Below the pieces are notes generated by a model. It made no database searches and was not told where the DNA came from. It saw nothing but the letters and a program-made list of their open reading frames with translations. From the NCBI RefSeq assembly GCF_030551255.1, contig NZ_CP130630.1:10663001-10727000 (forward strand): a stretch of DNA of 64,000 bases, written 5' to 3'. The position numbers and the translations under genes were made by a program. Positions 1 through 64,000 of the stretch are shown one piece after another; the first letter of the stretch is position 1, and each line of letters opens with the position of its first letter. The stretch comes from Streptomyces sp. NL15-2K. Its GTDB lineage: Bacteria; Actinomycetota; Actinomycetes; Streptomycetales; Streptomycetaceae.

Positions 1-184
1 CGGCCAGCCCCGCCTCCTCCAGCGCCCGCTCCGCCTCGGCCAGCACCGCGGGCGGGACCACGGGTGGTCGGCCGGCACCCGGCGGGCCGGGCGCGACGTC
101 GAACGAAGCCCGGACCGTGTGCAACAGGCGCAGATAGGCCTGGACGGCGGTGCGCTCACGGTCGGTGAGTACAGCGGTGTGCAT
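1..184 (-). CDS. Hypothetical protein, N-terminal part only
   Basis: An open frame runs from ATG at 184 off the left edge of the window, 61 codons without a stop, with strongly GC-biased third positions. A good ribosome binding site (GGGGAG) lies about 8 bases before the ATG. The visible protein begins MHTAVLTDRERTAVQAYLRL, is helical in character, and has a proline-rich linker around residues 32-46. I do not recognise the family. It is divergent from the alpha/beta hydrolase gene, so the 219 bases between them probably hold promoters for both. Confidence 0.6.
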   Translation of the reverse strand, partial: MHTAVLTDRERTAVQAYLRLLHTVRASFDVAPGPPGAGRPPVVPPAVLAEAERALEEAGLA

Positions 185-403
185 CGGGCGGTTCTCCCCA
201 CGTCGGTCTGTGCTGTCACACCCCCACAGGGCGGTGCACTTCCAGCTTGCCGCCCACCACTGACAATCGGGCCTCGCTCCGCGTCCGTTCGCCCGCTTAG
301 CGGAGGGGAAACCTCACCGAAATCCACGGGAGGAATGCGCACCTACGCTGGAAGGAAGGCTTCCGGCCGCCCACCGCGGCCACCGGAACAGGAGGCGAAA
401 CGC

Positions 404-1447
404 GTGGTCGACGCCCCACGACGGCGCCCGGCGGGCCCCGTACGGCTGCGCCCGGTGGGCGACGCGGAACTCCAGCTGAAGTACCGCGTCGTGCACGGCT
501 ACCGCCGCGCCTACCGCATGGCCGGCCAGGGCCCGGCCCTCGTCCTCATCCACGGCATCGGCGACTCCTCGGCGACCTGGGCCGAACTCATCCCCGACCT
601 CGCCCGCACCCACACCGTGATCGCCCCCGACCTCCTCGGCCACGGCGCCTCCGACAAACCCCGCGCCGACTACTCGGTGGCCGCCTACGCCAACGGCGTG
701 CGCGACCTGCTCACCACCCTCGGCATCGAATCGGCCACCCTGGTCGGGCACTCCCTCGGCGGAGGCGTGGCGATGCAGTTCGCGTATCAGTTCCCCGAGC
801 GCACCGAGCGGCTCATCCTGGTCAGCGCGGGCGGCGTGGGCCGCGAGGTCAACCCCGTCCTACGACTGGTCTCGCTGCCCGGCGCCCATCTGATGCTGTC
901 CGCGCTGCGCCTGCCCGGCATGCGCCTCCAAGTAGGCCTCGCCACACAATTGATGAAGCTCCTCGACACCGACCTCGGGCAGGACGCCCCCGAACTGCTC
1001 ACCCTCGTCGACGCACTCCCCGACGAGACCGCGCGCAACGCCTTCATCCGCACCCTGCGCGCGGTCGTCGACTGGCGTGGCCAGGTCGTGACCATGCTCG
1101 ACCGCTGCTACCTCACCGAGGGCATGCCGACCATGCTGTTGTGGGGCGACCGGGACAGCGTGGTGCCCGTACGTCACGCGTACGGGGCGCACGAGGCGAT
1201 GCCGGGCAGCCGGCTGGAGATCTTCGAGGGCGCGGGGCACTTTCCGTTCCACAGCGACCCGGGGCGGTTCGTCGCCCTGGTGGAGGAGTTCACCGCCGGT
1301 ACGGCCGCTGCCGACTGGAGCCGGGAACACTGGCGGGACTTGCTGCGGGAGGGGCGGCCGGGGACGGCGGAGGGCCGGGCCGACGCTGCTCACAGCCGTG
1401 CGATCGAGCGTGATTTTCGTGAGGCCAGCGAACGCAGCGCGACGTGA
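404..1447 (+). CDS. Alpha/beta hydrolase
   Basis: A 347-residue single-domain alpha/beta hydrolase, probably cytosolic because no signal peptide is visible. The oxyanion motif HGIG follows the first core strand, the nucleophile elbow GHSLGG places the catalytic serine at about residue 117, the acid is probably in LLWGDRDS, and the histidine is in GAGHFPFHSDP. GTG at 404 is chosen because GGAGG lies 8 bases before it; an in-frame ATG at 335 has only a poorly spaced site. The C-terminal 60 residues are charged and lie beyond the fold. The substrate cannot be read from sequence; esterase, epoxide-hydrolase-like or C-C hydrolase activity are all possible. It is convergent with the metallopeptidase gene. 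Confidence 0.85.
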   Translation: MVDAPRRRPAGPVRLRPVGDAELQLKYRVVHGYRRAYRMAGQGPALVLIHGIGDSSATWAELIPDLARTHTVIAPDLLGHGASDKPRADYSVAAYANGVRDLLTTLGIESATLVGHSLGGGVAMQFAYQFPERTERLILVSAGGVGREVNPVLRLVSLPGAHLMLSALRLPGMRLQVGLATQLMKLLDTDLGQDAPELLTLVDALPDETARNAFIRTLRAVVDWRGQVVTMLDRCYLTEGMPTMLLWGDRDSVVPVRHAYGAHEAMPGSRLEIFEGAGHFPFHSDPGRFVALVEEFTAGTAAADWSREHWRDLLREGRPGTAEGRADAAHSRAIERDFREASERSAT

Positions 1448-1487
1448 GTCGCTCGATGGCTCGGTCCCCTACGGGGCAAGCCGTCGG

Positions 1488-2039
1488 TCAACCCTGCTGT
1501 GATCCCAAGTACCCCAGCGACGCCTCGATCCTGCCCGCCAGGTGATCGCGCTGCACCGGGCCCCGCGACGAAGAACCGGCCAACCACGCACGGCACTTGC
1601 TGGCCAGAAGGAGGCCGAAGGTCTCCGCCTCCTTCTCGTCGGCCTGGTCGAAGCGGGTGCGGGCGGCGACCTTCAGTACCGTCGCCTGGAGGTCCGCCTC
1701 GTCGTTCAGCAGGCGGGCGGCGACCGCGGCGCCCTCCACGTGGTGGCTGCAGTGCCCGGCCTTCATGTGCCACAACTCGTGGCCGAGGATCACCAACTGG
1801 TGGTCGGGGGTGGTGCGTTCCTCGATGACGACGAGGTCCTGCTCGGCCATGTCGAGCCACAGCCCGCTGGCCGTGCCGGGCGGGAAGGCGGCCGTACGGA
1901 AGTGCACGGGGCGGCCGCGGCGTCTGCTCATCGCGTCGCACAGGGCGCCGTACAGGTCCTCGGGCCGTGCCGGGGCGGCGAGGGTCAGCTCCGCGACCAG
2001 CTCGCCGCACAGGCGGCGCATTTCCTTACCGATGCCCAC
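1488..2039 (-). CDS. ImmA/IrrE-type zinc metallopeptidase
   Basis: A 183-residue protein with a clear HELWH zinc-protease motif at residues 87-91, followed by a helix rich in Glu and Asp (NDEADLQAT) that could supply the third metal ligand, as in ImmA/IrrE (DUF955) enzymes. These proteases usually cleave or inactivate a partner XRE repressor. The gene starts with GTG 14 bases after the stop of the XRE gene, with GGGGGAG just before it, so the two form one transcript. An earlier start at 2099 would overlap the regulator by 46 bases and lacks a good binding site. The cognate substrate is inferred to be the adjacent regulator, not shown. Confidence 0.8.
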   Translation of the reverse strand: MGIGKEMRRLCGELVAELTLAAPARPEDLYGALCDAMSRRRGRPVHFRTAAFPPGTASGLWLDMAEQDLVVIEERTTPDHQLVILGHELWHMKAGHCSHHVEGAAVAARLLNDEADLQATVLKVAARTRFDQADEKEAETFGLLLASKCRAWLAGSSSRGPVQRDHLAGRIEASLGYLGSQQG

Positions 2040-2053
2040 AGTTCTCCCCCGGA

Positions 2054-2704
2054 TCAGGACTCGGGCCGCTTGACGCTCTCCAGGAGCATGTCCAGCCACT
2101 CCGCCACCTTGTCGCGGTGCTGGTCGGTGGGCAACTGCGCGGCCCGCCAGGCGATCCCGCGAACGCCGTGGTCCTGCAGCAGCCGTTCCAGCGGATCGTC
2201 GGCGGCCGCGGCCGCCTCCCGCTCGGCGAGCCTTTGCAGGAGGTCCTGCTCGGCGCGCTGGAGGGCGCCCGCGAGCGCCTCGGGGTCCTCCGCCGTGAGG
2301 AATCCGGCGTGCACCCGGAAGAACCGCTGGATGGCGTCGCAGTGCTCCATGGTGGGGCGGCGGTCGCCGTTGATGAGCGCGCCGGCCTGCTGCCGGGACA
2401 TGCCGGCGCCGTCGGCGATCTCCTGCTGGGTGTACTTGCGCCCGTTGGGCTTGAGGCGGGTGCGGCGCAGCATGTCCAGGCGTTGCAGGAACCGGGCCTG
2501 GACGTCCGGTTCGCCCGCCGGGCGGCCGCTCAGCAGCGCCTTGACGACGGGCTCGGGCACGCCGGAGGCCACGGACAGGCGGCCGGTGTCGAAGACCTCG
2601 GCGTGCGGCACGCCGAGCCGGTCGGCGAGTGCGGCGACGCGGGCGACGACGGACGGCAGTACCGTCGACGCCGCCTCGCCCGGAGACTCGAAGCCATCCG
2701 ACAC
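2054..2704 (-). CDS. XRE-family regulator paired with the metallopeptidase
   Basis: A 216-residue protein with a helix-turn-helix in its central part (YTQQEIADGAGMSRQQAGAL, followed by INGDRRPT), flanked by an N-terminal helical segment and a C-terminal Ala/Glu-rich segment. GTG at 2704 is chosen over an upstream ATG because AGGAG lies 8 bases before it. Pairing of an XRE repressor with an ImmA/IrrE protease is a common actinomycete arrangement in which proteolysis lifts repression. Its targets may include itself and the divergent MmyB-like gene, since an inverted repeat lies between them. Confidence 0.82.
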   Translation of the reverse strand: MSDGFESPGEAASTVLPSVVARVAALADRLGVPHAEVFDTGRLSVASGVPEPVVKALLSGRPAGEPDVQARFLQRLDMLRRTRLKPNGRKYTQQEIADGAGMSRQQAGALINGDRRPTMEHCDAIQRFFRVHAGFLTAEDPEALAGALQRAEQDLLQRLAEREAAAAADDPLERLLQDHGVRGIAWRAAQLPTDQHRDKVAEWLDMLLESVKRPES

Positions 2705-2815
2705 CGACAGATCTCCTACGTTTCTCACTGGCTTCTCACAAGCGGGTTGCCGTGAACTTCCCGGAGCGTAGCCGGTTGTTCGAACTCACATCCAGGTCTC
2801 GCCACAACTGTGGCC

Positions 2816-2843
2816 CATTTCAGCCGTCAACAGCCGTGAAATG
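2816..2843. promoter_or_regulatory. Inverted repeat in the XRE / MmyB-like divergent region
   Basis: Arms CATTTCA and TGAAATG are perfect complements separated by 14 bases; the spacer itself holds two copies of GCCG. It sits about 110 bases from each flanking start codon. It is a plausible operator for the XRE regulator, but only the symmetry supports this. Confidence 0.3.
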
Positions 2844-2928
2844 CCACGATAGTTGACACGGCTCGAGTCGGGGCATCAGGATCAAGGCGCCGCGTGAAGG
2901 CCGCATAGGCAAGAGGGGTGACCTCCCG

Positions 2929-3600
2929 ATGGCATATCAGGCAGGTGGGCAGCGGTCGGAACCGCGGCCCGTCCCCGAGAGTCTCGAGGCCCAGGCGTAT
3001 CTGCAGGACTACGCCACCCTCCTGGAGTCCGTCCCCTTCCCGTCCCTCGTTCTCGACCACCGCTGGGACGTCGTCCTGGCCAACACCGCTTTCGAGTCAC
3101 TTTTCCGTGGTGTGGGCCCTCACCCGACGGCCATGCCGGGCGACAACTTCCTGAGGTTCGTCCTGTTCCACCCCGACGCGAGCACGGTCCTCGGTGAGCA
3201 CGAGTCGCGCTGGTGCCTGCCGATGCTGGCGCACTTCGCCGCCGCCGTGGAGCGGCACGGCCACGATCACGGGCTGCAGTCGATCCGCCGGGACATTGCC
3301 CAGGACCCGATCATGGAGGCCGCCTACCGGCACGGCCTGCCGCACTGGATCCGCGCGGTCGGCGAGCAGGGCGTCGAGCACGACGGCGCCGTCCGTCCGC
3401 TGCTGCATCCCGACCCGCGCTGGGGCGCCACCGACTGCCGGGTCGTCGACGAGACGCCCAGGACCCTGCGGGACATGGGCTACACCCGGCTGACGCTGGT
3501 GCTGCGCGCCGCGCGTCGCCCCTCGCCCGCCCGGCGGCGGACCGTCCGCCCCCGCCGCGTGGCGAGCCACCTCAGCGTGGTGTCCGCGTCCGAGGCCTGA
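2929..3600 (+). CDS. MmyB-like ligand-binding domain protein without HTH
   Basis: A 223-residue protein matching the C-terminal, PAS-like ligand-binding half of MmyB-type regulators (pattern YATLLESVPFPSLVLDHRWD, then VVLANTAFESLF). Full-length relatives carry an N-terminal XRE helix-turn-helix, but here the first 25 residues are a short unstructured leader and no HTH can be seen, so it may sense a ligand and act through another protein. ATG at 2929 follows AGAGGGG. The C terminus is very Arg-rich (residues about 192-210). It is divergent from an XRE regulator, an obvious candidate partner. Confidence 0.72.
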   Translation: MAYQAGGQRSEPRPVPESLEAQAYLQDYATLLESVPFPSLVLDHRWDVVLANTAFESLFRGVGPHPTAMPGDNFLRFVLFHPDASTVLGEHESRWCLPMLAHFAAAVERHGHDHGLQSIRRDIAQDPIMEAAYRHGLPHWIRAVGEQGVEHDGAVRPLLHPDPRWGATDCRVVDETPRTLRDMGYTRLTLVLRAARRPSPARRRTVRPRRVASHLSVVSASEA

Positions 3601-3602
3601 CA

Positions 3603-3635
3603 GGCACCGTCGGCGTTCAGGTCGCCGACGGCGCC
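3603..3635 (+). terminator. Hairpin terminator after MmyB-like gene
   Basis: A 9-bp perfect stem (CCGTCGGCG with CGCCGACGG), extended by three more pairs past one mismatch, with a 7-base loop. It begins just after the stop codon at 3600. There is no strong T run, as is usual in Streptomyces. Confidence 0.6.
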
Positions 3636-3725
3636 TTGTCGGCAACCCACCATTTCGAGCCGCCTCTTCAACCCATCTCTTCCGTTCGGGTCTTCCGGCG
3701 TCGGCGGCATTCCGCGCGCCAGAGG

Positions 3726-3745
3726 TATGTGACATAGTACTGACG
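3726..3745 (+). promoter_or_regulatory. Candidate promoter and GntR operator of the hydroxyproline operon
   Basis: TATGTGACATA (3726-3736) is a perfect odd-centred palindrome and overlaps a possible -10 box, TAGTAC (3735-3740). The GTG start at 3745 has no Shine-Dalgarno sequence in the preceding 20 bases, which fits a leaderless transcript starting at or near 3745. FadR-type GntR regulators bind TGT/ACA-type palindromes, so the GntR gene at the end of the cluster is the natural candidate. This is inference from position and symmetry. Confidence 0.4.
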
Positions 3746-4896
3746 TGAGCGAGCGACTGACCTGCGACGTCGTGGTCGTCGGAGCCGGAATGGTGGGCGC
3801 CGCCTGCGCCTTGTACGCGGCCCGGGCGGGGCTCGACGCCACCGTGGTCGACCGCGGCTCCGTGGCCGGCGGCACGACCGGCGCCGGTGAGGGCAACCTC
3901 CTCGTCTCCGACAAGGAGCCGGGGCCCGAACTCGACCTCGCCCTGCTGTCCGGTCGTCTGTGGGAGGAACTCGCGGGGGACTACGGCGAGATCTTCGAGT
4001 ACGAGGCCAAGGGTGGCGTCGTGGTCGCCTCGACCTCCGACGGGCTCACGGCCCTCGAGCGGTTCGCCGACGGGCAGCGTGCCGCAGGAGTGGTGGCGGA
4101 CACGGTCACGGGCGGCGACCTGTACGACCTCGAACCCCATCTCGCCCCGGGCCTGCCGGGCGGCGTGCACTACCCGCAGGACAGCCAGGTCATGCCCGCC
4201 CTGGCCGCCGCCCACCTGCTGAAGGCCTCCGGCGCGCGCCTGCTCACCGGCCGGACCGTGACGGAGGTGCTGCGCACGGCGGACGGGGCGGTGCGCGGCG
4301 TCCGTACGGACCGGGGCGACCTGCACGCCCCGGCGGTCATCAACGCGGCCGGCACCTGGGGCGCCGAGCTCGCCGCACGCGCGGGAACCTCCCTGCCCGT
4401 CCTGCCCCGGCGCGGCTTCGTCCTGGTCACCGAGCCGCTTCCGCGCCTGGTCCGCCACAAGGTGTACGCCGCCGACTACGTCGCCGACGTGGCCAGCGAC
4501 TCGGCCGCGCTGCAGACCTCGCCGGTCGTGGAGGGGACGGCGGCGGGCCCGATCCTGATCGGCGCGAGCCGTGAACGGGTCGGCTTCGACCGGACCTTCT
4601 CGCTGCCGGCGGTACGGGCCCTGGCGGCCGGCGCGACCCGGCTGTTCCCCTTCCTGGCCGACGTCCACGCCCTGCGCTCCTACCTCGGCTTCCGCCCGTA
4701 CATGCCCGACCACCTGCCCGCCATCGGCCCCGATCCCCGCGTACCCGGGCTCTTCCACGCCTGCGGGCACGAGGGCGCGGGCATCGGACTGGCCACCGGC
4801 ACCGGGCATCTGATCGCGCAGGCGCTGACCGCGAAGACGCCCGACCTGGACCTGGCGCCGTTCCGGCCCGACCGTTTCCCCGAGGAGGCCGCGTGA
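3745..4896 (+). CDS. D-hydroxyproline dehydrogenase, FAD (DAAO-like) subunit
   Basis: A 383-residue FAD-dependent oxidoreductase of the D-amino-acid oxidase/sarcosine oxidase beta family. The Rossmann FAD motif VVVVGAGMVGAACALYAARAG is at about residues 8-28, and the C-terminal FAD segment CGHEGAGIGLATGTGHL is clear. In bacterial hydroxyproline pathways such a subunit joins a small 2Fe-2S protein and an FAD/NAD subunit to oxidise cis-4-hydroxy-D-proline, the product of the epimerase, to pyrroline-4-hydroxy-2-carboxylate. Both partner subunits follow directly, the next gene overlapping by four bases (GTGA). Start GTG at 3745; the transcript is probably leaderless. D-proline or another secondary amine remains possible as substrate. 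Confidence 0.82.
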   Translation: MSERLTCDVVVVGAGMVGAACALYAARAGLDATVVDRGSVAGGTTGAGEGNLLVSDKEPGPELDLALLSGRLWEELAGDYGEIFEYEAKGGVVVASTSDGLTALERFADGQRAAGVVADTVTGGDLYDLEPHLAPGLPGGVHYPQDSQVMPALAAAHLLKASGARLLTGRTVTEVLRTADGAVRGVRTDRGDLHAPAVINAAGTWGAELAARAGTSLPVLPRRGFVLVTEPLPRLVRHKVYAADYVADVASDSAALQTSPVVEGTAAGPILIGASRERVGFDRTFSLPAVRALAAGATRLFPFLADVHALRSYLGFRPYMPDHLPAIGPDPRVPGLFHACGHEGAGIGLATGTGHLIAQALTAKTPDLDLAPFRPDRFPEEAA

Positions 4897-5195
4897 CATC
4901 CCCCCTGGACCTCGCCGGGGCCGAGCCGGGCCCCGCCTTCACGATCACCCTGGACGGTCGTACGGTCGGGGCGCTGCCCGGCCAGACGGTCGCCGCCGCG
5001 CTCTGGGCGGCCGGAGTCACCTCCTGGCGCACCACCCGCGGCGATCAGCGTCCGCGCGGGATCTTCTGCGGGATCGGCGTCTGCTTCGACTGCCTGGTGA
5101 CCGTCAACGACCGCCCGAACAGACGGGCTTGTCTGGTACCGGTGCGTCCGGGCGACACCATCCGTACGCAGGAGGGGACCGGGCATGGTGAGTGA
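4893..5195 (+). CDS. D-hydroxyproline dehydrogenase, small 2Fe-2S subunit
   Basis: A 100-residue ferredoxin-like subunit. Cysteines in GIFCGIGVCFDC plus a later RACLVPV supply four ligands for a plant-type 2Fe-2S cluster, as in HcnA/LhpE-like subunits of multi-subunit amino acid dehydrogenases. It would carry electrons between the FAD subunits. GTG at 4893 overlaps the upstream stop, and its own stop lies 11 bases inside the next gene, so the three subunits are translationally coupled. Confidence 0.82.
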   Translation: MTSPLDLAGAEPGPAFTITLDGRTVGALPGQTVAAALWAAGVTSWRTTRGDQRPRGIFCGIGVCFDCLVTVNDRPNRRACLVPVRPGDTIRTQEGTGHGE

Positions 5196-6609
5196 GCGAC
5201 CGCGGCTCGCGGTGGTCGGCGCGGGGCCGGCCGGTCTCGCCGCGACCGTCGCCGCGGCTGCCCGGGGGGTCCGGGTCACCTTGCTCGACTCGGCCGAACA
5301 GGCGGGCGGACAGTTCTACCGGCAGCCCGCCGCCGCACTGCGCGCCGCGCGCCCGCAGGCACTGCACCACCAGTGGCGAACCTGGGAGCGGCTGCGGGAC
5401 GCGCTGGGGGCCCACGTGCGGGCAGGCGCCGTACGGCACTTGACGGATCATCACGTCTGGCTCGTCGAGCGAGGTGAGCGGCGGGGCGAGGGCTTCACCG
5501 TGCACGCTCTGCTCGGCCCCGAGCAGGAGGAGCCGGTCGAGGTGCGCGCCGACGCCGTGCTCCTCGCCACCGGCGGCTACGAGAAGGTGCTGCCCTTCCC
5601 CGGCTGGACCCTCCCCGGCGTCATCACCGCGGGCGGGGCCCAGGCCATGCTCAAGGGCGCCCTCGCGGTGTCCGGGCGGACCGCCGTGGTCGCCGGGACC
5701 GGGCCCCTGCTGCTGCCGGTGGCCGCCGGGCTCGCCGCGGCCGGGGTCGAGATCGCCGCACTCGTCGAGTCCGCCGAGCCGCGCGCGTTCCTACGGCGAG
5801 CCCGCGCGCTCGCCGCGCGGCCGGAAAAGGTCGCCGAAGGCGCCGGATACGCGGCCCGGCTGCTGCGGCACCGCGTGCGCACCCTCGTCCGCCACACCGT
5901 GGTCGAGGCACACGGCACCGAGCGGCTGGAGGCGGTGACCGTCGCCGCGCTCGACGGCGTGGGGCGCGTCAGGCCCGGCACCGGGCGCCGTATCCCCTGC
6001 GACACCCTCGCCGTCGGCCACGGCATGCTGCCGCACACCGATCTGGCCGAGACCCTCGGCTGCCGTATCGACGGCTCGGACGTCCACGTGGACGGGGAAC
6101 AGCGCACCGACGTTCCCGGTGTCTGGGCGGCGGGTGAGGCCACCGGCATCGGCGGGGCGGCCCTCGCGCTCGCCGAGGGGCACATCGCCGGGCGCTCCGC
6201 CGCCGCGCGGCTGCACGGAGCCGAACCCGACCGACGGGAGTGGGCCGCGGCCGCGAAGTCCAGGGCCGGCCTGCGGGAGTTCTCCGCCGCGCTCGACACC
6301 GTGTACGCGCCGCCCGCGCACTGGACCGAGCAGATCACCGACGACACCGTCGTCTGCCGCTGCGAGGAGGTCACCGGCGGTGCGGTCCGGGAGGCCGTCG
6401 AGCGACTCGGCGCCGGTGACCTGAGGACCGTGAAGCTGCTGACGCGGGCCGGGATGGGCTGGTGCCAGGGACGGGTGTGCGGGCCCGCGGTGGCCGGACT
6501 CGCCGGCTGCGAGCCCACCTCGTCGCGGCGGCCGTTCGCACGGCCCGTGCCGCTCGGCGTCCTTGCCGAGGGCGCTGCCCGACAGCCCACAGAGAGAGGA
6601 CTCTCATGA
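5185..6609 (+). CDS. D-hydroxyproline dehydrogenase, FAD/NAD subunit with BFD-like domain
   Basis: A 474-residue HcnB-like subunit. An N-terminal FAD-binding motif (AVVGAGPAGLAATVAAAARG) and a central second dinucleotide motif (VVAGTGPLLLPVAAGLAAAG) mark a pyridine-nucleotide-disulfide oxidoreductase fold. The C-terminal about 80 residues form a BFD-like 2Fe-2S domain with cysteines in VVCRCEEVTGG and GWCQGRVCG. Together with the two preceding genes it forms the alpha-beta-gamma dehydrogenase. ATG at 5185 overlaps the ferredoxin gene and its TGA overlaps the ATG of the following aldolase-family gene. Confidence 0.83.
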   Translation: MVSERPRLAVVGAGPAGLAATVAAAARGVRVTLLDSAEQAGGQFYRQPAAALRAARPQALHHQWRTWERLRDALGAHVRAGAVRHLTDHHVWLVERGERRGEGFTVHALLGPEQEEPVEVRADAVLLATGGYEKVLPFPGWTLPGVITAGGAQAMLKGALAVSGRTAVVAGTGPLLLPVAAGLAAAGVEIAALVESAEPRAFLRRARALAARPEKVAEGAGYAARLLRHRVRTLVRHTVVEAHGTERLEAVTVAALDGVGRVRPGTGRRIPCDTLAVGHGMLPHTDLAETLGCRIDGSDVHVDGEQRTDVPGVWAAGEATGIGGAALALAEGHIAGRSAAARLHGAEPDRREWAAAAKSRAGLREFSAALDTVYAPPAHWTEQITDDTVVCRCEEVTGGAVREAVERLGAGDLRTVKLLTRAGMGWCQGRVCGPAVAGLAGCEPTSSRRPFARPVPLGVLAEGAARQPTERGLS

Positions 6610-7496
6610 CCGACCACCGTCCCTGGCGCGGCGTGCTCGTCGCCACCGCGCTTCCCCTGAACGACGACCTCTCCGTCGACTACGGCAAGTACGCCGAGCA
6701 CTGCGCCTGGCTGGTCGACAACGGCTGCGCCGGCGTCGTACCGAACGGCTCGCTCGGCGAGTACCAGGTGCTCACCCCCGAGGAGCGGGCCAAGGTCGTC
6801 GAGACGGCCGTGGCCGCCATCGGCGGCGCGCGCGTGATGCCCGGCGTCGCCGCCTACGGCTCCGCCGAGGCCCGCCGCTGGGCCGAGCAGGCCCGCGACG
6901 CCGGGTGCGCCGCCGTCATGCTGCTGCCGCCCAACGCCTACCGCGCCGACGAGCGTTCCGTCCTCGCCCACTACGCCGAGGTCGCCGAGGCCGACGTGCC
7001 GATCGTGGCGTACAACAACCCCATCGACACCAAGGTCGACCTGGTGCCGGAGCTGCTCGCCAGGCTGCACGGCGAGGGGTACATCCGTGCGGTCAAGGAG
7101 TTCTCGGGTGACGTCCGCCGCGCCTACCAGCTCGCCGAACTCGCCCCGGAACTGGACCTGTTGATCGGCGCCGACGACGTCCTGCTGGAGCTCGCGCTGG
7201 CCGGAGCCAAGGGCTGGGTGGCCGGCTACCCGAACGCCCTGCCGAAGTCCACCGTCGAGCTGTACCGCGCGGCAGTCGGCGGCGACCTGACCACCGCCAA
7301 GAAGCTCTACGAGCAACTGCACCCGCTGCTGCGCTGGGACTCCAAGGTCGAGTTCGTGCAGGCCATCAAGCTCTCCATGGACATCGTCGGCCGCCACGGG
7401 GGACGCTGCCGTCCGCCGAGGGTGCCGTTGCTCCCTGACCAGGAGGCCACGATCCGCTCCGCCACCGAGAAGGCCGTAGCCGCAGGGCTCGCGTAG
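6606..7496 (+). CDS. DHDPS/NAL-family aldolase, probable pyrroline-4-hydroxy-2-carboxylate deaminase
   Basis: A 296-residue TIM-barrel enzyme of the dihydrodipicolinate synthase/N-acetylneuraminate lyase family. The substrate-binding loop NGSLGEYQVLT and the Schiff-base lysine in RAVKEFSGD are both visible. Its place between the D-hydroxyproline dehydrogenase genes and the epimerase makes deamination of pyrroline-4-hydroxy-2-carboxylate to 2-oxoglutarate semialdehyde the most likely reaction (LhpC role). AGAGAGGA precedes the ATG, which overlaps the upstream stop by four bases. The next step, a semialdehyde dehydrogenase, is not encoded nearby. Confidence 0.85.
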   Translation: MTDHRPWRGVLVATALPLNDDLSVDYGKYAEHCAWLVDNGCAGVVPNGSLGEYQVLTPEERAKVVETAVAAIGGARVMPGVAAYGSAEARRWAEQARDAGCAAVMLLPPNAYRADERSVLAHYAEVAEADVPIVAYNNPIDTKVDLVPELLARLHGEGYIRAVKEFSGDVRRAYQLAELAPELDLLIGADDVLLELALAGAKGWVAGYPNALPKSTVELYRAAVGGDLTTAKKLYEQLHPLLRWDSKVEFVQAIKLSMDIVGRHGGRCRPPRVPLLPDQEATIRSATEKAVAAGLA

Positions 7497-7509
7497 AGGA
7501 GGCTCGACC

Positions 7510-8511
7510 ATGCGCAGCAGACTCGTCCTGCACGCCGTCGACTCGCACACCGAGGGCATGCCCACCCGCGTGATCACCGGCGGCATCGGTACCGTCCCCG
7601 GCGCGACCATGAACGAGCGGCGCCTGTACTTCCGTGAGCACCGCGACGACATCAAACAACTGCTGATGAACGAGCCGCGCGGCCACTCGGCGATGAGCGG
7701 CGCGATCCTCCAGCCGCCCACCCGCCCCGACTGCGACTGGGGCGTCATCTACATCGAGGTCTCCGGCTATCTGCCGATGTGCGGGCACGGCACGATCGGC
7801 GTGGCGACCGTGCTCGTCGAGACCGGCATGGTCGAGGTCGTCGAGCCGGTCACCACCATCCGGCTCGACACCCCGGCCGGCCTGGTCGTCGCCGAGTTGG
7901 CGGTGGAGGACGGCGCCGCCAAGGCGGTCACCCTCAAGAACGTCCCGTCCTTCTCCGTCGGCCTCGACCGCAAGATCACCCTCGCCGACGGACGCACGGT
8001 GACCTACGACCTCGCCTACGGCGGCAACTTCTACGCCATCCTGCCGCTGGAGGAGTTCGGTCTGCCCTTCGACCGCTCCCGCAAGGACGACATCCTCAAG
8101 GCCGGCCTGTCCCTCATGGAGGCGATCAACGCCGAGGACGAACCCGTCCACCCCGAGGACCCCTCCATCCACGGCTGCCACCACGTCCACCTGATCGCAC
8201 CCGGCGCCACCGCCCGCCACTCCCGGCACGCGATGGCGATCCACCCCGGCTGGTTCGACCGCTCGCCCTGCGGTACGGGCACCAGCGCGCGCATGGCGCA
8301 ACTCCACGCGCGTGGCGAACTCCCCCTGCACACCGAGTTCGTGAACGAGTCCTTCATCGGAACCCGGTTCACCGGCCGCCTCCTCGGCACCACCGAGGTC
8401 GCCGGCCGCCCCGCCGTCCTGCCCAGCTTCACCGGCCGCGCCTGGATCACGGGCACCGCGCAGTACCTGCTCGATCCGTCGGACCCGTTCCCGGCGGGCT
8501 TCGTGCTGTAG
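7510..8511 (+). CDS. 4-hydroxyproline epimerase (proline racemase family)
   Basis: A 333-residue member of the proline racemase family. Both catalytic cysteines are present, one in PMCGHGTIG (about residue 93) and one in SPCGTGTSA (about residue 256), so it should epimerise rather than dehydrate; the dehydratase branch has Thr at the first position. With a D-hydroxyproline dehydrogenase in the same operon, conversion of trans-4-hydroxy-L-proline to cis-4-hydroxy-D-proline is the expected role. It follows the aldolase gene after 13 bases with GAGGAGG before the ATG. Proline racemase activity cannot be excluded from sequence alone. Confidence 0.88.
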   Translation: MRSRLVLHAVDSHTEGMPTRVITGGIGTVPGATMNERRLYFREHRDDIKQLLMNEPRGHSAMSGAILQPPTRPDCDWGVIYIEVSGYLPMCGHGTIGVATVLVETGMVEVVEPVTTIRLDTPAGLVVAELAVEDGAAKAVTLKNVPSFSVGLDRKITLADGRTVTYDLAYGGNFYAILPLEEFGLPFDRSRKDDILKAGLSLMEAINAEDEPVHPEDPSIHGCHHVHLIAPGATARHSRHAMAIHPGWFDRSPCGTGTSARMAQLHARGELPLHTEFVNESFIGTRFTGRLLGTTEVAGRPAVLPSFTGRAWITGTAQYLLDPSDPFPAGFVL

Positions 8512-8562
8512 GCGGCTCGGGCGGCTCCCACAATGACCGGTGACCGAAGGAGAACGAACGTC

Positions 8563-9258
8563 ATGGCCCCGCAGCACATCCCCGACCTGCCCGTGCTGGG
8601 CGGCAGGAAACCCAGCCACCGGGAGCGGGTCGCGGACGCGCTGCGGGCCGCGCTGATCGCCGGCGAGCTGCGGCCGGGCGAGGTGTACTCGGCGCCGGGC
8701 CTCGCCGCCCGCTTCGGCGTCTCGGCCACCCCGGTGCGCGAGGCCATGCTGGACCTGGTCAAGGAGGGCCTGGTCGACACCGTCCCCAACAAGGGTTTCC
8801 GGGTCACCGCCGTCTCGGAGCGACAGCTCGACGAGTACACCCACATCCGGTCCCTCATCGAGATCCCGATCACGGCCGGCCTCGCGACCACGGCCGACCC
8901 CGCCGACCTGGAGGCCCTGCGCCCGGTCGCCCAGGAGATCGTCACCTCCGCCGCGGCCGGCGACCTCGTCGCCTACGTGGAGGCGGACTTGCGCTTCCAC
9001 CTCGGGCTACTGGCCCTCGCCGGCAACGCGCACCTGGTCGAGGTGGTACGGGACCTGCGCCGCCGCTCCCGCCTGTACGGGCTGACGGCACTGGCCGAGG
9101 CGGGACGGCTACAGGCCTCGGCCGAGGAGCACCTGGAGCTCCTGGACGCCCTTCGGGCCAGAGACGAGGAAGACGTACGAGACGTGATGACCCGCCACCT
9201 GGGCCATGTCAGGAACCTATGGGCAGCGCCCCGTAAGGGGCGCGGGGCTGTGACATGA
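8563..9258 (+). CDS. GntR-family (FadR-type) regulator of the hydroxyproline cluster
   Basis: A 231-residue regulator. The winged HTH at about residues 16-80 (SAPGLAARFGVSATPVREAM) is typical of GntR, and the all-helical C-terminal FCD domain carries conserved Asp/His residues (EADLRFHLGLL) that bind metal and ligand. ATG at 8563 is chosen over 8533 because AAGGAG precedes it. As the last gene of the cluster it is probably co-transcribed and controls the operon. The last dozen residues (WAAPRKGRGAVT) are encoded by a dispersed Streptomyces intergenic repeat, so the natural C terminus has been altered by repeat sequence. Confidence 0.85.
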   Translation: MAPQHIPDLPVLGGRKPSHRERVADALRAALIAGELRPGEVYSAPGLAARFGVSATPVREAMLDLVKEGLVDTVPNKGFRVTAVSERQLDEYTHIRSLIEIPITAGLATTADPADLEALRPVAQEIVTSAAAGDLVAYVEADLRFHLGLLALAGNAHLVEVVRDLRRRSRLYGLTALAEAGRLQASAEEHLELLDALRARDEEDVRDVMTRHLGHVRNLWAAPRKGRGAVT

Positions 9259-9307
9259 TGCGGCTCCGCCGCGTGGGCGCGATCAACCCCCGCAACCCGC
9301 AGCCGCC
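9221..9307. repeat. Dispersed Streptomyces intergenic repeat with terminator hairpin
   Basis: The segment starts with a 7-bp stem GCGCCCC-GTAA-GGGGCGC (9226-9243) and continues with GCGGGGCTGTGAC and a CGGCTCCGCCGCGTGGGCGC block. From memory this combination recurs in many Streptomyces intergenic regions; the copy number here cannot be counted from one window. It supplies the 3' end of the GntR reading frame and probably the terminator between the two convergent operons. Confidence 0.6.
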
Positions 9308-9330
9308 AAACCACATACCGGACCGAGCTC

Positions 9331-10110
9331 TTAGGCCCCGACGTCCCCCCTCTTAGCCGCCTGGATCTGCGAGTACACATGCGTACGCAACTCCGCGAAC
9401 CGCGGAGCCACCCGCGTATGCAACTGATCCCGCTCATCCGGCAGATCAACCTTCAACTGCTCCTGCACGACCGTGGGGGAGGCCGACAACACGATCACCC
9501 GCTCACCGAGATAGACCGCCTCGTCGATGTCATGGGTGACGAACAGAATCGTGATGCCGCGCTCCCGCCACAGCCGCCGTACCAGGTCCTCCAGATCCGC
9601 CCGCGTCTGCGCGTCCACCGCAGCGAACGGCTCGTCCATCAGCAGCACCCGCGGCTCGTACGCCAGGGCGCGGGCGATGGCGACCCGCTGCTGCATGCCG
9701 CCCGACAGCTGCCAGGGATACGCCCCGGCCGCGTCCGCGAGCCCGACCGAGCGCAGTGCGTCCGTCACCAGCTCCCGGCGTCGGGCCTTGCTCAAATCCT
9801 TCTGCTTCAGGGGGAGTTCGACGTTCTCGCCGACCCGCATCCACGGGAACAGACTGCGGCCGTACTCCTGGAACACGAAGGCCATGCCGGGCGGTGGCCC
9901 GGTCACCTTCCGTCCCTCCAGGAGGACTTCGCCCGCTGTCGGCGCGAGCAGGCCGCCCATGCACTTCAGCAGGGTCGTCTTGCCGCAGCCCGACGGGCCG
10001 ACGAGACAGACGAGTTCGCCCGCGTCGACGGTGAAGGTGAGATCGCGTACCGCCTCCACCCGCCGACCGGAACCGTCGTACACCTTCTTCAGGCCGCGTA
10101 CGTCCAGCAT
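9331..10110 (-). CDS. ABC transporter ATPase (nitrate/sulfonate/taurine type)
   Basis: A 259-residue ATPase with Walker A GPSGCGKTT, Q-loop in FVFQEYGRSL, signature LSGGMQQR and Walker B VLLMDEPF, followed by the switch His in FVTHDIDEA. This is the SsuB/TauB/NrtD subtype that powers import with two different permeases and one lipoprotein, all present upstream. ATG at 10110 is chosen because it opens the conserved MLDVRGLKKVY start and has AAAGGG before it; a longer frame reaches 10254 but would overlap the permease gene. Fourth gene of an importer operon. Confidence 0.88.
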   Translation of the reverse strand: MLDVRGLKKVYDGSGRRVEAVRDLTFTVDAGELVCLVGPSGCGKTTLLKCMGGLLAPTAGEVLLEGRKVTGPPPGMAFVFQEYGRSLFPWMRVGENVELPLKQKDLSKARRRELVTDALRSVGLADAAGAYPWQLSGGMQQRVAIARALAYEPRVLLMDEPFAAVDAQTRADLEDLVRRLWRERGITILFVTHDIDEAVYLGERVIVLSASPTVVQEQLKVDLPDERDQLHTRVAPRFAELRTHVYSQIQAAKRGDVGA

Positions 10111-10130
10111 GGACCGCCCTTTCACGATGC

Positions 10131-10910
10131 TCACCGGGACCGCCGGGTGGATGCGCGCAGACCGTGGTACCAGCCGAGCGCCCGCCGCTCGACCAGCTGG
10201 AAGACGACGGACAGCAGGAAGCCGAGCAGACCGAGCACGAGGATGCCGGTCCACATGTCGGGGATGGCGAAGCTGCGTTGGAACTGGACGATGGTGAAGC
10301 CGAGCCCGCTGCTGGCCGCGAACATCTCACTGATCACCATCAGGATGATGGCGATGGACAGCGCCTGGCGCAGTCCCGCGAAGATCTGCGGGCTCGCCGA
10401 GCGCAGGACCACCGTGCGCAGGCGGGACGCGCCCGTGATGCCGTACGAGCGTGCCGTCTCGGCCATCACCGGGTCCACCGCCCGGACGCCTTCCACGGTG
10501 TTGAGCAGGATCGGCCACACACAGCCGCTCGCGATGACAGTGACCTTCATGGTGTCGCCGATGCCCGCGAACAGCATGATGACCGGGATCAGCACGGGCG
10601 GCGGCACCGCTCGCAGGAACTCCAGCACCGGCTCGCACACCGCCCGCACCCGCCGGTAGGAGCCGATGACCGTGCCGAGCGCCACGCCGACGACGGCCGC
10701 CAGCGCGTAACCGCCCGACAGCCGCAGCACGCTGGGCAGCACGTCGTCCTCGAGGCGGTCGCTCGTCCATACGTCCGGGAAGGTCTCCAGGATCGTCCGC
10801 AGCGGCGGCCAGTACACGTCCGTACTGTCGTCGGACGCCACCCACCAGCCCGCGACCAGCAGCGCCGGCAGGGCGAGAACGAACACCACCCGCAGCAGCA
10901 GGCGCCTCAT
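10131..10910 (-). CDS. ABC transporter permease B
   Basis: A 259-residue membrane protein of the SsuC/TauC type with an N-terminal signal-anchor helix and about six membrane segments. The EAA-loop region (MAETARSYGITGASRLRTVV) that contacts the ATPase is clear. GGGGAGG precedes the ATG, which overlaps the stop of the first permease gene (ATGA). Two distinct permease genes in one operon suggest a heterodimeric channel. Confidence 0.86.
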   Translation of the reverse strand: MRRLLLRVVFVLALPALLVAGWWVASDDSTDVYWPPLRTILETFPDVWTSDRLEDDVLPSVLRLSGGYALAAVVGVALGTVIGSYRRVRAVCEPVLEFLRAVPPPVLIPVIMLFAGIGDTMKVTVIASGCVWPILLNTVEGVRAVDPVMAETARSYGITGASRLRTVVLRSASPQIFAGLRQALSIAIILMVISEMFAASSGLGFTIVQFQRSFAIPDMWTGILVLGLLGFLLSVVFQLVERRALGWYHGLRASTRRSR

Positions 10911-11680
10911 ACCGCCACCTCCCCGCGCACCGACTGGTGCCAGGCCAGCGCCCGCCGCTCCACCGTCCGCGCGCCCACGTTGATCAGCAGCCCGAGCACG
11001 CCGGTGACCACGATCAGCGCGTACATCTCCGGTACGGCCTGGGAGGTCTGCGCGACCCCGATGCGCTTGCCCAACCCCGGTGCGCCGATGATGAGTTCGG
11101 CGGTGATGGCGAGGATCAGCGCGACGGCCGCCGCCAGCCGGACGCCGGTCATCACGTACGGCAGCGCGGTCGGCCACAGCACATGCCGGATCCGCGCCCA
11201 GGTGCCGAGACCGTACGACCGTGCCGTCTCCTCCGCGACCGGGTCGACGTCCTGGACGCCGTACAGGACCTGGATCAGCACCTGCCAGAACGAGGCGTAG
11301 ACGACGAGCAGCAGCACCGAGCGCAGTTCGGAGCCGTACAGCAGCACCGCCAGCGGGATCAGCGCGACCGACGGGATCGGGCGCAGGAACTCGATCGTCG
11401 AGGCGGTCGCCTCCCGCAGATGGGGCACGACCGAGATCAGCACGCCCACCACGATTCCCGCGCAGGACGCGATCGCCAGGCCCAGGGCCCAGCCGGTGAG
11501 GGTGTCACCGAGCGCGGTCCAGAAGGCGCTGTCCGCCACCTCGTCGAGCAGCGCGTCGGCGATGCGGCTGGTCGGCGGGAAGTAGGCCTCCTTGACCAGG
11601 CCGAGCCGCGGCACCGCCTCGCCCAGGGCGAGGAAGGCCGCGAGCCCGGCCGCACCGAGTGCGGCGTTCTGGCCCTTCAC
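10907..11680 (-). CDS. ABC transporter permease A
   Basis: A 257-residue paralogue of permease B with the same topology and EAA loop (VAEETARSYGLGTWARIRHV). It begins with GTG 13 bases after the lipoprotein gene and ends overlapping permease B. Like B it belongs to the nitrate/sulfonate/taurine importer permeases; such systems also carry aromatic acids such as phthalate, which would fit the neighbouring Rieske oxygenase. Confidence 0.86.
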   Translation of the reverse strand: MKGQNAALGAAGLAAFLALGEAVPRLGLVKEAYFPPTSRIADALLDEVADSAFWTALGDTLTGWALGLAIASCAGIVVGVLISVVPHLREATASTIEFLRPIPSVALIPLAVLLYGSELRSVLLLVVYASFWQVLIQVLYGVQDVDPVAEETARSYGLGTWARIRHVLWPTALPYVMTGVRLAAAVALILAITAELIIGAPGLGKRIGVAQTSQAVPEMYALIVVTGVLGLLINVGARTVERRALAWHQSVRGEVAV

Positions 11681-11693
11681 GCGTTCCCGCCTC

Positions 11694-12665
11694 TCATGGC
11701 AGCAGCTTGTCCAGGTCCGGCGTCGACTTGAAGAGGCCGTCCTCCTCGCCCAGCTTCATCAGCGCCTCGATGGAAGCGCGGTTCGGCTCGGCCGGCCACT
11801 TCGGCAGGGTCACCTTCTCCAGCACGGCCGCCGGGATCTTGGTGTACGTGGTGACGACCTGGCGCGCCTCGTCGGGGTGGGCGTCGGCGTAGGCCAGGGC
11901 CTCGGCGGTGGCCGCCTGGAACTTCTTGACCACCTCCGGGTTCTGCTGCGCGTACTGCGTGGACGTGAAGTACATGGCGACGGTGAGGTCCGGCGCGACG
12001 TCCACCAGGGGTGAGGCGATCACGCGGCCCCCCTGGCTTTTGATGGTGGCGAGGGCCGGCTCGACGACCTGGGCGGCGTCGATCTGGCCGCTGTCGAGGG
12101 CGGCGGGCATCTGGTCGAAGGCCAGTTCGACGAACTTGACCTTGTCGGGGTCGCCGCCCGCCTTGCGCACCGAAGCGCGCACGGCCGTCTCGTTGATGTT
12201 CTTCAGGGTGTTGATGGCGACCTTCTTGCCCTCCAAGTCCTTCGGTGACTTGATCGGGCTGTCCTGCTTCACCGTGAGCCCGCTGAAGTCCTTGCCCTCC
12301 ACGCCGGTGGAGGCGATGGCGTTGGCGACGGCCTTGACGGGCACGTTGTTGGACTGGGCGACCATGAGCGAGGTGACGTTGGAGAAGCCGAACTGGAACT
12401 GACCGCTCGCCACCCCGGGCACGATCGCCGCGCCGCCCTGCGCGGTGGTGATCTCCAGCTTCAGGCCGTGCTTGCTGTAGATGCCCTTCTGCTGGCCCAG
12501 GTAGAGGGGCGCGACATCGACGATGGGGATGAGGCCGACCTTGACCGTGGTGGTGCCACCGGACTCGGCGGCCTTGTCCGACCCTGAGGAGTCGGACGAG
12601 CCGCAGGCTGTGGCGGCGGTCAGAACGGATACGGCCGTGAGGCCGACGAGCAGACGACGACGCAT
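11694..12665 (-). CDS. ABC transporter substrate-binding lipoprotein (SsuA/NMT1-like)
   Basis: A 323-residue exported lipoprotein: Arg-rich start MRRRLL, hydrophobic stretch, and a lipobox ending TAAT-AC at about residue 21, followed by a Ser/Gly/Glu linker. The mature part is a SsuA/ThiY/TauA-like periplasmic fold (KVGLIPIVDVAPLYLGQQKG near its start). First gene of the importer operon, divergent from the IclR regulator gene. The ligand is unknown; given the oxygenase and the PcaR-like regulator an aromatic acid or ester is the best guess. Confidence 0.87.
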   Translation of the reverse strand: MRRRLLVGLTAVSVLTAATACGSSDSSGSDKAAESGGTTTVKVGLIPIVDVAPLYLGQQKGIYSKHGLKLEITTAQGGAAIVPGVASGQFQFGFSNVTSLMVAQSNNVPVKAVANAIASTGVEGKDFSGLTVKQDSPIKSPKDLEGKKVAINTLKNINETAVRASVRKAGGDPDKVKFVELAFDQMPAALDSGQIDAAQVVEPALATIKSQGGRVIASPLVDVAPDLTVAMYFTSTQYAQQNPEVVKKFQAATAEALAYADAHPDEARQVVTTYTKIPAAVLEKVTLPKWPAEPNRASIEALMKLGEEDGLFKSTPDLDKLLP

Positions 12666-12789
12666 TGGTTCCCCCTGTGCGACCGGACCTGGTGCTCCGA
12701 CAGCCTGTGCGCAGACAGCACGAATGTGCTCAGCGAGAACGTATGGCCGGATGGTAGTCATGGTCAATGCCCATGAGGTGAAGGGGCCG

Positions 12790-12841
12790 TTGACATCACA
12801 GGACATGCGCTCATAGCGTGCGCCCTGCGTACGTTCGTACG
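12790..12841 (+). promoter_or_regulatory. Promoter of the IclR gene with candidate operator
   Basis: TTGACA (12790-12795) and TAGCGT (12814-12819) are spaced by 18 bases, an excellent match to vegetative Streptomyces promoters. Just downstream lies CGTACG-TT-CGTACG (12828-12841), two copies of a 6-bp palindrome separated by TT. This could be an operator for the IclR protein, which typically represses itself and activates the divergent operon. Confidence 0.6.
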
Positions 12842-12858
12842 TCCTGCTGGAGGCGCCG

Positions 12859-13710
12859 ATGCCCGCTGAGGTTCGCGCACCGTACTTCGTCCGGTCCTTC
12901 GAGCGCGGCCTCGCCGTCATCCGCGCCTTCGACGCCGACCACCCGGCGCTGACGCTGAGCGAGGTCGCCCGCGCCTGCGACCTGACCCGGGCGGCCGCTC
13001 GCCGCTTCCTGCTCACCCTCGCCGACCTCGGCTACGTGCAGACCGACGGCCGGCTCTTCCGCCTCACCCCGCGCGTGCTGGAGCTCGGCTACTCCTACCT
13101 GTCCAGTGTCACGCTGCCGGAGATCGCCGCACCGCATCTGGAGCAACTCGTCGCGCAGGTACGGGAGTCGTCGTCGCTGTGCGTCCTGGACGGCGACGCC
13201 GTCGTGTACGCCGCCCGCGTCCCGACCAGCCGCATCATGACCGCGTCCATCACGGTCGGCACCCGCTTCCCGGCGCACGTCACGTCCGTGGGCCGGGTCA
13301 TCCTCGCCCACCTGCCGGACGACGAGATCGAGGCCCGGCTCGCCCGCGCCGAGCTGACACCGCTGACCGCGCGCACCCTCGTCTCGGCGGACGCCCTGCG
13401 CGCGGAACTGCACCGCGTACGACGGCAGGGCTACGCCCTCGTCGACCAGGAACTGGAGGAGGGGCTCAGGTCGGTCGCCGCCCCGGTGCGGGACCGGGAC
13501 GGTGAGGTGGTGGCCGGCGTGAACATCGCCGTGCACGCCAGCCGCAACTCCGTCGAGTCCGTCCGCCGCGACCTGCTGCCCCACCTGCTGGCGACCGTCG
13601 CGCGGATCGACGCCGACCTCAGGATCACAGATCCAGCACGAGCCGTTTCCCGCGGCACCGGGACACACAGATCATCATCGTCTCGCAGCTCGCCCGCTCC
13701 TCGTCCGTGA
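12859..13710 (+). CDS. IclR-family regulator, PcaR/PobR-like
   Basis: A 283-residue regulator. The N-terminal winged helix (LTLSEVARACDLTRAAARRF, about residues 34-53) and the opening FVRSFERGLAVI are typical of the PcaR/PobR branch, which responds to aromatic acids. The C-terminal effector domain extends to about residue 258. The last about 25 residues (Ser/Arg-rich) are read from sequence antisense to the end of the reductase gene, giving an 86-bp tail-to-tail overlap. It probably controls the divergent importer and perhaps the Rieske operon. Confidence 0.85.
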   Translation: MPAEVRAPYFVRSFERGLAVIRAFDADHPALTLSEVARACDLTRAAARRFLLTLADLGYVQTDGRLFRLTPRVLELGYSYLSSVTLPEIAAPHLEQLVAQVRESSSLCVLDGDAVVYAARVPTSRIMTASITVGTRFPAHVTSVGRVILAHLPDDEIEARLARAELTPLTARTLVSADALRAELHRVRRQGYALVDQELEEGLRSVAAPVRDRDGEVVAGVNIAVHASRNSVESVRRDLLPHLLATVARIDADLRITDPARAVSRGTGTHRSSSSRSSPAPRP

Positions 13711-14560
13711 GCACCGAGTCCCGGTGGTCCGGCTCGCCTTCGAGGACGTCGGTCTCGCAGGTGCCGCAGGTGCCCTCGGTGCAGGAGAAGAGCACCTCGA
13801 CACCGGCGGCGCGCACGGTGTCGAGGACGGACACGCCCTCGGGCACGGTCAGCGTGTGCCCGGCGCGCTCCAGCACGACCTCGAACGCGCTGTCCGGGCC
13901 GGTCTCCTGCTCCTTCGGCTGGAACCGTTCGACGCGCAGCCGCCCGCCCGGACACCGCTCCTCGACCGCGTCCAGCAACGGCCCCGGACCGCAGCAGTAG
14001 ACGAGGGTGCCCTCGGGCAGGTCGTCGAGCACGGAACCGAGGTCCAGCAGCCCGGTCTCGTCCTGCGGGGCGACGGCGACCTTGTCCCCGTACGCGCCCA
14101 ACTCCTCGGTGAAGGCCATGGACTCACGCGTCCGGCCCCCGTACACCAGCGTCCACTCGGCGCCCGCCGCCTCGGCCGCCGCCAGCATCGGCAGGATCGG
14201 GGTGATGCCGATGCCGCCCGCGATGAAGCGGTAGCGCGGGGCGGACTCGAGCGCGAAGTTGTTGCGCGGTCCGCGCACCCGGACCTTGGCGCCCTGCCCC
14301 AACTCCCCGTGGACGTACGCGGATCCACCGCGCCCCTCGGGTTCGCGCAGGACGCCGATCCGCCAGGCGTGCCGGTCCGCCGGGTCCCCGCACAGCGAAT
14401 ACTGCCGCTCCAGGTCCGGGCCGAGCAGCACGTCGATGTGCGCGCCCGGCTCCCAGGCGGGGAGTTCCTCGCCCAGCGGGTGGCGCAGGGTGAGGGCGAG
14501 CACGCCGTCGGCCGCGGACTCCCTGCGGTCGACGACGAGTTCGGCTTCGTACACGGTCAT
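13625..14560 (-). CDS. Rieske oxygenase reductase (VanB/PDR-like)
   Basis: A 311-residue phthalate-dioxygenase-reductase-type protein: FMN/FAD-binding barrel with RQYSLCGDP (flavin) at about residues 53-61, an NAD-binding domain (IAGGIGITPILPML and YCCGPGPLL), and a C-terminal plant-type 2Fe-2S domain with cysteines in FSCTEGTCGTC plus a later MMICVSRC. It would pass electrons from NADH to the Rieske oxygenase encoded two genes upstream. ATG at 14560 overlaps the stop of the small Cys/His gene (ATGA). A longer frame to 14638 would swallow most of that small gene and is rejected. Confidence 0.87.
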   Translation of the reverse strand: MTVYEAELVVDRRESAADGVLALTLRHPLGEELPAWEPGAHIDVLLGPDLERQYSLCGDPADRHAWRIGVLREPEGRGGSAYVHGELGQGAKVRVRGPRNNFALESAPRYRFIAGGIGITPILPMLAAAEAAGAEWTLVYGGRTRESMAFTEELGAYGDKVAVAPQDETGLLDLGSVLDDLPEGTLVYCCGPGPLLDAVEERCPGGRLRVERFQPKEQETGPDSAFEVVLERAGHTLTVPEGVSVLDTVRAAGVEVLFSCTEGTCGTCETDVLEGEPDHRDSVLTDEERASCETMMICVSRCRGKRLVLDL

Positions 14561-14751
14561 GAGCTGTTTCCTCGCGGCTCGCCTTGCTGCTCGTGTCGCG
14601 GCTCGTGCCCCTGCGGGTGGGCGAGCATCCACTCCCACATCTCGATCGGATCCTGCGCGGTGTGCTCGCGGCCGCAGTGACAGGTGCCGTGCAGGATGTC
14701 GGTGCCCGGCAGCCAGTCGATGCGGTAGATCTCGCCGGTCGGGCTCGTCAC
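14557..14751 (-). CDS. Small Cys/His protein between oxygenase and reductase
   Basis: A 64-residue frame that starts with GTG overlapping the oxygenase stop (GTGA) and ends overlapping the reductase ATG (ATGA). This exact head-to-tail coupling is strong evidence that it is translated. The centre reads TCHCGREHTAQDPIEMWEWM, giving Cys24, His25, Cys26 and His30 as possible metal ligands, and the tail is rich in His, Glu and Gln. I do not recognise the family. It may be an assembly or iron-handling accessory of the oxygenase, or a small subunit of it. Confidence 0.7.
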   Translation of the reverse strand: MTSPTGEIYRIDWLPGTDILHGTCHCGREHTAQDPIEMWEWMLAHPQGHEPRHEQQGEPRGNSS

Positions 14752-15818
14752 TGGACCGTCTCCATGGGCTTCGCGCCCTCCTCGACCAGGCGGGCGAGGA
14801 TACGGCGGGCGGCCAGGCCGCCGGTGTCGATGTTGATGCTCAGCTCCTGGTAGCCGGTGCGCTCGGTGCCGAGCGTCTTCTGCAGCAGGTTGAGCGCGTC
14901 GACGTCCTGCATCACGACCGTGTGGTTGTTGCCCCGCAGGAACTCGGTGACCTCGGCGTCGTCCGTCGCCCAGTCCCGCGAGACCATCCAGAAGTCGTAC
15001 ACCTTGCCGTCGGCGGACGGGGTGATGGCGTACGTGATCTCGGTGTGGAAGCCGTTCGGGTCGCTGCCGTCCGGCTCGGGCACCACACCGACGGGCGCGA
15101 TGCGGCTGTGCAGCAGGTAGAGGCAGGGAGCGTGGTACTCGATGTCCTGCCAGCGCGTGATCCGGCCCTGGATGCCGGTCGACTTGGCGTAGAACGGCGG
15201 GCACGCGGCGTCGTCCATGTGCCGGCTCACCCGTACGATGCCCGCGCCCTCGTCGACCTCCGTGGTGATGGGCGTCTCGGCGACCTCGGGGGTGCCGATG
15301 TAGCCGCCGTGCAGATACGTCTCGTGGGAGAGGTCGAGGAGGTTGTCGACCAGCAGACCGTAGTCGGCGTCGATCGGCTCCATGCCGCGGACGGTCGTCC
15401 AGCCGGGGGAGTCGAGGTGCTTCGCGCGCGGAATGGTCTGCGGGTCGGCGAGGGCCGGGTCGCCGATCCACACCCAGATCAGCGAGTCCTGCTCGACGAC
15501 GGGGTACGAGGCGACGCGCGCGGTACGCGGTACGCGTTTCTGTCCGGGCACGTACACACAGGTGCCCGTCGTGTCGTACGTGAACCCGTGGTATCCGCAC
15601 ACGATCCGGTCGCCGTCGAGGCGGGTCGGGGCCTCGGACAGCGGAAAGCGACGGTGCACGCACCGGTCGTGCAGGACGACGGGCGTCCCGTCCTCCTCGG
15701 TGCGGTAGAAGACGAGCGGCTCACCGAGAATCGTCCGGCCGAGCAGCTCACGCCCGACCTCGTGGCTGTAGGCGGCGACGTACCACTGGTTCCTGGCGAA
15801 GGCGGTCATGTGGGGCAT
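14748..15818 (-). CDS. Rieske non-heme iron oxygenase, VanA-like
   Basis: A 356-residue oxygenase alpha subunit. The Rieske 2Fe-2S ligands are Cys53/His55 (CVHRRFPL) and Cys74/His77 (CGYHGFTYD). The mononuclear iron site is marked by DNLLDLSHETYLHGG with His165 and His170. The start, FARNQWYVAAY, resembles VanA, which demethylates vanillate to protocatechuate; the partner reductase is also VanB-like. O-demethylation of a methoxy-aromatic is therefore the leading idea, with protocatechuate then used by the pca genes 26 kb away. Carnitine, dicamba or phthalate-type substrates are alternatives. First gene of a three-gene coupled operon. Confidence 0.85.
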   Translation of the reverse strand: MPHMTAFARNQWYVAAYSHEVGRELLGRTILGEPLVFYRTEEDGTPVVLHDRCVHRRFPLSEAPTRLDGDRIVCGYHGFTYDTTGTCVYVPGQKRVPRTARVASYPVVEQDSLIWVWIGDPALADPQTIPRAKHLDSPGWTTVRGMEPIDADYGLLVDNLLDLSHETYLHGGYIGTPEVAETPITTEVDEGAGIVRVSRHMDDAACPPFYAKSTGIQGRITRWQDIEYHAPCLYLLHSRIAPVGVVPEPDGSDPNGFHTEITYAITPSADGKVYDFWMVSRDWATDDAEVTEFLRGNNHTVVMQDVDALNLLQKTLGTERTGYQELSINIDTGGLAARRILARLVEEGAKPMETVQ

Positions 15819-15838
15819 GGGGGTTCCCGTCCCTGTCG

Positions 15839-15858
15839 GCGGGGCGTCTTCGCCCCGC
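15839..15858 (-). promoter_or_regulatory. Hairpin in the leader of the Rieske operon
   Basis: An 8-bp perfect stem GCGGGGCG / CGCCCCGC with a 4-base loop lies 21 bases before the oxygenase start codon. It could be a terminator of upstream transcription or an attenuator; nothing else supports a choice. Confidence 0.45.
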
Positions 15859-16162
15859 GTGCCGTGGTTGGAATCAGGGTCCTGACGGCTGTGGTTGCCG
15901 CGCAAGGCGACTTCTGTCAGGCGGAAGTGTCTCTACGAAAGAGCAGGTCAGGGCCTTGCCATGCGCCTTGTGTATCACTGGATGCGGCTGCGGAGCGACT
16001 CCGCTCGGCGGATCAGTCCAGAGGTGGCCGTTGATGCGTTTGGTGAGCACGTCCGATCGTGGCGCTGCCATGATTGTCGGGAAAACTGGGGTTTACGTGG
16101 GTTGACGCGCCAATTTCTTGCTGGCTCTTGAGCGGTACACGGCACTCTTGGTGTACCTGGCT
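15859..16162. other. Gene-poor scar region next to truncated LLM gene
   Basis: About 300 bases with lower GC, several A/T-rich words (AATTTCTTGCTGG, GGGAAAACTGGGGTTTACG) and no reading frame that looks coding on either strand. It replaces the 3' part of the LLM oxidoreductase gene, so it is probably the footprint of an insertion or deletion. No terminal repeats or transposase fragment could be recognised. Promoters for the Rieske operon must lie here or just inside. Confidence 0.4.
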
Positions 16163-16420
16163 CGTGGCCACTTCCATCGCGGCGAAGGCGACGTTGCGGG
16201 CCGCGGCGGGCAGCAGCCCCACTCCGACGCGGATGCGGCGGGTGTGGGCCAGCACCGTGGCGGCCTGGACGAGCCCTCCGCGGTAACCGAGGTCTTCGAC
16301 GACCCACAGTTCGCCGAAGCCGTAGTCGTCCGCTTCCTGCGCGAAGGCGACGAGGTCGCCCTGCGGGATGTCGCGGGGGAGGAGGACGCCGATCGTGCCG
16401 GACGCTTCCTGCGGGCTCAT
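16013..16420 (-). pseudogene. Truncated LLM-class flavin/F420-dependent oxidoreductase
   Basis: The first 86 codons (16163-16420) read as the N terminus of a luciferase-like monooxygenase: IGVLLPRDIPQGDLVAFAQE, then GFGELWVVEDLGYRGG and RRIRVGVGLLPAAARN. After MEVAT at about 16163 the similarity stops abruptly, and a further 49 codons of unrelated composition run to a stop at 16013. Family members are about 300 residues, so roughly 70 percent is missing. ATG at 16420 overlaps the MFS stop (ATGA), so the intact ancestor was coupled to the transporter. Confidence 0.78.
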
Positions 16421-17703
16421 GAGCGGTCTCCTTGGTGTTGTCCTGCGGGATCGGTGCTGGGCGGCGTGCGCGGGGCCCCGTCCCCCGCGGCGGCGGCGCG
16501 GTCACGCGCGGCGGCGGCGCGGTCACGGGTGTCGGCGGCGGGAGCGATGAGGATGGCGGAGGCGACGAACACCAGAACCACCACCATGGCCGAGCGCAGC
16601 CCGTAGTGGTCGCCCAGGAACCCGAGGGCCGGTGGCCCCACGAGGAAGGCGATGTAGCCGATGATGGCGACCAATGAGACGCGGGCGGTCTGGTCGGGGC
16701 CTGAGTCGCCCGCCGCCGACAGGGCCACCGGGAAACCGAGGGAGGCCCCAAGCCCCCAGAAGAGTACGGCTGTTGCGGCTACGGCGGCGTTGTCGGAGAA
16801 GATGACCAGGAGGAGTCCGACGGCACCGGAGACGGCGCTCGCGCGCACGACAGCGGCCCGCCCGAAACGACTGAGGAAGAACCCGCCGCTGAAGCGTCCC
16901 AGCGTCATCGCCGCCGCGAACCCCACGAAGACGAGCGAGCCCAGCGTGGCGTCAAGGCCGTGGCCGTCGACCATGAGCAGCGGCAGCCAGTCGTTCGCGG
17001 CGCCCTCGGCCAGCGCCATGGCCAGCACGATGGCGCCGATCAGCAGCAGCTTCCGGTCCTTCCACACCTGAGGCTTGGACCGTCGCGCCGGACCGGGACC
17101 CGGACCCGGTGTCGACGGTACGGCGCTGATGCCGATACCCGCGGGAACGGCACGCAGGGCGTGGACCAGAATCCCCGTGGCGGCCAGGGCGACCACGGCC
17201 ATATGCCAGGGGACGGGGATCGCGGCGGCGGTGGCCGCCATTCCGGCCGACCCTCCGATGACCGTGCCCAGACTGAAGCAGCCGTGCAGCGAGGGGAGCA
17301 CCGCGGTCCCGGTGATGCGCTCCACATCGGCGCCGTCCACATTGACCGCCACCTCACCCCCGCCCATGCCCGCGCCGAACAGGCACAGTCCCGCGGTGAC
17401 CAGGGGTGCCGACCGCACGGCGCTGCCCACACCGATGACGACCGTGCCCGCGATGATCAGGAGAGTGCCGAGCGCGATGACCGGCCGGGTGCCGAACCGG
17501 GACACGAAACGGCCGGAACACAGGATGCCGATCATGGAACCCACGGACAGACCGAACAGGACCAGACCCATCTGCCCGGTGGACAAGCCCAGTTGATCGC
17601 GGACATCCGGGGTGCGCGTGACCCAGGACGACATGGCGATGCCTGGCAGAAAGAACAAGAGGAACAAAGCCTGACGGCGTCGGCCTACGGCGCGGTCTAT
17701 CAA
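16417..17703 (-). CDS. MFS transporter, YbjJ/fucose-permease-like
   Basis: A 428-residue major facilitator protein with about twelve membrane segments; SGRFVSRFGTRPVIALG marks the loop between segments 2 and 3 and SGGFFLSRFGRAAVVR its counterpart in the second half. The C-terminal tail repeats RDRAAAA twice and is hydrophilic. TTG at 17703 is the start, with GGAG 7 bases upstream. Divergent from a TetR gene, which probably represses it; together they resemble an efflux pair. The substrate is unknown. Confidence 0.82.
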   Translation of the reverse strand: MIDRAVGRRRQALFLLFFLPGIAMSSWVTRTPDVRDQLGLSTGQMGLVLFGLSVGSMIGILCSGRFVSRFGTRPVIALGTLLIIAGTVVIGVGSAVRSAPLVTAGLCLFGAGMGGGEVAVNVDGADVERITGTAVLPSLHGCFSLGTVIGGSAGMAATAAAIPVPWHMAVVALAATGILVHALRAVPAGIGISAVPSTPGPGPGPARRSKPQVWKDRKLLLIGAIVLAMALAEGAANDWLPLLMVDGHGLDATLGSLVFVGFAAAMTLGRFSGGFFLSRFGRAAVVRASAVSGAVGLLLVIFSDNAAVAATAVLFWGLGASLGFPVALSAAGDSGPDQTARVSLVAIIGYIAFLVGPPALGFLGDHYGLRSAMVVVLVFVASAILIAPAADTRDRAAAARDRAAAAGDGAPRTPPSTDPAGQHQGDRS

Positions 17704-17980
17704 AGGGAAGCTCCACTGTGTTCTGGAAGAACGGTTCGGAAGGCCGAGGCGCGGCAGCCACGGGGCGGCGCCCGCTCCCTGCCGCTACCTGTGTACCGGC
17801 CGTGCGGGGCGCGCGGCACTCGGCCACTTGAGATTCAAGAGGTCAGCCTCTATCTGTGTCATTAAAGCATCAGCTATTTTCTGAATGGCAACATTGAAGA
17901 ATCAATTAAGGGGGTACCCGTAGCGTTCACGTATCCTCTCTACGAGGGACAGGTAGCGAACGACTGAACAGGAGACAGAC
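17704..17980. promoter_or_regulatory. Divergent MFS / TetR control region
   Basis: The 277 bases contain an A/T-rich island (about 17825-17915) unlike the rest of the window, where promoters are likely. Near the TetR start lies a broken symmetry: CGTTC (17924-17928) with GAACG (17958-17962), enclosing CCTC-TCTAC-GAGG (17935-17947). The two centres differ by two bases, so this is a weak operator candidate. AGGAG precedes the TetR ATG. Confidence 0.35.
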
Positions 17981-18559
17981 ATGGGCCGAGCACTGCGGGC
18001 AGATGCCGAGCGCAGTGTGCGCGCGATTCTGGAGGCGGCCGAGCGGGTCCTCGCCCAGGATGCCGGCGCCTCCATGGAACAGATCGCCGAGGCGGCGGGG
18101 CTGACGAGGATCACCGTTCACCGTCGGTTCGCGAACCGGCAGGCACTGTTGGAGGCGCTCGCCGTCTCCGCGAAGCAGCAGCTCATCGACGCCATCGAGG
18201 AAGCCCGGCCCGATGCCGCTCCCGCTCTGGTGGCGCTGTACCGGGTGACGGCGAACGTCCTGCGGGTCAAGAACACCTGGCGCTTCACCCTCAGCCACTC
18301 CACGCCCCACACCGCCGCTGCAGCCGCCCTCTGGGAGGAGATCGACACCCGCACCGTCGAACTCCTGAACCGGGCGCAGCGTGAGGGACTGCTCGCCCCG
18401 GACGCGGACCTGGACTGGACGCGGCAGGTGTACTACGCACTCCTCAGCGAAGCCCTTGACAGGCCCGGCGCGGACAAGGACCCCATGGCACAGGACCCGG
18501 ACGCGCTGGCCACGCTCGTCATCGACACACTCCTGCACGGCGCGGGGCCACGCGGCTGA
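17981..18559 (+). CDS. TetR-family regulator
   Basis: A 192-residue regulator with the N-terminal TetR HTH at about residues 28-50 (MEQIAEAAGLTRITVHRRFA) and a helical ligand-binding C-terminal domain containing several Trp/Tyr residues. ATG with AGGAG 10 bases upstream. It is divergent from the MFS transporter gene and is inferred to repress it. The next gene converges and is separated by a strong hairpin. Confidence 0.85.
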   Translation: MGRALRADAERSVRAILEAAERVLAQDAGASMEQIAEAAGLTRITVHRRFANRQALLEALAVSAKQQLIDAIEEARPDAAPALVALYRVTANVLRVKNTWRFTLSHSTPHTAAAAALWEEIDTRTVELLNRAQREGLLAPDADLDWTRQVYYALLSEALDRPGADKDPMAQDPDALATLVIDTLLHGAGPRG

Positions 18560-18734
18560 GCCGTGGCGCACGGCTTGAAGCACTGCTCCGCCGTCGGTGC
18601 CGGCCAGGGGTGATGCCTAGCTGGGCGGTCATGTCGTCTGCCGAGGTGTGCGTGGTAGCACCGTCGGTCACGGATCAGGCCCGGATGACGTCGACGCGTC
18701 GGTGATCCGATGCCCGTGCTCCGGCGTGGGCATG

Positions 18735-18766
18735 GCGGTGGGCGTCGTCAGCGCGACGCCCACCGC
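18735..18766 (-). terminator. Strong hairpin terminator of the DUF1996 gene
   Basis: A perfect 13-bp stem (GCGGTGGGCGTCG with its complement) and a 6-base loop lie 14 bases past the stop codon of the DUF1996 gene; it may also serve the convergent TetR gene. Confidence 0.75.
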
Positions 18767-18779
18767 TCGGTACCCGGAC

Positions 18780-20228
18780 TCAGCTGCACTTACGTCCGGT
18801 GTTGATGCACTGGACCGCCTTGTTCATCAGCTTCGCGTCGAAGACGTTGATGAAGTCACCGTGGTCGGTGACCGGCTTGTGCTGCTGTTCGGGGAAGCTG
18901 TCCAATGAGAAGAACGGACGGGTCTTGCCGTTGTCCTTCACGCTGGGCGCGTCCACGTCGTACACCAGACGCTGCACCAACTGGGGAATGGCCTTGAAGC
19001 CGGTCGGGCAGTTGCCGCCTGCGTCAGCGAAGGCCACGTGCGTACGGTGGTTGGCGCTGTCGATGTTCCTGCTGTCCCAGCAGCTTTGGAACTTGAACGT
19101 GCGCACCACGTCGCTGCCTGACGGGCAGAGGGGGTACTTGTCCTTCAACTGCACCTTGTTCTCGAAGCCGGTGCAGCTCCAGGAGGCATTGGCGTTGGCC
19201 GTGCCGTTGACGAACGCCTTGGCGTCACCGGTGATGATGCGCAGGAACTTGGGCATCGCCACCACCTTGCCGCGGGGGCTGCCCACGAAGTCCAAGGTTG
19301 CCTTCTTGGCCGTCAGAATCCGGCCCGTGTTGCCCTCGGCGCCGCCGCCCTGCTTGCCGGCGTCGAACTCCTTGGTGCCGTCCTGCAGGCGCAGCACCGG
19401 CCAGTAGTAGGAGGACTTGTCGCCCTTGTTCTGGCAGCTGGTCCCGGCCTTGGCGAAGTCCTGGTCGCTCGAGAAGGCGTCGTTGTCCTGGTTGCCGACG
19501 TAGTCATGCACATGGTGTGCGCCGTTGGTGACACCGGGCGCGACGATGACGTTGTCGCTGTTGTACAGCTTGTTGGCGTTCACCCCGCACTTGCTGACGA
19601 AGACGCCCTTCGAAGCCTTCGCCGACCTGGCGGGCGTGCGCACATTGGACTTCACCTTGGTGATGTCCACGAAGTCGGCGGCGACGGGGCCGTTGCCGGT
19701 CCCTCCGGCATTGGTGTCGTTGCCACCCTGGTTGTTGTTGCCGCCCTGACCGGCGTTGCCGGTGGCGCGCAGCGTGCAGGCCGCCAAAGCGTCAAGGCCC
19801 TGCGGCTTGGCTGCCACACGGCCGATGGCGATGGCGATCCGGTCGATCGTCGCCTTCCGCTTGTCCTTCAGCGGGCCCACGATCGCGTTCTGGGCGAAGT
19901 TGGGGTCCTGCTGAATCGCCTTCTGGGAGGTGGAAAGGCGCTGGTATGCCTCGGATATCTGCTTGTCGAGAAGTGCCAGTTCCTTGTCGACCTGGGCCTT
20001 CGCCTGGGCGGGCACCGATGTCAACCGCTGGCCGACGTCGGGGCAGTCAATGGTGGAGGTTCCGGCCGCGAGCGCCTGGTTCTGGGCAGAGCCCTTCGAC
20101 GAGCTGGTCTCGTCGGCCGAGGCATAGATGTTGACGGCCACCAGCCCACCGGCCCCTATGGCCAGTGCGGCCGCCGCGCCTACCGCCCGGCGGGCAGTGC
20201 TCGATCTTCTTCGCGTGTTGCGTCTCAT
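18780..20228 (-). CDS. Secreted DUF1996 protein
   Basis: A 482-residue exported protein. The N terminus is Arg-rich ([15 protein letters not shown]) followed by a hydrophobic Ala/Gly segment, so it is exported by Sec or Tat. Residues about 70-150 are a helical, Gln/Lys-rich domain; a Gly/Asn-rich linker (about 160-185) leads to the DUF1996 domain with paired cysteines and the conserved [10 protein letters not shown] and SCWD motifs. DUF1996 is found in secreted fungal and actinomycete proteins, often on polysaccharide-active enzymes; its activity is not established. ATG at 20228 follows GAGAGG. Confidence 0.8.
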
Positions 20229-20530
20229 CGGGCCTCTCAAGGACATCTCCGGAGCCGGCAGGACTTCCGGCATGGGTGAAGCGCGTCCTCAGATACGAAT
20301 GTGCGCGCCGAATGCTCAGCGAATTCTCAGGTTCGTAGGTTCCTCCAATCCGTAAACAGGGCATGAGCACCCAATCCGGGCCACGGCTTCGGTGGGGCCG
20401 GGCCGATGAAGCGGAGATGTGGTGACCTCCGGATCTCCAGCCCGGGCCGGAGCGGACCAGAGCGGGTACGAGGTCGGACAAAACCTCACCATTCGTTTTC
20501 GCTACAAGTTCCGAAATTATTCGTGATGGC

Positions 20531-20546
20531 TCGGCCACGTGGCCGA
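20531..20546. promoter_or_regulatory. Perfect 16-bp palindrome upstream of the sugar importer operon
   Basis: TCGGCCACGTGGCCGA is fully self-complementary and lies about 185 bases before the binding-protein gene. It is a candidate site for the ROK regulator of the operon or for a global regulator; only its symmetry supports this. Confidence 0.4.
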
Positions 20547-20598
20547 AATGTGCCCCTCATAGCTTCGCCATCGGGTCCCTCGGACCGAAAAAGCTACT

Positions 20599-20693
20599 TC
20601 CCCCAGAAATCCCCCAGGTCCCGGCCTGCACGGTCCCCCACTCGGATTCCCCCATCCAGGTCCCCCACTCAGATCCCGTACTGAGATCCCCCA
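20599..20693. repeat. Six TCCCCCA direct repeats before the sugar importer operon
   Basis: TCCCCCA occurs at 20599, 20610, 20634, 20648, 20661 and 20687, three of them inside the longer word TCCCCCACT. Between the last two copies lies CTCAG...CTGAG. Spacing is irregular (11 to 26 bases). The array ends 36 bases before the ATG at 20729, so it would lie in the promoter or leader. Confidence 0.6.
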
Positions 20694-20728
20694 CTGTCCT
20701 CAGCGCCTCCATGAGACAGGAGCCCAAG

Positions 20729-22030
20729 ATGCCCAATCTCTCCCGACGCGGTGCCCTGAAACTGACCGCCGGACTGGCCGTCCTCGGCACCCTCGGCCTG
20801 ACGGGCTGTGGGCGCGAGGACGACACCGCCGTCGCGAAAGCGTCCGCCGATCCCATCGACGACTCGCCGGCCACCGGCACCGTCAACGTCTGGGCCGCCC
20901 AGGGCGACGCCGACGTGCTCGAGCAGGTCATCAAGCCCTTCAAGACGGCCAACCCCGACGTCACCGTGAAGTTGACGCTGATCCCGAACGCCGATTACTA
21001 CACCAAGTTGCAGTCGGCGATCGCGGCGGGCAAGGGGCCCGATGTCGCCCAGTTCTTCCCCGAGTCGCAGGCGCAGTTCCTCGACGCCTCGATCCTCCAG
21101 CCCGTCCCTGACGGCCTCGTCGCACCGGACAGCTTCTTCAAGAGCCTCTGGGCCGCGGGCGTCGCCGACGACGTGGCCTACACGGTGCCCTGGTACGCCT
21201 ACACGTACGCGCTCGTCTACCGCTCCGACCTGGCCAAGAAGGCGGGCGTCGAGGCGCCGGCCACGTGGGACGAGGTGGTGCCCTTCTTCAAGGCCCTCCA
21301 GGGCGTCGGTGCGCGGCGCGGCCTGGGTGCCGACAACGGGTGGGACATCTTCAACGGCCAGGACGTCGCGATGTACGCCTGGCAGGCCGGCGGCTCGCTG
21401 CTCACGGCCGACGGGAAGTGGACGCTCGACACCCCGGCAATGGTCGACGCGCTGAAGTACAACGCGTCGTTCTTCACCTCGGGCGCCGCCGACACCGCCA
21501 CGCCCACGTTCCTCGACGCACAGCCGTACTTCGTCAGCGGGAAGACCGCCACGATGATCACCGGCCCGTGGGTCGTCGGCCAGCTCGACACCGCAGCGAA
21601 GAAGGACGGCTGGACCGCGTCCCACGTCGCCACCGCACCCCTGCCGGCCGGATCGTCGGGCAGCGTTTCCTTCTCCGCCGGCGGCAGCTGGGGCGTGCTC
21701 GCGGGCGGCGGCAACGCGGACGCCTCGTGGAAGCTCGTCCGGTACGTATCGCAGCCGAGCACTCAGGTCGCGCAGTACAAGGCGTACAGCTCCCTGCCCG
21801 CTGTCATCTCCGCCTGGGACGACCCCGCCATCAAGGACCAGCCGCTCCTCGCCGCCTTCCTCACGCAGCTGAAGAACACCCGGACGTTCCCACAGGTCAG
21901 TACCTGGCAGCAGGTCGCGACCCGGATGGGCAAGGAGATGGAGGCCGTGGCCAAGGGCACGGCGACCGCCGAGAAGGCCGCCGCGAACATCCAGTCGTAC
22001 GCCGAGAGCCTCGGCACGGGCGCGAAGTGA
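20729..22030 (+). CDS. Carbohydrate ABC transporter substrate-binding lipoprotein
   Basis: A 433-residue extracellular solute-binding protein of the sugar type. The N terminus (SRRGALKLTAGLAVLGTLGL) has a twin-arginine-like start and a lipobox LTGC at about residue 29. ATG at 20729 is chosen over 20711 because AGGAG lies 6 bases upstream. The mature part has the sugar-binder pattern VNVWAAQGDADVLEQVIKPF. It opens an eight-gene operon with two MalF/MalG-type permeases; the ATPase is missing, as is usual in Streptomyces where MsiK is shared. The ligand is inferred to be a glycoside. Confidence 0.88.
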   Translation: MPNLSRRGALKLTAGLAVLGTLGLTGCGREDDTAVAKASADPIDDSPATGTVNVWAAQGDADVLEQVIKPFKTANPDVTVKLTLIPNADYYTKLQSAIAAGKGPDVAQFFPESQAQFLDASILQPVPDGLVAPDSFFKSLWAAGVADDVAYTVPWYAYTYALVYRSDLAKKAGVEAPATWDEVVPFFKALQGVGARRGLGADNGWDIFNGQDVAMYAWQAGGSLLTADGKWTLDTPAMVDALKYNASFFTSGAADTATPTFLDAQPYFVSGKTATMITGPWVVGQLDTAAKKDGWTASHVATAPLPAGSSGSVSFSAGGSWGVLAGGGNADASWKLVRYVSQPSTQVAQYKAYSSLPAVISAWDDPAIKDQPLLAAFLTQLKNTRTFPQVSTWQQVATRMGKEMEAVAKGTATAEKAAANIQSYAESLGTGAK

Positions 22031-22037
22031 GCTGCCC

Positions 22038-22952
22038 ATGACCAGCACGCCTGTTGTGGGCACCCGGCGGCCCACCCGGCGGCGCGCCCATCGTACGGCC
22101 GTCGCCTGGCTGTTCCTCACACCGTTCGCCCTGGTGTTCCTGCTCTACACGGCGGTCCCCACCGTCGCCGCGCTCGGCTTCAGCCTCACCGACCTGCGGG
22201 GCACGGACCTCAGGCATCCGCTCGCCGTCGACTTCACCGGCCTGGACAACTTCGTCCGGCTGCTGCAGGACGAGAGCTTCCTGCGCGACATCCTGAACAC
22301 CGCCCTGTTCGTGGCCGTCGGCGTGCCGCTGACCATGGTGATCGGCTTCGCCCTGGCCGTCGTGCTGAACTCCGGCATCCGCCGCCTGCGCGGCACCTTC
22401 CGCATGCTGTTCTTCGCACCGGTCGTCACCAACGTGGTGGCGGTCGCCCTGATCTGGCAGTACGCCTTCAACGCGAACGGCACCGTCAACAAGGTGCTCG
22501 GCGTCGTCGGCCTGGCCGGACCGAACTGGCTGGACGACCCGAACCTCGCCATGCCCGTGGTCATCCTCCTCGGCGTCTGGCGCAACTTCGGCATCGCGAT
22601 GGTGCTGTTCCTCGCCGGGCTGCAGGCGATCCCGGACGACGTGTACGAGGCCGCGTCCCTCGACGGGGCGGGACGGTGGCGGCAGCTGAGGCACATCACC
22701 CTGCCGCTGCTGCTGCCGACCACGCTGATGGTGTCGGTGCTGCTGACCGTCTTCTACCTCCAGGTGTTCGACGAGCCGTACCTGCTCACGAACGGCGGCC
22801 CGCTGGGCTCCACCGAGTCCGTGGCGCTGTACACCTACCACCAGTTCGGGGCCGGCGAGTTCGGGATGTCCTCGGCCGCGTCCTTCGTGATGCTCGTGCT
22901 GGTGGCCCTGGTGAGTCTTGTCCAGTTCCGACTGCTGAGGTCCCGCGTATGA
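22038..22952 (+). CDS. Carbohydrate ABC transporter permease (MalF type)
   Basis: A 304-residue permease with about six membrane segments and the EAA loop YEAASLDGAGRWRQLRHITL. It starts 7 bases after the binding-protein gene and its stop overlaps the next ATG (ATGA). It forms the channel with the following MalG-type permease. Confidence 0.9.
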   Translation: MTSTPVVGTRRPTRRRAHRTAVAWLFLTPFALVFLLYTAVPTVAALGFSLTDLRGTDLRHPLAVDFTGLDNFVRLLQDESFLRDILNTALFVAVGVPLTMVIGFALAVVLNSGIRRLRGTFRMLFFAPVVTNVVAVALIWQYAFNANGTVNKVLGVVGLAGPNWLDDPNLAMPVVILLGVWRNFGIAMVLFLAGLQAIPDDVYEAASLDGAGRWRQLRHITLPLLLPTTLMVSVLLTVFYLQVFDEPYLLTNGGPLGSTESVALYTYHQFGAGEFGMSSAASFVMLVLVALVSLVQFRLLRSRV

Positions 22953-23830
22953 CCGCCGTCGCCGCCTTGAAAAGCGCCGAAACCGTCACCGACCGGGTCG
23001 CCCCGCGCCGCCGGTCCGTCACCGGGCCGCTGCTGTACGGCGCTCTGGTGCTGTGCGCGCTGCTCACCATGCTGCCCTTCCTCTGGGTGATCAGCGGCTC
23101 GCTGCGCAGCCTCGACGAGATCCGCTCCGACCCCGGCGCCTGGATCCCGCAACACGTCACCTTCGACAACTTCCTGCGGCTGTTCAGAACCGAGGGTTTC
23201 GGCCAGTTCATGGTCAACAGCGTCGTCGTCGCGGTCATGGTGGTGGCCGGCAACATCGTCGCCGCGTCGGCCGCCGGTTACGCGCTCGCCAAACTCGACT
23301 TCGCGGGCAAGCGGCTCGCGTTCGGCGCGGTCATGGCGGCGATGATGGTGCCGTTCACCGCGGTGTTCGTCACGCAGTTCGTGATCACCGTCGACCTCGG
23401 CCTGGCGGACACCCTCACCGGTATCGCCCTGCCCGGCGTGGCGATGCCGCTGTCCGTCTTCATCATGCGGCAGTACGCGATGTCGATCCCCGACGAACTC
23501 CTCGAAGCGGCCCGGATCGACGGCGCGGGCGAGTTCCGGATCTTCTTCCGGATCTTCCTCCCGCTGGCCGGCCCCGCCGTCGCGACGATCACGATCATGT
23601 CGTTCCTCGCCTCGTGGAACAACTTCATCTGGCCGCTCATCGTCGCCCAGAGCATGTCCAGTTACACACTGCCGGTGGGCCTCGCCGCCACCAGCCAGGC
23701 GGCCGCCCACGTCACGGACTACGGCCTGATGCTCGCCGGCGCGATCGTCGTGATGCTGCCCGTGCTGCTGCTCTTCCTGTTCCTCCAGCGCTACTTCGTG
23801 CAGGGCATCTCCGGAACGGGAATGCGGTGA
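22949..23830 (+). CDS. Carbohydrate ABC transporter permease (MalG type)
   Basis: A 293-residue permease with the EAA loop LEAARIDGAGEFRIFFRIFL and the short C-terminal ending QGISGTGMR typical of the MalG side. ATG overlaps the upstream stop and its TGA overlaps the GTG of the esterase gene. Confidence 0.9.
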   Translation: MTAVAALKSAETVTDRVAPRRRSVTGPLLYGALVLCALLTMLPFLWVISGSLRSLDEIRSDPGAWIPQHVTFDNFLRLFRTEGFGQFMVNSVVVAVMVVAGNIVAASAAGYALAKLDFAGKRLAFGAVMAAMMVPFTAVFVTQFVITVDLGLADTLTGIALPGVAMPLSVFIMRQYAMSIPDELLEAARIDGAGEFRIFFRIFLPLAGPAVATITIMSFLASWNNFIWPLIVAQSMSSYTLPVGLAATSQAAAHVTDYGLMLAGAIVVMLPVLLLFLFLQRYFVQGISGTGMR

Positions 23831-25203
23831 GCGTGATGGACTGCCTCGACGCGGCGGACGAGCCGGTCATCGTGCACGCTCCCGCCGGCACGATCGTCGG
23901 CCGTCGCAGCCGTCAGGTACGGCGCTTCCTGGGCATCCCCTTCGCCGAACCGCCCACGGGGGCACGCCGGTTCGCCGCTCCCGTCCGACGCGGCAGGTTC
24001 ACCGAGCCGTACGACGCGTCCCGGCACGGCCCCACCTCCCAGCGCGTGCCGCTGTTCGCCACGACCACCGTGCCGGAGCCGTCGGTGCCCGGCGAGGACG
24101 TGCTGAACCTCGGCGTCGTCGCCCCGGCCGCGGACGACGACCGCGAGCCCGCGCCGGTCATTGTGTGGATCCATGGTGGAGGCTTCCTGGCAGGCAGCCC
24201 GGCGAGCCCTTGGTACGACGGCCGCGCCTTCGCCCGCGACGGCGTCATATGCGTCACCGTCGGCTACCGGCTCGGCGTCGACGGATTCGCCGTACTGGAC
24301 GACGTACTCACCAACCTCGGCCTGCGGGACCTGCTGCTCGCTCTCGACTGGGTGCGGGAGAACATCGCCGCCTTCGGCGGGGACCCGGACCGGGTCACCG
24401 TCGCCGGGCAGTCGGCCGGGGGAGCGGCGGTGCTCGCGCTGCTCTCGTCACCCGCCGGCGACGGCCGCTTCCAGCGGGCGGTCAGCCTGTCCGGCGGATT
24501 CTTCGAAGCGGGCGCGGTACGCGACTTCCTCGGGCGACTCGGGGACCGGCTCGGCGTTCCGGCGACGCGTGCCGGATTCGGCGGACGGACCGTGGAGGAC
24601 GTCCAGCGGGCCGTCCTCGACCTGCGCGATGAAAGAGGCGACGTCGGGCCCGTGCTGCGCCCGTTCGTCGGCGACGACATCCTGCCGGTGCCGGTCGCCG
24701 AAGGACTCGCCCTGCACGGGCCCGACGTACCCCTGCTGCTGGGCGCGACGGAGGACGAGTTCGACAGCGGTCCTACGGAAGCCGGCGCCCGCGCGGCAGG
24801 CACCCGCCTCACCGACACCCTCTTCCGCGCCGCCTGCCCGCGCGCCGCGGCCGCCCGTCGCGGCGCCAGCGCCGGTACCTGGCTGTACTCCTTCGCATGG
24901 CCCTCGCCCGTGCTGGGCGGCGCCGCGCACTGCGTCGACATCCCGTACTTCTTCGACGTACTCGACGCACCGGGAGTCGCCGAGGCCCTCGGCCCCCATC
25001 CGCCCCAGGAACTGGCCACCGCGATGCACGCCGACCTGGTCGCGTTCCTCCATGGCGAGGAACCGGCCTGGGCGCGGGCCACCGGGACGCTCGGCGATCC
25101 GGCGCGCGAGTACGGCCGTACCGGTGCGGCGCTCGCGGCCGACACCACGGGCGTGTTCGACCCCGTCGTACGACCGGTGTCCGAGGAGGCGGGGGCGTGC
25201 TGA
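23827..25203 (+). CDS. Type B carboxylesterase
   Basis: A 458-residue carboxylesterase. Visible features are the opening FLGIPFAEPPTGARRF, the oxyanion motif IHGGGF, the nucleophile elbow AGQSAGG with the catalytic serine, an acid in GATEDEFDSG and a histidine in GGAAHCVDIPYFF. No signal peptide, so it acts inside the cell. Lying inside a glycoside import and oxidation operon, it may remove acyl groups from the imported compound. GTG at 23827 overlaps the permease stop; ATG at 23836 is an alternative. It is shorter than the usual 500-550 residues. Confidence 0.85.
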   Translation: MSVMDCLDAADEPVIVHAPAGTIVGRRSRQVRRFLGIPFAEPPTGARRFAAPVRRGRFTEPYDASRHGPTSQRVPLFATTTVPEPSVPGEDVLNLGVVAPAADDDREPAPVIVWIHGGGFLAGSPASPWYDGRAFARDGVICVTVGYRLGVDGFAVLDDVLTNLGLRDLLLALDWVRENIAAFGGDPDRVTVAGQSAGGAAVLALLSSPAGDGRFQRAVSLSGGFFEAGAVRDFLGRLGDRLGVPATRAGFGGRTVEDVQRAVLDLRDERGDVGPVLRPFVGDDILPVPVAEGLALHGPDVPLLLGATEDEFDSGPTEAGARAAGTRLTDTLFRAACPRAAAARRGASAGTWLYSFAWPSPVLGGAAHCVDIPYFFDVLDAPGVAEALGPHPPQELATAMHADLVAFLHGEEPAWARATGTLGDPAREYGRTGAALAADTTGVFDPVVRPVSEEAGAC

Positions 25204-26342
25204 TGCCGGGGATGAACCAGAGCGCCGTCCGACGCGTCAACACCTCGGTCATCCTGCGCGCGCTGGCGGTGTCGGCCGGGCCGACGACGCTCACCGCGCT
25301 CGCCGAACAGGCCCGCCTCTCCCGCCGCACCATCGAGCTCATCCTGGACTCGCTCGTCGAGGCCGGCTGGGTGGCGGAGCTGGACCGGCTGCCGATCAGC
25401 GGCTCCGCGGGGCGCCCCGCTCGACGCTACGAACTGCGCGCCGAACATGCCCTGTTGGCGGCCGTGTACATCACCACCTCGGACGTGTCCGCGGTCGTCG
25501 CCGACGTACGCGGCCGCATCCTCGGCCGGGCGCACGGACCGTTGCGCGCCTACCAGGACCCGCGGGTCACGCTCGACGACGCCGCGGCGCTGGTCCTTCG
25601 GGCGCTCGACGACGCGGGCGGGTCGGCGGACCGGCTGCGCGCCGGTGCGGTCGCGGGTGGCGGCGCGATCGACGACGACGGCGTCGTACGGCGTCTGGTG
25701 CACACGACACGCTGGGAGGGCGTGCACCTGCCCGACGAGCTCAACCGGCGCATCCCGATGCCCTGGTTCGCGGACAACGACACCAACCTCGGGGCGCTCG
25801 CGGAGCGTTGGCGGGGCGTGGCCGACGACCACGACAACGTCGTATGGGCGATCCTCGGCAACCGCACCGGTCTCGGCATCCTCATACGGGGCGCCGTGCA
25901 CCGCGGACTCGACGGCGGCGCGGGCGAGATCGTCGAGGCCCGGTCGATACCGACCGGCTCGGTCGAGAACCACCCGGTGGCCTGGCTGACCTCACCGGAA
26001 CCGGCCCAGCGGGCGGTCGCCCTCGCCCGCTGCGAGGCCGCCCGGGCGGGCGAGGCGGCAGCGCTGGCGGAGGTCGACGAGTTCGTGGAGAACATCGCGT
26101 CGATCCTCACCCTCCTGTCGTGGACGGTCGCCCCCTCCCTCATCGTGCTCGGCGGCGGCCTGGAGGACGCGGCCGACGTGCTGCTGCCCCGGGTGCGGGA
26201 GGCGATGCGCGACGCCCGCACCCCCGAGGTGGAGCTCCGCGCCACCGGCCTGGGCCGCGACGCGGCCCTCATCGGCGCCGTGAAACTGGCCCTCGACCGC
26301 ATGGACACCGAGCTGTTCGGCCCGCTCGTCCCGCGCGCATGA
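25197..26342 (+). CDS. ROK-family regulator
   Basis: A 381-residue ROK (NagC/XylR-like) protein: winged HTH at about residues 25-60 (LTALAEQARLSRRTIELILD) and a sugar-kinase-like domain (VAGGGAIDDDGVV, then NDTNLGALAERWRG, and a C-terminal IVLGGGL). The cysteine-rich zinc motif CxCGxxGC of many ROK proteins is absent, the region reading RGLDGGAGEIV. GTG at 25197 has AGGAGG 7 bases upstream. It is embedded in the operon it probably controls, responding to the imported sugar or a derivative. Confidence 0.83.
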   Translation: MLMPGMNQSAVRRVNTSVILRALAVSAGPTTLTALAEQARLSRRTIELILDSLVEAGWVAELDRLPISGSAGRPARRYELRAEHALLAAVYITTSDVSAVVADVRGRILGRAHGPLRAYQDPRVTLDDAAALVLRALDDAGGSADRLRAGAVAGGGAIDDDGVVRRLVHTTRWEGVHLPDELNRRIPMPWFADNDTNLGALAERWRGVADDHDNVVWAILGNRTGLGILIRGAVHRGLDGGAGEIVEARSIPTGSVENHPVAWLTSPEPAQRAVALARCEAARAGEAAALAEVDEFVENIASILTLLSWTVAPSLIVLGGGLEDAADVLLPRVREAMRDARTPEVELRATGLGRDAALIGAVKLALDRMDTELFGPLVPRA

Positions 26343-26388
26343 CCGCACCCTCACCACGCCCCCCGGGGCACACACATGGAGTCTCACC

Positions 26389-27915
26389 TTGACCGACACC
26401 CCCCGCACCGACGTCCTCATCGTGGGCAGCGGCATCATGGGATCCGTCGTGGCCCGACAGCTGCGCGCCGGCGATCCGGCGCTGCGCATCACCATGGTGG
26501 ACGGCGGCAGCGCGATCGGCGAGGCTCCCGGTCTGCACCTGCACGACCTCGACGACCCGGACCTGTGGGCGCGCTACAACGAACAGGTCGCCACCGGCAT
26601 CCAGGGCATGTACACCGGCGCCGAGGTGGTCCGCGAGGTCGCGGGCAGCCTCACCGACCTGCCGCCCGGCATGTTCCACGCCCTGGCCTTCGGGGAGGAC
26701 GCCGAGGCGATGCCCGCGACGGCGCTGGCGTGGAACGCGGGCGGCATGGGCGTCCACTGGACCGCCGCGACACCCTGGCCCGCCGGGGACGAGGTGTTCG
26801 ACTTCGGGGACCCGGCCGGCTGGGAGGCGGACCTCGACACCGCGCGCCGCCTGCTCGCCGTCACACCCGCCGCGATCGGCCCGACCGAGGTCGGGAGTCT
26901 GGTCCTCGACGTCCTGCGCCGACGCTTCGACGGCGCAGGGCCGCACGACCGGCGGCCGCAGCCGATGCCCATGGCCGTCACCCCGACTGCCTCGGGCCCC
27001 ATGCCCCGCACAGCTCCCGGGACGATCTTCCCCGCCCTCGCGACCGGCGGCGACCCGGCGTTCACCCTGGCGACGGGCACGCTCGCGACCTCGCTCCTCG
27101 TCTCCGGCGACCGCGTCACCGGCGCCCGGCTGCGCCGCGTCGCCGACGGCGCCGAGTCCGAACTCCACGCCGACACCGTGGTGGTGTGCGCCGACGCACT
27201 GCGCACCCCGCAGCTGCTGTTCGCCTCGGGCATACGACCCCCCGCGCTGGGCCGCCACCTCAACGAGCACGCGTTCATCACCGCCCGGGTCCTGCTCGAC
27301 CTCGACCGGTTCGGCATCGACCTCGACACCCTGCCCCTGCAACGCCCCGGCGAGTTCAGCACGGACTCGCTCTGGCTGCCGCAGAACGGGGCGGCCCAGC
27401 CGTTCCACGGCCAGATCATGAACCGCACGTACGTCGACGAAGGCGGCCGCCCCCTCGCCCACTCCGTGGGCCTGTCGCTGTACGCCCCCGTCGAGTCCCG
27501 CCCCGAGAACCGGCTCGTGTTCTCCGAGACCGAGACCGACCTCGCCGGGATGCCCCGGATCACCGTCGAGTTCGGCCACTCCGACGCCGACCGCGCGCTG
27601 ATCGACCGGGCCCTCGCCGAAGTCCGGTCGATGGCCGAGGAGTTCGGCCCGTTCGACCCCGCGACCGAGAGCGCCCTGCTCCCGCCCGGTTCCTCACTGC
27701 ACCAGACCGGCACCGTCCGCTCCGGCACCGCCGACGACGGCACCAGCGTGTGCGACCCGGACGGCAGGGTGTGGGGCTACGACAACCTGTACCTCGCCGG
27801 CAACGGCGTGATCCCCACCGCGATGGCCGCCAACGTCACCCTGACCGGCGCGGTGACCGCCATCCGGGCCGCCCGGGCCGTCGCCGTACGCAACACCGCG
27901 CTCGCCGCCCACTGA
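26389..27915 (+). CDS. GMC oxidoreductase, pyranose/C-glycoside 3-oxidase-like
   Basis: A 508-residue FAD enzyme. The N-terminal dinucleotide motif LIVGSGIMGSVVARQL and the C-terminal GMC block (DNLYLAGNGVIPTAMAANVT) are clear; His in SLHQTGT and Asn in AANVT match the catalytic pair of pyranose 2-oxidase. Bacterial relatives include enzymes that oxidise C- or O-glycosides at C3 before elimination of the aglycone. There is no export signal, so it works on imported substrate. TTG start with GGAG 8 bases upstream. Followed after 13 bases by a deaminase and then a xylose-isomerase-like barrel, consistent with oxidise-then-cleave chemistry. Confidence 0.82.
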   Translation: MTDTPRTDVLIVGSGIMGSVVARQLRAGDPALRITMVDGGSAIGEAPGLHLHDLDDPDLWARYNEQVATGIQGMYTGAEVVREVAGSLTDLPPGMFHALAFGEDAEAMPATALAWNAGGMGVHWTAATPWPAGDEVFDFGDPAGWEADLDTARRLLAVTPAAIGPTEVGSLVLDVLRRRFDGAGPHDRRPQPMPMAVTPTASGPMPRTAPGTIFPALATGGDPAFTLATGTLATSLLVSGDRVTGARLRRVADGAESELHADTVVVCADALRTPQLLFASGIRPPALGRHLNEHAFITARVLLDLDRFGIDLDTLPLQRPGEFSTDSLWLPQNGAAQPFHGQIMNRTYVDEGGRPLAHSVGLSLYAPVESRPENRLVFSETETDLAGMPRITVEFGHSDADRALIDRALAEVRSMAEEFGPFDPATESALLPPGSSLHQTGTVRSGTADDGTSVCDPDGRVWGYDNLYLAGNGVIPTAMAANVTLTGAVTAIRAARAVAVRNTALAAH

Positions 27916-27928
27916 CAGGAAGTCCATC

Positions 27929-28540
27929 GTGATCGACATCGTCAAGCAGTACCACGTGGCCCTGCCGGCCTGGATCGACGACGAACTGGCCGACGTGCCC
28001 GCCGTCCTCCCCGGCCGCGACGACCGCATGCGCCTGGTGCACCGCCTCGCCGACCGCAACTGGCGCGAGGGCGACGGCGGCCCGTTCGCGGCCCTCGTCG
28101 CCGAGCGGGACACCGGCCGGATCGTCTCGGTCGGTGTGAACGTCGTCCTCGCCTCCGGCGTCTCCAGCGCCCACGCCGAGGTCGTCGCGCTCGGCCTCGC
28201 CCAGACGGCGACCGGCGGCTGGGACCTCGGCGGCGACGGGCTGCCCGCGCACGAACTCGTAGTGAACTGGCGCCCCTGCATCCAGTGCTACGGCGCCACC
28301 ATGTGGTCCGGCGTGCGCGGACTCGTGGTCGCCGGCGAGGGCCCGGAACTGGAGGAGATCACCACGTTCGACGAGGGCCCGCTCGGCGCGGACTGGGCCG
28401 AGCAGTTCGAGGCCCGGGGGATCGACGTCGTACGGGACGTGCTGCGGGAAGAGGCGCTCACCGTGTTCCGCGACTACCGCGAGGCCGTCGACACCGCCGA
28501 CGGCATCGTCGTCTACAACGCCCGCGGAGGTGCCGCATGA
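27929..28540 (+). CDS. Nucleoside-type deaminase (CMP/dCMP deaminase fold)
   Basis: A 203-residue zinc deaminase. The HAE motif lies in SSAHAEVVAL and the PCxxC motif in WRPCIQCYGA, so the zinc site and catalytic Glu are intact. The fold is that of guanine/cytosine deaminases and tRNA adenosine deaminases; the protein is longer than guanine deaminases (about 155 residues) through N- and C-terminal extensions. AGGAAG precedes the GTG start, and its stop overlaps the next ATG. Its presence in a sugar-oxidising operon suggests that the aglycone or substrate contains an amino-purine, pyrimidine or pterin-like base. Confidence 0.85.
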   Translation: MIDIVKQYHVALPAWIDDELADVPAVLPGRDDRMRLVHRLADRNWREGDGGPFAALVAERDTGRIVSVGVNVVLASGVSSAHAEVVALGLAQTATGGWDLGGDGLPAHELVVNWRPCIQCYGATMWSGVRGLVVAGEGPELEEITTFDEGPLGADWAEQFEARGIDVVRDVLREEALTVFRDYREAVDTADGIVVYNARGGAA

Positions 28541-29469
28541 CGCCGCGTTTCGCGACCGACATCGTCACCTTCTACCACCCGGACTTCTGGGGACTCCACT
28601 CCGCGGACGCCGTGCGGGACTGGGCCTCGGCGCACCCGGAGTCCTTCTGGGCCCGGGTCATGGACGCACTGGCCGATGCCGGTGTCACCGGCCTCGAGCT
28701 GACCTTCGCCCCCGGCGACATCGACTCCGCCCTGCGCGCCTTCGGCAGCGCACCCGCGTTCCGCCGGGAACTCGCGGCCCGGGGCCTGTCCGTCGTGAGC
28801 GCCTTCATCGCCGGCGGCGACGCCCCCGACTGGCGGCAAGGCGAGAACCTGCCCGCGATCGTCGCCGACGCCGAACGCCGCGCCGCCTTCCTCGCCGACG
28901 TCGGGGCGGAACTCCTCGTCGCCTCACTGCCCATGCGGACCACCTACGGAACCCGGCCGCCCTTCTTCGTCGACGCCGCGTACATGACCCGCATGGCCGA
29001 CATCGCCCACGTGGTCGGCGAGGCCGTCGCCCGGCACGGGGTGAAGCTCGCCTTCCACACCGAGTCCAACAGCACTCTGTGGTACGAGCGGGACATCGAC
29101 CTGTTCATGGCCCTGACCGACCCGCGCTACGTGTGGCTGTGCCCCGACTCCTGCCACATCGCCCTCGGCGGAGGCGACCCCGTCGCCGTCGCGCGCCGCC
29201 ACACCCCGCGCATCGCCCTCGCGCACTGGAAGGACGCGGTCAAGCCCATCGACGTGGAACTCACCATCGACGAGACGGTCTTCGCCCAGCAGCAGCCCTA
29301 CATGACCGAACTGGGCACGGGCATCGTGGACTGGCGAGGCTGGGCCGACGCGATGTCCCGCACGCCCGGCGCCGCCACCGTACTCATCGAACTGGACGAG
29401 GCGGCCGACCCCGTGGCCGCACTCCGGGCGGGAAAGGCCGTGGCGCGGGAGTGGACCTCAGCGCCGTAG
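28537..29469 (+). CDS. Xylose-isomerase-like TIM barrel (sugar isomerase/epimerase family)
   Basis: A 310-residue AP-endonuclease-2/xylose-isomerase-like barrel. Likely metal ligands are in AFHTESNS, CPDSCHIALGG, IALAHWKDA and VLIELDEA. Members of this fold act as ketose epimerases, inosose dehydratases, and as the large subunit of C-glycoside deglycosidases acting on 3-keto-glycosides. No small DUF6379-like partner subunit is seen nearby. GGAGG precedes the ATG, which overlaps the deaminase stop. The gene overlaps the convergent transporter gene by 12 bases. Confidence 0.8.
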   Translation: MTPRFATDIVTFYHPDFWGLHSADAVRDWASAHPESFWARVMDALADAGVTGLELTFAPGDIDSALRAFGSAPAFRRELAARGLSVVSAFIAGGDAPDWRQGENLPAIVADAERRAAFLADVGAELLVASLPMRTTYGTRPPFFVDAAYMTRMADIAHVVGEAVARHGVKLAFHTESNSTLWYERDIDLFMALTDPRYVWLCPDSCHIALGGGDPVAVARRHTPRIALAHWKDAVKPIDVELTIDETVFAQQQPYMTELGTGIVDWRGWADAMSRTPGAATVLIELDEAADPVAALRAGKAVAREWTSAP

Positions 29470-30744
29470 CTCCGTATGGGCGGTCTCCGGCAGTCGCAGG
29501 TACACGAGCGACGACAGCAGGCAGAGGACGGCGACGTACCAGGGGAAGAGCCCGGTGTGCCCCAACTCCTTGAAGAGCGTGCCCACATACGGTGCCGTCC
29601 CACCGAACAACGCCACCGTCAGCGAGTAGGGAAACCCGATACCGGCCGCCCGCACCCGGGGCGGGAACACCTCGGCGTTGACCGCCGCGCTGATCGAGGT
29701 GAATCCGGTCAGCAGCACCATGCCCGCGCACTGCACGAGCAGCAGCACCGCGAACGAGTCGTTCAGGGCGTGCAGCAGCGGCACGCTGAGCAGGGCGAAG
29801 CCCAGGCCGAAGAAGAGCAGCAGGGGACGGCGGCCGAAGCGGTCGGACAGGAGTCCGCCGAGCGGCTGGAGCAGGCCGAAGAAGGCCAGCGAGAGCGTGC
29901 CCGCGAGCAGGGCGTCCGACTTGTCGATGTTCGTGTTGAGTTCGGCGTACGTCGGCAGGTACGACGTCCAGGTGTAGTACGCGATCGTGCCGCCCGCCGT
30001 GATGCCGCAGATCAGGAGGGATTCGCGCGGGTGGCGGCGCAGGGCCTCCAACAGGCCGGGGCGCGGCGCCTGTCGCTGCTCCTCGCTCCGTGTCTCCTGT
30101 GCTCCCTGCCGGATCCAGAACCCGACCAGGCTGAGTACTGCTCCGAGGACGAAGGGGATCCGCCACCCCCAGCCGTTCATCTGCCCGTCGCTGAGCGTGT
30201 CCACGAGCAGCGTGGCGATGCCGGACGCGACCAGCTGCCCGGCGGTCGTCGACACGTACTGGAAGCTGGAGAACAGCCCGCGCCGGCCCGGCCCCGCCGA
30301 CTCCACCAGGAAGGTCGTGGAGGCCGCGAACTCGCCGCCCACCGACAGACCTTGCAGCAGCCGGGCCGCGACGAGGACGACCGGGGCGAGGACGCCGACC
30401 GCCGCGTACGTCGGTGTCAGCCCGACCAGCAGGCTGCTGCCGCCCATCAACAGGATGGTGACCGTCAGCGCGGACCGCCGGCCGTGCCGGTCCGCGATCG
30501 CGCCCATGAGCAGCCCGCCCACCGGCCGCATGAAGAAGCCCACCGCGAACACCGCGAACGTCGACAGCAGCGGCACCAGCGAGTTGTCCGCGCTCTTGGG
30601 GAAGACCTCGGCGGCGATGTAGGTGGCCAGAAACGTGTAGGCGTACCAGTCGTACCACTCCACGGCATTGCCCACGGAGGCGGCGAGGAGCTGTCGTACG
30701 GGCCGTTTCGTCGGGGTGGACGGTGACGTGTGCGTCTCTGTCAT
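29458..30744 (-). CDS. MFS transporter, metabolite:H+ symporter (MHS) family
   Basis: A 428-residue transporter of the MHS branch (KgtP, ProP, ShiA types). The N terminus ASVGNAVEWYDWYAYTFLA and the loop motif ADRHGRRSALT are diagnostic. Twelve membrane segments are expected. Substrates are usually organic acids, betaines or aromatic acids. ATG at 30744 is preferred; ATG at 30756 is possible. It is convergent with the glycoside operon, so not part of its transcript, but could import or export a product of it. Confidence 0.85.
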   Translation of the reverse strand: MTETHTSPSTPTKRPVRQLLAASVGNAVEWYDWYAYTFLATYIAAEVFPKSADNSLVPLLSTFAVFAVGFFMRPVGGLLMGAIADRHGRRSALTVTILLMGGSSLLVGLTPTYAAVGVLAPVVLVAARLLQGLSVGGEFAASTTFLVESAGPGRRGLFSSFQYVSTTAGQLVASGIATLLVDTLSDGQMNGWGWRIPFVLGAVLSLVGFWIRQGAQETRSEEQRQAPRPGLLEALRRHPRESLLICGITAGGTIAYYTWTSYLPTYAELNTNIDKSDALLAGTLSLAFFGLLQPLGGLLSDRFGRRPLLLFFGLGFALLSVPLLHALNDSFAVLLLVQCAGMVLLTGFTSISAAVNAEVFPPRVRAAGIGFPYSLTVALFGGTAPYVGTLFKELGHTGLFPWYVAVLCLLSSLVYLRLPETAHTELRR

Positions 30745-30914
30745 GATCGCGACCATCCCCCGTTCCGAGGTCGGCACACCTCCCGTACCGACGACTTTCA
30801 CACCAGCGCCATCGGACCCTTCCCTGACGTTTGGTGCTCCTGGAACACTCCTTTCGCGCGCATACCGTCACGATCCGGCCGGTCACCACCCTCAAGGGAA
30901 GAGGTCCCCCGCTC

Positions 30915-32966
30915 ATGCCCGAAGTCAACCGGCGCAGATTCCTCCAGATCGCGGGCGCCACCACGGCGTTCTCCGCTCTGTCCGCCAGCATCGAGCGCGC
31001 CGCCGCACTCCCTGCCAACCACCGCACGGGTTCCATCGAGGACGTCGAGCACATCGTCGTCCTGATGCAGGAGAACCGTTCCTTCGACCACTACTTCGGC
31101 AAACTGAGGGGCGTTCGCGGCTTCGGTGACCCGCATCCGGTCACGCTCGCGAGCGGCAAGTCGGTGTGGCACCAGTCGGACGGCACCAAGGACCTGCTGC
31201 CCTTCCACCCGACCGCCGACGACCTCGGCATGCAGTTCCTCGAAGGCCTGCCGCACAGCTGGCCCGACGGCCAGCAGGCCTACAACGAGGGCAAGTACGA
31301 CCAGTGGGTGCCCGCGAAGGGCACCACGACCATGGCGTACCTCACCCGTGAGGACATTCCCTTCCACTACGCGCTCGCCGACAAGTTCACGATCTGCGAC
31401 GCGTACCACTGCTCCTTCATCGGCTCCACCGACCCCAACCGCTACTACATGTGGAGCGGTTACACGGGCAACGACGGCACCGGCGGCGGCCCCGTCCTCG
31501 GCAACGACGAGCTCGGCTACGGCTGGACGACCTACCCCGAGCGTCTGGAGCAGGCCGGGATCTCCTGGAAGATCTACCAGGACATCGGCGACGGCCTCGA
31601 CGCGAAGGGTTCCTGGGGCTGGATCGAGGACGCCTACCGCGGCAACTACGGCGACAACTCGCTGCTCTACTTCGACAAGTACCGTGACGCCGAGCCCGGC
31701 GACCCGCTCTACGACAAGGCCCGCACCGGCACCGACGTCAAGAACGGCGACGGCTACTTCGACCGGCTCAGGGCGGACGTCCAGGCCGGCAAGCTGCCGC
31801 AGATCTCCTGGATCGCCTCCCCGGAGGCCTTCTCCGAGCACTCCAACTGGCCCTCGAACTACGGCGCCTGGTACATCTCCCAGGTCCTGGACGCGCTGAC
31901 CTCGAACCCGGAGGTGTGGGCGAAGACGGCGCTGTTCATCACGTACGACGAGAACGACGGCTTCTTCGACCACCTGGTGCCGCCGCTCCCGCCGGAGTCC
32001 GACGCGCGGGGCAAGTCCACGGTCGATGTCGGCCCGGACCTCTTCGAGGGCGACAAGACCCATGTCGCCGGCTTCTACGGGCTCGGCCCGCGGGTGCCGA
32101 TGCTCGTCGTCTCGCCCTGGAGCAAGGGCGGTTTCGTCTGCTCCGAGACGCTCGACCACACCTCGATCCTCCGTTTCATGGAGCGCCGCTTCGGCGTGCG
32201 CGAGTCGAACATCTCGCCCTGGCGGCGAGCCATCTGCGGCGACCTGACCTCGGCCTTCGACTTCTCCCGCAAGGACACCCGGCCGGTCGCGCTGCCCGGC
32301 ACCGACGGCTACGAGCCCCCGGACCGCGAGCGCCACCCCGACTACAAGCCGACCCCGCCCGCCCAGGGAGCCCTGCCCCGGCAGGAGCGCGGCCTGCGCC
32401 TCGCCCGCCCGCTCAAGTACGCGCCGTCCGTGGACGGTTCGGTGGACGCGGCGGCCGGGAAGCTCACGCTCACCTTCGCCTCCGGCGCCAAGGCGGGTGC
32501 CGCCTTCCTGGTGACGTCCGGCAGCCGCACCGACGGCCCCTGGACGTACACGACCGAGGCCGGCAAGAGCATCTCGGACACGTGGAACTCCGCGTACTCG
32601 AACGGCTCGTACGACCTGACCGTGCACGGCCCGAACGGCTTCCTGCGCGTCTTCAAGGGCCCGAACAAGACCGCCGGACCAGAGGCCACCGCCCGCCACA
32701 CCGGCGACGACATCGAGCTGACCCTCACCAACAAGGGCTCCCGCACGGTGCGGTTGAAGGTCACCGACGGATACGGCGACCCGGCCAGGACCTTCACCGT
32801 GCGCGCCGGCGCCACCGTGAAGCACACCGTCGACCTCACGGCGAGCAAGCGCTGGTACGACCTGACGGTCACCTCCGACGCCGACCCGGCCTACCTGCGG
32901 CGCTTCGCCGGGCACGTGGAGAACGGGCGTCCGGGGGTGAGCGACCCGGCGGTCATGACGGAGTAA
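30915..32966 (+). CDS. Tat-exported non-haemolytic-type phospholipase C
   Basis: A 683-residue phosphocholine-type phospholipase C. The Tat signal RRRFLQIAGATTAFSALS is at the N terminus. The phosphoesterase domain opens with EHIVVLMQENRSFDHYFGKL (metal and nucleophile region) and continues to about residue 500; ITYDENDGFFDH supplies further metal ligands. Two C-terminal beta-sandwich domains (about 510-590 and 600-680) complete the usual architecture. ATG at 30915 is chosen because it opens directly into the signal peptide. It probably releases phosphate or choline from lipids outside the cell. Confidence 0.88.
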   Translation: MPEVNRRRFLQIAGATTAFSALSASIERAAALPANHRTGSIEDVEHIVVLMQENRSFDHYFGKLRGVRGFGDPHPVTLASGKSVWHQSDGTKDLLPFHPTADDLGMQFLEGLPHSWPDGQQAYNEGKYDQWVPAKGTTTMAYLTREDIPFHYALADKFTICDAYHCSFIGSTDPNRYYMWSGYTGNDGTGGGPVLGNDELGYGWTTYPERLEQAGISWKIYQDIGDGLDAKGSWGWIEDAYRGNYGDNSLLYFDKYRDAEPGDPLYDKARTGTDVKNGDGYFDRLRADVQAGKLPQISWIASPEAFSEHSNWPSNYGAWYISQVLDALTSNPEVWAKTALFITYDENDGFFDHLVPPLPPESDARGKSTVDVGPDLFEGDKTHVAGFYGLGPRVPMLVVSPWSKGGFVCSETLDHTSILRFMERRFGVRESNISPWRRAICGDLTSAFDFSRKDTRPVALPGTDGYEPPDRERHPDYKPTPPAQGALPRQERGLRLARPLKYAPSVDGSVDAAAGKLTLTFASGAKAGAAFLVTSGSRTDGPWTYTTEAGKSISDTWNSAYSNGSYDLTVHGPNGFLRVFKGPNKTAGPEATARHTGDDIELTLTNKGSRTVRLKVTDGYGDPARTFTVRAGATVKHTVDLTASKRWYDLTVTSDADPAYLRRFAGHVENGRPGVSDPAVMTE

Positions 32967-33030
32967 AGCCTCACGCGGGGCGCCTCGCCCGGCTGGCCAG
33001 AAACCGACGGTGCCGGGGTAGTGTGCGTCG

Positions 33031-33870
33031 GTGACCACGCAATCGAACACACCCGCAGGCTGGTACCCGGATCCGCACGGAGCGGCTCAGACGCTCCGCT
33101 ACTGGGACGGCGCGCAGTGGACCGAGCACACCAACCCGGCCCAGCAGGCTGATCCGGCCCAACAGGCCCAGGCCGCGCCGCGGATACCCCAGCAGCCGGC
33201 CGGACCGGATCCGCGCGTGCAGCGGCAGGTGCAGCAGCAGGCCGGGGTCGCCGGGGGCGGCCCCGGCGGCGGCAGCCTGTTCACCGAGCCGGTGCTGGTG
33301 GTGAACCAGAAGGCCAAGCTGATCGAGCTGACCAACGAGTACACGGTCATGGATCAGAACGGCAACCAGCTCGGCTCGGTCGTCCAGGTCGGGCAGAGCG
33401 CGCTGAAGAAGGCCCTGCGCTTCGTGGCCAGCATCGACCAGTTCATGACGCACAAGCTGGAGATCCGCGACGCCTACGGACAGCCGGTGCTGGTGCTGAC
33501 CCGGCCCGCGAAGTTCCTCAAGTCCCGGGTGATCGTGCAGCGCCCGGACGGCTCGCCGGTGGGCGAGATCGTCCAGCAGAACATGATCGGCAAGATCAAC
33601 TTCGCGATGAACGTGAACGGCCAGCAGGTCGGCGCGATCAAGGCGGAGAACTGGCGGGCCTGGAACTTCGCGATCGTCGACCACGCCGAGAACGAGGTCG
33701 CCCGGATCACCAAGACCTGGGAAGGCCTCGCCAAGACGATGTTCACGACCGCCGACAACTATGTCCTGCAGATCCACTACCAGCTGACCGAGCCGCTGCT
33801 GAGCCTCGTCGTGGCCACGGCCCTGACCGTCGACACCGCGCTCAAGCAGGACTCGCGCGGGCTGGGCTGA
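33031..33870 (+). CDS. DUF2510 plus scramblase/LURP-one-like protein
   Basis: A 279-residue protein. Residues 9-36 (GWYPDPHG...YWDGAQWTEH) form a DUF2510 motif; a Gln/Pro/Gly-rich linker follows to about residue 85. The rest resembles the phospholipid scramblase/LURP-one beta-barrel (LVVNQKAKLIELTNEYTVMD and later repeats of strand pairs). Actinomycete proteins of this build are annotated as scramblase-related; biochemical function is unproven. GTG start at 33031 just after the phospholipase gene, so a shared transcript and a lipid-related role are possible. Confidence 0.75.
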   Translation: MTTQSNTPAGWYPDPHGAAQTLRYWDGAQWTEHTNPAQQADPAQQAQAAPRIPQQPAGPDPRVQRQVQQQAGVAGGGPGGGSLFTEPVLVVNQKAKLIELTNEYTVMDQNGNQLGSVVQVGQSALKKALRFVASIDQFMTHKLEIRDAYGQPVLVLTRPAKFLKSRVIVQRPDGSPVGEIVQQNMIGKINFAMNVNGQQVGAIKAENWRAWNFAIVDHAENEVARITKTWEGLAKTMFTTADNYVLQIHYQLTEPLLSLVVATALTVDTALKQDSRGLG

Positions 33871-33906
33871 ACCCGCTGGTCCTCAAAGTGGCGTGACCCG
33901 CTGTCC

Positions 33907-34893
33907 TCACAGGGGCGTGAGGTGTCCCGGCGCAGTCTGCCGGGGCACCGACGCCGGTTCGTGTCCCGACGCGGCCTGCCGGGACACCAACGCCGGTTCG
34001 GCCGTCGCCGATCCCGGCTCCAGCGCCAGTACGGCGGCCACGGGGTGGTCGTCGACGTCGTCCACCTCGTCGACGTGGGGTGCCGTGCGGCTCAGCAGGA
34101 CGACGCCCCAGGCCGCGAGCCCCGCTCCCGCCAGGGCCAGCAGCACGCCGACCGCTCCGCCCTGGAGCCGCTCGCCCAGCAGGGCCAGCCCGATCACCGC
34201 GGCGGCCATCGGGTTCGCCAGGGTCACCACGGCGAGCGGGGCGCCGAGGCCGCCGCGGTAGGCCGTCTGCGACAGCAGCAGCCCGCCCGTCGCGAAGGCC
34301 GCGACGAGCAGCGCCACCCCGATCACCTGCACGCTGAGCAGCGGGCCCGTGCGGTCCGTCGCGGCCACCGTCACGGTCTGGGTGAGCGCCGAGGCGACAC
34401 CGGAGGCGAAGCCGGACGCGGAGGCGTGCCTCAGCCCCGGCCGGGCGCCCGGCCGCGCCAGCACGCCGATCAGCGTGGCCGTGACCGCCGCCACCGTCAG
34501 CGCCTCGGACGTACTCAGCACGTCCTCGGGCGCGGGCCCGGACGCCGTGACGAGGATCGCGGCCAGACCGACCAGCGTGAACGCGGTGCCCCGCCACTCC
34601 ACCGCGCTGACCCGCCGCCCCGCGACCCGCGCCCCGAGGGGCACCGCGGCGCCCAGCGTGAGCGCGCCCAGCGGCTGGACCACGGTCAGCGGGCCGTACT
34701 TGAGGGCGACGACGTGCAGCAGCGCGGCCGACGCGTTGAGCACGACCGACCACCACCAGGCGCCCGAGCCCAGCAGCCGCCCCAGCCCCGAGCCGGGGTT
34801 GCGGGAGGCCAGGCGTTCCTGGGCGACGGCCGCGGCCGCGTAGGCGACGGCGGAGAAGAGGGACAGGACGACGGCGAGGAGGGTTGCGTTCAT
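33907..34893 (-). CDS. DMT-superfamily (EamA-like) transporter
   Basis: A 328-residue membrane protein with about ten hydrophobic segments and the DMT pattern of two repeated halves (YGPLTVVQPLGALTLGAAVP and LAVVTLANPMAAAVIGLALL). The C-terminal about 45 residues are hydrophilic and contain a tandem repeat encoded by two 39-bp units. ATG at 34893 overlaps the stop of the PAP2 gene, so the two are coupled. Substrate unknown. Confidence 0.8.
   Translation of the reverse strand: MNATLLAVVLSLFSAVAYAAAAVAQERLASRNPGSGLGRLLGSGAWWWSVVLNASAALLHVVALKYGPLTVVQPLGALTLGAAVPLGARVAGRRVSAVEWRGTAFTLVGLAAILVTASGPAPEDVLSTSEALTVAAVTATLIGVLARPGARPGLRHASASGFASGVASALTQTVTVAATDRTGPLLSVQVIGVALLVAAFATGGLLLSQTAYRGGLGAPLAVVTLANPMAAAVIGLALLGERLQGGAVGVLLALAGAGLAAWGVVLLSRTAPHVDEVDDVDDHPVAAVLALEPGSATAEPALVSRQAASGHEPASVPRQTAPGHLTPL
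33922..33999 (-). repeat. Two tandem 39-bp units in the transporter C terminus
   Basis: Units 33922-33960 and 33961-33999 are directly adjacent and differ at only a few positions. Each contains GTGTCCCG...CGGGACAC or a close form, so each can fold into a hairpin. Being 13 codons long, the repeat keeps the frame and duplicates a 13-residue tail motif (SRQAASGHEPA / PRQTAPGH). Confidence 0.75.
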
Positions 34894-35696
34894 CGGCCTG
34901 CTCCGACCAGGACGTTTTCTTCAGCCGGTGTGGCCGGTACGAACTTCTCCCGCACCTGTCCCGCCGTGGTCGCCGTCCGGTGCGGCAGGTGGATCACCGC
35001 GAGCGCGAGGCCGAGCAGGGCGCCGGCCGCGATCGCGTCGAGCCAGAAGTGGTTCGCCGTTCCGACGATCACCAGCAGGGTCAGCAGCGGATGCAGCAGC
35101 CACAGCCAGCGCGCGCGGGACCGGGTGGCGACGATCAGGCCGATCGCCAGCATCAGCGCCCAGCCGAAGTGCAGCGAGGGCATGGCGGCGAACTGGTTCG
35201 ACAACTGGTCCGTCTGCGGCGGGCCGTACACGGACGGGCCGTACACCCGCGCGGTGTCCACCAGGCCGGTCGCGGCGAGCATCCGCGGCGGGGCGAGCGG
35301 GAACAGCAGGTGCAGCACCAAAGCGGCGGCGGTGAGCGCGGCGAGCACCCGGCGGGCCCACACGTAGTGCGCCGGGCGCCGCAGGTAGAGCCAGATCAGG
35401 AAGGCCGCGGTCGCCGGGAAGTGGACGGTCGCGTAGTAGGTGTTCGCGACGTGCGCCAGCGTGTCGCCGTGCAGCAGCAGGGATTGCACCGAGCCTTCGC
35501 CGGGCAGGTCGACGGCCCGTTCCAGGTCCCACACGCGGTGCCCGTTGCGGAGGGCCTCGGCGGTGTGGCCCGTCGCCAGCTGCCGGCCGAACTTGTAGAC
35601 GAGGAAGAGCCCTGCGACGAGCAGGAGTTCACGGACGAGCGGCGGCCGGGCCGTGGCGCCCGGCGTCGCTGCGGCAGGCTCGGTGCGGGCATTCAT
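34890..35696 (-). CDS. PAP2-family phosphatase (inositol phosphotransferase-like)
   Basis: A 268-residue membrane protein with about six membrane segments and the later PAP2 motifs: AAMPSLHFGW (motif with the catalytic His) and GTANHFWLDAIAAGAL (final motif). This branch resembles AUR1/inositolphosphotransferase-type proteins of actinomycetes and probably works on a lipid phosphate at the membrane. ATG at 35696 opens MNARTEPAAA; an upstream frame to 35774 is less likely. Coupled to the DMT gene and divergent from a TetR regulator. Confidence 0.82.
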   Translation of the reverse strand: MNARTEPAAATPGATARPPLVRELLLVAGLFLVYKFGRQLATGHTAEALRNGHRVWDLERAVDLPGEGSVQSLLLHGDTLAHVANTYYATVHFPATAAFLIWLYLRRPAHYVWARRVLAALTAAALVLHLLFPLAPPRMLAATGLVDTARVYGPSVYGPPQTDQLSNQFAAMPSLHFGWALMLAIGLIVATRSRARWLWLLHPLLTLLVIVGTANHFWLDAIAAGALLGLALAVIHLPHRTATTAGQVREKFVPATPAEENVLVGAGR

Positions 35697-35815
35697 CCCC
35701 CGGCCCCTTCGGTGACGGTGGTGCGTGTGGTGGTGTCGGCCGAGGTTCTGACTCGCCGAGCACGTCGGGCTCATCGGAACGCCGACGGCCGACTTTCATC
35801 GATACGAAGGCGTTC

Positions 35816-35865
35816 CGATACGCCACTGTACCGAAACGGATTTGTTTCGGTACAGTGGCGTATCG
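35816..35865. promoter_or_regulatory. 22-bp perfect inverted repeat, probable TetR operator
   Basis: Arms 35816-35837 and 35844-35865 are perfect complements of 22 bases around a 6-base spacer (GGATTT). A further partial copy of the arm end, CGATACG, lies just upstream at about 35799. It sits between the divergent PAP2 and TetR genes, 98 bases from the TetR start. Such long symmetry is typical of a dimer-of-dimers TetR site; a transcribed hairpin is the alternative. Confidence 0.65.
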
Positions 35866-35962
35866 ATAGACGTACGACACACTGGAATGTCGGCACACTG
35901 GGAATAAAGACGGGCCTTCGGGTGCGGGACACGAGTGAGGACGAGTGGGGAGAAGAGAGCCG

Positions 35963-36577
35963 ATGACGTCGCAGGCCGCGGACGGACCGGAGACGGTCGC
36001 CGGATCCCGCCGCTCCAAGATCACGCCGGAGCGTGAGCAGGAGTTCCTCGACGCCGTGCTCGAACAAGTCCGCGAATGCGGATACGAGGCCGTCACCATG
36101 GAGGGGGTCGCCGCCAGCACGCGGTGCAGCAAGTCCACCCTCTACCGGCAGTGGAAGACCAAGCCGCAGTTCGTGGTGGCCGCCCTGCGCTCCCGCCGGC
36201 GGTCGCGCCTCGTCGGTATCGACACCGGATCCCTCGCCGGGGATCTGCGGGAGGCCGCGCGGGCCGTGGGCCGGTGGTCGACGACGGACACCAAGCTGCT
36301 GCAGGCCCTCGGCCATGCCCTGACCCAGGACGAGGACCTCGCGCGGGCGCTGCGCGAGACGCTCGTCGACCCGGAGATCGCCGCGCTGCGGGAGATCCTG
36401 CGGCGCGGGGTCGAGCGCGGTGAGGTCGCCGCCGACCACCCGGCGCTGGAGTACGTCCCGGCGCAGATGTTCGGCGTCGTACGCGCCCGGCCCGTCGTGG
36501 ACGGGGAGTACGCCGACCCGGACTACCTGGTCTGCTTCGTGGAGGCCGCGGTGCTGCCGTCGCTCGGCCTGACCTGA
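35963..36577 (+). CDS. TetR-family regulator
   Basis: A 204-residue regulator. The HTH lies at about residues 45-66 (MEGVAASTRCSKSTLYRQW), followed by a helical C-terminal domain. ATG at 35963 is chosen over 35945 because of the GA-rich site just before it. It is divergent from the PAP2/DMT pair and the inverted repeat between them, so autoregulation and control of that pair are likely. Confidence 0.85.
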   Translation: MTSQAADGPETVAGSRRSKITPEREQEFLDAVLEQVRECGYEAVTMEGVAASTRCSKSTLYRQWKTKPQFVVAALRSRRRSRLVGIDTGSLAGDLREAARAVGRWSTTDTKLLQALGHALTQDEDLARALRETLVDPEIAALREILRRGVERGEVAADHPALEYVPAQMFGVVRARPVVDGEYADPDYLVCFVEAAVLPSLGLT

Positions 36578-36659
36578 GACTCAGGTCGCCGTCCACGGGA
36601 TGACCGGACGGCGATCTGCTCGCGCCGCACCGTGGGGACGGGGGCGGCGCGCACCCCCC

Positions 36660-36704
36660 GGCCGGGTGGGGTTCCTCTTGAGCGAAGAGGCGCCCCACCC
36701 GGCC
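36660..36704. terminator. Bidirectional terminator
   Basis: A 12-bp outer stem (GGCCGGGTGGGG with CCCCACCCGGCC) encloses a second hairpin (CCTCTT-GAGCG-AAGAGG). It lies between the convergent TetR and DUF2510 genes and can serve both. Confidence 0.85.
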
Positions 36705-36740
36705 GACCAGTGTGCTGTCCCGGGGCGGAGGGGGCGGACG

Positions 36741-37706
36741 TCAGACGCCCTGTCCGTTGCCGCCGCCGGTCGACACCTTGATGCCCTTGGTGATGTCGTC
36801 GAGGACGGACTGTGTCTCCGCGACGTCGACGCCGAGGCGGACCACGACCATCTGCTGGGGGTTCGCGGGGGAGGGGAAGGCGAGTGACTGGACGTAGCCG
36901 TCGGATCCCTTGCTCGTGACCGCCTTCCAGCGGACCATGTACCCCTTCTGTCCGGCCACGGTCACCGCCTTGGACGCCAGTACGTCGTGGGACGTGATCC
37001 CGCCGTAGCTCTTGCCGCCGTAGGACTCCTCGGCGTTGGCCGCGATGTCGGCCTTCGCCACCTCCTGGGCCGTGCTGCCCTCGGTGCGGTGCACCAGGGC
37101 GGGGGCCGAGTACGCGCCGCCCTTCGTGCACGTCTTGGAGGTGTCGCCGGGGCAGTCGTAGGAGTCGTTCGACGACACCTGCGCGCCGACCGACATCTGC
37201 TGGCCGTACCAGCCGTCCGGGATGGGGAGGCTGATCCCGTCGACCACGTCGGTCACCGAGCCGCTCTCGATCTTCGGCGGCTCGGACTGGTTCGGCGACG
37301 GCGACTGGCCGCCCGGGCCCCCGGGGCCGCCGTCGAAGGGGCCGCCCTGTCCGTCCGGACTCTGCTGGGAGTTGGCGGTGCTGTCGCTCCCGCCGTCGTC
37401 GCCGGAGAGCGCGTACACACCCACGCCGATGCACGCGAGCACCACGACCGCCACGCCCACGGCGATGCCCGTGCGCAGACCGCGCCGCGAGCCGGCCGGC
37501 GGCTGCACGGGGTACCCCGGATAGCCGGGATGCGGCGGGTGCACCCCGCCGGCCGGCGACTGCGCCGGCGGACCCCATGCGGCGGCCGGTACCGCGGGGC
37601 GGGTCTGGTCCGTCCATGCCTTGCCGTCCCACCAGCGCTCGGTGGGAGGAGCGTCACTTGTCTGGCCCGGATCGGGATACCACCCGGGAGGAGTCACCTG
37701 CGTCAT
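36741..37706 (-). CDS. DUF2510 membrane-anchored protein
   Basis: A 321-residue protein. DUF2510 is at the N terminus (PPGWYPDPGQ...RWWDGKAWTDQ), then a Pro/Gly-rich stretch, one membrane helix at about residues 77-98 (RTGIAVGVAVVVLACIGVGV), a Ser/Gly/Pro-rich linker and an extracellular domain of about 190 residues with one cysteine pair (CPGDTSKTC). The order suggests a cytoplasmic DUF2510 tag and an outside domain of unknown role. No enzymatic motif is visible. Confidence 0.78.
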   Translation of the reverse strand: MTQVTPPGWYPDPGQTSDAPPTERWWDGKAWTDQTRPAVPAAAWGPPAQSPAGGVHPPHPGYPGYPVQPPAGSRRGLRTGIAVGVAVVVLACIGVGVYALSGDDGGSDSTANSQQSPDGQGGPFDGGPGGPGGQSPSPNQSEPPKIESGSVTDVVDGISLPIPDGWYGQQMSVGAQVSSNDSYDCPGDTSKTCTKGGAYSAPALVHRTEGSTAQEVAKADIAANAEESYGGKSYGGITSHDVLASKAVTVAGQKGYMVRWKAVTSKGSDGYVQSLAFPSPANPQQMVVVRLGVDVAETQSVLDDITKGIKVSTGGGNGQGV

Positions 37707-37968
37707 GGCCCCACCGTATGAGGCCTCGCTGAAAGTCGGATGAGAGAGACGCGGATCGGCTCATTCCGTGCGTGCGGACCGTACGAGTTCGGCTCATTCC
37801 CGTACGAGCCGCCCGCGCACCGCGTCGGCCACCGTCCGGACGCGTCGCCCTCCCGTACCGCACGTCACCCGCCATGGCAACAGGTACTCGGACCGGCCTC
37901 CGCATCGGCAGCCGGACGGCTACGCTCAAGGTCTGTACGTCATTCGGGCGACTTGGGGAGGTAGCGGG

Positions 37969-40653
37969 ATGACGGAGGCACGGCCCACGGCGGCCGCCTC
38001 GGCCTCGCTGTGGGAGCGCGACGAGGAAGTCGCCGCCGTCGCACGGGCGGTCGACACCCTGTGCGCGGACGATTCCTCCACCGGCGGCCTGCTGATGATC
38101 CGCGGCGAGGCGGGCTTCGGCAAGACCGCCCTGCTGGCCGAGACCCGCCGCATCGCCGAACAGCGCGGCTGCATGGTGTGGTCGGCCCGCGGCGGCCAGA
38201 CCCTCAGGTCCGTCCCCTTCAACGTCGTACGACAACTGCTGCAACCCGCCCTCCTGTCGCTGCTGCCCGAGGAAGCCCGCGAGTACCTCGGCGACTGGTA
38301 CGACATCGCCGGCCCCGCCCTCGGTATCGCCGAACCCGGTGAGCGGCAGGCCGACCCGCAGGGCGTCACCGACGGTCTGGTGGCCGCCGTACGCCGGCTG
38401 GCCCGGCGCGACTGGCCCCTCGTGCTGCTCATCGACGACGCCCACTGGGCCGACCAGGAGACCCTGCGCTGGCTCGCCGCGCTCGCCGAACGCCTCGACG
38501 AAATGTCCGTGCTGGTCGTGGTGGCCCGCCGACCCGGCGAGGTGTCCGGCGAGAGCGCCCGGCTCCTCGACGCGGTCGCCGCCGCCGCGGGCAACCCCGC
38601 CACCACCCTCAGCGCCCTGACCCCGGACGGGACCGCCGGGCTCACCCGCGCCACCCTGGGCGAGCACGCCGACGCCCCGTTCTGCCGCGAGGTGTGGGCC
38701 GTCACCGCCGGCAACCCGTACGAGACCGTCGAGCTCCTCGCCAAGGTGCGGGACAGCGAACTGGACCCGAGCGAGAGCGCGGCCGGCGAACTGCGCGCCC
38801 TGAACCGCTCGGCCCGCGGCGGCGGCCTCGTCGCCCGCCTGGAGGAACTCGGCGTCGACGCCACCCGGTTCGCCTGGGCGGCCGCGATCCTCGGCGCCGG
38901 CATCTCCGTGGACCTGGTGGCCAAGCTCGCCACCCTGAAGCGCGAGGACGCCGTGCGCTGCGCCGAACTGCTGCGCAGCGCCCGCATCCTTACCGCACCC
39001 GACCCCGCGAACACCCGGTCGGACGGCAGTGACCTGGAATTCGTGCACCCGCTGATCGCCACCGCCGTCTACGACTCCATCCCGCCCGCGCTGTGCACCG
39101 CGATGCACGGCATCGCCGCCCAGGTCGTCACCGACTCCGGGCTCGGCGCCGCGGCCGCCTCCCGCCACCTCCTCCAGGTCCACCCGGACGACGACGAGGA
39201 ACTCGTGGAGCAACTGCGCGAGGCCGCCCGCGAACACCTCGCCGTCGGCGCCCCCGACGCGGCCCGCCGCTGCCTCGAACGCGCCCTGCGGGAACCCCCG
39301 GCGCCCGAGGTCCACGCGCGCGTGCTCTACGAACTCGGCTGCGCCACCCTGCTGACCGCGCCCGCCACGACCATCGACCACCTGCGGACCGCGCTCGCCA
39401 CGCCGGGCCTCGACGGCGCCGAACGCGTCGAGGCCGTCATACGCCTCTCCCAGGCTCTCCTGCACAACGACCAACTGGAGGAGGCCGTCCGCACCGTCGA
39501 GGCGGAGGCCGCCCGGCACGAGGCCGGTCCCACCCGCATGCGGCTGCAGGCCGTGCAGTACATGTGGGAGGGCGTCCACGCGGGCGAGGCGACCTCCCCG
39601 GGACGCTCTCAGCGGCTCGCCGAACTCGCCCGCACCTGCACCGGCCGGGACAACTCCGAGCGTGCCCTGCTCATCCTGCGCGGCTTCGACGCCATGACCC
39701 ACGGCGAGAACGCCGAGGAGGTCGTCGAGCTGTGCGACCGCGCCCTCGTCAACGGCCGGCTCGCACCCGGACTCGGCTGGACCGACAGCGAGTGGGGAGT
39801 CGAACTCCTCATGATGCTGGCCGCCTCCTACGCCTACACCGACCGCCTCGACCGCGCGGAAAGCCTCTACACCGAGGCCCTGCGCGCCTACGAGAGTGCC
39901 GGCTGGAGCGGCGGCCACCTCGCCCTGGCCCACGCCTACCTCGGTCTCGGCCACCGCAGGCGCGGCCGGCTGAGGGAGGCGGAGACGTCCCTGCGCGAGT
40001 CGCTGCGCCTGGCCGAGCGCGTCGGCCGCGGCCTGCCCCTGTACTGGTCGGCGACCTGCAACCTCGTCGACACGCTGCTCGCCCGCGGTCACCTCGACGA
40101 GGCCTGGGCGATCGCCGAACAGTACGGCTTCGCCCCGCCGTACCCCTCCACCATAGTGCTGCCGGACCCGCGCTCCGTGCGCGGCCGCCTCCTGCTCGCC
40201 GTCGGCCGCACCAAGGACGGCATCAACGAACTGGAGGCCGCCGAGAAGGCCGCCGCCGTCCGCGGCCACCACAACCCGGTGCTGGTCCCCTGGGCCGTCG
40301 ACCTCGCCCGCGCCCTCGCCACTCAGGACCCGGGACGCGCCGCCCGGCTCGCCACCGACGTCCGCCGGCACGCCGAACGCTTCGGCACCGACACGGCCAT
40401 CGGCGAGGCCCTGCGCTGCGCCGCGGCCTTGGAGACCGGGCAGCGCGCGGTGCGGCTGGCCGCCCAGGCGGTCACCTACCTGGAGGCATCGCCCTGCCAG
40501 TACGAACACGCGGCGGCCCGCGTCGAGTACGGCATCCTCTCCCGCTCGGTGACCGAACTGAACCGGGGCCTGGCGCTCGCACGGTCCTGCGGGGCGGACG
40601 GGCTGGCGGCGCAGGCGGTGGCGGTCCTGGAGTCGGGGCGCGGGCTGGGATAG
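37969..40653 (+). CDS. LAL-like AAA-TPR protein without LuxR HTH
   Basis: An 894-residue protein built like the large ATP-binding LuxR regulators: Walker A GEAGFGKTALL at about residues 45-55, Walker B LLIDDAHWAD at about 155-164, then a long run of TPR-like helices to the end. The usual C-terminal LuxR HTH is absent: the protein stops at LESGRGLG and no HTH-like frame follows before the next convergent gene. GGGGAGG precedes ATG 37969. It may signal through a partner rather than bind DNA. Two CGGCTCATTCC repeats lie in the upstream region (37768 and 37791 area). Confidence 0.8.
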   Translation: MTEARPTAAASASLWERDEEVAAVARAVDTLCADDSSTGGLLMIRGEAGFGKTALLAETRRIAEQRGCMVWSARGGQTLRSVPFNVVRQLLQPALLSLLPEEAREYLGDWYDIAGPALGIAEPGERQADPQGVTDGLVAAVRRLARRDWPLVLLIDDAHWADQETLRWLAALAERLDEMSVLVVVARRPGEVSGESARLLDAVAAAAGNPATTLSALTPDGTAGLTRATLGEHADAPFCREVWAVTAGNPYETVELLAKVRDSELDPSESAAGELRALNRSARGGGLVARLEELGVDATRFAWAAAILGAGISVDLVAKLATLKREDAVRCAELLRSARILTAPDPANTRSDGSDLEFVHPLIATAVYDSIPPALCTAMHGIAAQVVTDSGLGAAAASRHLLQVHPDDDEELVEQLREAAREHLAVGAPDAARRCLERALREPPAPEVHARVLYELGCATLLTAPATTIDHLRTALATPGLDGAERVEAVIRLSQALLHNDQLEEAVRTVEAEAARHEAGPTRMRLQAVQYMWEGVHAGEATSPGRSQRLAELARTCTGRDNSERALLILRGFDAMTHGENAEEVVELCDRALVNGRLAPGLGWTDSEWGVELLMMLAASYAYTDRLDRAESLYTEALRAYESAGWSGGHLALAHAYLGLGHRRRGRLREAETSLRESLRLAERVGRGLPLYWSATCNLVDTLLARGHLDEAWAIAEQYGFAPPYPSTIVLPDPRSVRGRLLLAVGRTKDGINELEAAEKAAAVRGHHNPVLVPWAVDLARALATQDPGRAARLATDVRRHAERFGTDTAIGEALRCAAALETGQRAVRLAAQAVTYLEASPCQYEHAAARVEYGILSRSVTELNRGLALARSCGADGLAAQAVAVLESGRGLG

Positions 40654-40705
40654 GGCGGATCCGGGCTTGGCGTGCTTCGCGTGCTTCGCGGGTCTTCGGC
40701 AGGTC

Positions 40706-41497
40706 TCAGATCCCCAGCAGCTGGTCCGTCACCGCCGCCAGCCGCTTTCGGACCTCGGGATCGTACGTGCCCTCGTGCGCCCGCGCCGGACGCGTGCCGT
40801 CGAAGTAGCGGCCGCTGCCCAGGTCCTCGGTGGCCAGCGCCAGCACGCCCGGAGCGCCGTCGGCGACCGTGCTCCAGGGGCTGACCCCGCCCTCCCGGAC
40901 CATCCCCGTGTCCATGAAGGTCGCCGGGTGCAGCACGTTCACCGAGACGCCGGTGCCCTCCAGCTCCTCGGCGAGGGCGAACGTATGGGCCGCGAGGGCG
41001 AACTTGCTGCGGCGGTACGCGTCGACGCCGCTGTAGCCGCGGGTGAACTCGGGGTCGTCGAAATCGAAGGGCTCCTGGCCGGCCGAGCCGACGTTGACGA
41101 TCCGCGCGGGCGTGTTGGCGCGCAGCACGGGCAGCAGGGTGCGGGTCAGGGCGACCGGCGCCAAGTAGTTGACCGCCAGCCGCAGTTCGTGTCCGTCGGC
41201 GCTCAGCTCGCGTCCGGAGCCGGGCGTACCGAAGCCCACCCCCGCGTTGTTGATCAGTACGTCGAGCTCGGGACGCTCTTCCGCGACCCGCGCCCCCAGC
41301 TCCCGCACCTCGGTCAGTGAGGCCAGGTCGGCGACGAAGCCGTGCGCATCGCCCTCGGTGCGCAGCTCCTCGACGAGCCGCTCGGTGCGGCCCCGGTCGC
41401 GCCCGTGCGCGAGGACGACATGACCGGAGCGGACGAGTTCGAAGGCGATGTACCGGCCGAGACCTGAGGTGGCACCGGTGATCAGAAGGGTCGACAT
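40706..41497 (-). CDS. Short-chain dehydrogenase/reductase
   Basis: A 263-residue classical-type SDR with the NADP motif ITGATSGLGR at residues 6-15, NNAG at about 90, Ser in NVGSAG and the YRRSK catalytic pair (Tyr-x-x-x-Lys). It resembles the retinol-dehydrogenase/WW-oxidoreductase-like branch with several insertions. ATG at 41497 follows GGTGGAGG closely. It is downstream of the pca operon but 64 bases away with no coupling, so a link is uncertain. Substrate unknown. Confidence 0.83.
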   Translation of the reverse strand: MSTLLITGATSGLGRYIAFELVRSGHVVLAHGRDRGRTERLVEELRTEGDAHGFVADLASLTEVRELGARVAEERPELDVLINNAGVGFGTPGSGRELSADGHELRLAVNYLAPVALTRTLLPVLRANTPARIVNVGSAGQEPFDFDDPEFTRGYSGVDAYRRSKFALAAHTFALAEELEGTGVSVNVLHPATFMDTGMVREGGVSPWSTVADGAPGVLALATEDLGSGRYFDGTRPARAHEGTYDPEVRKRLAAVTDQLLGI

Positions 41498-41561
41498 GCC
41501 TCCACCGTAGGCACGTGGTGAAGCCATGTGCGAGATGCTGTCGAAGCTACGACCAGCAGGG

Positions 41562-42680
41562 TCACCCTTCTTCTTCGGCCAGCACCCGCTGGGCCGCCGC
41601 GAACGCCGAGTTCGCCGCCGGCACCCCGCAGTACACGGCCGTCTGGAGCAGCACCGCACCGATCTCCTCGGGCGTGAGCCCGTTGCGCCGGGCGGCCCGC
41701 ACATGGATGGCCAGCTCGTCGTAGTGGCCGTGCGCGACCAGCGCCGTCAGGGTGATCATGCTGCGCTCGCGGCGGGTGAGCGTCGGGTCGGTCCAGATCT
41801 CGCCCCACGCATAGCGCGAGATGAAGTCCTGGAAGCGCGCGGTGAAGGGCGTCTGCCGGGCCTGCGCCCGGTCCACGTGCGCGTCGCCCAGCACCTCGCG
41901 CCGCACCTCCATGCCGCGCGGGGCAGGTCCGCCGAGGTGCGCCCGCAGCGCGGTGAGGACGGCCTCGGGACACTGCGCGGGCGCCAGGTGCGAGGCGCCC
42001 GGCAGCTCGACGAGCGCCGCGCCCGGCACCGCGTCCGCGATCTCCCGCAGATGAGCCGGCGGGGTCGCCGGGTCCTCGCGGCCGGCGATCAGCAGCGTGG
42101 GCAGGGAGATCTCGTCCAGCCGGTCCCGCAGGTCGAAGGCGGCCAGCGCGTCACAGCAGGCGGCGTACGCCTCGGGGTCGGCCTCCCGGTGGTCCCGGAC
42201 CAGTTCGGGCACGGTGAAACCGGGCGTGAACCAGCGGGCGTCGGCATTCTCCACCAGCCAGTCCAAGCCGTCGCGTCGCACGCGCTCGGCCCGCTCCTGC
42301 CACGGCTTCGAGCCGTTGAAGTGGGCCGAGGAGCAGATCACCGCCAGCGACGACACCCGCTCCGGATGGTGCACGGCCAGATGCAGGCCCACCGCACCGC
42401 CCAGCGACACCCCGGCGTACGCGAACCGCTCCAGGCCGAGCGAGTCGGCGAGCGCCAGCACCAGATCCGCCAGATCGCCGACGGTGGCGCCGGGGCGGAC
42501 GAGATCGGCGGCGGAGCCGCCGTGTCCGGGAAGGTCCCAGCGGATCACCCGGTGTCCGATGGACAGCTCGGGTGCGATCTTGTCCCACAGGGCGTACGAC
42601 GTGCCCAGCGAGGGCCCGAGTATCAGCGGGGGAGAGGTGGTGGGCCCCTCGGCGCGGTGGTTGAGGAGGTTCTCGGTCAA
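41562..42680 (-). CDS. pcaL: 3-oxoadipate enol-lactonase / 4-carboxymuconolactone decarboxylase fusion
   Basis: A 372-residue fusion. Residues 1-250 are an alpha/beta hydrolase (nucleophile elbow AGVSLGG, acid in AGREDPATP, His in GASHLAP) matching PcaD. The remainder is a carboxymuconolactone decarboxylase domain (ERSMITLTALVAHGHYDELA, then GVPAANSAFAAAQ) matching PcaC. Actinomycetes combine the two as PcaL, which turns carboxymuconolactone into 3-oxoadipate. TTG at 42680 overlaps the pcaB stop with GGAG upstream. Last gene of the pca operon. Confidence 0.93.
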   Translation of the reverse strand: MTENLLNHRAEGPTTSPPLILGPSLGTSYALWDKIAPELSIGHRVIRWDLPGHGGSAADLVRPGATVGDLADLVLALADSLGLERFAYAGVSLGGAVGLHLAVHHPERVSSLAVICSSAHFNGSKPWQERAERVRRDGLDWLVENADARWFTPGFTVPELVRDHREADPEAYAACCDALAAFDLRDRLDEISLPTLLIAGREDPATPPAHLREIADAVPGAALVELPGASHLAPAQCPEAVLTALRAHLGGPAPRGMEVRREVLGDAHVDRAQARQTPFTARFQDFISRYAWGEIWTDPTLTRRERSMITLTALVAHGHYDELAIHVRAARRNGLTPEEIGAVLLQTAVYCGVPAANSAFAAAQRVLAEEEG

Positions 42681-44008
42681 CGTCGCTCCAGAGCACGGTC
42701 GGTGAGGGTTCCGGCGGAGCCGGTGTAACGGGCGGGGTCGGTGAGCTCGTCGAGGTCGATGTCTTTCAACTCCGGCTCCTCGCCGAGGAGTTCGCGCAGG
42801 CTCCGCCCCTCGCCGTACGTCCGCCGGGCGAGGCCGGTGAGCAGTGCCTTGGCGCGGGCCCGCCCCAGCACGGGGGCGAGCTCGGCGGACAGCCGCTCGG
42901 AGACGACCAATCCGTGGGTGAGAGCGAGGTGTTCGCGCATGGTGTCCGCGTGGACCAGCAGCCCCTCGGTCAGCTCGACGGCGTCCCGGGCGGCACCGCC
43001 GACCAGCCGGAGCAGGTCCCGCAGCGGCTCCCACTCGGCGTGCCAGGCCCCGGCCGGCCGCTCGTCCTCGGCCGCCAGCGAGCCGTACAACGTGGCCGCG
43101 AGCTGCGGGGCGCGCCGGGCGGCGGCCGCGATGAGTGTGGACCGTACTGGGTTGGCCTTGTGCGGCATGGCCGAGGAACCGCCGCCGCTGCCTTCCGCCA
43201 CCTCGGCGATCTCGGTGCGGGACAGCGTGAGCACGTCCGCGGCGATCTTGCCGAGCGCCCCGGCGGTGAGGGCCAGGCACCCGGCGAGGTCGGCGATGGG
43301 GGTGCGGAGCGTGTGCCAGGGCAACAGTGGTTCCCGGAGCCCGAGTTCACGCGCGTACGCGGCCGGGAGTGCGGTCGCGTCCTCGGCGCCGTACGCGGAG
43401 AAGGCGGCCAACGTCCCAGCCGCGCCGCCGAGTTGGGCGGGCAGGCCGTCCCGTACGGCTGTGGCGCGGTCCCGTGCGTCGAGCACCAGCGACCGCCAGC
43501 CGGCCGCCTTCAGCCCGAAGGTCGTCGGTACGGCGTGCTGGGTCAGCGTCCTGCCCGGCATCGCGGTGTCCCGGTGTTCGGCGGCCGTCCGGGCCAGCGC
43601 CCGCTCGGTGCGGCCGAGGTCGTCGAGGACCGGGTCCAGGGCGCGCTCCGCGACCAGCATCATCGCCGTGTCCATGATGTCCTGGCTGGTGGCACCCCGG
43701 TGGACGTACGGGCCGTACTCCTCGCCGACCGCCTGCGTCAGGTCCGCCACCAGCGGGATGACCGGGTTCCCGCCGGCGCGGGCGCGCTCGGCGAGGGAGC
43801 GCACGTCGTAGCGGTCCGCGCGGGCCGCCTCGGTCACCGCCCTCGCGGCCTCCTCCGGGGCGAGCCCCAGGGCGGCCTGGGCGCGGGTCAGCGCGGCCTC
43901 CGCGTCGAGCAGCGCCCGGAGGAAGGCGCTGTCGCTCGTCGCGAACGCGGCGGGGGAGCCTGCCCACCCGGGGGCGAGCAGGCCGGTGTCCGCATCGGCA
44001 GAAGTCAC
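42677..44008 (-). CDS. pcaB: 3-carboxy-cis,cis-muconate cycloisomerase
   Basis: A 443-residue member of the fumarase/argininosuccinate lyase superfamily with the signature GGSSAMPHKANP and an upstream HRGATSQDIMDTA segment. It converts 3-carboxy-cis,cis-muconate to 4-carboxymuconolactone. GTG at 44008 overlaps the pcaG stop (GTGA); the stop overlaps the pcaL TTG. Confidence 0.93.
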   Translation of the reverse strand: MTSADADTGLLAPGWAGSPAAFATSDSAFLRALLDAEAALTRAQAALGLAPEEAARAVTEAARADRYDVRSLAERARAGGNPVIPLVADLTQAVGEEYGPYVHRGATSQDIMDTAMMLVAERALDPVLDDLGRTERALARTAAEHRDTAMPGRTLTQHAVPTTFGLKAAGWRSLVLDARDRATAVRDGLPAQLGGAAGTLAAFSAYGAEDATALPAAYARELGLREPLLPWHTLRTPIADLAGCLALTAGALGKIAADVLTLSRTEIAEVAEGSGGGSSAMPHKANPVRSTLIAAAARRAPQLAATLYGSLAAEDERPAGAWHAEWEPLRDLLRLVGGAARDAVELTEGLLVHADTMREHLALTHGLVVSERLSAELAPVLGRARAKALLTGLARRTYGEGRSLRELLGEEPELKDIDLDELTDPARYTGSAGTLTDRALERR

Positions 44009-44610
44009 TGGAACTCCAGGAAGACCGTCTCGCCTTCGCCCTGAAGGCGGATGTCGAAACGGTACGTTCCGTTGGCCCCGTCCGCCGCGATCAGCGTGCC
44101 GCGTCGCTCCTCGTCCAGCTGGGACAGCAGCGGGTCCGCCGTGAGGGCGGCCTCGTCGCCGGGCAGGTAGATCCGGGTGAACAGGTGCACCAGCAGACCG
44201 CGCGCGAAGACGCAGACGCTGAGGTAGGGGGCGTTCCGCCCGCGAGCGCCGGGCCGCAGCGTCCGCGCGTACCAGTGCCCGTTGACATCCGTCTGGATGC
44301 GTCCCCAGCCGGTGAACTCCACGCCGTTGCGGCCGAGGAAGCCGCCGCTCGCCGGGTCGCGGCGCATCGAGCCGTCGACCGTCGGCAGGTTGCCGTCCGG
44401 GTCCGGCCCCCACAGCTCCACGAAGGCGTCCGGCAGCGGCTTGCCCTCGCCGTCGTACACGTATCCCTGGACGGTGATGGTGTCCGGGTGGCCGACGGGC
44501 GCGATGTCACCGCCGCCGGGGAAGGGCAGGGCGTACCCGTAGAAGGGGCCCACCGTGTGCGAGGGCGTGGGCAGCACGCTCTCCGGGCTGCTCGTGTCGA
44601 TCTTCGTCAT
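44005..44610 (-). CDS. pcaG: Protocatechuate 3,4-dioxygenase alpha subunit
   Basis: A 201-residue intradiol dioxygenase alpha subunit (PSHTVGPFYGYALPFPGGGD, then VELWGPDPDG and HLFTRIYLPGD). The alpha subunit has the fold but not the full iron site; the beta subunit PcaH carries it. ATG at 44610, five bases after pcaH. Confidence 0.92.
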   Translation of the reverse strand: MTKIDTSSPESVLPTPSHTVGPFYGYALPFPGGGDIAPVGHPDTITVQGYVYDGEGKPLPDAFVELWGPDPDGNLPTVDGSMRRDPASGGFLGRNGVEFTGWGRIQTDVNGHWYARTLRPGARGRNAPYLSVCVFARGLLVHLFTRIYLPGDEAALTADPLLSQLDEERRGTLIAADGANGTYRFDIRLQGEGETVFLEFQ

Positions 44611-44615
44611 GGCGG

Positions 44616-45389
44616 TCAGCGACCTTCCTCGATCCAGGTGGCGTTCGGGCCGTCCAGCACGATGTCCCAGTGGTAGCCGAGCGAGAACTCGGGCACGGAC
44701 AGGCTGTGGTCGTAGGTGGCGACCAGGCGTTGCCGGGCGGCGTCGTCCGTCACGGACTGCAGGATCGGGTCGTAGTCGAACAGCGGGTCGTTCGGGAAGT
44801 ACATCTGTGTCACGAGCCGCTGCGTGAACGCCGTACCGAACAGCGAGAAGTGGATGTGGGCCGGCCGCCAGGCGTTGACGTGGTTGCGCCACGGGTACGG
44901 GCCCGGCTGGACCGTGGTGAAGCGGTAGAGGCCGTCGGTGTCCGTGATCGTGCGGCCGACGCCGGTGAAGTTCGGGTCCAGCGGGGCGTCGTGCTGCTCG
45001 CGCTGGTGGGCGTAGCGGCCGGCCGAGTTCGTCTGCCAGATCTCCACCAGCTGGCCGCGGACCGGCCGCCCGTCCCGGTCCAGCAGCCGGCCGGAGACGG
45101 TGATGCGCTCGCCGATCGGCTCGCCGTGGTGCTGCCGGGTGAGGTCGTTGTCGGTCTCGGTGATGTCCCGCTCCCCGAAGGCGGGCGAGGACAGCTCCAC
45201 CAGCTCCGGGTCCTTGGTGACATCGATGGTGATCGGCGGCTGTTTCGGGTGGCGCAGCACCGAGGAGCGGTAAGGGGCGTAGCCGCGGCGCGGATGGTGC
45301 TCGACGGGCGCGCCGTCGGCGACGCGCTTCTCGTACGCGGCGTGCTCGGCCGCGATCTCGAGGTCGATGTCGCGTTGGGTGAGAGTCAT
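44616..45389 (-). CDS. pcaH: Protocatechuate 3,4-dioxygenase beta subunit
   Basis: A 257-residue beta subunit. The iron ligands of intradiol dioxygenases are recognisable: Tyr in SAGRYAHQ, Tyr in QPGPYPWRN and two His in WRPAHIHFS. It opens the protocatechuate ring between C3 and C4. AGGAA lies 6 bases before the ATG. First gene of the operon, divergent from pcaV. Genes for the last steps (pcaI, pcaJ, pcaF) are not in the window. Confidence 0.94.
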   Translation of the reverse strand: MTLTQRDIDLEIAAEHAAYEKRVADGAPVEHHPRRGYAPYRSSVLRHPKQPPITIDVTKDPELVELSSPAFGERDITETDNDLTRQHHGEPIGERITVSGRLLDRDGRPVRGQLVEIWQTNSAGRYAHQREQHDAPLDPNFTGVGRTITDTDGLYRFTTVQPGPYPWRNHVNAWRPAHIHFSLFGTAFTQRLVTQMYFPNDPLFDYDPILQSVTDDAARQRLVATYDHSLSVPEFSLGYHWDIVLDGPNATWIEEGR

Positions 45390-45429
45390 AGGGGTTCCTG
45401 TGGGTCCTGATGGTCTCGGCGAGGAGTAG

Positions 45430-45452
45430 TTAGTCAGGGCACTGAGTATTAA
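45430..45452. promoter_or_regulatory. Candidate PcaV operator / pca promoter region
   Basis: TTAGTCAGGGCACTGAGTATTAA has a TCAG/CTGA core and TTA/TAA flanks, 41 bases before the pcaH start. A second weaker symmetry, GTTCAGT-A-CACCAAC, lies near 45565-45579 close to pcaV. PcaV-type MarR proteins bind such sites in this divergent region; protocatechuate releases them. Confidence 0.45.
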
Positions 45453-45599
45453 GCGAAGTGTTCCTCACGCTGCCACTGGCGGACCGAGGCGTCAAGACCT
45501 CCGACAAAGCGGAGGTCAGTGCCATGTGTGACCCGCAGACAGGTCGGCCACCACCCGGTAATGTTCAGTACACCAACGAATACGACCTCGGGAGCGCGT

Positions 45600-46064
45600 A
45601 TGGCCGCGGTGGACCTCTCCACCCACCCCGGGCACCTGGCCCGGCGGCTCCAGCAGGCGCACTACCTGCTGTGGAACACCATGGTCTCCGAGGAGATCAC
45701 CTCGCCGCAGTTCGCGGTCCTCAACGCGCTCGTCGCCGAACCCGGACTCGACCAGCGCACGGTGGGGGAGCGGGTGGGGCTCGACCGGTCCACCATCGCC
45801 GAGGTGATCAGCCGACTCGGCCGGCGCGGACTGCTCGACAAGGTGCGCGACCCGCAGGACGGCCGCCGCTTCCTGCTGCGCCTCACCGACGAGGGGCTGC
45901 GCACCCACCGCAAGCTGACCGTGCGCACGGCCCGGATGAACCAGGTCTTCCTGGCCCCCCTCTCCGCCGAGGAGCAGACCGTCTTCTTCGACCTCATCCG
46001 GCGGGTCGCCGACGCGGCCGAGGAGCTCCGCAACCCGGTGGAACCCCTCGTCACGCGGCCCTGA
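45600..46064 (+). CDS. pcaV: MarR-family repressor of the pca operon
   Basis: A 154-residue MarR regulator that closely resembles S. coelicolor PcaV, which binds protocatechuate and represses the pca operon. The winged HTH is at about residues 45-95 (LDQRTVGERVGLDRSTIAEV, wing DPQDGRR). ATG at 45600 with GGGAG 5 bases upstream opens MAAVDLSTHPGHL; an earlier in-frame ATG at 45519 would add 27 residues without a site. Divergent from pcaH. Confidence 0.9.
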   Translation: MAAVDLSTHPGHLARRLQQAHYLLWNTMVSEEITSPQFAVLNALVAEPGLDQRTVGERVGLDRSTIAEVISRLGRRGLLDKVRDPQDGRRFLLRLTDEGLRTHRKLTVRTARMNQVFLAPLSAEEQTVFFDLIRRVADAAEELRNPVEPLVTRP

Positions 46065-46089
46065 ACGCGGCCCTGAACGCGGCCCTGAG
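46054..46089. repeat. Three 12-bp tandem repeats over the pcaV stop codon
   Basis: CGCGGCCCTGAA is repeated three times (46054-46065, 46066-46077, 46078-46089; last base differs). The unit is four codons long, so the two extra copies place two further in-frame TGA codons after the stop at 46062-46064. Confidence 0.7.
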
Positions 46090-46094
46090 TCCGG

Positions 46095-47081
46095 TCAGGC
46101 CTTCACGAACACCACCCACACCTGACCCCGGGCGAAGTTCACGGGCGCACCGTCGTTCGTCGTGAACTCCGTACCGTCAGTCGCCTTCTCGCGCTCCCAG
46201 CGCACGTCGTACGCCCGGCCGCCACGCAGCACCTCGGCCGTCCCCGAGCCGACCGTCTCGGTGTACGGCGTGTTGTTGCCGAGGAAGTCGCGGAAGGCGG
46301 ACTCGCGCACCTTCACGTGCTGCACGACCACCGTCGCGGGCGCCACCCGCTGCCCGTCGGTCGTCACGGTCGGCGTCCCGTCCTGCGAGACCAGCCAGCT
46401 GCCCTGGTCCGCGGACCAGGTGAAGGTGAAGCGCGCGGCCGGATAGCGCACGGTCCGCGAGGTCTCCCGCTGCCCGCCCTCGGGCGCGGCGCCGTAGCGG
46501 AAGCCGGTCGTCAGCGCGTCCTCGCCCGGAGCGGAGGACAGCAGCTTGTCCGGGCGCAGATAGAGGTTGTGCGGCGAGGCTCTGTCGGAGTCGCGGAAGA
46601 AGGCGTCGGCCACCTTGCCGGGCGTCTGCGCGTCCAGGGGTGCCTTGTTGATCAGGGGCAGCAGCTTGCTGTGCGCCCCGGAGAAGGCGAAGATCGGCTG
46701 CTCGAACTGGCGCAGCAGCTCCAGGTCGGACTCGCGGGCACTGCGCACCGGCCCGACGACCTCGGGCAGCTGGGTCGCGTACACCGCCATCAACCGGCTC
46801 AGCCCGCCTTCGACCTGCTCGGCGTAGACGACGTCCGCGGCGTTCAGGCCGGTCTGGGGCAGGGCCGCGCGCACGTTGTCGATCTTCACGGCGAGCACGG
46901 ATCCGGCACGGCTCGTGGGGTCGGCGGGGCTCTGGTTCGGGGCGGGCGGGCTCGGCCGGCCGCGCCCGTCGTCGGCCGGGCCGCCCGATCCCGTGCAGCC
47001 CGCCGCCAGCGCGGCCGTCACCGAGGCGGCCAGCAGCGCCACCGTCGTAGTGGCGCGTCGCCCGCGCGCCTTGCGTCCCAT
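46095..47081 (-). CDS. DUF3048 lipoprotein
   Basis: A 328-residue (from ATG 47081) exported protein. An Arg/Lys-rich start is followed by a hydrophobic stretch and a lipobox-like LAAGC. The DUF3048 domain is marked by VVYAEQVEGGLSRLMAVYA, then GPVRSARESD and SPHNLYL. Its role is unknown; members are surface lipoproteins of Gram-positive bacteria. GTG at 47096 is an alternative start. Convergent with pcaV. Confidence 0.82.
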   Translation of the reverse strand: MGRKARGRRATTTVALLAASVTAALAAGCTGSGGPADDGRGRPSPPAPNQSPADPTSRAGSVLAVKIDNVRAALPQTGLNAADVVYAEQVEGGLSRLMAVYATQLPEVVGPVRSARESDLELLRQFEQPIFAFSGAHSKLLPLINKAPLDAQTPGKVADAFFRDSDRASPHNLYLRPDKLLSSAPGEDALTTGFRYGAAPEGGQRETSRTVRYPAARFTFTWSADQGSWLVSQDGTPTVTTDGQRVAPATVVVQHVKVRESAFRDFLGNNTPYTETVGSGTAEVLRGGRAYDVRWEREKATDGTEFTTNDGAPVNFARGQVWVVFVKA

Positions 47082-47281
47082 GCCCACCGTGGCCACCTAT
47101 CTCGTGTCATTGATTGTGCGCTTATCGGCCCGTTGGTGGCCATACCTGACCGGTTCTGATTGCGCGCGGTGAATGGACCGATCGGGCCAGGTGCGGCGGT
47201 TCGCACGCCGGGCGCCCGGGTACCCGGTGCCACCGCAGGACCGAACGGGACCTGCAGACGTGACGGAGGGAGCGCTCCGCG

Positions 47282-48472
47282 ATGAAGGCAGTGACCTGGC
47301 AGGGCAAGCGGGACGTCCGGGTGGAGAACGTGCCCGATCCGAAGATCCAGGAGCCGACGGACGCCGTCATCCGCGTCACCTCCACCGGACTGTGCGGCTC
47401 CGACCTGCATCTGTACGAGGTGCTCACCGCGTTCATGACACCGGGTGACATCCTCGGCCACGAGCCGATGGGCGTCGTCGAGGAGGTCGGCGCCGGTGTG
47501 CCGGACCTCGCGGTGGGCGACCGGGTCGTGGTGCCGTTCCAGATCGCCTGCGGCGGCTGCTGGATGTGCCTGACCGGGCTGCCGACACAGTGCGAGACCA
47601 CCCAGGTCACCAGCGAACACATGGGCGCCGCCCTGTTCGGCTACACCCGCCTGTACGGCGCCGTACCGGGCGCCCAGGCCGAGTACCTGCGCGTCCCGCA
47701 GGCGCAGTACGGCCCGATCAAGGTCCCCCAGGGCCCGCCCGACGACCGGTTCGTCTACCTCTCCGACGTCCTGCCCACCGCCTGGCAGGCGGTCGCCTAC
47801 GCGGATGTCCCGCAGGGCGGCAGCGTCGCCGTGCTCGGCCTCGGGCCGATCGGGGACATGGCGTGCCGGGTCGCCCAGGTGCGCGGCGCCGGCCGGGTGT
47901 TCGGCGTGGACCTGGTGGGCGAACGGCTGCGCCGGGCACGGTCCCGGGGCGTCGAGACGTACGACCTCAGGAGCTTCGACAACGAGAAGGAGCTGATCGC
48001 GGCGATCCGCGACGAGACCGACGGGCGCGGCCCCGACGCGGTGATCGACGCGGTCGGCACCGAGGCCCACGGCAGCGCCGCCGCCCGGCTGGCCCAGCAG
48101 GCCTCGTCCCTGCTGCCCCGGAAGATCGGCGGCCCGCTCGCGGAACGCTTCAGCGTGGACCGGCTCGCCGCCCTCCACACCGCAATCGAACTGGTGCGCA
48201 GGGGCGGCACGCTCTCGCTCACCGGCGTCTACGGCGGCATGGCCGACCCCCTGCCGATGCTGACCATGTTCGACAAGCAGATCCAGATCCGGATGGGCCA
48301 GGCCAACGTGCGCCGCTGGACCGACGAGATCCTCCCCTACCTGACCGACGAGGACCCCCTCGGCGTCGACGACTTCGCCACCCACCGGCTGCCGCTCTCC
48401 GAGGCGCCGCACGCGTACGAGATGTTCCAGCGCAAGCGGGAGGGCGCGGTCAAGGTGCTGATGACGCCCTGA
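47282..48472 (+). CDS. Zinc-dependent alcohol/formaldehyde dehydrogenase-like protein
   Basis: A 396-residue medium-chain dehydrogenase. Catalytic zinc residues are in GLCGSDLHLYE and GHEPMG; structural-zinc cysteines are partly kept in IACGGCWMC...QCE, with three or four of the usual four. The NAD motif is GLGPIGDMACRVAQ. It belongs to the branch often called glutathione-independent formaldehyde dehydrogenase. ATG with GGAGG upstream. Its 3' end is duplicated directly after the stop. Confidence 0.85.
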   Translation: MKAVTWQGKRDVRVENVPDPKIQEPTDAVIRVTSTGLCGSDLHLYEVLTAFMTPGDILGHEPMGVVEEVGAGVPDLAVGDRVVVPFQIACGGCWMCLTGLPTQCETTQVTSEHMGAALFGYTRLYGAVPGAQAEYLRVPQAQYGPIKVPQGPPDDRFVYLSDVLPTAWQAVAYADVPQGGSVAVLGLGPIGDMACRVAQVRGAGRVFGVDLVGERLRRARSRGVETYDLRSFDNEKELIAAIRDETDGRGPDAVIDAVGTEAHGSAAARLAQQASSLLPRKIGGPLAERFSVDRLAALHTAIELVRRGGTLSLTGVYGGMADPLPMLTMFDKQIQIRMGQANVRRWTDEILPYLTDEDPLGVDDFATHRLPLSEAPHAYEMFQRKREGAVKVLMTP

Positions 48473-48505
48473 GTCAGGTCAAGGCGCTGATGCCGCCCTG
48501 AGTCA
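48448..48505. repeat. 29-bp tandem duplication at the dehydrogenase 3' end
   Basis: Units 48448-48476 and 48477-48505 are adjacent and differ at two positions. The first contains the last codons and stop of the dehydrogenase; the second repeats them outside the gene and contains the stop codon of the convergent ligase gene, so the duplication defines the gap between both genes. Confidence 0.75.
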
Positions 48506-49570
48506 GAGACACCCGAAGATCTCCTCCAGGTCGTAGCGGACCGGCTCCTCCAGCTGGGCGTACGTGCAGCTCTCGGGAGTCCGGTCCGGGCGCCAGCGGC
48601 GGAAACGGGCCGTGTGCCGGAAACGCACGCCGTTCTCCATGTGGTCGTACGCCACCTCGGCCACCCGCTCCGGCCTGAGCGGCACCCAGGACAGGTCCTT
48701 CTTGCCCGACCAGCGGCTGGGCGCGCCCGGCAGCCGGGCCGTCTCGTGCGCCGCCTCGTCCGACCAGGCCGCCCAGGGGTGCCCCGCCACGTCGTCCAGG
48801 CGCAGCGGCTCCAGCTCCTCGACCAGCTCGGCGCGCCGCTTCATGGGGAAGGCGGCGGACACGCCCACGTGCTGGAGGGCGCCCCGGTCGTCGTAGAGGC
48901 CGAGGAGGAGCGAGCCGACCACGGGGCCGCTCTTGTGGAGGCGGTAGCCCGCGACGACGACGTCCGCCGTGCGCTCGTGCTTGATCTTGAACATGGCACG
49001 TTCGTCCTGGAGGTACCGCACGGTCAGCGGTTTGGCGATGACGCCGTCCAGGCCCGCCCCCTCGTACTGCTCGAACCACTGCCGCGCCACGTCGATGTCC
49101 GTCGTGGCCGGCGCCACGTGCACCGGTGCCGTCACCCCGGACAGCGCCGTCGTGAGCAGCGCCCGCCGCTCGCCCAGCGGCACGTCCAGCAGCGACCCGT
49201 CCGCCAGCGCCAGCAGGTCGAAGGCCACGAACGACGACGGCGTCTTCTCGGCCAGCATCCGCACCCGGGAGTCCGCCGGATGGATGCGCTCGGTCAGCGC
49301 GTCGAAGTCGAGGTGGCCCTCCCGGGCGATGACGATCTCCCCGTCCAGCACACAACGCTGCGGCAACCGCTCCTGGATCGCCGCCACCAGCTCGGGAAAG
49401 TACCTGGTCAGCGGCTTGCCCGTACGGCTGCCCAGCTCGACCTCGGCACCGTCGCGAAACACGATCGCCCGGAACCCGTCCCACTTCGCCTCGTAGTGCA
49501 TGCCCGGCGGGATCCTCGCCACCGACTTGGCGAGCATCGGCTTCACGGGCGGCATCACCGGCAGGTCCAT
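48503..49570 (-). CDS. ATP-dependent DNA ligase (LigC/LigD ligase-domain type)
   Basis: A 355-residue ligase. Nucleotidyltransferase motif I is YEAKWDGFRA with the adenylated Lys at about residue 29, then SRTGK, DGEIV (motif III/IIIa), DGVIAKP (motif IV) and FKIKHE (motif V); an OB domain follows. This is the stand-alone ligase of bacterial non-homologous end joining. ATG at 49570. It is divergent from a LigD-type polymerase gene 74 bases away, a paired arrangement known in actinomycetes. A Ku gene is not in the window. Confidence 0.87.
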   Translation of the reverse strand: MDLPVMPPVKPMLAKSVARIPPGMHYEAKWDGFRAIVFRDGAEVELGSRTGKPLTRYFPELVAAIQERLPQRCVLDGEIVIAREGHLDFDALTERIHPADSRVRMLAEKTPSSFVAFDLLALADGSLLDVPLGERRALLTTALSGVTAPVHVAPATTDIDVARQWFEQYEGAGLDGVIAKPLTVRYLQDERAMFKIKHERTADVVVAGYRLHKSGPVVGSLLLGLYDDRGALQHVGVSAAFPMKRRAELVEELEPLRLDDVAGHPWAAWSDEAAHETARLPGAPSRWSGKKDLSWVPLRPERVAEVAYDHMENGVRFRHTARFRRWRPDRTPESCTYAQLEEPVRYDLEEIFGCL

Positions 49571-49644
49571 GGTCCGATTCTGCTCTCGTACGGCGAGAAA
49601 TGCCCGGTGTGCGAGGTTCACGCGGTGCGCCTACCGTGGCTCGC

Positions 49645-50682
49645 ATGGGCGAAGCGGTGGAACTTCAAGCGGGCGGCCGGACCGTACGGCTGTCCAGCCC
49701 CGGCAAGATTTTCTTTCCCGAGCGTGGCTTCACCAAGCTGGACCTCGCCCGGTACTACCAGGCCGTCGCCCCCGGCATCCTGCGCGCCCTGCGCGACCGG
49801 CCCACCATGCTGGAGCGCTACCCCGAGGGAGTGACCGGCGAGTCCTTCTTCCAGAAGCGGGCTCCGAAGAACATGCCCGACTGGATCCCGACCGCCCACA
49901 TCACCTTCCCCAGCGGCCGCAGCGCCGACGAGATGTGCCCCACCGAGGAGGCGGCGGTGCTGTGGGCCGCCCAGTTCGGCACGCTCACCTTCCACCCCTG
50001 GCCGGTACGCCGCGACGACGTCGACCGCCCGGACGAACTGCGCATCGACCTCGACCCGCAGCCCGGCACCGACTACGAGGACGCCGTCCGGGCCTCCCAC
50101 GAACTGCGCGCCGTGCTCGACGAGTTCGGCGGCCTGCGCGGCTGGCCCAAGACGTCCGGCGGCCGGGGCCTGCACGTCTTCGTGCCGATCGAACCGCGCT
50201 GGACCTTCACCCAGGTCCGGCGCGCCGCCATCGCCGTGGGGCGCGAGATGGAACGCCGGATGCCGGACCACGTGACCATCAAGTGGTGGAAGGAGGAGCG
50301 GGGCCGGCGCATCTTCCTGGACTACAACCAGACGGCCCGGGACCGCACGATCGCCTCCGCCTATTCCGTACGGCCGCGCCCGCACGCCCCGGTCTCCGCG
50401 CCCCTGCGCTGGGAGGAGGTGGGCCAGGCCCACCCGCGGGACTTCGACCTCGCGACCATGCCCGCGCGCTTCGCCGAACTCGGCGATGTGCACGCGGACA
50501 TGGACGACCACCGCTTCTCGCTCGAGGCGCTCCTGGAGCTGGCGCGCCGTGACGAGCACGATCACGGGCTCGGCGATCTGCCGTACCCGCCCGAGTATCC
50601 CAAGATGCCGGGGGAACCCAAGCGGGTACAGCCGAGCAGAGCGAAGAAGGCGGTACCTCCTGAGAGACCTACAGCTCCTTGA
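49645..50682 (+). CDS. LigD-type primase-polymerase domain protein
   Basis: A 345-residue stand-alone polymerase domain of the archaeo-eukaryotic primase fold used in end joining. It opens with LSSPGKIFFPERGFTKLDLA; the catalytic Asp pair is in RIDLDPQPG; TSGGRGLHVFVPI and the DYNQTARDRTIASAYS block are diagnostic. It fills gaps with ribonucleotides at broken ends before ligation. ATG at 49645 opens MGEAVELQAGG. The Lys/Arg/Pro-rich tail overlaps the convergent cupredoxin gene by 14 bases. Confidence 0.88.
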   Translation: MGEAVELQAGGRTVRLSSPGKIFFPERGFTKLDLARYYQAVAPGILRALRDRPTMLERYPEGVTGESFFQKRAPKNMPDWIPTAHITFPSGRSADEMCPTEEAAVLWAAQFGTLTFHPWPVRRDDVDRPDELRIDLDPQPGTDYEDAVRASHELRAVLDEFGGLRGWPKTSGGRGLHVFVPIEPRWTFTQVRRAAIAVGREMERRMPDHVTIKWWKEERGRRIFLDYNQTARDRTIASAYSVRPRPHAPVSAPLRWEEVGQAHPRDFDLATMPARFAELGDVHADMDDHRFSLEALLELARRDEHDHGLGDLPYPPEYPKMPGEPKRVQPSRAKKAVPPERPTAP

Positions 50683-52879
50683 TGCGGATGTCCCGGTACG
50701 AGACCACGTCCGTCGTGCCGTGCACCTGGAGCCCGATGTAGCCGGAGGCGAACCGCCGCCCGTCCGTGCCCGGGTCGTCCGAGCGGGGCGGGGTGAAATC
50801 CTGGCCGCCGGTGTTGTCGAACTCGTTGATCAGCACGCCGTTGCGGTAGACCGAGTAGTGCTGGTCGACCACCCGGATCTCGTAGTCGTTCCAGGTTCCC
50901 TTCTGGGTGACGCCGGCACCGGCCAGCCCCACCCGGTCGAAGCCGTAGACGGAGCCCGTCTTGTACATGTCGCCGTCGGGCCGGTCGAGCACCTGCACCT
51001 CGTGCCCGTACTTGATGGCGACCCACTCCGGCCTGGACTCCTCCGGGTGGTCGTGGACCCACGGGAACCGCACGAACACACCGGAGTTGGCGTTGCCGGT
51101 GCCGGGAGCGTCGTCACGCCACTGGAGCTTCAGCGAGAAGTCGCCGTACTTGCGCTGCGGGAACCACAGCATGCCCAGGCCGGCCTTGGTGGTGCCGCTG
51201 GTGACCGACCCGTCCGGGTTCAGTGCGAACGAACCGCCGCCCACCTGCTGCCACTGGGCGAAGGACTCCGCGCTGCCGTCGAGGATCGTACGGTAGCCCT
51301 CGGTCTGGCCGGGCTTGCCGATGCCGGACTGACGGGCGGCTTTCTGGATCGCGTTGACCTCGCGCTGGTCGACGACCCCTTCCTCGAGCAGCTTGTCCAG
51401 GACCGTCCTCACGTGCTTGAGGAACAGCGCGTGGGACGTCCACTCCTTCTCGTCCTCGATCAACTCGTTGATCCGGCAACGGCTGTTGGTGACCCGGTTC
51501 GGCACGCCCGAGTCGACCGTGCCGACGATCACCGTCAACCGCTCGTCGTACTCGGGACAGTTGGGTGCCGGGACCTGACTCGACACCACCGTGAAGGTCA
51601 CCGTGCGCGCCGGGGAGGTGTTGCCCGCCTTGTCGGTCGCCCGGTAGGCCACGGTGTGCGCGCCCGCACGGTCGACCACCACCGGAATGGTGTATGCAAT
51701 GTACGGTCCGCCGTCGAGTGAATACTCGATCCGGTCGACACCCGACCCGCCGTGGTCGTCGGTGGCGCTCACGGTGACCTTGACGTTGCCCACATACGCT
51801 CCGGCGGAGTTCTTGGTCCCCTCGACGGTCACACCCGTCACCGGCGGTGTCGTGTCCCGCGGGGGTGCCGCGACGACCGTGAACTCGACGTTCTTCTCGG
51901 CCGCGACGTTGCCCGCCTTGTCGGTGGCGCGGTAGCGCACGGTGTGCGTGCCGACCTGATGCACCATCACAGGGGCGGTGTACGGCTGCCAGGCGCCGGA
52001 GCCGACCGCGTACTCGACCGTGTTGACGCCGGAGCCGGTGTCGGAGGCGGAGACGGTCACCGTGGCCATGTCGATGTACGCCCCGTCGGGGTTCTGCTCA
52101 CCGCTCACCGTCGCCGAGGTCTCCGGCGGTGTGGTGTCGTCGGAGGACGGAGCGACGACGGTGAACTCGACGCTCTTCTCGGCGGAGGTGTTGCCCGCCT
52201 TGTCCATCGCTCGGTAGCGGACCTTGTGGCTGCCGACCTGGTCGACGACGACCGGTGCGGTATACGGTCGCCAGTCGCCCGTGTCGCCGACCGCGTACTG
52301 GATACCGTCGACACCGGACCCGCCGTCGTCCGTCGCACTGATCGCGACGCTCGCAGAACCGACGTACTCACCCTGCGTGTTCTGCGTGCCGGTCACCCTC
52401 GCCGCCGTCTGAGGCGGTGTCGTGTCCTCGCCCCCGCCCTCGGTCACCACGAGGATGCCCTGCATCTGGCCGTGGCCGGGGATCGTGCAGTGGTAGAAGT
52501 ACCGGCCGGGCGTGAGCGTGACCTCGGCGGTGTGGCGGCCGCCCTGGTCGTCGTTCGGGTTGGCCAGGATGTTGAGCTGAACGTCGTTGTTGAACTCGGG
52601 ATCGCTGGTCACGAACGTCAGCGTGTGCGGCATGCCGGTGGTGTTGCCGGCGGCCTCACTGTTGTCGAAGACGATCGTCGCCGGACCCGCGACGGCCGTC
52701 GCGGGCGCGGACGTGTACTTGTCGATGTCGTTGCCGGCGGTCCAGGTGAGCACCTGGGCGGCGGCCGGGCCTTCGGCAGGCTCCGCACGCACGGCCTGCG
52801 CGGTGGATGTCGACTGCAGCCCGAGCATCATCAGTACGGCGGCCAACAGGGCCGTCCAGATTCTTCGTTGCCGTCTCAC
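50669..52879 (-). CDS. Secreted cupredoxin with three Ig-like repeats and DUF1080 domain
   Basis: A 736-residue exported protein. After a Sec signal peptide (RRIWTALLAAVLMMLGLQ) comes a plastocyanin-like domain with copper ligands His in MPHTLTF and Cys-His-Met in YFYHCTIPGHGQMQG. Then three about 90-residue repeats share the pattern DTTPP...GSGV...YTAPV...HxVxYRAxDKAGN. The C-terminal about 200 residues are DUF1080 (GYRTILDGSAESFAQWQQVG to VSYRDIRIKEL), a 3-keto-disaccharide hydrolase-type sandwich. GTG at 52879 overlaps the stop of the ThuA-dehydrogenase gene. Confidence 0.83.
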   Translation of the reverse strand: MRRQRRIWTALLAAVLMMLGLQSTSTAQAVRAEPAEGPAAAQVLTWTAGNDIDKYTSAPATAVAGPATIVFDNSEAAGNTTGMPHTLTFVTSDPEFNNDVQLNILANPNDDQGGRHTAEVTLTPGRYFYHCTIPGHGQMQGILVVTEGGGEDTTPPQTAARVTGTQNTQGEYVGSASVAISATDDGGSGVDGIQYAVGDTGDWRPYTAPVVVDQVGSHKVRYRAMDKAGNTSAEKSVEFTVVAPSSDDTTPPETSATVSGEQNPDGAYIDMATVTVSASDTGSGVNTVEYAVGSGAWQPYTAPVMVHQVGTHTVRYRATDKAGNVAAEKNVEFTVVAAPPRDTTPPVTGVTVEGTKNSAGAYVGNVKVTVSATDDHGGSGVDRIEYSLDGGPYIAYTIPVVVDRAGAHTVAYRATDKAGNTSPARTVTFTVVSSQVPAPNCPEYDERLTVIVGTVDSGVPNRVTNSRCRINELIEDEKEWTSHALFLKHVRTVLDKLLEEGVVDQREVNAIQKAARQSGIGKPGQTEGYRTILDGSAESFAQWQQVGGGSFALNPDGSVTSGTTKAGLGMLWFPQRKYGDFSLKLQWRDDAPGTGNANSGVFVRFPWVHDHPEESRPEWVAIKYGHEVQVLDRPDGDMYKTGSVYGFDRVGLAGAGVTQKGTWNDYEIRVVDQHYSVYRNGVLINEFDNTGGQDFTPPRSDDPGTDGRRFASGYIGLQVHGTTDVVSYRDIRIKEL

Positions 52880-55365
52880 TGCGCCCCCCTGGCCAGCTGG
52901 TCGGCGGCCGGCGTCTGGCCGCCGCCGGTGTAAGTCACGCGCCACAGCGCCGACTTGGTGTCCGAGGTGAAGAAGCCACGGCCGTAGTCGAGGACGTACA
53001 GCGCGCCGTCCGGACCGAACTTCCAGTCCATGAGGTTCTTGATGCCGTCGTTGCCGACCGGCACGATCTTCTTCAACGACTCCGCGTGGATGGGCAGACC
53101 GCCGGCGCCGTGGTTCTTCGGGTCGGTGATGACCGCGTGGCGCGGCTGGTCGGCGTCGTAGAAGTCGCCGACGAACCACTTGCCGTCCCAGTACGACGGC
53201 CACTTGACCTCACTGGTGGCCGAGACGTCGTCGTACCGGTAGACCGGCCCGTTCATCGCGGCCTGGCCACCGCCCTTGAGCCAAGGCAGCAGATAGGTGG
53301 CCTCCTCCTGCTTGTACGACGGGATGCCGTTCGCGTCGCGCGGGAAGTCCGGGGCGCCGCCCTGGGGCGAGTACCAGATGGTGTTGCCGGTGACTGGCGG
53401 AAGGTTGACTAGGCCGTCGTTGTTCGGCGACTCGTTCTTCGGGCGGTCGCAGTCGTACCAGCCCAGCGGCTGCGTGGGATCCGGCAGATTGCGGTCCCGG
53501 TACGGCTGCTTGTTGCCCATGCAGTACGGCCAGCCCCGGTTGCCCGCCTCGGTGATCACGGCGAACGTGTCGTACTTGGCCGGACCCCAGGTCGGGGACG
53601 GAGCGCTCGCGTCCGGGCCGACCCAGCCCGCGTACAGGACGTCGGTCCGCCGGTCGACGAAGATGCGCGCGGGATTCCGCACGCCCATCACATAGATCTC
53701 GCCGCGTGTCTTACCGCCACCCTCGTCGGTCTCCCGGCCGGTGAAGAGGTTGCCTTCCGGGAGCGTGTACGTCCCGTCGGGCTCCGGGTGGATGCGCAGG
53801 ATCTTGCCGTTGAGGTTGTTGGTGTTGCCGGCGGTGCGGCGCGCGTCGGCGAAGGAGACGCCCTTGTAGTTGGGCTGGGGGTTGTTGCCCGAGTATCCAC
53901 TGCTGAAGCCACTGGAGTTGTTGTCACCGGTGGCGATGTACAGGTTGCCCTTGGAGTCCCAGGCCATCCCGCCGCCCGCGTGGCAGCAACTGTGGATCTG
54001 CACCGGCCACTTGAGCAGCACCTTCTCGCTGCTCAGGTCGAGCTTGTCGGTGGCGAGGTCGAGCGTGAAGCGGGAGACACGCCGCTCGGCCATCCGCGTG
54101 TCGCGGTTGATCCGCGCGTGGGGCGTGTAGTGCAGGTACACCCAGCCGTTCTGCTCGAAGCGGGGGTCGAGTTCGATGCCGAGCAGGCCCTCCTCGACCT
54201 TGACCAGCTCGTCGCCGCCGCCCTTGTTGCCGAAGACCGTCAACTCGCCCGCGAGCGTGACCTTCTTGGTCTTCGGGTCGTAGACGTGGATCTCGCCCTT
54301 GCCCTTGCCGATGTCCGGGTTGTTCCAGTCGGTGATCACCGGCTGGGAGGAGTCGGCGCCGCCCCGCCCGATGTACAGGACGCGGCCGTCGGGTGCGGTG
54401 ACCAGGCCGTGCGGCTCGCCGATCTGGTCGTTCTTCCCCGGCTGGTTGGGCTGGGTGAGCCGCTCCGCCTTGTAGTTGCCGGTGATCGTCGCCTTGCAGT
54501 CGGCCCGCACCAGACGGGTGGTCCACATCAGGGCGCCGCGCAGGTGCGCACGGAAGTCCGTCTCGTCGTACGACGAGACCGTGCCGCCCATGCCCGTGTA
54601 GAAGGAGCGGCCGCCGTCGTAGTCCCGGCACCAGCTGATCGGGTGATCCCAGCCGTTGGCGGTCGCCCCCGGCCGGTATGTCGACTCCCGTACGCGGGCG
54701 ACTGTATGCACGTCACCCGACGGGTTCTTCACCCAGTTCAGCCACTGGTCGGGACGCTTCCACTGCACCGGCAGCTCCTTGGTGGCCGGATGCTGCCGAT
54801 CGCCGACCTCGACGGTCGCCCGCTGCACGGTCGTAGGGCTGGACGCGGCGGGGCGGGCGCCCACCAGACCGGTGAACCAGTCCGAGTACGGCTCCGCACG
54901 GGCCGCGTCATGGATGCCGACGAAACCGCCGCCGGCCTCCATGTAGGCCTCCAGGCCCGCCTCCTGCTCGGCGTCGAGGACGTCTCCGCCGCCGGTCAGG
55001 AACACGATCGCGTTGTACCGGCCCAGTTTCGTGTCATTGGTGAAGACCGAGGCGTCGTCGGTGGCCTCGACCTTGAAACGCTGGTTCGCCGGTCCGGACA
55101 GGCCGATCCTCTCGATGGCCTCGATGCCGGCGTTCACCACCGGCGACTCGTCCCCGGCCGCGGCGGACCCGTGGAACAGCAGCACTCGTACGTTCGCGCC
55201 GCCGGGCGGCGACTTGACGGACATCGTTGTCGGGGACGGTTCAGGGGCCGGGCGGGCGGTGGCCGCGGGGCCCGACAGCAGTCCGGCGGCGACGGCCCCG
55301 GCGGTCACGGTGGCCGCCCAGGCCCGTCTTCTCGCGCTTGTTGTGCTCAACCCTCGTAAGTGCAT
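52876..55365 (-). CDS. Secreted ThuA / glucose-sorbosone dehydrogenase fusion
   Basis: An 829-residue exported fusion. The signal region is ARRRAWAATVTAGAVAAGLL. Residues about 55-280 are a ThuA-like domain (VRVLLFHGSA, then AYMEAGGGFVGIHDAA), a family linked to 3-keto-sugar use. From about residue 300 the protein is a glucose/sorbosone-dehydrogenase beta-propeller (EPHGLVTAPDGRVLYIGRGG, HSCCHAGGGMAWDSKGNLYI, and a late GPDGALYVLDYG). PQQ is the likely cofactor. GAGGAGG precedes ATG 55365. It shares a transcript with the cupredoxin protein, which may accept its electrons. Confidence 0.83.
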   Translation of the reverse strand: MHLRGLSTTSARRRAWAATVTAGAVAAGLLSGPAATARPAPEPSPTTMSVKSPPGGANVRVLLFHGSAAAGDESPVVNAGIEAIERIGLSGPANQRFKVEATDDASVFTNDTKLGRYNAIVFLTGGGDVLDAEQEAGLEAYMEAGGGFVGIHDAARAEPYSDWFTGLVGARPAASSPTTVQRATVEVGDRQHPATKELPVQWKRPDQWLNWVKNPSGDVHTVARVRESTYRPGATANGWDHPISWCRDYDGGRSFYTGMGGTVSSYDETDFRAHLRGALMWTTRLVRADCKATITGNYKAERLTQPNQPGKNDQIGEPHGLVTAPDGRVLYIGRGGADSSQPVITDWNNPDIGKGKGEIHVYDPKTKKVTLAGELTVFGNKGGGDELVKVEEGLLGIELDPRFEQNGWVYLHYTPHARINRDTRMAERRVSRFTLDLATDKLDLSSEKVLLKWPVQIHSCCHAGGGMAWDSKGNLYIATGDNNSSGFSSGYSGNNPQPNYKGVSFADARRTAGNTNNLNGKILRIHPEPDGTYTLPEGNLFTGRETDEGGGKTRGEIYVMGVRNPARIFVDRRTDVLYAGWVGPDASAPSPTWGPAKYDTFAVITEAGNRGWPYCMGNKQPYRDRNLPDPTQPLGWYDCDRPKNESPNNDGLVNLPPVTGNTIWYSPQGGAPDFPRDANGIPSYKQEEATYLLPWLKGGGQAAMNGPVYRYDDVSATSEVKWPSYWDGKWFVGDFYDADQPRHAVITDPKNHGAGGLPIHAESLKKIVPVGNDGIKNLMDWKFGPDGALYVLDYGRGFFTSDTKSALWRVTYTGGGQTPAADQLARGAQ

Positions 55366-55554
55366 GGGCACCTCCTCGGTCACAGCAACGGCGCAAAGGA
55401 AGCTAGACCTCTTTGCCCCACGCGCCAATACCTATGACCGCAATGGCACGAACTTTGTCCTGAGTGTGGATAAACGGGAGCGGGGCCGGTACCGTCGCAC
55501 AGGTTCATCACAGGTACGTCTCCGCAAATTCCGTATCAGGGTGGGGAGTTCCGC

Positions 55555-56553
55555 ATGGACAGACGCGGATTCAACCGGCGGGTGCTGCTGGGCGGCGCGG
55601 CCGTCGTGGGTGGTGGGGTCGCCGCGACATCGTTGTCCCTGGCCCCCGAGGCCGTCAGTGCCGAGGGACCGGCGAGGACGGCCCCGGCCGGCGGCCAGGT
55701 CAAGCGCATCAAGCTGTACGCCGAGAGGCTGGCCGGCGGGCAGATGGGCTACGGCCTCGAGAAGGGGAAGGCGACGATCCCCGGGCCGCTGATCGAGCTC
55801 AACGAGGGCGACACCCTGCACATCGAGTTCGAGAACACGATGGATGTCGCGGTGAGCCTGCACGTCCACGGCCTCGACTACGAAATCACCAGCGACGGCA
55901 CGAAGTTGAACAAGAGCGATGTCGAACCCGGCGGCACCCGCACCTACACCTGGCGCACCCACGCCCCCGGCCGCCGCAAGGACGGCACCTGGCGGGCCGG
56001 CAGCGCGGGATACTGGCACTACCACGACCACGTCGTCGGCTCGGAGCACGGCACCGGCGGTCTCCGCAACGGCCTGTACGGCGCGGTGATCGTCCGCCGC
56101 AAGGGAGACGTCCTGCCCGACCGGACGCACACGATCGTCTTCAACGACATGCTGATCAACAACAAGCCGGCGCACTCCGGGCCCGACTTCGAGGCCACGG
56201 TGGGAGATCGCGTCGAGTTCGCGGTGATCACGCACGGCGAGTTCTACCACACGTTCCACATGCACGGTCACCGCTGGGCGGACAACCGTACGGGCATGCT
56301 CACCGGCCCCGACGACCCGAGTCAGGTCATCGACAACAAGATCACCGGCCCGGCCGACTCATTCGGCTTCCAGGTGATCGCGGGCGAGGGCGTCGGGGCA
56401 GGGGCGTGGATGTACCACTGCCATGTGCAGAGCCACTCCGACATGGGGATGGTGGGGCTGTTCCTGGTGAAGAAGCCGGACGGGACGATCCCCGGCTACG
56501 AGCCGCACGAACACCGGACCGTGTCCGAGGCCGAATCCGGGCACGAGCGCTGA
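55555..56553 (+). CDS. slac: Small two-domain laccase (SLAC-like multicopper oxidase)
   Basis: A 332-residue Tat-exported laccase ([19 protein letters not shown]) that closely matches the trimeric two-domain laccase of S. coelicolor. Copper ligands are in [23 protein letters not shown] and [14 protein letters not shown]; the last block contains the type 1 Cys, His and Met plus trinuclear-site His residues. It oxidises phenols and reduces oxygen to water. ATG follows GGGGAG. It is divergent from the ThuA-dehydrogenase operon, with a shared 189-base control region. Confidence 0.93.
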
Positions 56554-56600
56554 CGGGCCAAGGGCGCCGACGCTGCGGGAAGGCCGTCGGTGAAGGGGTC

Positions 56601-56612
56601 GAGAGCGCTCTC
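56601..56612. promoter_or_regulatory. LacI-type operator palindrome
   Basis: GAGAGCGCTCTC is a perfect 12-bp palindrome with the central GCGC typical of Streptomyces LacI operators such as that of CebR. It lies 59 bases before the LacI gene, so autoregulation is likely. Confidence 0.65.
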
Positions 56613-56670
56613 ACGCCGGTGGTGGGGCCAAGGCTATCCTGAGCCGCACCCACCGACTTGGAGCCCCGTA

Positions 56671-57708
56671 GTGACCGACACAGTGCCGCGCCCCACGCTG
56701 GAGGCCGTGGCCGCCCGGGCCGGGGTCTCGCGGGCCACCGCCTCCCGTGTGGTCAACGGCGGGGACGGGGTGCGCGAGCCCCTCGTCGAGCGGGTGCGGC
56801 GGGCGGTGGAGGAACTCGGGTACGTGCCGAACCAGGCGGCCCGCAGTCTGGTGACCAAACGCCACGACGCCGTCGCCGTCGTCGTCGCCGAACCGGAGAC
56901 CCGCGTCTTCGCCGACCCCTTCTTCGATCTGCAACTGCGCGGCATCAGCAAGGAGTTGACCGCCCACGACAACCAGCTCGTGCTGCTGCTCACCGAGGGC
57001 CGCGACGACCACGCCCGCGTCGGCCGCTATCTCGGCGGCGGTCATGTCGACGGAGCGCTGGTGTTCTCGCTGCATCTCGACGACCCGCTGCCGGAACTGA
57101 TCCAACGGGCCGGAGTCCCGACCGTGTTCGGCGGCCGGCCCGGTTGGAGCGGCGATCGGCACGGTGTGGTGTACGTCGACAGCGACAACCGCGGCGGCGC
57201 CCGCGAGGCCGTACGCCATCTCGTCGGCCTCGGCCGCACCCGGATCGCGCACATCACCGGGGCCCTCGACCAGACTTCGGCGGTGGACCGGCTCGACGGC
57301 TACCGGGACGTCATGGTGGACGCCGACTCGCGGCTGATCGTGGAGGGCGACTTCACCCCGGCCGGGGGCGAACGGGCGATGCGTGAACTCCTCGACCGCC
57401 GCCCGGACCTGGACGCCGTCTTCGCCGCGAACGACCTCGCCGCCTCGGGCGCCCTGCGCGTGCTGCGCGAGCGCGGGCTGAGGGTGCCCGAGGACGTTGC
57501 CGTGATCGGCTTCGACGACATGCTGCCCGTCGCCGAACAGACCGATCCGCCGCTCACGACGGTCCGCCAGGACATCGAGGAGATGGGCCGGTTGATGGCC
57601 CGCCTGCTGCTGCGCGGCCTCGACCGGCACCCCACCCCTGACGAGGCGGGAGCCACTCCGTCCGGTGTCGTCCTGCCGACGACGCTGGTGCGCCGCGCGT
57701 CGGCGTGA
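56671..57708 (+). CDS. LacI-family regulator
   Basis: A 345-residue LacI regulator: HTH and hinge at residues 8-60 (TLEAVAARAGVSRATASRVV, then YVPNQAARSL), and a periplasmic-binding-like effector domain ending in GFDDMLPVAEQTDPPLTTVRQ. GTG at 56671 with GGAG 7 bases upstream; a longer frame from 56590 would run through the operator. Its targets could include the neighbouring laccase or sugar-oxidation genes, though the only good operator found is its own. Confidence 0.87.
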   Translation: MTDTVPRPTLEAVAARAGVSRATASRVVNGGDGVREPLVERVRRAVEELGYVPNQAARSLVTKRHDAVAVVVAEPETRVFADPFFDLQLRGISKELTAHDNQLVLLLTEGRDDHARVGRYLGGGHVDGALVFSLHLDDPLPELIQRAGVPTVFGGRPGWSGDRHGVVYVDSDNRGGAREAVRHLVGLGRTRIAHITGALDQTSAVDRLDGYRDVMVDADSRLIVEGDFTPAGGERAMRELLDRRPDLDAVFAANDLAASGALRVLRERGLRVPEDVAVIGFDDMLPVAEQTDPPLTTVRQDIEEMGRLMARLLLRGLDRHPTPDEAGATPSGVVLPTTLVRRASA

Positions 57709-57715
57709 CCCCTAC

Positions 57716-57917
57716 CTAGTGCCGCGGCAGGCAACGTTTGCCCGTCAAGGAGCGGCGTCCGGTGCGTGCTCTCGGCGTGCCGGGCGCAGGCCCTCGTACT
57801 GGATGTACTTGGGTCTGTGCCCGGTGCGGCGAGTGGGGGCACCTCCCACGCCTTTAGGGCAGTGGGGGAGCGTGCCGGGCGTCGCGACGGGGCAAACGTT
57901 GCCTGCCGCGGCACTAG
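57716..57917 (+). mobile_element. MITE-like element, copy 1
   Basis: A 194-bp body (57720-57913) with perfect 24-bp terminal inverted repeats beginning TGCCGCGGCAGG, bounded by CTAG on both sides (57716-57719 and 57914-57917). It has no coding capacity. Compared with copy 2 it carries about 33 extra bases around 57835-57870 (GTGGGGGCACCTCCCACG followed by a TTTAGGGCAGTGGGGGAG part), which look like another common Streptomyces short repeat inserted into it. CTAG targets with TA duplication are typical of IS630-family transposases, a possible helper. Confidence 0.8.
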
Positions 57918-57953
57918 TCATCTACCTGGTCATCCACTTGCTCATGTACTAGG

Positions 57954-58742
57954 TCACGTCTGCGGCGGGGCGCTCTTGATCACCGCGAAGCGGGCGCCGT
58001 ACGGGTCGGCGAGTTCGGCGATGCGGCCGACGTTCTCCAGGTCCGAGGCCGGCAGGCGCAGGACGCCGCCCCGCTCCTGCGCCGCGGCGACCGTGGCGTC
58101 GGCGTCCAGGACCTCGAAGTAGGGCAGCCAGGCCCCGGCCTTCTCCTTGGTCGGATCGTCCTCCAGCGGGACGATGCCGCCGAACATGGCGTCCGACTCG
58201 GTCCCCGCCGGGTGGACGGTGGTGTAGCTGACCCCGGCGAGCGTGAGGGCGGTGGTCTCCCAGCCGAACAATCTGTTGTAGAACCCGGCGGCCGCCGGGA
58301 GGTCCGGGGTGTACAGCTCCAGCCAGCACAGCGACCCCGGTTTCTCCACGACCTCCAGGCCCTTGTTGGCCGCGGGCTGCCAGATACCGAAGGGCACACC
58401 CGCCTGGTCGGCGAGGATCGCCATGCGGCCCTGGTCCAGGACGTCCATGGGCTGCATGAGCACCGAGCCGTGCGCCTGCTCGGCCGCCTTCGCCGTGGCG
58501 TCCGCGTCCGGGGTCTGGAAGTACACCGTCCAGGACGGCGGGCCCTGGTCAGGGGTGGTCTGCATGCCGCCCGCGGCCGTCCTGCCGTCGAGCTGGAAGA
58601 AGCCGTAGCCGCCCACCTCGGGTCCGCCCGGGCGGAACTCCCAGCCGAAGAGGCCGCCGTAGAAGGAGGAGGCGCCGTCGATGTCGGGTGTGCCGAGATC
58701 GAGCCAGTTCGGAGAGCCGGTGACAAAGCGGGTGGTGAGCAT
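57954..58742 (-). CDS. VOC/glyoxalase-superfamily protein (two domains)
   Basis: A 262-residue protein made of two similar VOC halves, starting at NWLDLGTPDIDGASSFYGGL and CWLELYTPDLPAAAGFYNRL. Members of this two-domain actinomycete branch are hydroxylase- or resistance-like and mostly uncharacterised; most metal positions are not evidently conserved. GGAGG lies 6 bases before ATG 58742. It is convergent with MITE copy 1. Confidence 0.83.
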   Translation of the reverse strand: MLTTRFVTGSPNWLDLGTPDIDGASSFYGGLFGWEFRPGGPEVGGYGFFQLDGRTAAGGMQTTPDQGPPSWTVYFQTPDADATAKAAEQAHGSVLMQPMDVLDQGRMAILADQAGVPFGIWQPAANKGLEVVEKPGSLCWLELYTPDLPAAAGFYNRLFGWETTALTLAGVSYTTVHPAGTESDAMFGGIVPLEDDPTKEKAGAWLPYFEVLDADATVAAAQERGGVLRLPASDLENVGRIAELADPYGARFAVIKSAPPQT

Positions 58743-59035
58743 CTCTGCCCTCCTTTGAGGTGCCCGTTCTTTGAGGGTCCCCGTCCTGAGAGGTCCCGTT
58801 GCCTGCACTGCCGAGTCTTGCACCGCCCACTGACATTGATACTCGTACGCGGGCATGCCGCCCGACCTCGATCACACTGGGTGACCGCAGAAACTCATAT
58901 CGTCGTCACATCCTCCCGCGCGCCGCCGTGCGCTCGGGTGCCCGACCCCGTCATGATCGGACGGCCGACCGCCATGAACGAGGCGTTGATCGGGCGTTGA
59001 TCGAACGTTTTTCGCCGCCCGGAACGATCTCGCTC
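58743..59035. promoter_or_regulatory. Divergent VOC / WhiB control region with short direct repeats
   Basis: Near the VOC gene three related words follow each other (GAGGTGCCCGTTC, GAGGGTCCCCGTCC, GAGAGGTCCCGTTG; 58757-58801). Just before the WhiB-like gene GCGTTGATCG(G/A) is repeated in tandem (58983-58993, 58994-59004). No clear -10/-35 pair was identified. Confidence 0.4.
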
Positions 59036-59281
59036 ATGCACATCGACACGATCACCCCGGCCGACCTCGCCTGGCAGACGCAGGCGCTGTGCGCGCAGAC
59101 CGGGGCGGACTTCTTCTTTCCCGAGCCGGGCAGTTCGGTGCGCGAGGCCAAGCGCATCTGCGGCATGTGCGAGATGCGCACCGCCTGCCTGGAGTACGCG
59201 CTGGCGAACGACGAGCGCTTCGGCGTCTGGGGCGGCCTGTCGGAGAAGGAGCGGCTGCACCTCAGGCGCACGACCCACTGA
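59036..59281 (+). CDS. WhiB-like iron-sulfur regulator
   Basis: An 81-residue Wbl protein with the four cluster cysteines at 19, 42, 45 and 51 (ICGMC and TAC) and the G[VI]WGG turn at residues 63-67 (FGVWGGLSEKER), followed by a short basic tail. Such proteins bind a 4Fe-4S cluster and act with the principal sigma factor. ATG at 59036 opens MHIDTITPADLAW. It is 75 bases upstream of the first unusual tRNA. Which Wbl subgroup it belongs to cannot be settled here. Confidence 0.92.
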   Translation: MHIDTITPADLAWQTQALCAQTGADFFFPEPGSSVREAKRICGMCEMRTACLEYALANDERFGVWGGLSEKERLHLRRTTH

Positions 59282-59356
59282 CCCGCCGGTCCCTGGTCGC
59301 GGCGCGTAAATCGGTAGGCCCGGCCGACGACCCGCCGTTACGATCGCCGGGCGCGG

Positions 59357-59428
59357 CCGGACGTAGCGCAGAGGCAGTCGCGCCGCCTTCTCAGGGCGGA
59401 CACGCCGGTTCGAATCCGGTCGTCCGGA
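59357..59428 (+). tRNA. Unusual tRNA, anticodon CTC (Glu)
   Basis: A 72-base cloverleaf: acceptor CCGGACG/CGTCCGG (perfect 7 bp), TA linker, D-arm GCGC with loop AGAGGCAG, anticodon stem CCGCC/GGCGG with loop TTCTCAG (anticodon 59390-59392), 4-base variable loop ACAC, T-arm GCCGG-TTCGAAT-CCGGT, discriminator A. CCA is not encoded. Only three of four D-stem pairs form. Its body is nearly the same as those of the next tRNA and of the one at 62.3 kb, although their anticodons differ, and it does not look like the usual tRNA-Glu of Streptomyces. Confidence 0.82.
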
Positions 59429-59438
59429 CCGCGCGGGT

Positions 59439-59513
59439 GGGCCGGTAGCGCAGAGGCAGGCGCACTTCCATGGCATGGAGGACACGCCGGTTCGAATCCG
59501 GCCCGGCCCACCA
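59439..59513 (+). tRNA. Unusual tRNA, anticodon GGC (Ala)
   Basis: A 72-base cloverleaf plus encoded CCA (59511-59513): acceptor GGGCCGG/CCGGCCC, TA linker, D-arm GCGC-AGAGGCAG-GCGC, anticodon stem CTTCC/GGAGG with loop ATGGCAT (anticodon 59472-59474), variable loop ACAC, T-arm GCCGG-TTCGAAT-CCGGC, discriminator A. The G3:U70 pair that marks alanine tRNAs is missing (3:70 is G:C). It begins only 10 bases after the preceding tRNA and ends 27 bases before the ATG of the next gene, so all three may share one transcript. Confidence 0.87.
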
Positions 59514-59540
59514 CAGAGCGGCACGGACGGGCGGGGACAC

Positions 59541-60875
59541 ATGAGTGACGCGATCGGCGCGGAGGAGCTGGCCGCCTTCCACCGCACGGTGGGCAAACTG
59601 CGGGCGCTGCCCGCCGACGACCCGGTACGCCTGCGCGCCGAGCAGGTCGCCGCCTCCTTCGCCCGAGAGGGCCGGCTGCGGCGGCGAAAGACCCGCGGCG
59701 TCGAACTGTCCGCCGCTGACGCCGAGGGGATGGCCGCGACCGCCACCGGCGCCCGCGACCGGCGCGAGGACGCACCGCTGGCCCTGGAAGACGGCCGTAC
59801 CGGCGGGGTCTTCCGCAAGCCGCGCACCTGCTACGTCTGCAAGTCGCCCTATCGACAGGTCGATTCCTTCTACCACCGGCTGTGCCCCGAGTGCGCCGCG
59901 CACAACACCGCCCGCCGCGGCCTGAGCACCGACCTGAGCGGGCGCCGCGCACTGCTCACCGGCGGCCGGGTGAAGATCGGCTTCCAGTTGGCGCTGATGA
60001 TGCTGCGGGACGGCGCCGAGCTGCTGGTCACCTCACGCTTCCCGCACGACACCGTGCGCCGCTTCCGGGCCGAGGCGGGCAGCGAGAAGTGGCTCGACCG
60101 GCTGACCGTCCTCGCCGTCGACCTGCGCGACCCGCGTCAGGTGCTGGGCCTGTGCGAGGAGTTGCGGCAGGAGGGCGAGCCACTGGACATCCTCGTCAAC
60201 AACGCCGCCCAGACCGTGCGCAGGCCGCCCGAGTCGTACGCACTGCTCGCCGCCGGCGAGTACGAGGCGCTGCCCGAGGGAGCCCGCCGGGCGCCCGGCT
60301 TCGCGCCGCTGCGGATGCTGGAGTCAGGGGCGTCTTCCCTGCCCGTCGCGCTGCGCGAGGCCGACGAGGCCGGGCTGCTGCCCGACCCGTCCCCGGAGAA
60401 CTCCTGGTCGGCCCGGCTCGGCGACCTGGACCCGGCCGAGGTCCTGGAGACCCAGCTCGTCAACGCGCTCGCCCCGACCCTGCTGTGCGACCGCCTGCTG
60501 CCCCTGCTGCTCGCCTCCCCGCACCCGCGCCGGTACGTGGTCAACGTGACCGCCGTGGAGGGCCGGTTCGCCGTGCGCAACAAGATGGCCGGCCATCCGC
60601 ACACCAACATGGCCAAGGCCGCGCTCAACATGCTCACCCGCACCAGCGCCGCCGAACTCGCCGGGCAGGGCGTGCACATGTGCGCCGTCGACACCGGATG
60701 GATCACCGACGAGAACCCGGCACCGAAGAAGGCCCGGATGGCGGACGCGGGCTTCCGCACGCCGCTGGACGTGGTGGACGGGGCGGCACGCGTGTACGAC
60801 CCCATCGTGCGCGGCGAGGCCGGGCATCCCGTGTCCGGGGTGTTCCTCAAGGACTACCGGGAGGCGCAGTGGTGA
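59541..60875 (+). CDS. SDR-fold protein with N-terminal zinc finger, catalytic Tyr missing
   Basis: A 444-residue protein. Residues about 1-90 are helical and charged; a four-cysteine zinc finger follows (Cys97, Cys100, Cys115, Cys118; TCYVC...LCPEC). From about residue 131 it is an SDR Rossmann fold with glycine motif LLTGGRVKIG and NNAAQ. At the YxxxK site the sequence reads PHTNMAK, so the lysine is kept but the tyrosine is not. ATG 59541 lies 27 bases after a tRNA; the stop overlaps the start of the leucine-rich-repeat gene (GTGA). I know no function for this architecture; nucleic-acid binding through the zinc finger is possible. Confidence 0.8.
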   Translation: MSDAIGAEELAAFHRTVGKLRALPADDPVRLRAEQVAASFAREGRLRRRKTRGVELSAADAEGMAATATGARDRREDAPLALEDGRTGGVFRKPRTCYVCKSPYRQVDSFYHRLCPECAAHNTARRGLSTDLSGRRALLTGGRVKIGFQLALMMLRDGAELLVTSRFPHDTVRRFRAEAGSEKWLDRLTVLAVDLRDPRQVLGLCEELRQEGEPLDILVNNAAQTVRRPPESYALLAAGEYEALPEGARRAPGFAPLRMLESGASSLPVALREADEAGLLPDPSPENSWSARLGDLDPAEVLETQLVNALAPTLLCDRLLPLLLASPHPRRYVVNVTAVEGRFAVRNKMAGHPHTNMAKAALNMLTRTSAAELAGQGVHMCAVDTGWITDENPAPKKARMADAGFRTPLDVVDGAARVYDPIVRGEAGHPVSGVFLKDYREAQW

Positions 60876-62245
60876 GCGAGGAGCCGCAGGGGACGCCGGA
60901 GGGCTTCGCCGGTGTGCCGTACGTCGTGCCGCGTCCGCTCGCCGAACTGGGCCCGCTGCTCGACTGGTTGCGGGCCGGCCGCCCGGCCGGGGAGCGCCTG
61001 GACTTCACGGCCGGCACCGCCCTGCCCGACGGGCGCCTCGACCTGTGCAAGCAGGGACTCGGCGCGCGGGGCGCCGCCCTGGTCGCCGAGGCGCTGTCCC
61101 AAGGACCGTCTCCGGTACGGCACTTGCTGCTCGGCACCGATGCCCTGGGCGACGCCGGTGCCGCCGCCGTGGCCGGGACGGGCACGGCCGTCGAGACGCT
61201 CTACCTCGGCTGCAACGGCATCACCACGAACGGCGCCTGCCGGATCGCCGACCAGCTAAGGGCTTCTCCGCAGGCGCAGGCGCAGGCCGTCACCGGCGTC
61301 TGGCTCAAACGCAACCCGCTGGGCAGCGGGGGAGGACGGGCGGCGGCCGAACTCCTGGAATCCGCACGGTCGTTGCGCACTCTGGACCTGGTCCAGACCG
61401 GCCTCGACGCGGCGGGCGCCACCGTCCTCGCCGACGCACTGCTGGCGGCGGCCGCGGGCGGGCGTCGTATCGAGCGGCTCTTCGTCGGCGGCAACCCGCT
61501 GGGAGCAGCGGGTGCGGAGCCGCCTGCCGCGGTGATCGCCGCGGGCGCGATCGACGAACTGTACGTCTCGGCGGCCGGGTTGGGCGACGCGGGCGCGCTG
61601 TGCCTCGCCGACGCCCTGGAGCGGGCGCCGTACGGACGGCTCACCCGGCTGTCCGTCGCTAGTGCCGCGGCAGGCAACGTTTGCCCCGTCGCGACGCCCG
61701 GCACGCACTCTCGCCGCACCGGGCACAGACCCAAGTACATCCAGTACGAGGGCCTGCGCCCGGCACGGCGAGAGCACGCACCGGACGCCGCTCCTTGACG
61801 GGCAAACGTTGCCTGCCGCGGCACTAGCAACGGCATCGGACCGCGGGCGGCGGCCCGGCTCGTGTCGGCGGCGACCGCGGCCGGGGTCACCCTGCTGGAC
61901 CTCGGCCGGGTACGGGCGGTGGCGGTGCTTGGCGCGGCCGACAACCACATCGACCTGGCAGCCGCCGAGACGATCGCCGAGGCCCTCGCGGGCACGGCCC
62001 ACCGCCTCAAGCACCTCGTCCTCACCCACACCGGGCTGCGCAGCCGCGAGGCCCACCGTCTCCTCGACACCGCGCCCCGCGCCACCACGGCCACCCGCTT
62101 CGTGCTGGGCCGGGGCGTCGCAGCGAGCGTCAAGCGCCGCCTGGACGCGCTCAGCGCGCACGTGCCGGCCCCGACGGTCCCGGCCGACGTGGCGGCCGTA
62201 CGCAGCGTGCACCGGACCGCCCACGAGGAGCGGCCGGTTCACTGA
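60872..62245 (+). pseudogene. Leucine-rich-repeat gene split by a MITE
   Basis: Without the element the gene would encode 402 residues of ribonuclease-inhibitor-like leucine-rich repeats of about 28 residues (VRHLLLGTDALGDAGAAAVA, VETLYLGCNGITTNGACRIA, LRTLDLVQTGLDAAGATVLA and more). The insertion lies between SVA and SNGIG; removing the element and one CTAG copy restores the frame exactly. It adds 165 bases, 55 codons, but carries an in-frame TGA at 61796-61798, so translation gives 308 residues, the last about 46 from the element. GTG at 60872 overlaps the SDR stop, with GGGAGG upstream. A fragment could restart at GTG 61862. Confidence 0.85.
61659..61827 (-). mobile_element. MITE-like element, copy 2, inside the leucine-rich-repeat gene
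   Basis: A 161-bp body (61663-61823) with the same 24-bp terminal inverted repeats as copy 1 and CTAG at both borders (61659-61662, 61824-61827). Apart from one missing internal block it is almost identical to copy 1 in reverse orientation, indicating recent movement. The host gene is in frame on both sides, so the empty site can be read directly as GTCGCTAGCAAC. Confidence 0.88.
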
Positions 62246-62315
62246 GGCCTGTTCGGCGGATCAGGTCGCAGACGGGGGTCTGGCACGTACCTCTGCCCTA
62301 AGCTCTGCCTCAAGG

Positions 62316-62391
62316 GCGGGGTCGTAGCGCAGAGGCAGGCGCGCCGGTCTCCAGAACTGGAACACGCTGGTTCGAATCCAGCCGCCCCGCA
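62316..62391 (+). tRNA. Unusual tRNA, anticodon CCA (Trp), bulged acceptor stem
   Basis: It shares the body of the two tRNAs near 59.4 kb: TA linker, D-arm GCGC-AGAGGCAG-GCGC, T-arm GCTGG-TTCGAAT-CCAGC. The anticodon stem CCGGT/ACTGG has loop CTCCAGA (anticodon 62351-62353). The acceptor pairs as GCGGGG-CG with CGCCCCGC, eight pairs, only if T62322 is bulged; otherwise the stem is short. The variable loop has five bases. CC follows the discriminator A but CCA is not fully encoded. Either a degenerate copy or a tRNA with a special acceptor arm. Confidence 0.72.
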
Positions 62392-62411
62392 CCCTGACGG
62401 CACGGCGGCTG

Positions 62412-63389
62412 TCAGGCGCCCGCCCGGGCCGCCATCCGGGCCTTGCGCGCCGCCAGCTTCTCGTCGAACTTGGAGGCCTCCGAGTCCAGGCCGCTCATGT
62501 ACAGGCCCAGCTCCTCCTGCGCCTTGAGGCCCTCCGGGCCGAGACCGTCGATCTCCAGGACCTTCAGGAAGCGCAGGACGGGCTGGATGACGTCGTCGTG
62601 GTGGATGCGCATGTTGTAGATCTCGCCGATCGCCATCTGCGCGGCGGCCCGCTCGAAGCCGGGCATGCCGTGACCGGGCATGCGGAAGTTCACGATCACG
62701 TCGCGCACCGCCTGCATCGTCAGGTCGGGCGCGAGGTCGAAGGCGGCCTTCAGCAGGTTGCGGTAGAAGACCATGTGGAGGTTCTCGTCGGTCGCGATGC
62801 GCGCCAGCATGCGGTCGCAGACCGGGTCACCCGACTGGTGGCCGGTGTTGCGGTGCGAGACGCGGGTCGCCAGCTCCTGGAAGGCGACGTAGGCCACCGA
62901 GTGCAGCATCGAGTGGCGGTTGTCCGACTCGAAGCCCTCGCTCATGTGGGCCATCCGGAACTGCTCCAGCTTGTCCGGGTCCACCGCGCGCGAGGTGAGC
63001 AGGTAGTCGCGCATCACGATGCCGTGCCGGCCCTCCTCGGCGGTCCAGCGGTGCACCCAGGTGCCCCAGGCGCCGTCACGGCCGAAGAGGCTGGCGATCT
63101 CGTGGTGGTAGCTGGGGAGGTTGTCCTCGGTGAGCAGGTTCACCACCAGCGCGATCCGGCCGATCTCGGTGACCTTGGACTGCTCCTTCTCCCAGGCCTC
63201 GCCGTCCTCGAAGATGCCCGGGAAGTTCCGGCCGTCGCTCCACGGCACGTACTCGTGCGGCATCCAGTCCTTGGCGACGCTCAGGTGGCGGTTGAGCTCC
63301 TTCTCGACGACTTCCTCCAGCGCGTACAGCAGCCGGGCGTCGGTCCAGGCCGAGGACGGGCTGCCGAGGTGAGGGGAAGTGATCGTCAC
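62412..63389 (-). CDS. Acyl-ACP desaturase (DesA-like diiron enzyme)
   Basis: A 325-residue soluble diiron desaturase. Iron ligands are in TAEEGRHG (first EExxH) and ATDENLH (second), with additional Glu residues in the N-terminal helices. It introduces a double bond into acyl-ACP, altering membrane or lipid fatty acids. GTG at 63389. Three phased palindromes lie 56-101 bases upstream and probably bind its regulator. The gene ends 20 bases from the third unusual tRNA, convergent to it. Confidence 0.9.
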   Translation of the reverse strand: MTITSPHLGSPSSAWTDARLLYALEEVVEKELNRHLSVAKDWMPHEYVPWSDGRNFPGIFEDGEAWEKEQSKVTEIGRIALVVNLLTEDNLPSYHHEIASLFGRDGAWGTWVHRWTAEEGRHGIVMRDYLLTSRAVDPDKLEQFRMAHMSEGFESDNRHSMLHSVAYVAFQELATRVSHRNTGHQSGDPVCDRMLARIATDENLHMVFYRNLLKAAFDLAPDLTMQAVRDVIVNFRMPGHGMPGFERAAAQMAIGEIYNMRIHHDDVIQPVLRFLKVLEIDGLGPEGLKAQEELGLYMSGLDSEASKFDEKLAARKARMAARAGA

Positions 63390-63444
63390 GGGTACTCCAG
63401 GGGGACGCGGAAATGGGGTACGAGTCGGCGAGCGGTGCCGGCAA

Positions 63445-63490
63445 CCTACGGAATCGTAGGCTACGAATCCGTAGGTTACGAAGCCGTAGG
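63445..63490 (-). promoter_or_regulatory. Three phased palindromes upstream of the desaturase
   Basis: CTACG-GAAT-CGTAG, CTACG-AATC-CGTAG and TTACG-AAGC-CGTAG start at 63446, 63461 and 63476, an exact 15-bp period. Each is a 10-bp palindrome with a 4-base centre. Such sites suit a TetR-type regulator of fatty-acid desaturation binding cooperatively; no candidate regulator gene lies next to it in the window. Confidence 0.75.
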
Positions 63491-63594
63491 TTAAAGGCGC
63501 TGTAAAGATCCCTGATCAGCCGTGTTCCCCGAGCATGACAAACGGCCCCGGGAACCGCAGGTCCCGCGTCCGAACGGGTGGTGCGCTCACCCGG

Positions 63595-64000
63595 TCATGC
63601 ATACAGTCCGCGCATCCGCACCGAGAGGCATGTCACACAGCCCTCGAGCTTCTCGAACTCGCTGATGTCGACCAGGACCGGCTCGTGGCCCAGGTCGGCG
63701 AGCAACTCCGCGGTCTTCGGCGCGCTCGCCGCCATCAGCAGCTTCTCGCCGCCCAGCAGCACCACGTGCGACCCGGACTCCTCCGGCACCGACAAGAAGC
63801 GCGGGAACAGTGACGGCTTGTCCACCTTGGGGATGTGCCCGACGACCGTCCCGTCGGGCAGCGCGGTGACCGACGACTTCAGGTGCAGCACCTTGCTCAC
63901 CGGCACGGCGACGATCCGCGCCCCGAGCGGCTCGAAGGCGGCCCGCAGCTGCTGGACGCCGGCCGCGTTCGTGCGGCCGCCCCGGCCGACGTAGACCGTG
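63595..64000 (-). CDS. Dimethylarginine dimethylaminohydrolase-like, C-terminal part
   Basis: The last 134 codons of a gene that enters from beyond the right edge. The visible part has the amidinotransferase-fold pattern TVYVGRGGRTNAAGVQQLRA, then VLHLKSSVTALPDGTVVG with the catalytic His, and EGCVTCLSVRMRGLYA with the catalytic Cys near the C terminus. It would hydrolyse dimethylarginine or arginine to citrulline. Assignment within the family is limited by the missing N terminus. Confidence 0.82.
   Translation of the reverse strand, partial: TVYVGRGGRTNAAGVQQLRAAFEPLGARIVAVPVSKVLHLKSSVTALPDGTVVGHIPKVDKPSLFPRFLSVPEESGSHVVLLGGEKLLMAASAPKTAELLADLGHEPVLVDISEFEKLEGCVTCLSVRMRGLYA

Follow-up and report, generated by a model that had tools for sequence, protein, structure and literature searches.

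Three tRNAs with a common core beside zinc-SDR and LRR genes in Streptomyces belong to a family with switching anticodons and a possible dual identity

The window (the whole 64,000-nucleotide stretch of Streptomyces sp. NL15-2K that was analysed) contains exactly three tRNA genes by ARAGORN, at 59357-59430 (CTC), 59439-59513 (GGC) and 62316-62393 (CCA). They lie around an SDR gene and an interrupted LRR gene. The features are given below, with slot names (P1, P2, P3, W) that were defined after the data had been seen.

59357..59428 (ARAGORN end 59430), + strand: family tRNA, slot P1; anticodon CTC (Glu codon GAG) at 59390-59392; acceptor CCGGACG:CGTCCGG, A73, no encoded CCA
59439..59513, + strand: family tRNA, slot P3; anticodon GGC (Ala codon GCC) at 59472-59474; acceptor GGGCCGG:CCGGCCC, A73 then CCA, A32-U38 loop pair
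59541..60875, + strand: SDR oxidoreductase, 444 aa, with adh_short and adh_short_C2 matches
60872..61660, + strand: first piece of the LRR gene, overlapping the SDR end; LRR_6 match below cut-off; full-length relative at locus L037
61661..61828, no strand: inverted-repeat insert of about 168 bp, interrupting the LRR gene; multi-copy in this genome
61829..62245, + strand: second piece of the LRR gene, aligned with the full-length relative; alone without a Pfam match
62316..62393, + strand: family tRNA, slot W; anticodon CCA (Trp) at 62351-62353; acceptor stem with an unpaired base

The three genes score 52.2, 56.2 and 44.6 bits with the Rfam tRNA model (gathering score 29). As the first-pass annotation had described, all three have the linker TA, the D-arm GCGC-AGAGGCAG and the T-loop TTCGAAT with ACAC ahead of the T-stem. 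The same annotation spoke of one unusual body; however, the acceptor stems differ across the trio (CCGGACG, GGGCCGG and GGGGTCG), so the "one body" is a D-arm/T-arm core. The Ala-anticodon tRNA has G3-C70 and indeed lacks the G3:U70 of tRNA-Ala. The first two tRNAs do directly precede a protein gene, with a gap of 8 bases between them by the ARAGORN ends. Single-strand folding gave z-scores of -1.77, -3.53 and -0.46, with no clear fold for the Trp tRNA alone, and a promoter/terminator scan around the tRNAs found none, as expected. We conclude that the three tRNAs are real and have a common D-arm/T-arm core.

The best whole-length identity of the trio to the host's ordinary tRNAs (54 ARAGORN entries from stretches taken of the same genome) is 0.74, 0.73 and 0.75, in keeping with the early remark that this body is unlike those of ordinary Glu, Ala and Trp tRNAs. 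A covariance model of the family puts the trio at 79.8-91.8 bits, whereas no other tRNA of the genome exceeds 61.4, a gap of 18 bits. The core is in no ordinary tRNA recovered from this genome. The exact core pattern was found in 73 of 295 Streptomyces, a count that needs exact motifs, so variants escape it. Identity of at most 0.75, the covariance gap and this limited occurrence rule out a standard Streptomyces tRNA body.

The SDR has a zinc-ribbon-like CxxC...CxxC stretch at its N-terminus and starts 27 nt past the end of the second tRNA. Across 62 loci, the median distance from the last upstream tRNA to the SDR start is 33 nt. Because of this spacing, the two upstream tRNAs are probably co-transcribed with the SDR, as had been supposed from the window alone.

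Family tRNAs are present at 68 of the 80 related loci. Outside Streptomyces, a class-wide sample of 394 genomes yielded the core in a single further family. The strict pattern had no match in viral_contigs, which disfavours a phage origin. Within the family alignment 95.5% of cells are paired, and 138 cells have double-sided changes. On three of five covariation measures the observed value was reached by 0 of 500 shuffles, and on the remaining two by 8 and 2 of 500. This covariation rules out an artefact or pseudogene origin of the family. A common origin of the core, proposed at the outset, is supported. Decayed copies do exist among the 30 of the 80 loci covered by that search, at L067, L085, L086 and L102 without the module and at L068 with an LRR gene.

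Where the locus is full, it also has LRR, AAA+ ATPase and DUF2201 metallopeptidase/VWA genes, gene presence resting on tblastn. Some loci encode a large uncharacterised protein. AAA+ and VWA occur together in 35 of 80 SDR loci. The window locus keeps the core and the LRR gene and has lost the AAA+ and VWA genes, which are absent from it; a VWA query, run without a control, had no match in the window's genome. Two or more upstream tRNAs were found at 41 of 46 loci with any of the LRR, AAA+ or metallopeptidase/VWA genes versus 5 of 27 without (73 loci, seven short-flank loci left out). The tie between tRNAs and neighbours anticipated by the first-pass annotation is thus strong but not absolute, since those five loci keep their tRNAs without LRR, AAA+ or VWA genes. 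After correction for the tree (71 rows, eight short-flank loci and L108 left out) the linkage is weak, with 6 starred pairs, 2.3 of them the same way and 0 opposite. Taken together, the comparisons suggest that the trio belongs to a private tRNA family of a sporadic module of tRNAs, zinc-SDR and LRR, with AAA+ and DUF2201/VWA in its full copies.

A literature search of limited scope found no paper on SDR-linked tRNAs. One published tRNA has the same D-arm/T-arm core: tRNA-Asp-AUC of Streptomyces violaceusniger SPC6, which the accessible text of its report describes as expressed, as reading GAU and as having one anticodon in 32 genomes (PMC9262613). A 32-nt stretch published there, with the mutant base reset to the native A, matches L242 exactly. 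By its sequence, tRNA-Asp-AUC belongs to a sister subfamily (2b) of the window tRNAs, the subfamily 2a/2b and SDR-type lists being assigned by eye from the core-pattern listing. C33 and weak pairing of the anticodon stem mark subfamily 2b, as is noted too in the accessible text of PMC9262613, which places an LRR gene, a PE-PGRS-named gene, a MoxR ATPase gene and a hypothetical gene downstream. By position, the PE-PGRS-named gene corresponds to the ankyrin-bearing gene here and the hypothetical gene to DUF2201. By tblastn, LRR lies at 17 of 17 subfamily 2b loci and the full LRR, MoxR and DUF2201 set at 16; at L386 and L390 an SDR sits between tRNA and LRR. The window tRNAs differ in subfamily, in their SDR, in having U33 and intact anticodon stems and in their switching anticodons (CTC, GGC and CCA, unlike AUC with C33), and the accessible part of the report mentions no SDR or Trp partner. 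For the gene cluster of the sister subfamily, that text also suggests an origin as remnants of tRNA-targeting integrative elements (PMC9262613). For the present family we disfavour this reading as highly improbable: the tRNAs are whole, strongly covarying and two to four per locus, and their anticodons change under constraint.

Orthologous tRNAs ordinarily keep their anticodon more constant than any other part. The upstream anticodons of this family vary by species among Gly, Ser, Cys, Ala, Glu and Asp. On the SDR tree, the minimum number of anticodon changes is 26 for P1 (53 loci), 19 for P2 (47 loci), at least 4 for P3 (9 loci) and 0 for W (51 loci). Loci with two tRNAs in one slot, including L101 with the only Arg anticodon, are off this count; the tree held the frameshifted L108, which was dropped from tests on it, and L039 (stop in the cut-out stretch), which was kept. 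Gly, Ala, Ser, Cys, Asp or Glu account for 114 of 115 upstream anticodons, with no A35. Under a simple uniform model of base change, one or none outside these six amino acids among 45 random single-base changes has P = 5e-9. As judged across genomes, the upstream tRNAs thus show a fixed core and pairing, very frequent anticodon switching and a constrained amino-acid range. Differences of anticodon among species, a fixed Trp alone and occurrence of the family elsewhere lie beyond a single-sequence view.

The anticodon loop changes with the anticodon. Of 45 strong anticodons (G/C at both 35 and 36), 40 go with a Watson-Crick 32-38 pair, against 0 of the 47 that have U35 (Fisher 6e-21, relatedness ignored; GCT and GCA anticodons left out; U-G, a wobble pair, scored as unpaired). 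Independent pairs on starred branches number 2 for P1 and 5 for P2, none opposite, with sign-test medians of 0.5 and 0.06. Members with U35 have U32-G38 (31 of 47), C-A (15) or U-U (1), and host Asp and Glu loops have C32-A38. U33 is found in 159 of 165 loops. In ribosome-tuned tRNAs the 32-38 pair tracks anticodon strength, according to the accessible text of PMC11194099. Since the pair has evolved with anticodon strength here, we infer that the family tRNAs are used on the ribosome. The initial suggestion of a local role stands as a locus-specific one, while the decoy or protein-bound RNA that it offered suits the data less well, a loop whose 32 and 38 follow the anticodon fitting ribosomal decoding better than a pure form of either. 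Several features sit awkwardly with decoding: the split among GCT and GCA anticodons (11 paired, 9 unpaired), the scoring of U-G as unpaired, the loop and stem of subfamily 2b described above, and C37, unusual for a decoding tRNA, in 28 of 55 P1 loops.

The 32-38 tuning would have no reason off the ribosome, which counts against dedicated aminoacyl donors for non-ribosomal peptide or cell-wall chemistry, selected by the core, with small or acidic amino acids and Trp as building blocks. The restricted amino-acid set with one fixed Trp, the core common across slots, the SDR and the large uncharacterised protein of some loci would suit such donors. We nevertheless consider them improbable, as the Pfam matches of 19 proteins scanned include no known aminoacyl-tRNA-using domain, and Ser and Ala members are without the marks needed by SerRS and AlaRS. 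Staphylococcal non-proteogenic tRNA-Gly, which has one anticodon kind and serves wall peptide synthesis, is similar in being encoded by extra odd-bodied genes beside the normal set. Unlike it, the family has varying anticodons and loops that look decoding-tuned. Weak binding to EF-Tu and use off the ribosome would mark a non-proteogenic tRNA.

The first-pass annotation doubted charging by the expected enzymes, and the acceptor ends bear this out. CCGG-type P1 acceptor stems occur under Gly, Ser, Cys, Ala and Glu anticodons and are common to the P1 GGC members listed. The first pair is C1-G72 in P1 and mostly G1-C72 in P2, P3 and W. GCT relatives lack the long variable arm of tRNA-Ser in the family sequences and alignment. 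Agreement with the host discriminator for the same anticodon was seen in 10 of 53 P1 members (12.0 on average after shuffling) and in 23 of 48 P2 members (17.9 on average after shuffling, P 0.06). In P2, Asp members tend to G73 and Glu members to A73 (Fisher 0.011, relatedness ignored), to which independent pairs give no support. The discriminator therefore gives no sign of cognate charging for P1 and a weak sign for P2. As the P1 acceptor ignores the anticodon, at least the members with Ser, Ala and Cys anticodons are predicted not to be substrates of the cognate synthetases. This weighs against the view, put forward for tRNA-Asp-AUC, of ordinary supplementary tRNAs that are cognately charged and serve translation efficiency, even with the reporter data in the accessible text of PMC9262613, a P2 acceptor that by eye resembles host tRNA-Asp and a P2 discriminator that leans the right way. 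These codons are already served by host tRNAs, and a redundant reader gains nothing from frequent anticodon switching; we rate this explanation as quite improbable.

The family's GCGCAG D-stem also occurs in host tRNA-Pro and tRNA-Ala-CGC, and its commonest T-arm is that of host tRNA-Glu-CTC. The tRNAProX/ProRSx system, in the accessible text of PMC10365949, likewise involves Streptomyces tRNAs with discordant body and anticodon. The signs of a proline-accepting body are mixed, with the D-stem of host tRNA-Pro and C1-G72 in P1 but mostly G1-C72 in the other slots. Family acceptor stems vary by slot, and each of 55 genomes (35 carriers among them) gave one TIGR00409 match (E <= 1e-20); this single ProRS rules out a ProRSx partner. 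TrpRS matched twice in most genomes of both kinds (34 of 35 carriers, 16 of 20 non-carriers), with part of the second matches below the family cut-off, and is given no weight here. The engineered tRNAPro1E2 joins a tRNA-Pro D-arm to a tRNA-Glu T-stem, from E. coli parts, with exchangeable anticodons (PMC11194099, accessible text). The family's Glu-CTC-like T-arm recalls this design, but tRNAPro1E2 is artificial, the D-loops of the family and of host tRNA-Pro are not alike, and EF-P recognition is putative.

The tRNAs could instead be baits or reserves in a defence module, acting as sensors, decoys or cleavage-resistant substitutes against invaders or rivals that cut host tRNAs or tie them up, with the LRR, AAA+ and metallopeptidase proteins responding and an arms race driving anticodon switching. 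Fast switching, the sporadic distribution and the mix of AAA+, VWA, LRR and ankyrin genes, like that of published conflict systems, are consistent with this. In the accessible text on MoxR-vWA ternary conflict systems (PMC7159879), as in relatives here, a MoxR/dynein-related AAA+ is paired with a VWA-like partner, the two genes lost from the window locus; its main text has no match for DUF2201 and a single match for tRNA, in the reference list. However, PADLOC on six proteins matched the ATPase alone, weakly (best 1.5e-6), no nuclease was noticed in the loci, and the family loops are not plain copies of the host's, as the prevalence of U32-G38 shows. We consider baits unlikely, though they merit serious attention.

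Because the P1 acceptor does not follow the anticodon, a dual-identity (recoding) set is the most likely working explanation. We hold tentatively, at somewhat below an even chance, that the family is a private set of tRNAs, able to decode and probably of dual identity, carried by a sporadic LRR/AAA+ module. The tRNAs would be transcribed as part of the SDR message, the core or acceptor would decide the amino acid loaded, and, upon expression of the module, the anticodon would select the small-or-acidic codon to be re-read. It should be noted that no synthetase gene was noticed in the loci listed and ProRS is single, that the lean of P2 to the host discriminator would fit ordinary charging, that the tree-corrected module linkage is weak and that a second reading of common codons (GCC or GAC, for example) should carry a cost. 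A more specific version, which we think doubtful, is a portable code-ambiguity device: common-core slots would be charged regardless of anticodon, and evolution would swap their anticodons so that one amino acid, possibly non-standard, is sent now to one small or acidic codon and now to another. A UGG reader would always accompany them, and co-transcription would couple them to an SDR/LRR/AAA+/peptidase module that recognises or clears altered proteins.

In this family the anticodon is among the most variable parts while most of the molecule is frozen. Should these tRNAs be charged and used, their dozens of anticodon switches, accompanied by visible loop tuning, would amount to a natural codon-reassignment experiment and open a testable route into deliberate recoding by multicellular bacteria. 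Should they instead act as baits, their anticodons would record which tRNAs come under attack in soil. On either reading, one published "new tRNA" joins a much larger linked system.

The window contains three tRNAs according to both ARAGORN and Rfam. The first-pass annotation had picked out the same three, correctly, and the system to which they belong proved larger than sequence alone could reveal. Slot names, set after the data were seen, denote upstream tRNA positions (P1, P2 and P3) and the Trp position (W); the window holds P1, P3 and W.

59357-59428: tRNA, anticodon CTC, slot P1
59439-59513: tRNA, anticodon GGC, slot P3
59541-60875 (+): SDR oxidoreductase gene with a zinc-ribbon-like stretch, overlapped at its end by an LRR gene in two pieces
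62316-62393: tRNA, anticodon CCA, slot W

The trio had been described as sharing one body. This holds for the linker, the D-arm (GCG stem, AGAGGCAG), the short variable loop and the T-arm, but not for the acceptor stems, which are not alike. The commonest form of the family's T-arm is that of host tRNA-Glu-CTC. The body is not that of a standard host tRNA, the alternative named at the outset: in this 12.4 Mb genome (three contigs, 71 Rfam tRNA matches), the closest identity to any of 54 ARAGORN entries for ordinary tRNAs is 0.75 at most. Most W copies, from the window and its relatives, carry an unpaired acceptor-stem base (GGGG-T-CG against CG-CCCC). Because the SDR gene starts 27 nt past the second tRNA (median 33 nt over 62 loci), the tRNA pair and SDR probably form a single transcript, as the proposal that the pair is cut from the protein gene's mRNA would need.

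An SDR search of one-genome-per-species contigs gave 127 relatives, of which the best 80 were retained; ARAGORN found tRNAs in 68 of these 80 loci. Their core is constant and their anticodons vary: upstream there are GCC, GCT, GCA, GGC, CGC, CTC, GTC and a few others, and downstream CCA. Acceptor stem and D-stem together define the three upstream slots (P1, 57 members; P2, 51; P3, 9) and the one Trp slot (W, 51). The fullest loci run, in order, from a large Pfam-less protein (minus) through two to four tRNAs to the SDR and LRR genes; then come an AAA+ ATPase carrying two P-loop motifs (minus), a DUF2201 protein (also minus), tRNA-Trp and a 283-aa protein without a match (minus). In the DUF2201 protein the metallopeptidase part scores above the Pfam cut-off and the VWA-like part below it; AAA+ and DUF2201 occur together in 35 of the 80 loci. 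At two loci (L037:2212-4743, L087:2174-4630) a conserved protein of 820-840 aa, divergent from the tRNAs, has no Pfam match and may resemble alpha/alpha-barrel glycosidases. Two others (L193, L194) have SDR or LRR followed by a protein of roughly 1,130-1,150 aa.

The window's copy of the module is reduced. Its LRR gene is split by an inverted-repeat insert of about 168 bp (61661-61828). Copies of this insert occupy about 40 genomic sites, one of them at 57716-57916 (about 200 bp). AAA+ and VWA genes were not found at the window locus, and a VWA query across the genome, run without a positive control, gave no match. Nearby, 62968-63035 (+) matches Rfam ASdes (65.9 bits), antisense to a fatty acid desaturase gene.

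The suggested link between tRNAs and neighbours was borne out in part. Among 73 loci with enough flank, at least two intact upstream tRNAs are present at 41 of 46 with LRR, AAA or VWA, but also at 5 of 27 with none (Fisher 1.5e-9, ignoring relatedness). On the tree, six starred independent pairs gave 2.3 the same way and 0 opposite, a weak signal after correction. Decayed tRNA copies lie mostly at loci lacking the module.

Anticodons have switched repeatedly. The fewest changes on the SDR tree are 26 for P1 (53 loci, six states), 19 for P2 (47 loci, eight states), 4 for P3 (nine loci) and 0 for W (51 loci). In an alignment of 41 P2 genes with a GAG D-stem, columns 34, 35, 32, 38 and some paired stem columns vary, columns 9, 26, 31, 33, 44 and 45 vary less, and C36 and A37 are invariant. 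All but one of 115 upstream anticodons fall within six amino acids (Gly 25, Asp 24, Glu 23, Ala 22, Ser 14, Cys 6), the other being Arg; a further genome has one Val case. None of the 115 has A35, and therefore no hydrophobic NUN codon is read. Because a uniform single-base model would place about 18 of 45 changes outside the six-amino-acid set, the anticodon is, by this comparison, not simply free to drift.

The loop varies with the anticodon. Where both 35 and 36 are G or C, 40 of 45 anticodons come with a Watson-Crick 32-38 pair, against none of 47 with U35 (U-G 31, C-A 15, U-U 1; the wobble U-G scored as not Watson-Crick); 20 GCT/GCA members (11 paired, nine not) and two others were left out. 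Independent pairs on starred branches (P1, 2; P2, 5) are not significant alone, and none is opposite. Strong anticodons, GGC for example, are described as binding the ribosome less tightly when 32 and 38 pair, weak ones being better unpaired (PMC11194099). Host Asp and Glu loops have C-A at 32-38, which means that two in three Asp/Glu loops of the family are not host copies. U33 is retained in 159 of 165 loops. In our view this tuning, with U33, is the strongest evidence that tRNAs of the SDR locus act on the ribosome; C37 in 28 of 55 P1 loops (e.g. L036:4816-4887), under GCC, GCT and GCA anticodons, counts against such a role.

Acceptors behave differently. P1 keeps CCGG-type stems throughout Gly, Ser, Cys, Ala and Glu anticodons, and its discriminator is the host's in 10 of 53, no better than shuffled (12.0). 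P2 discriminators favour G73 under Asp anticodons and A73 under Glu anticodons (Fisher 0.011); overall, 23 of 48 match the host where shuffling gives 17.9 (P 0.06), with no support from the tree. The long arm on which serine identity rests is absent from Ser members, and G3:U70, the basis of alanine identity, from Ala members (PMC9976931). The P1 acceptors that ignore the anticodon, and the members without identity marks, lend weight to the early doubt about charging by the cognate enzymes. No synthetase gene was seen among the loci listed, and ProRS is single in carriers, likewise in non-carriers.

The exact core pattern matches in 73 of 295 Streptomyces genomes (reversed control, 0) and in 20 of 394 genomes class-wide, all Streptomyces or one other family. 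A second, sister subfamily comprises type 2a, a Trp-CCA tRNA standing alone, and type 2b, with C33 and a badly paired anticodon stem. Among 20 loci taken, 17 are of type 2b; each of these has an LRR gene adjoining the tRNA, and 16 show the order LRR, ankyrin-bearing protein, MoxR ATPase, DUF2201. Type 2a occurs in 31 genomes, 2b in 29 and both in 16 (Fisher 1e-10, by-eye assignment ignoring relatedness), which may echo the Trp-plus-other pairing at the SDR locus. Genomes of the SDR type (30) and of the second subfamily (44) have a single genome in common (P 0.06). In the other family, two loci (L386, L390) run tRNA(s), SDR, LRR, ankyrin protein, MoxR, DUF2201; a third (L389) runs tRNA, SDR, LRR to the contig end. 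Their SDRs are 50-53% identical to that of the window, and these orders join the SDR and 2b layouts as one system. At L180 and L184, second-subfamily tRNAs (Cys GCA, AGC type) lie directly 5' of an ankyrin-type protein with no LRR gene. At L181, L183, L188, L189 and L191, 2a Trp-CCA tRNAs have no module nearby; L188, L189 and L191 share a place, near a putative exonuclease III gene.

One 2b member is already known: an exact 32-nt match identifies it as tRNA-Asp-AUC (PMC9262613). As described in that paper, it is expressed and carries an unmodified A34, and in young S. coelicolor hyphae it restores GFP with six GAU codons; the account there covers one anticodon and a four-gene neighbourhood.

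The family, its anticodon switching and the constraint on that switching are well supported by these comparisons. For decoding-tuned loops borne by acceptors that ignore the anticodon, the best single account is dual identity: core or acceptor would set the amino acid and the anticodon the codon, although against all rivals together we give this reading less than an even chance.
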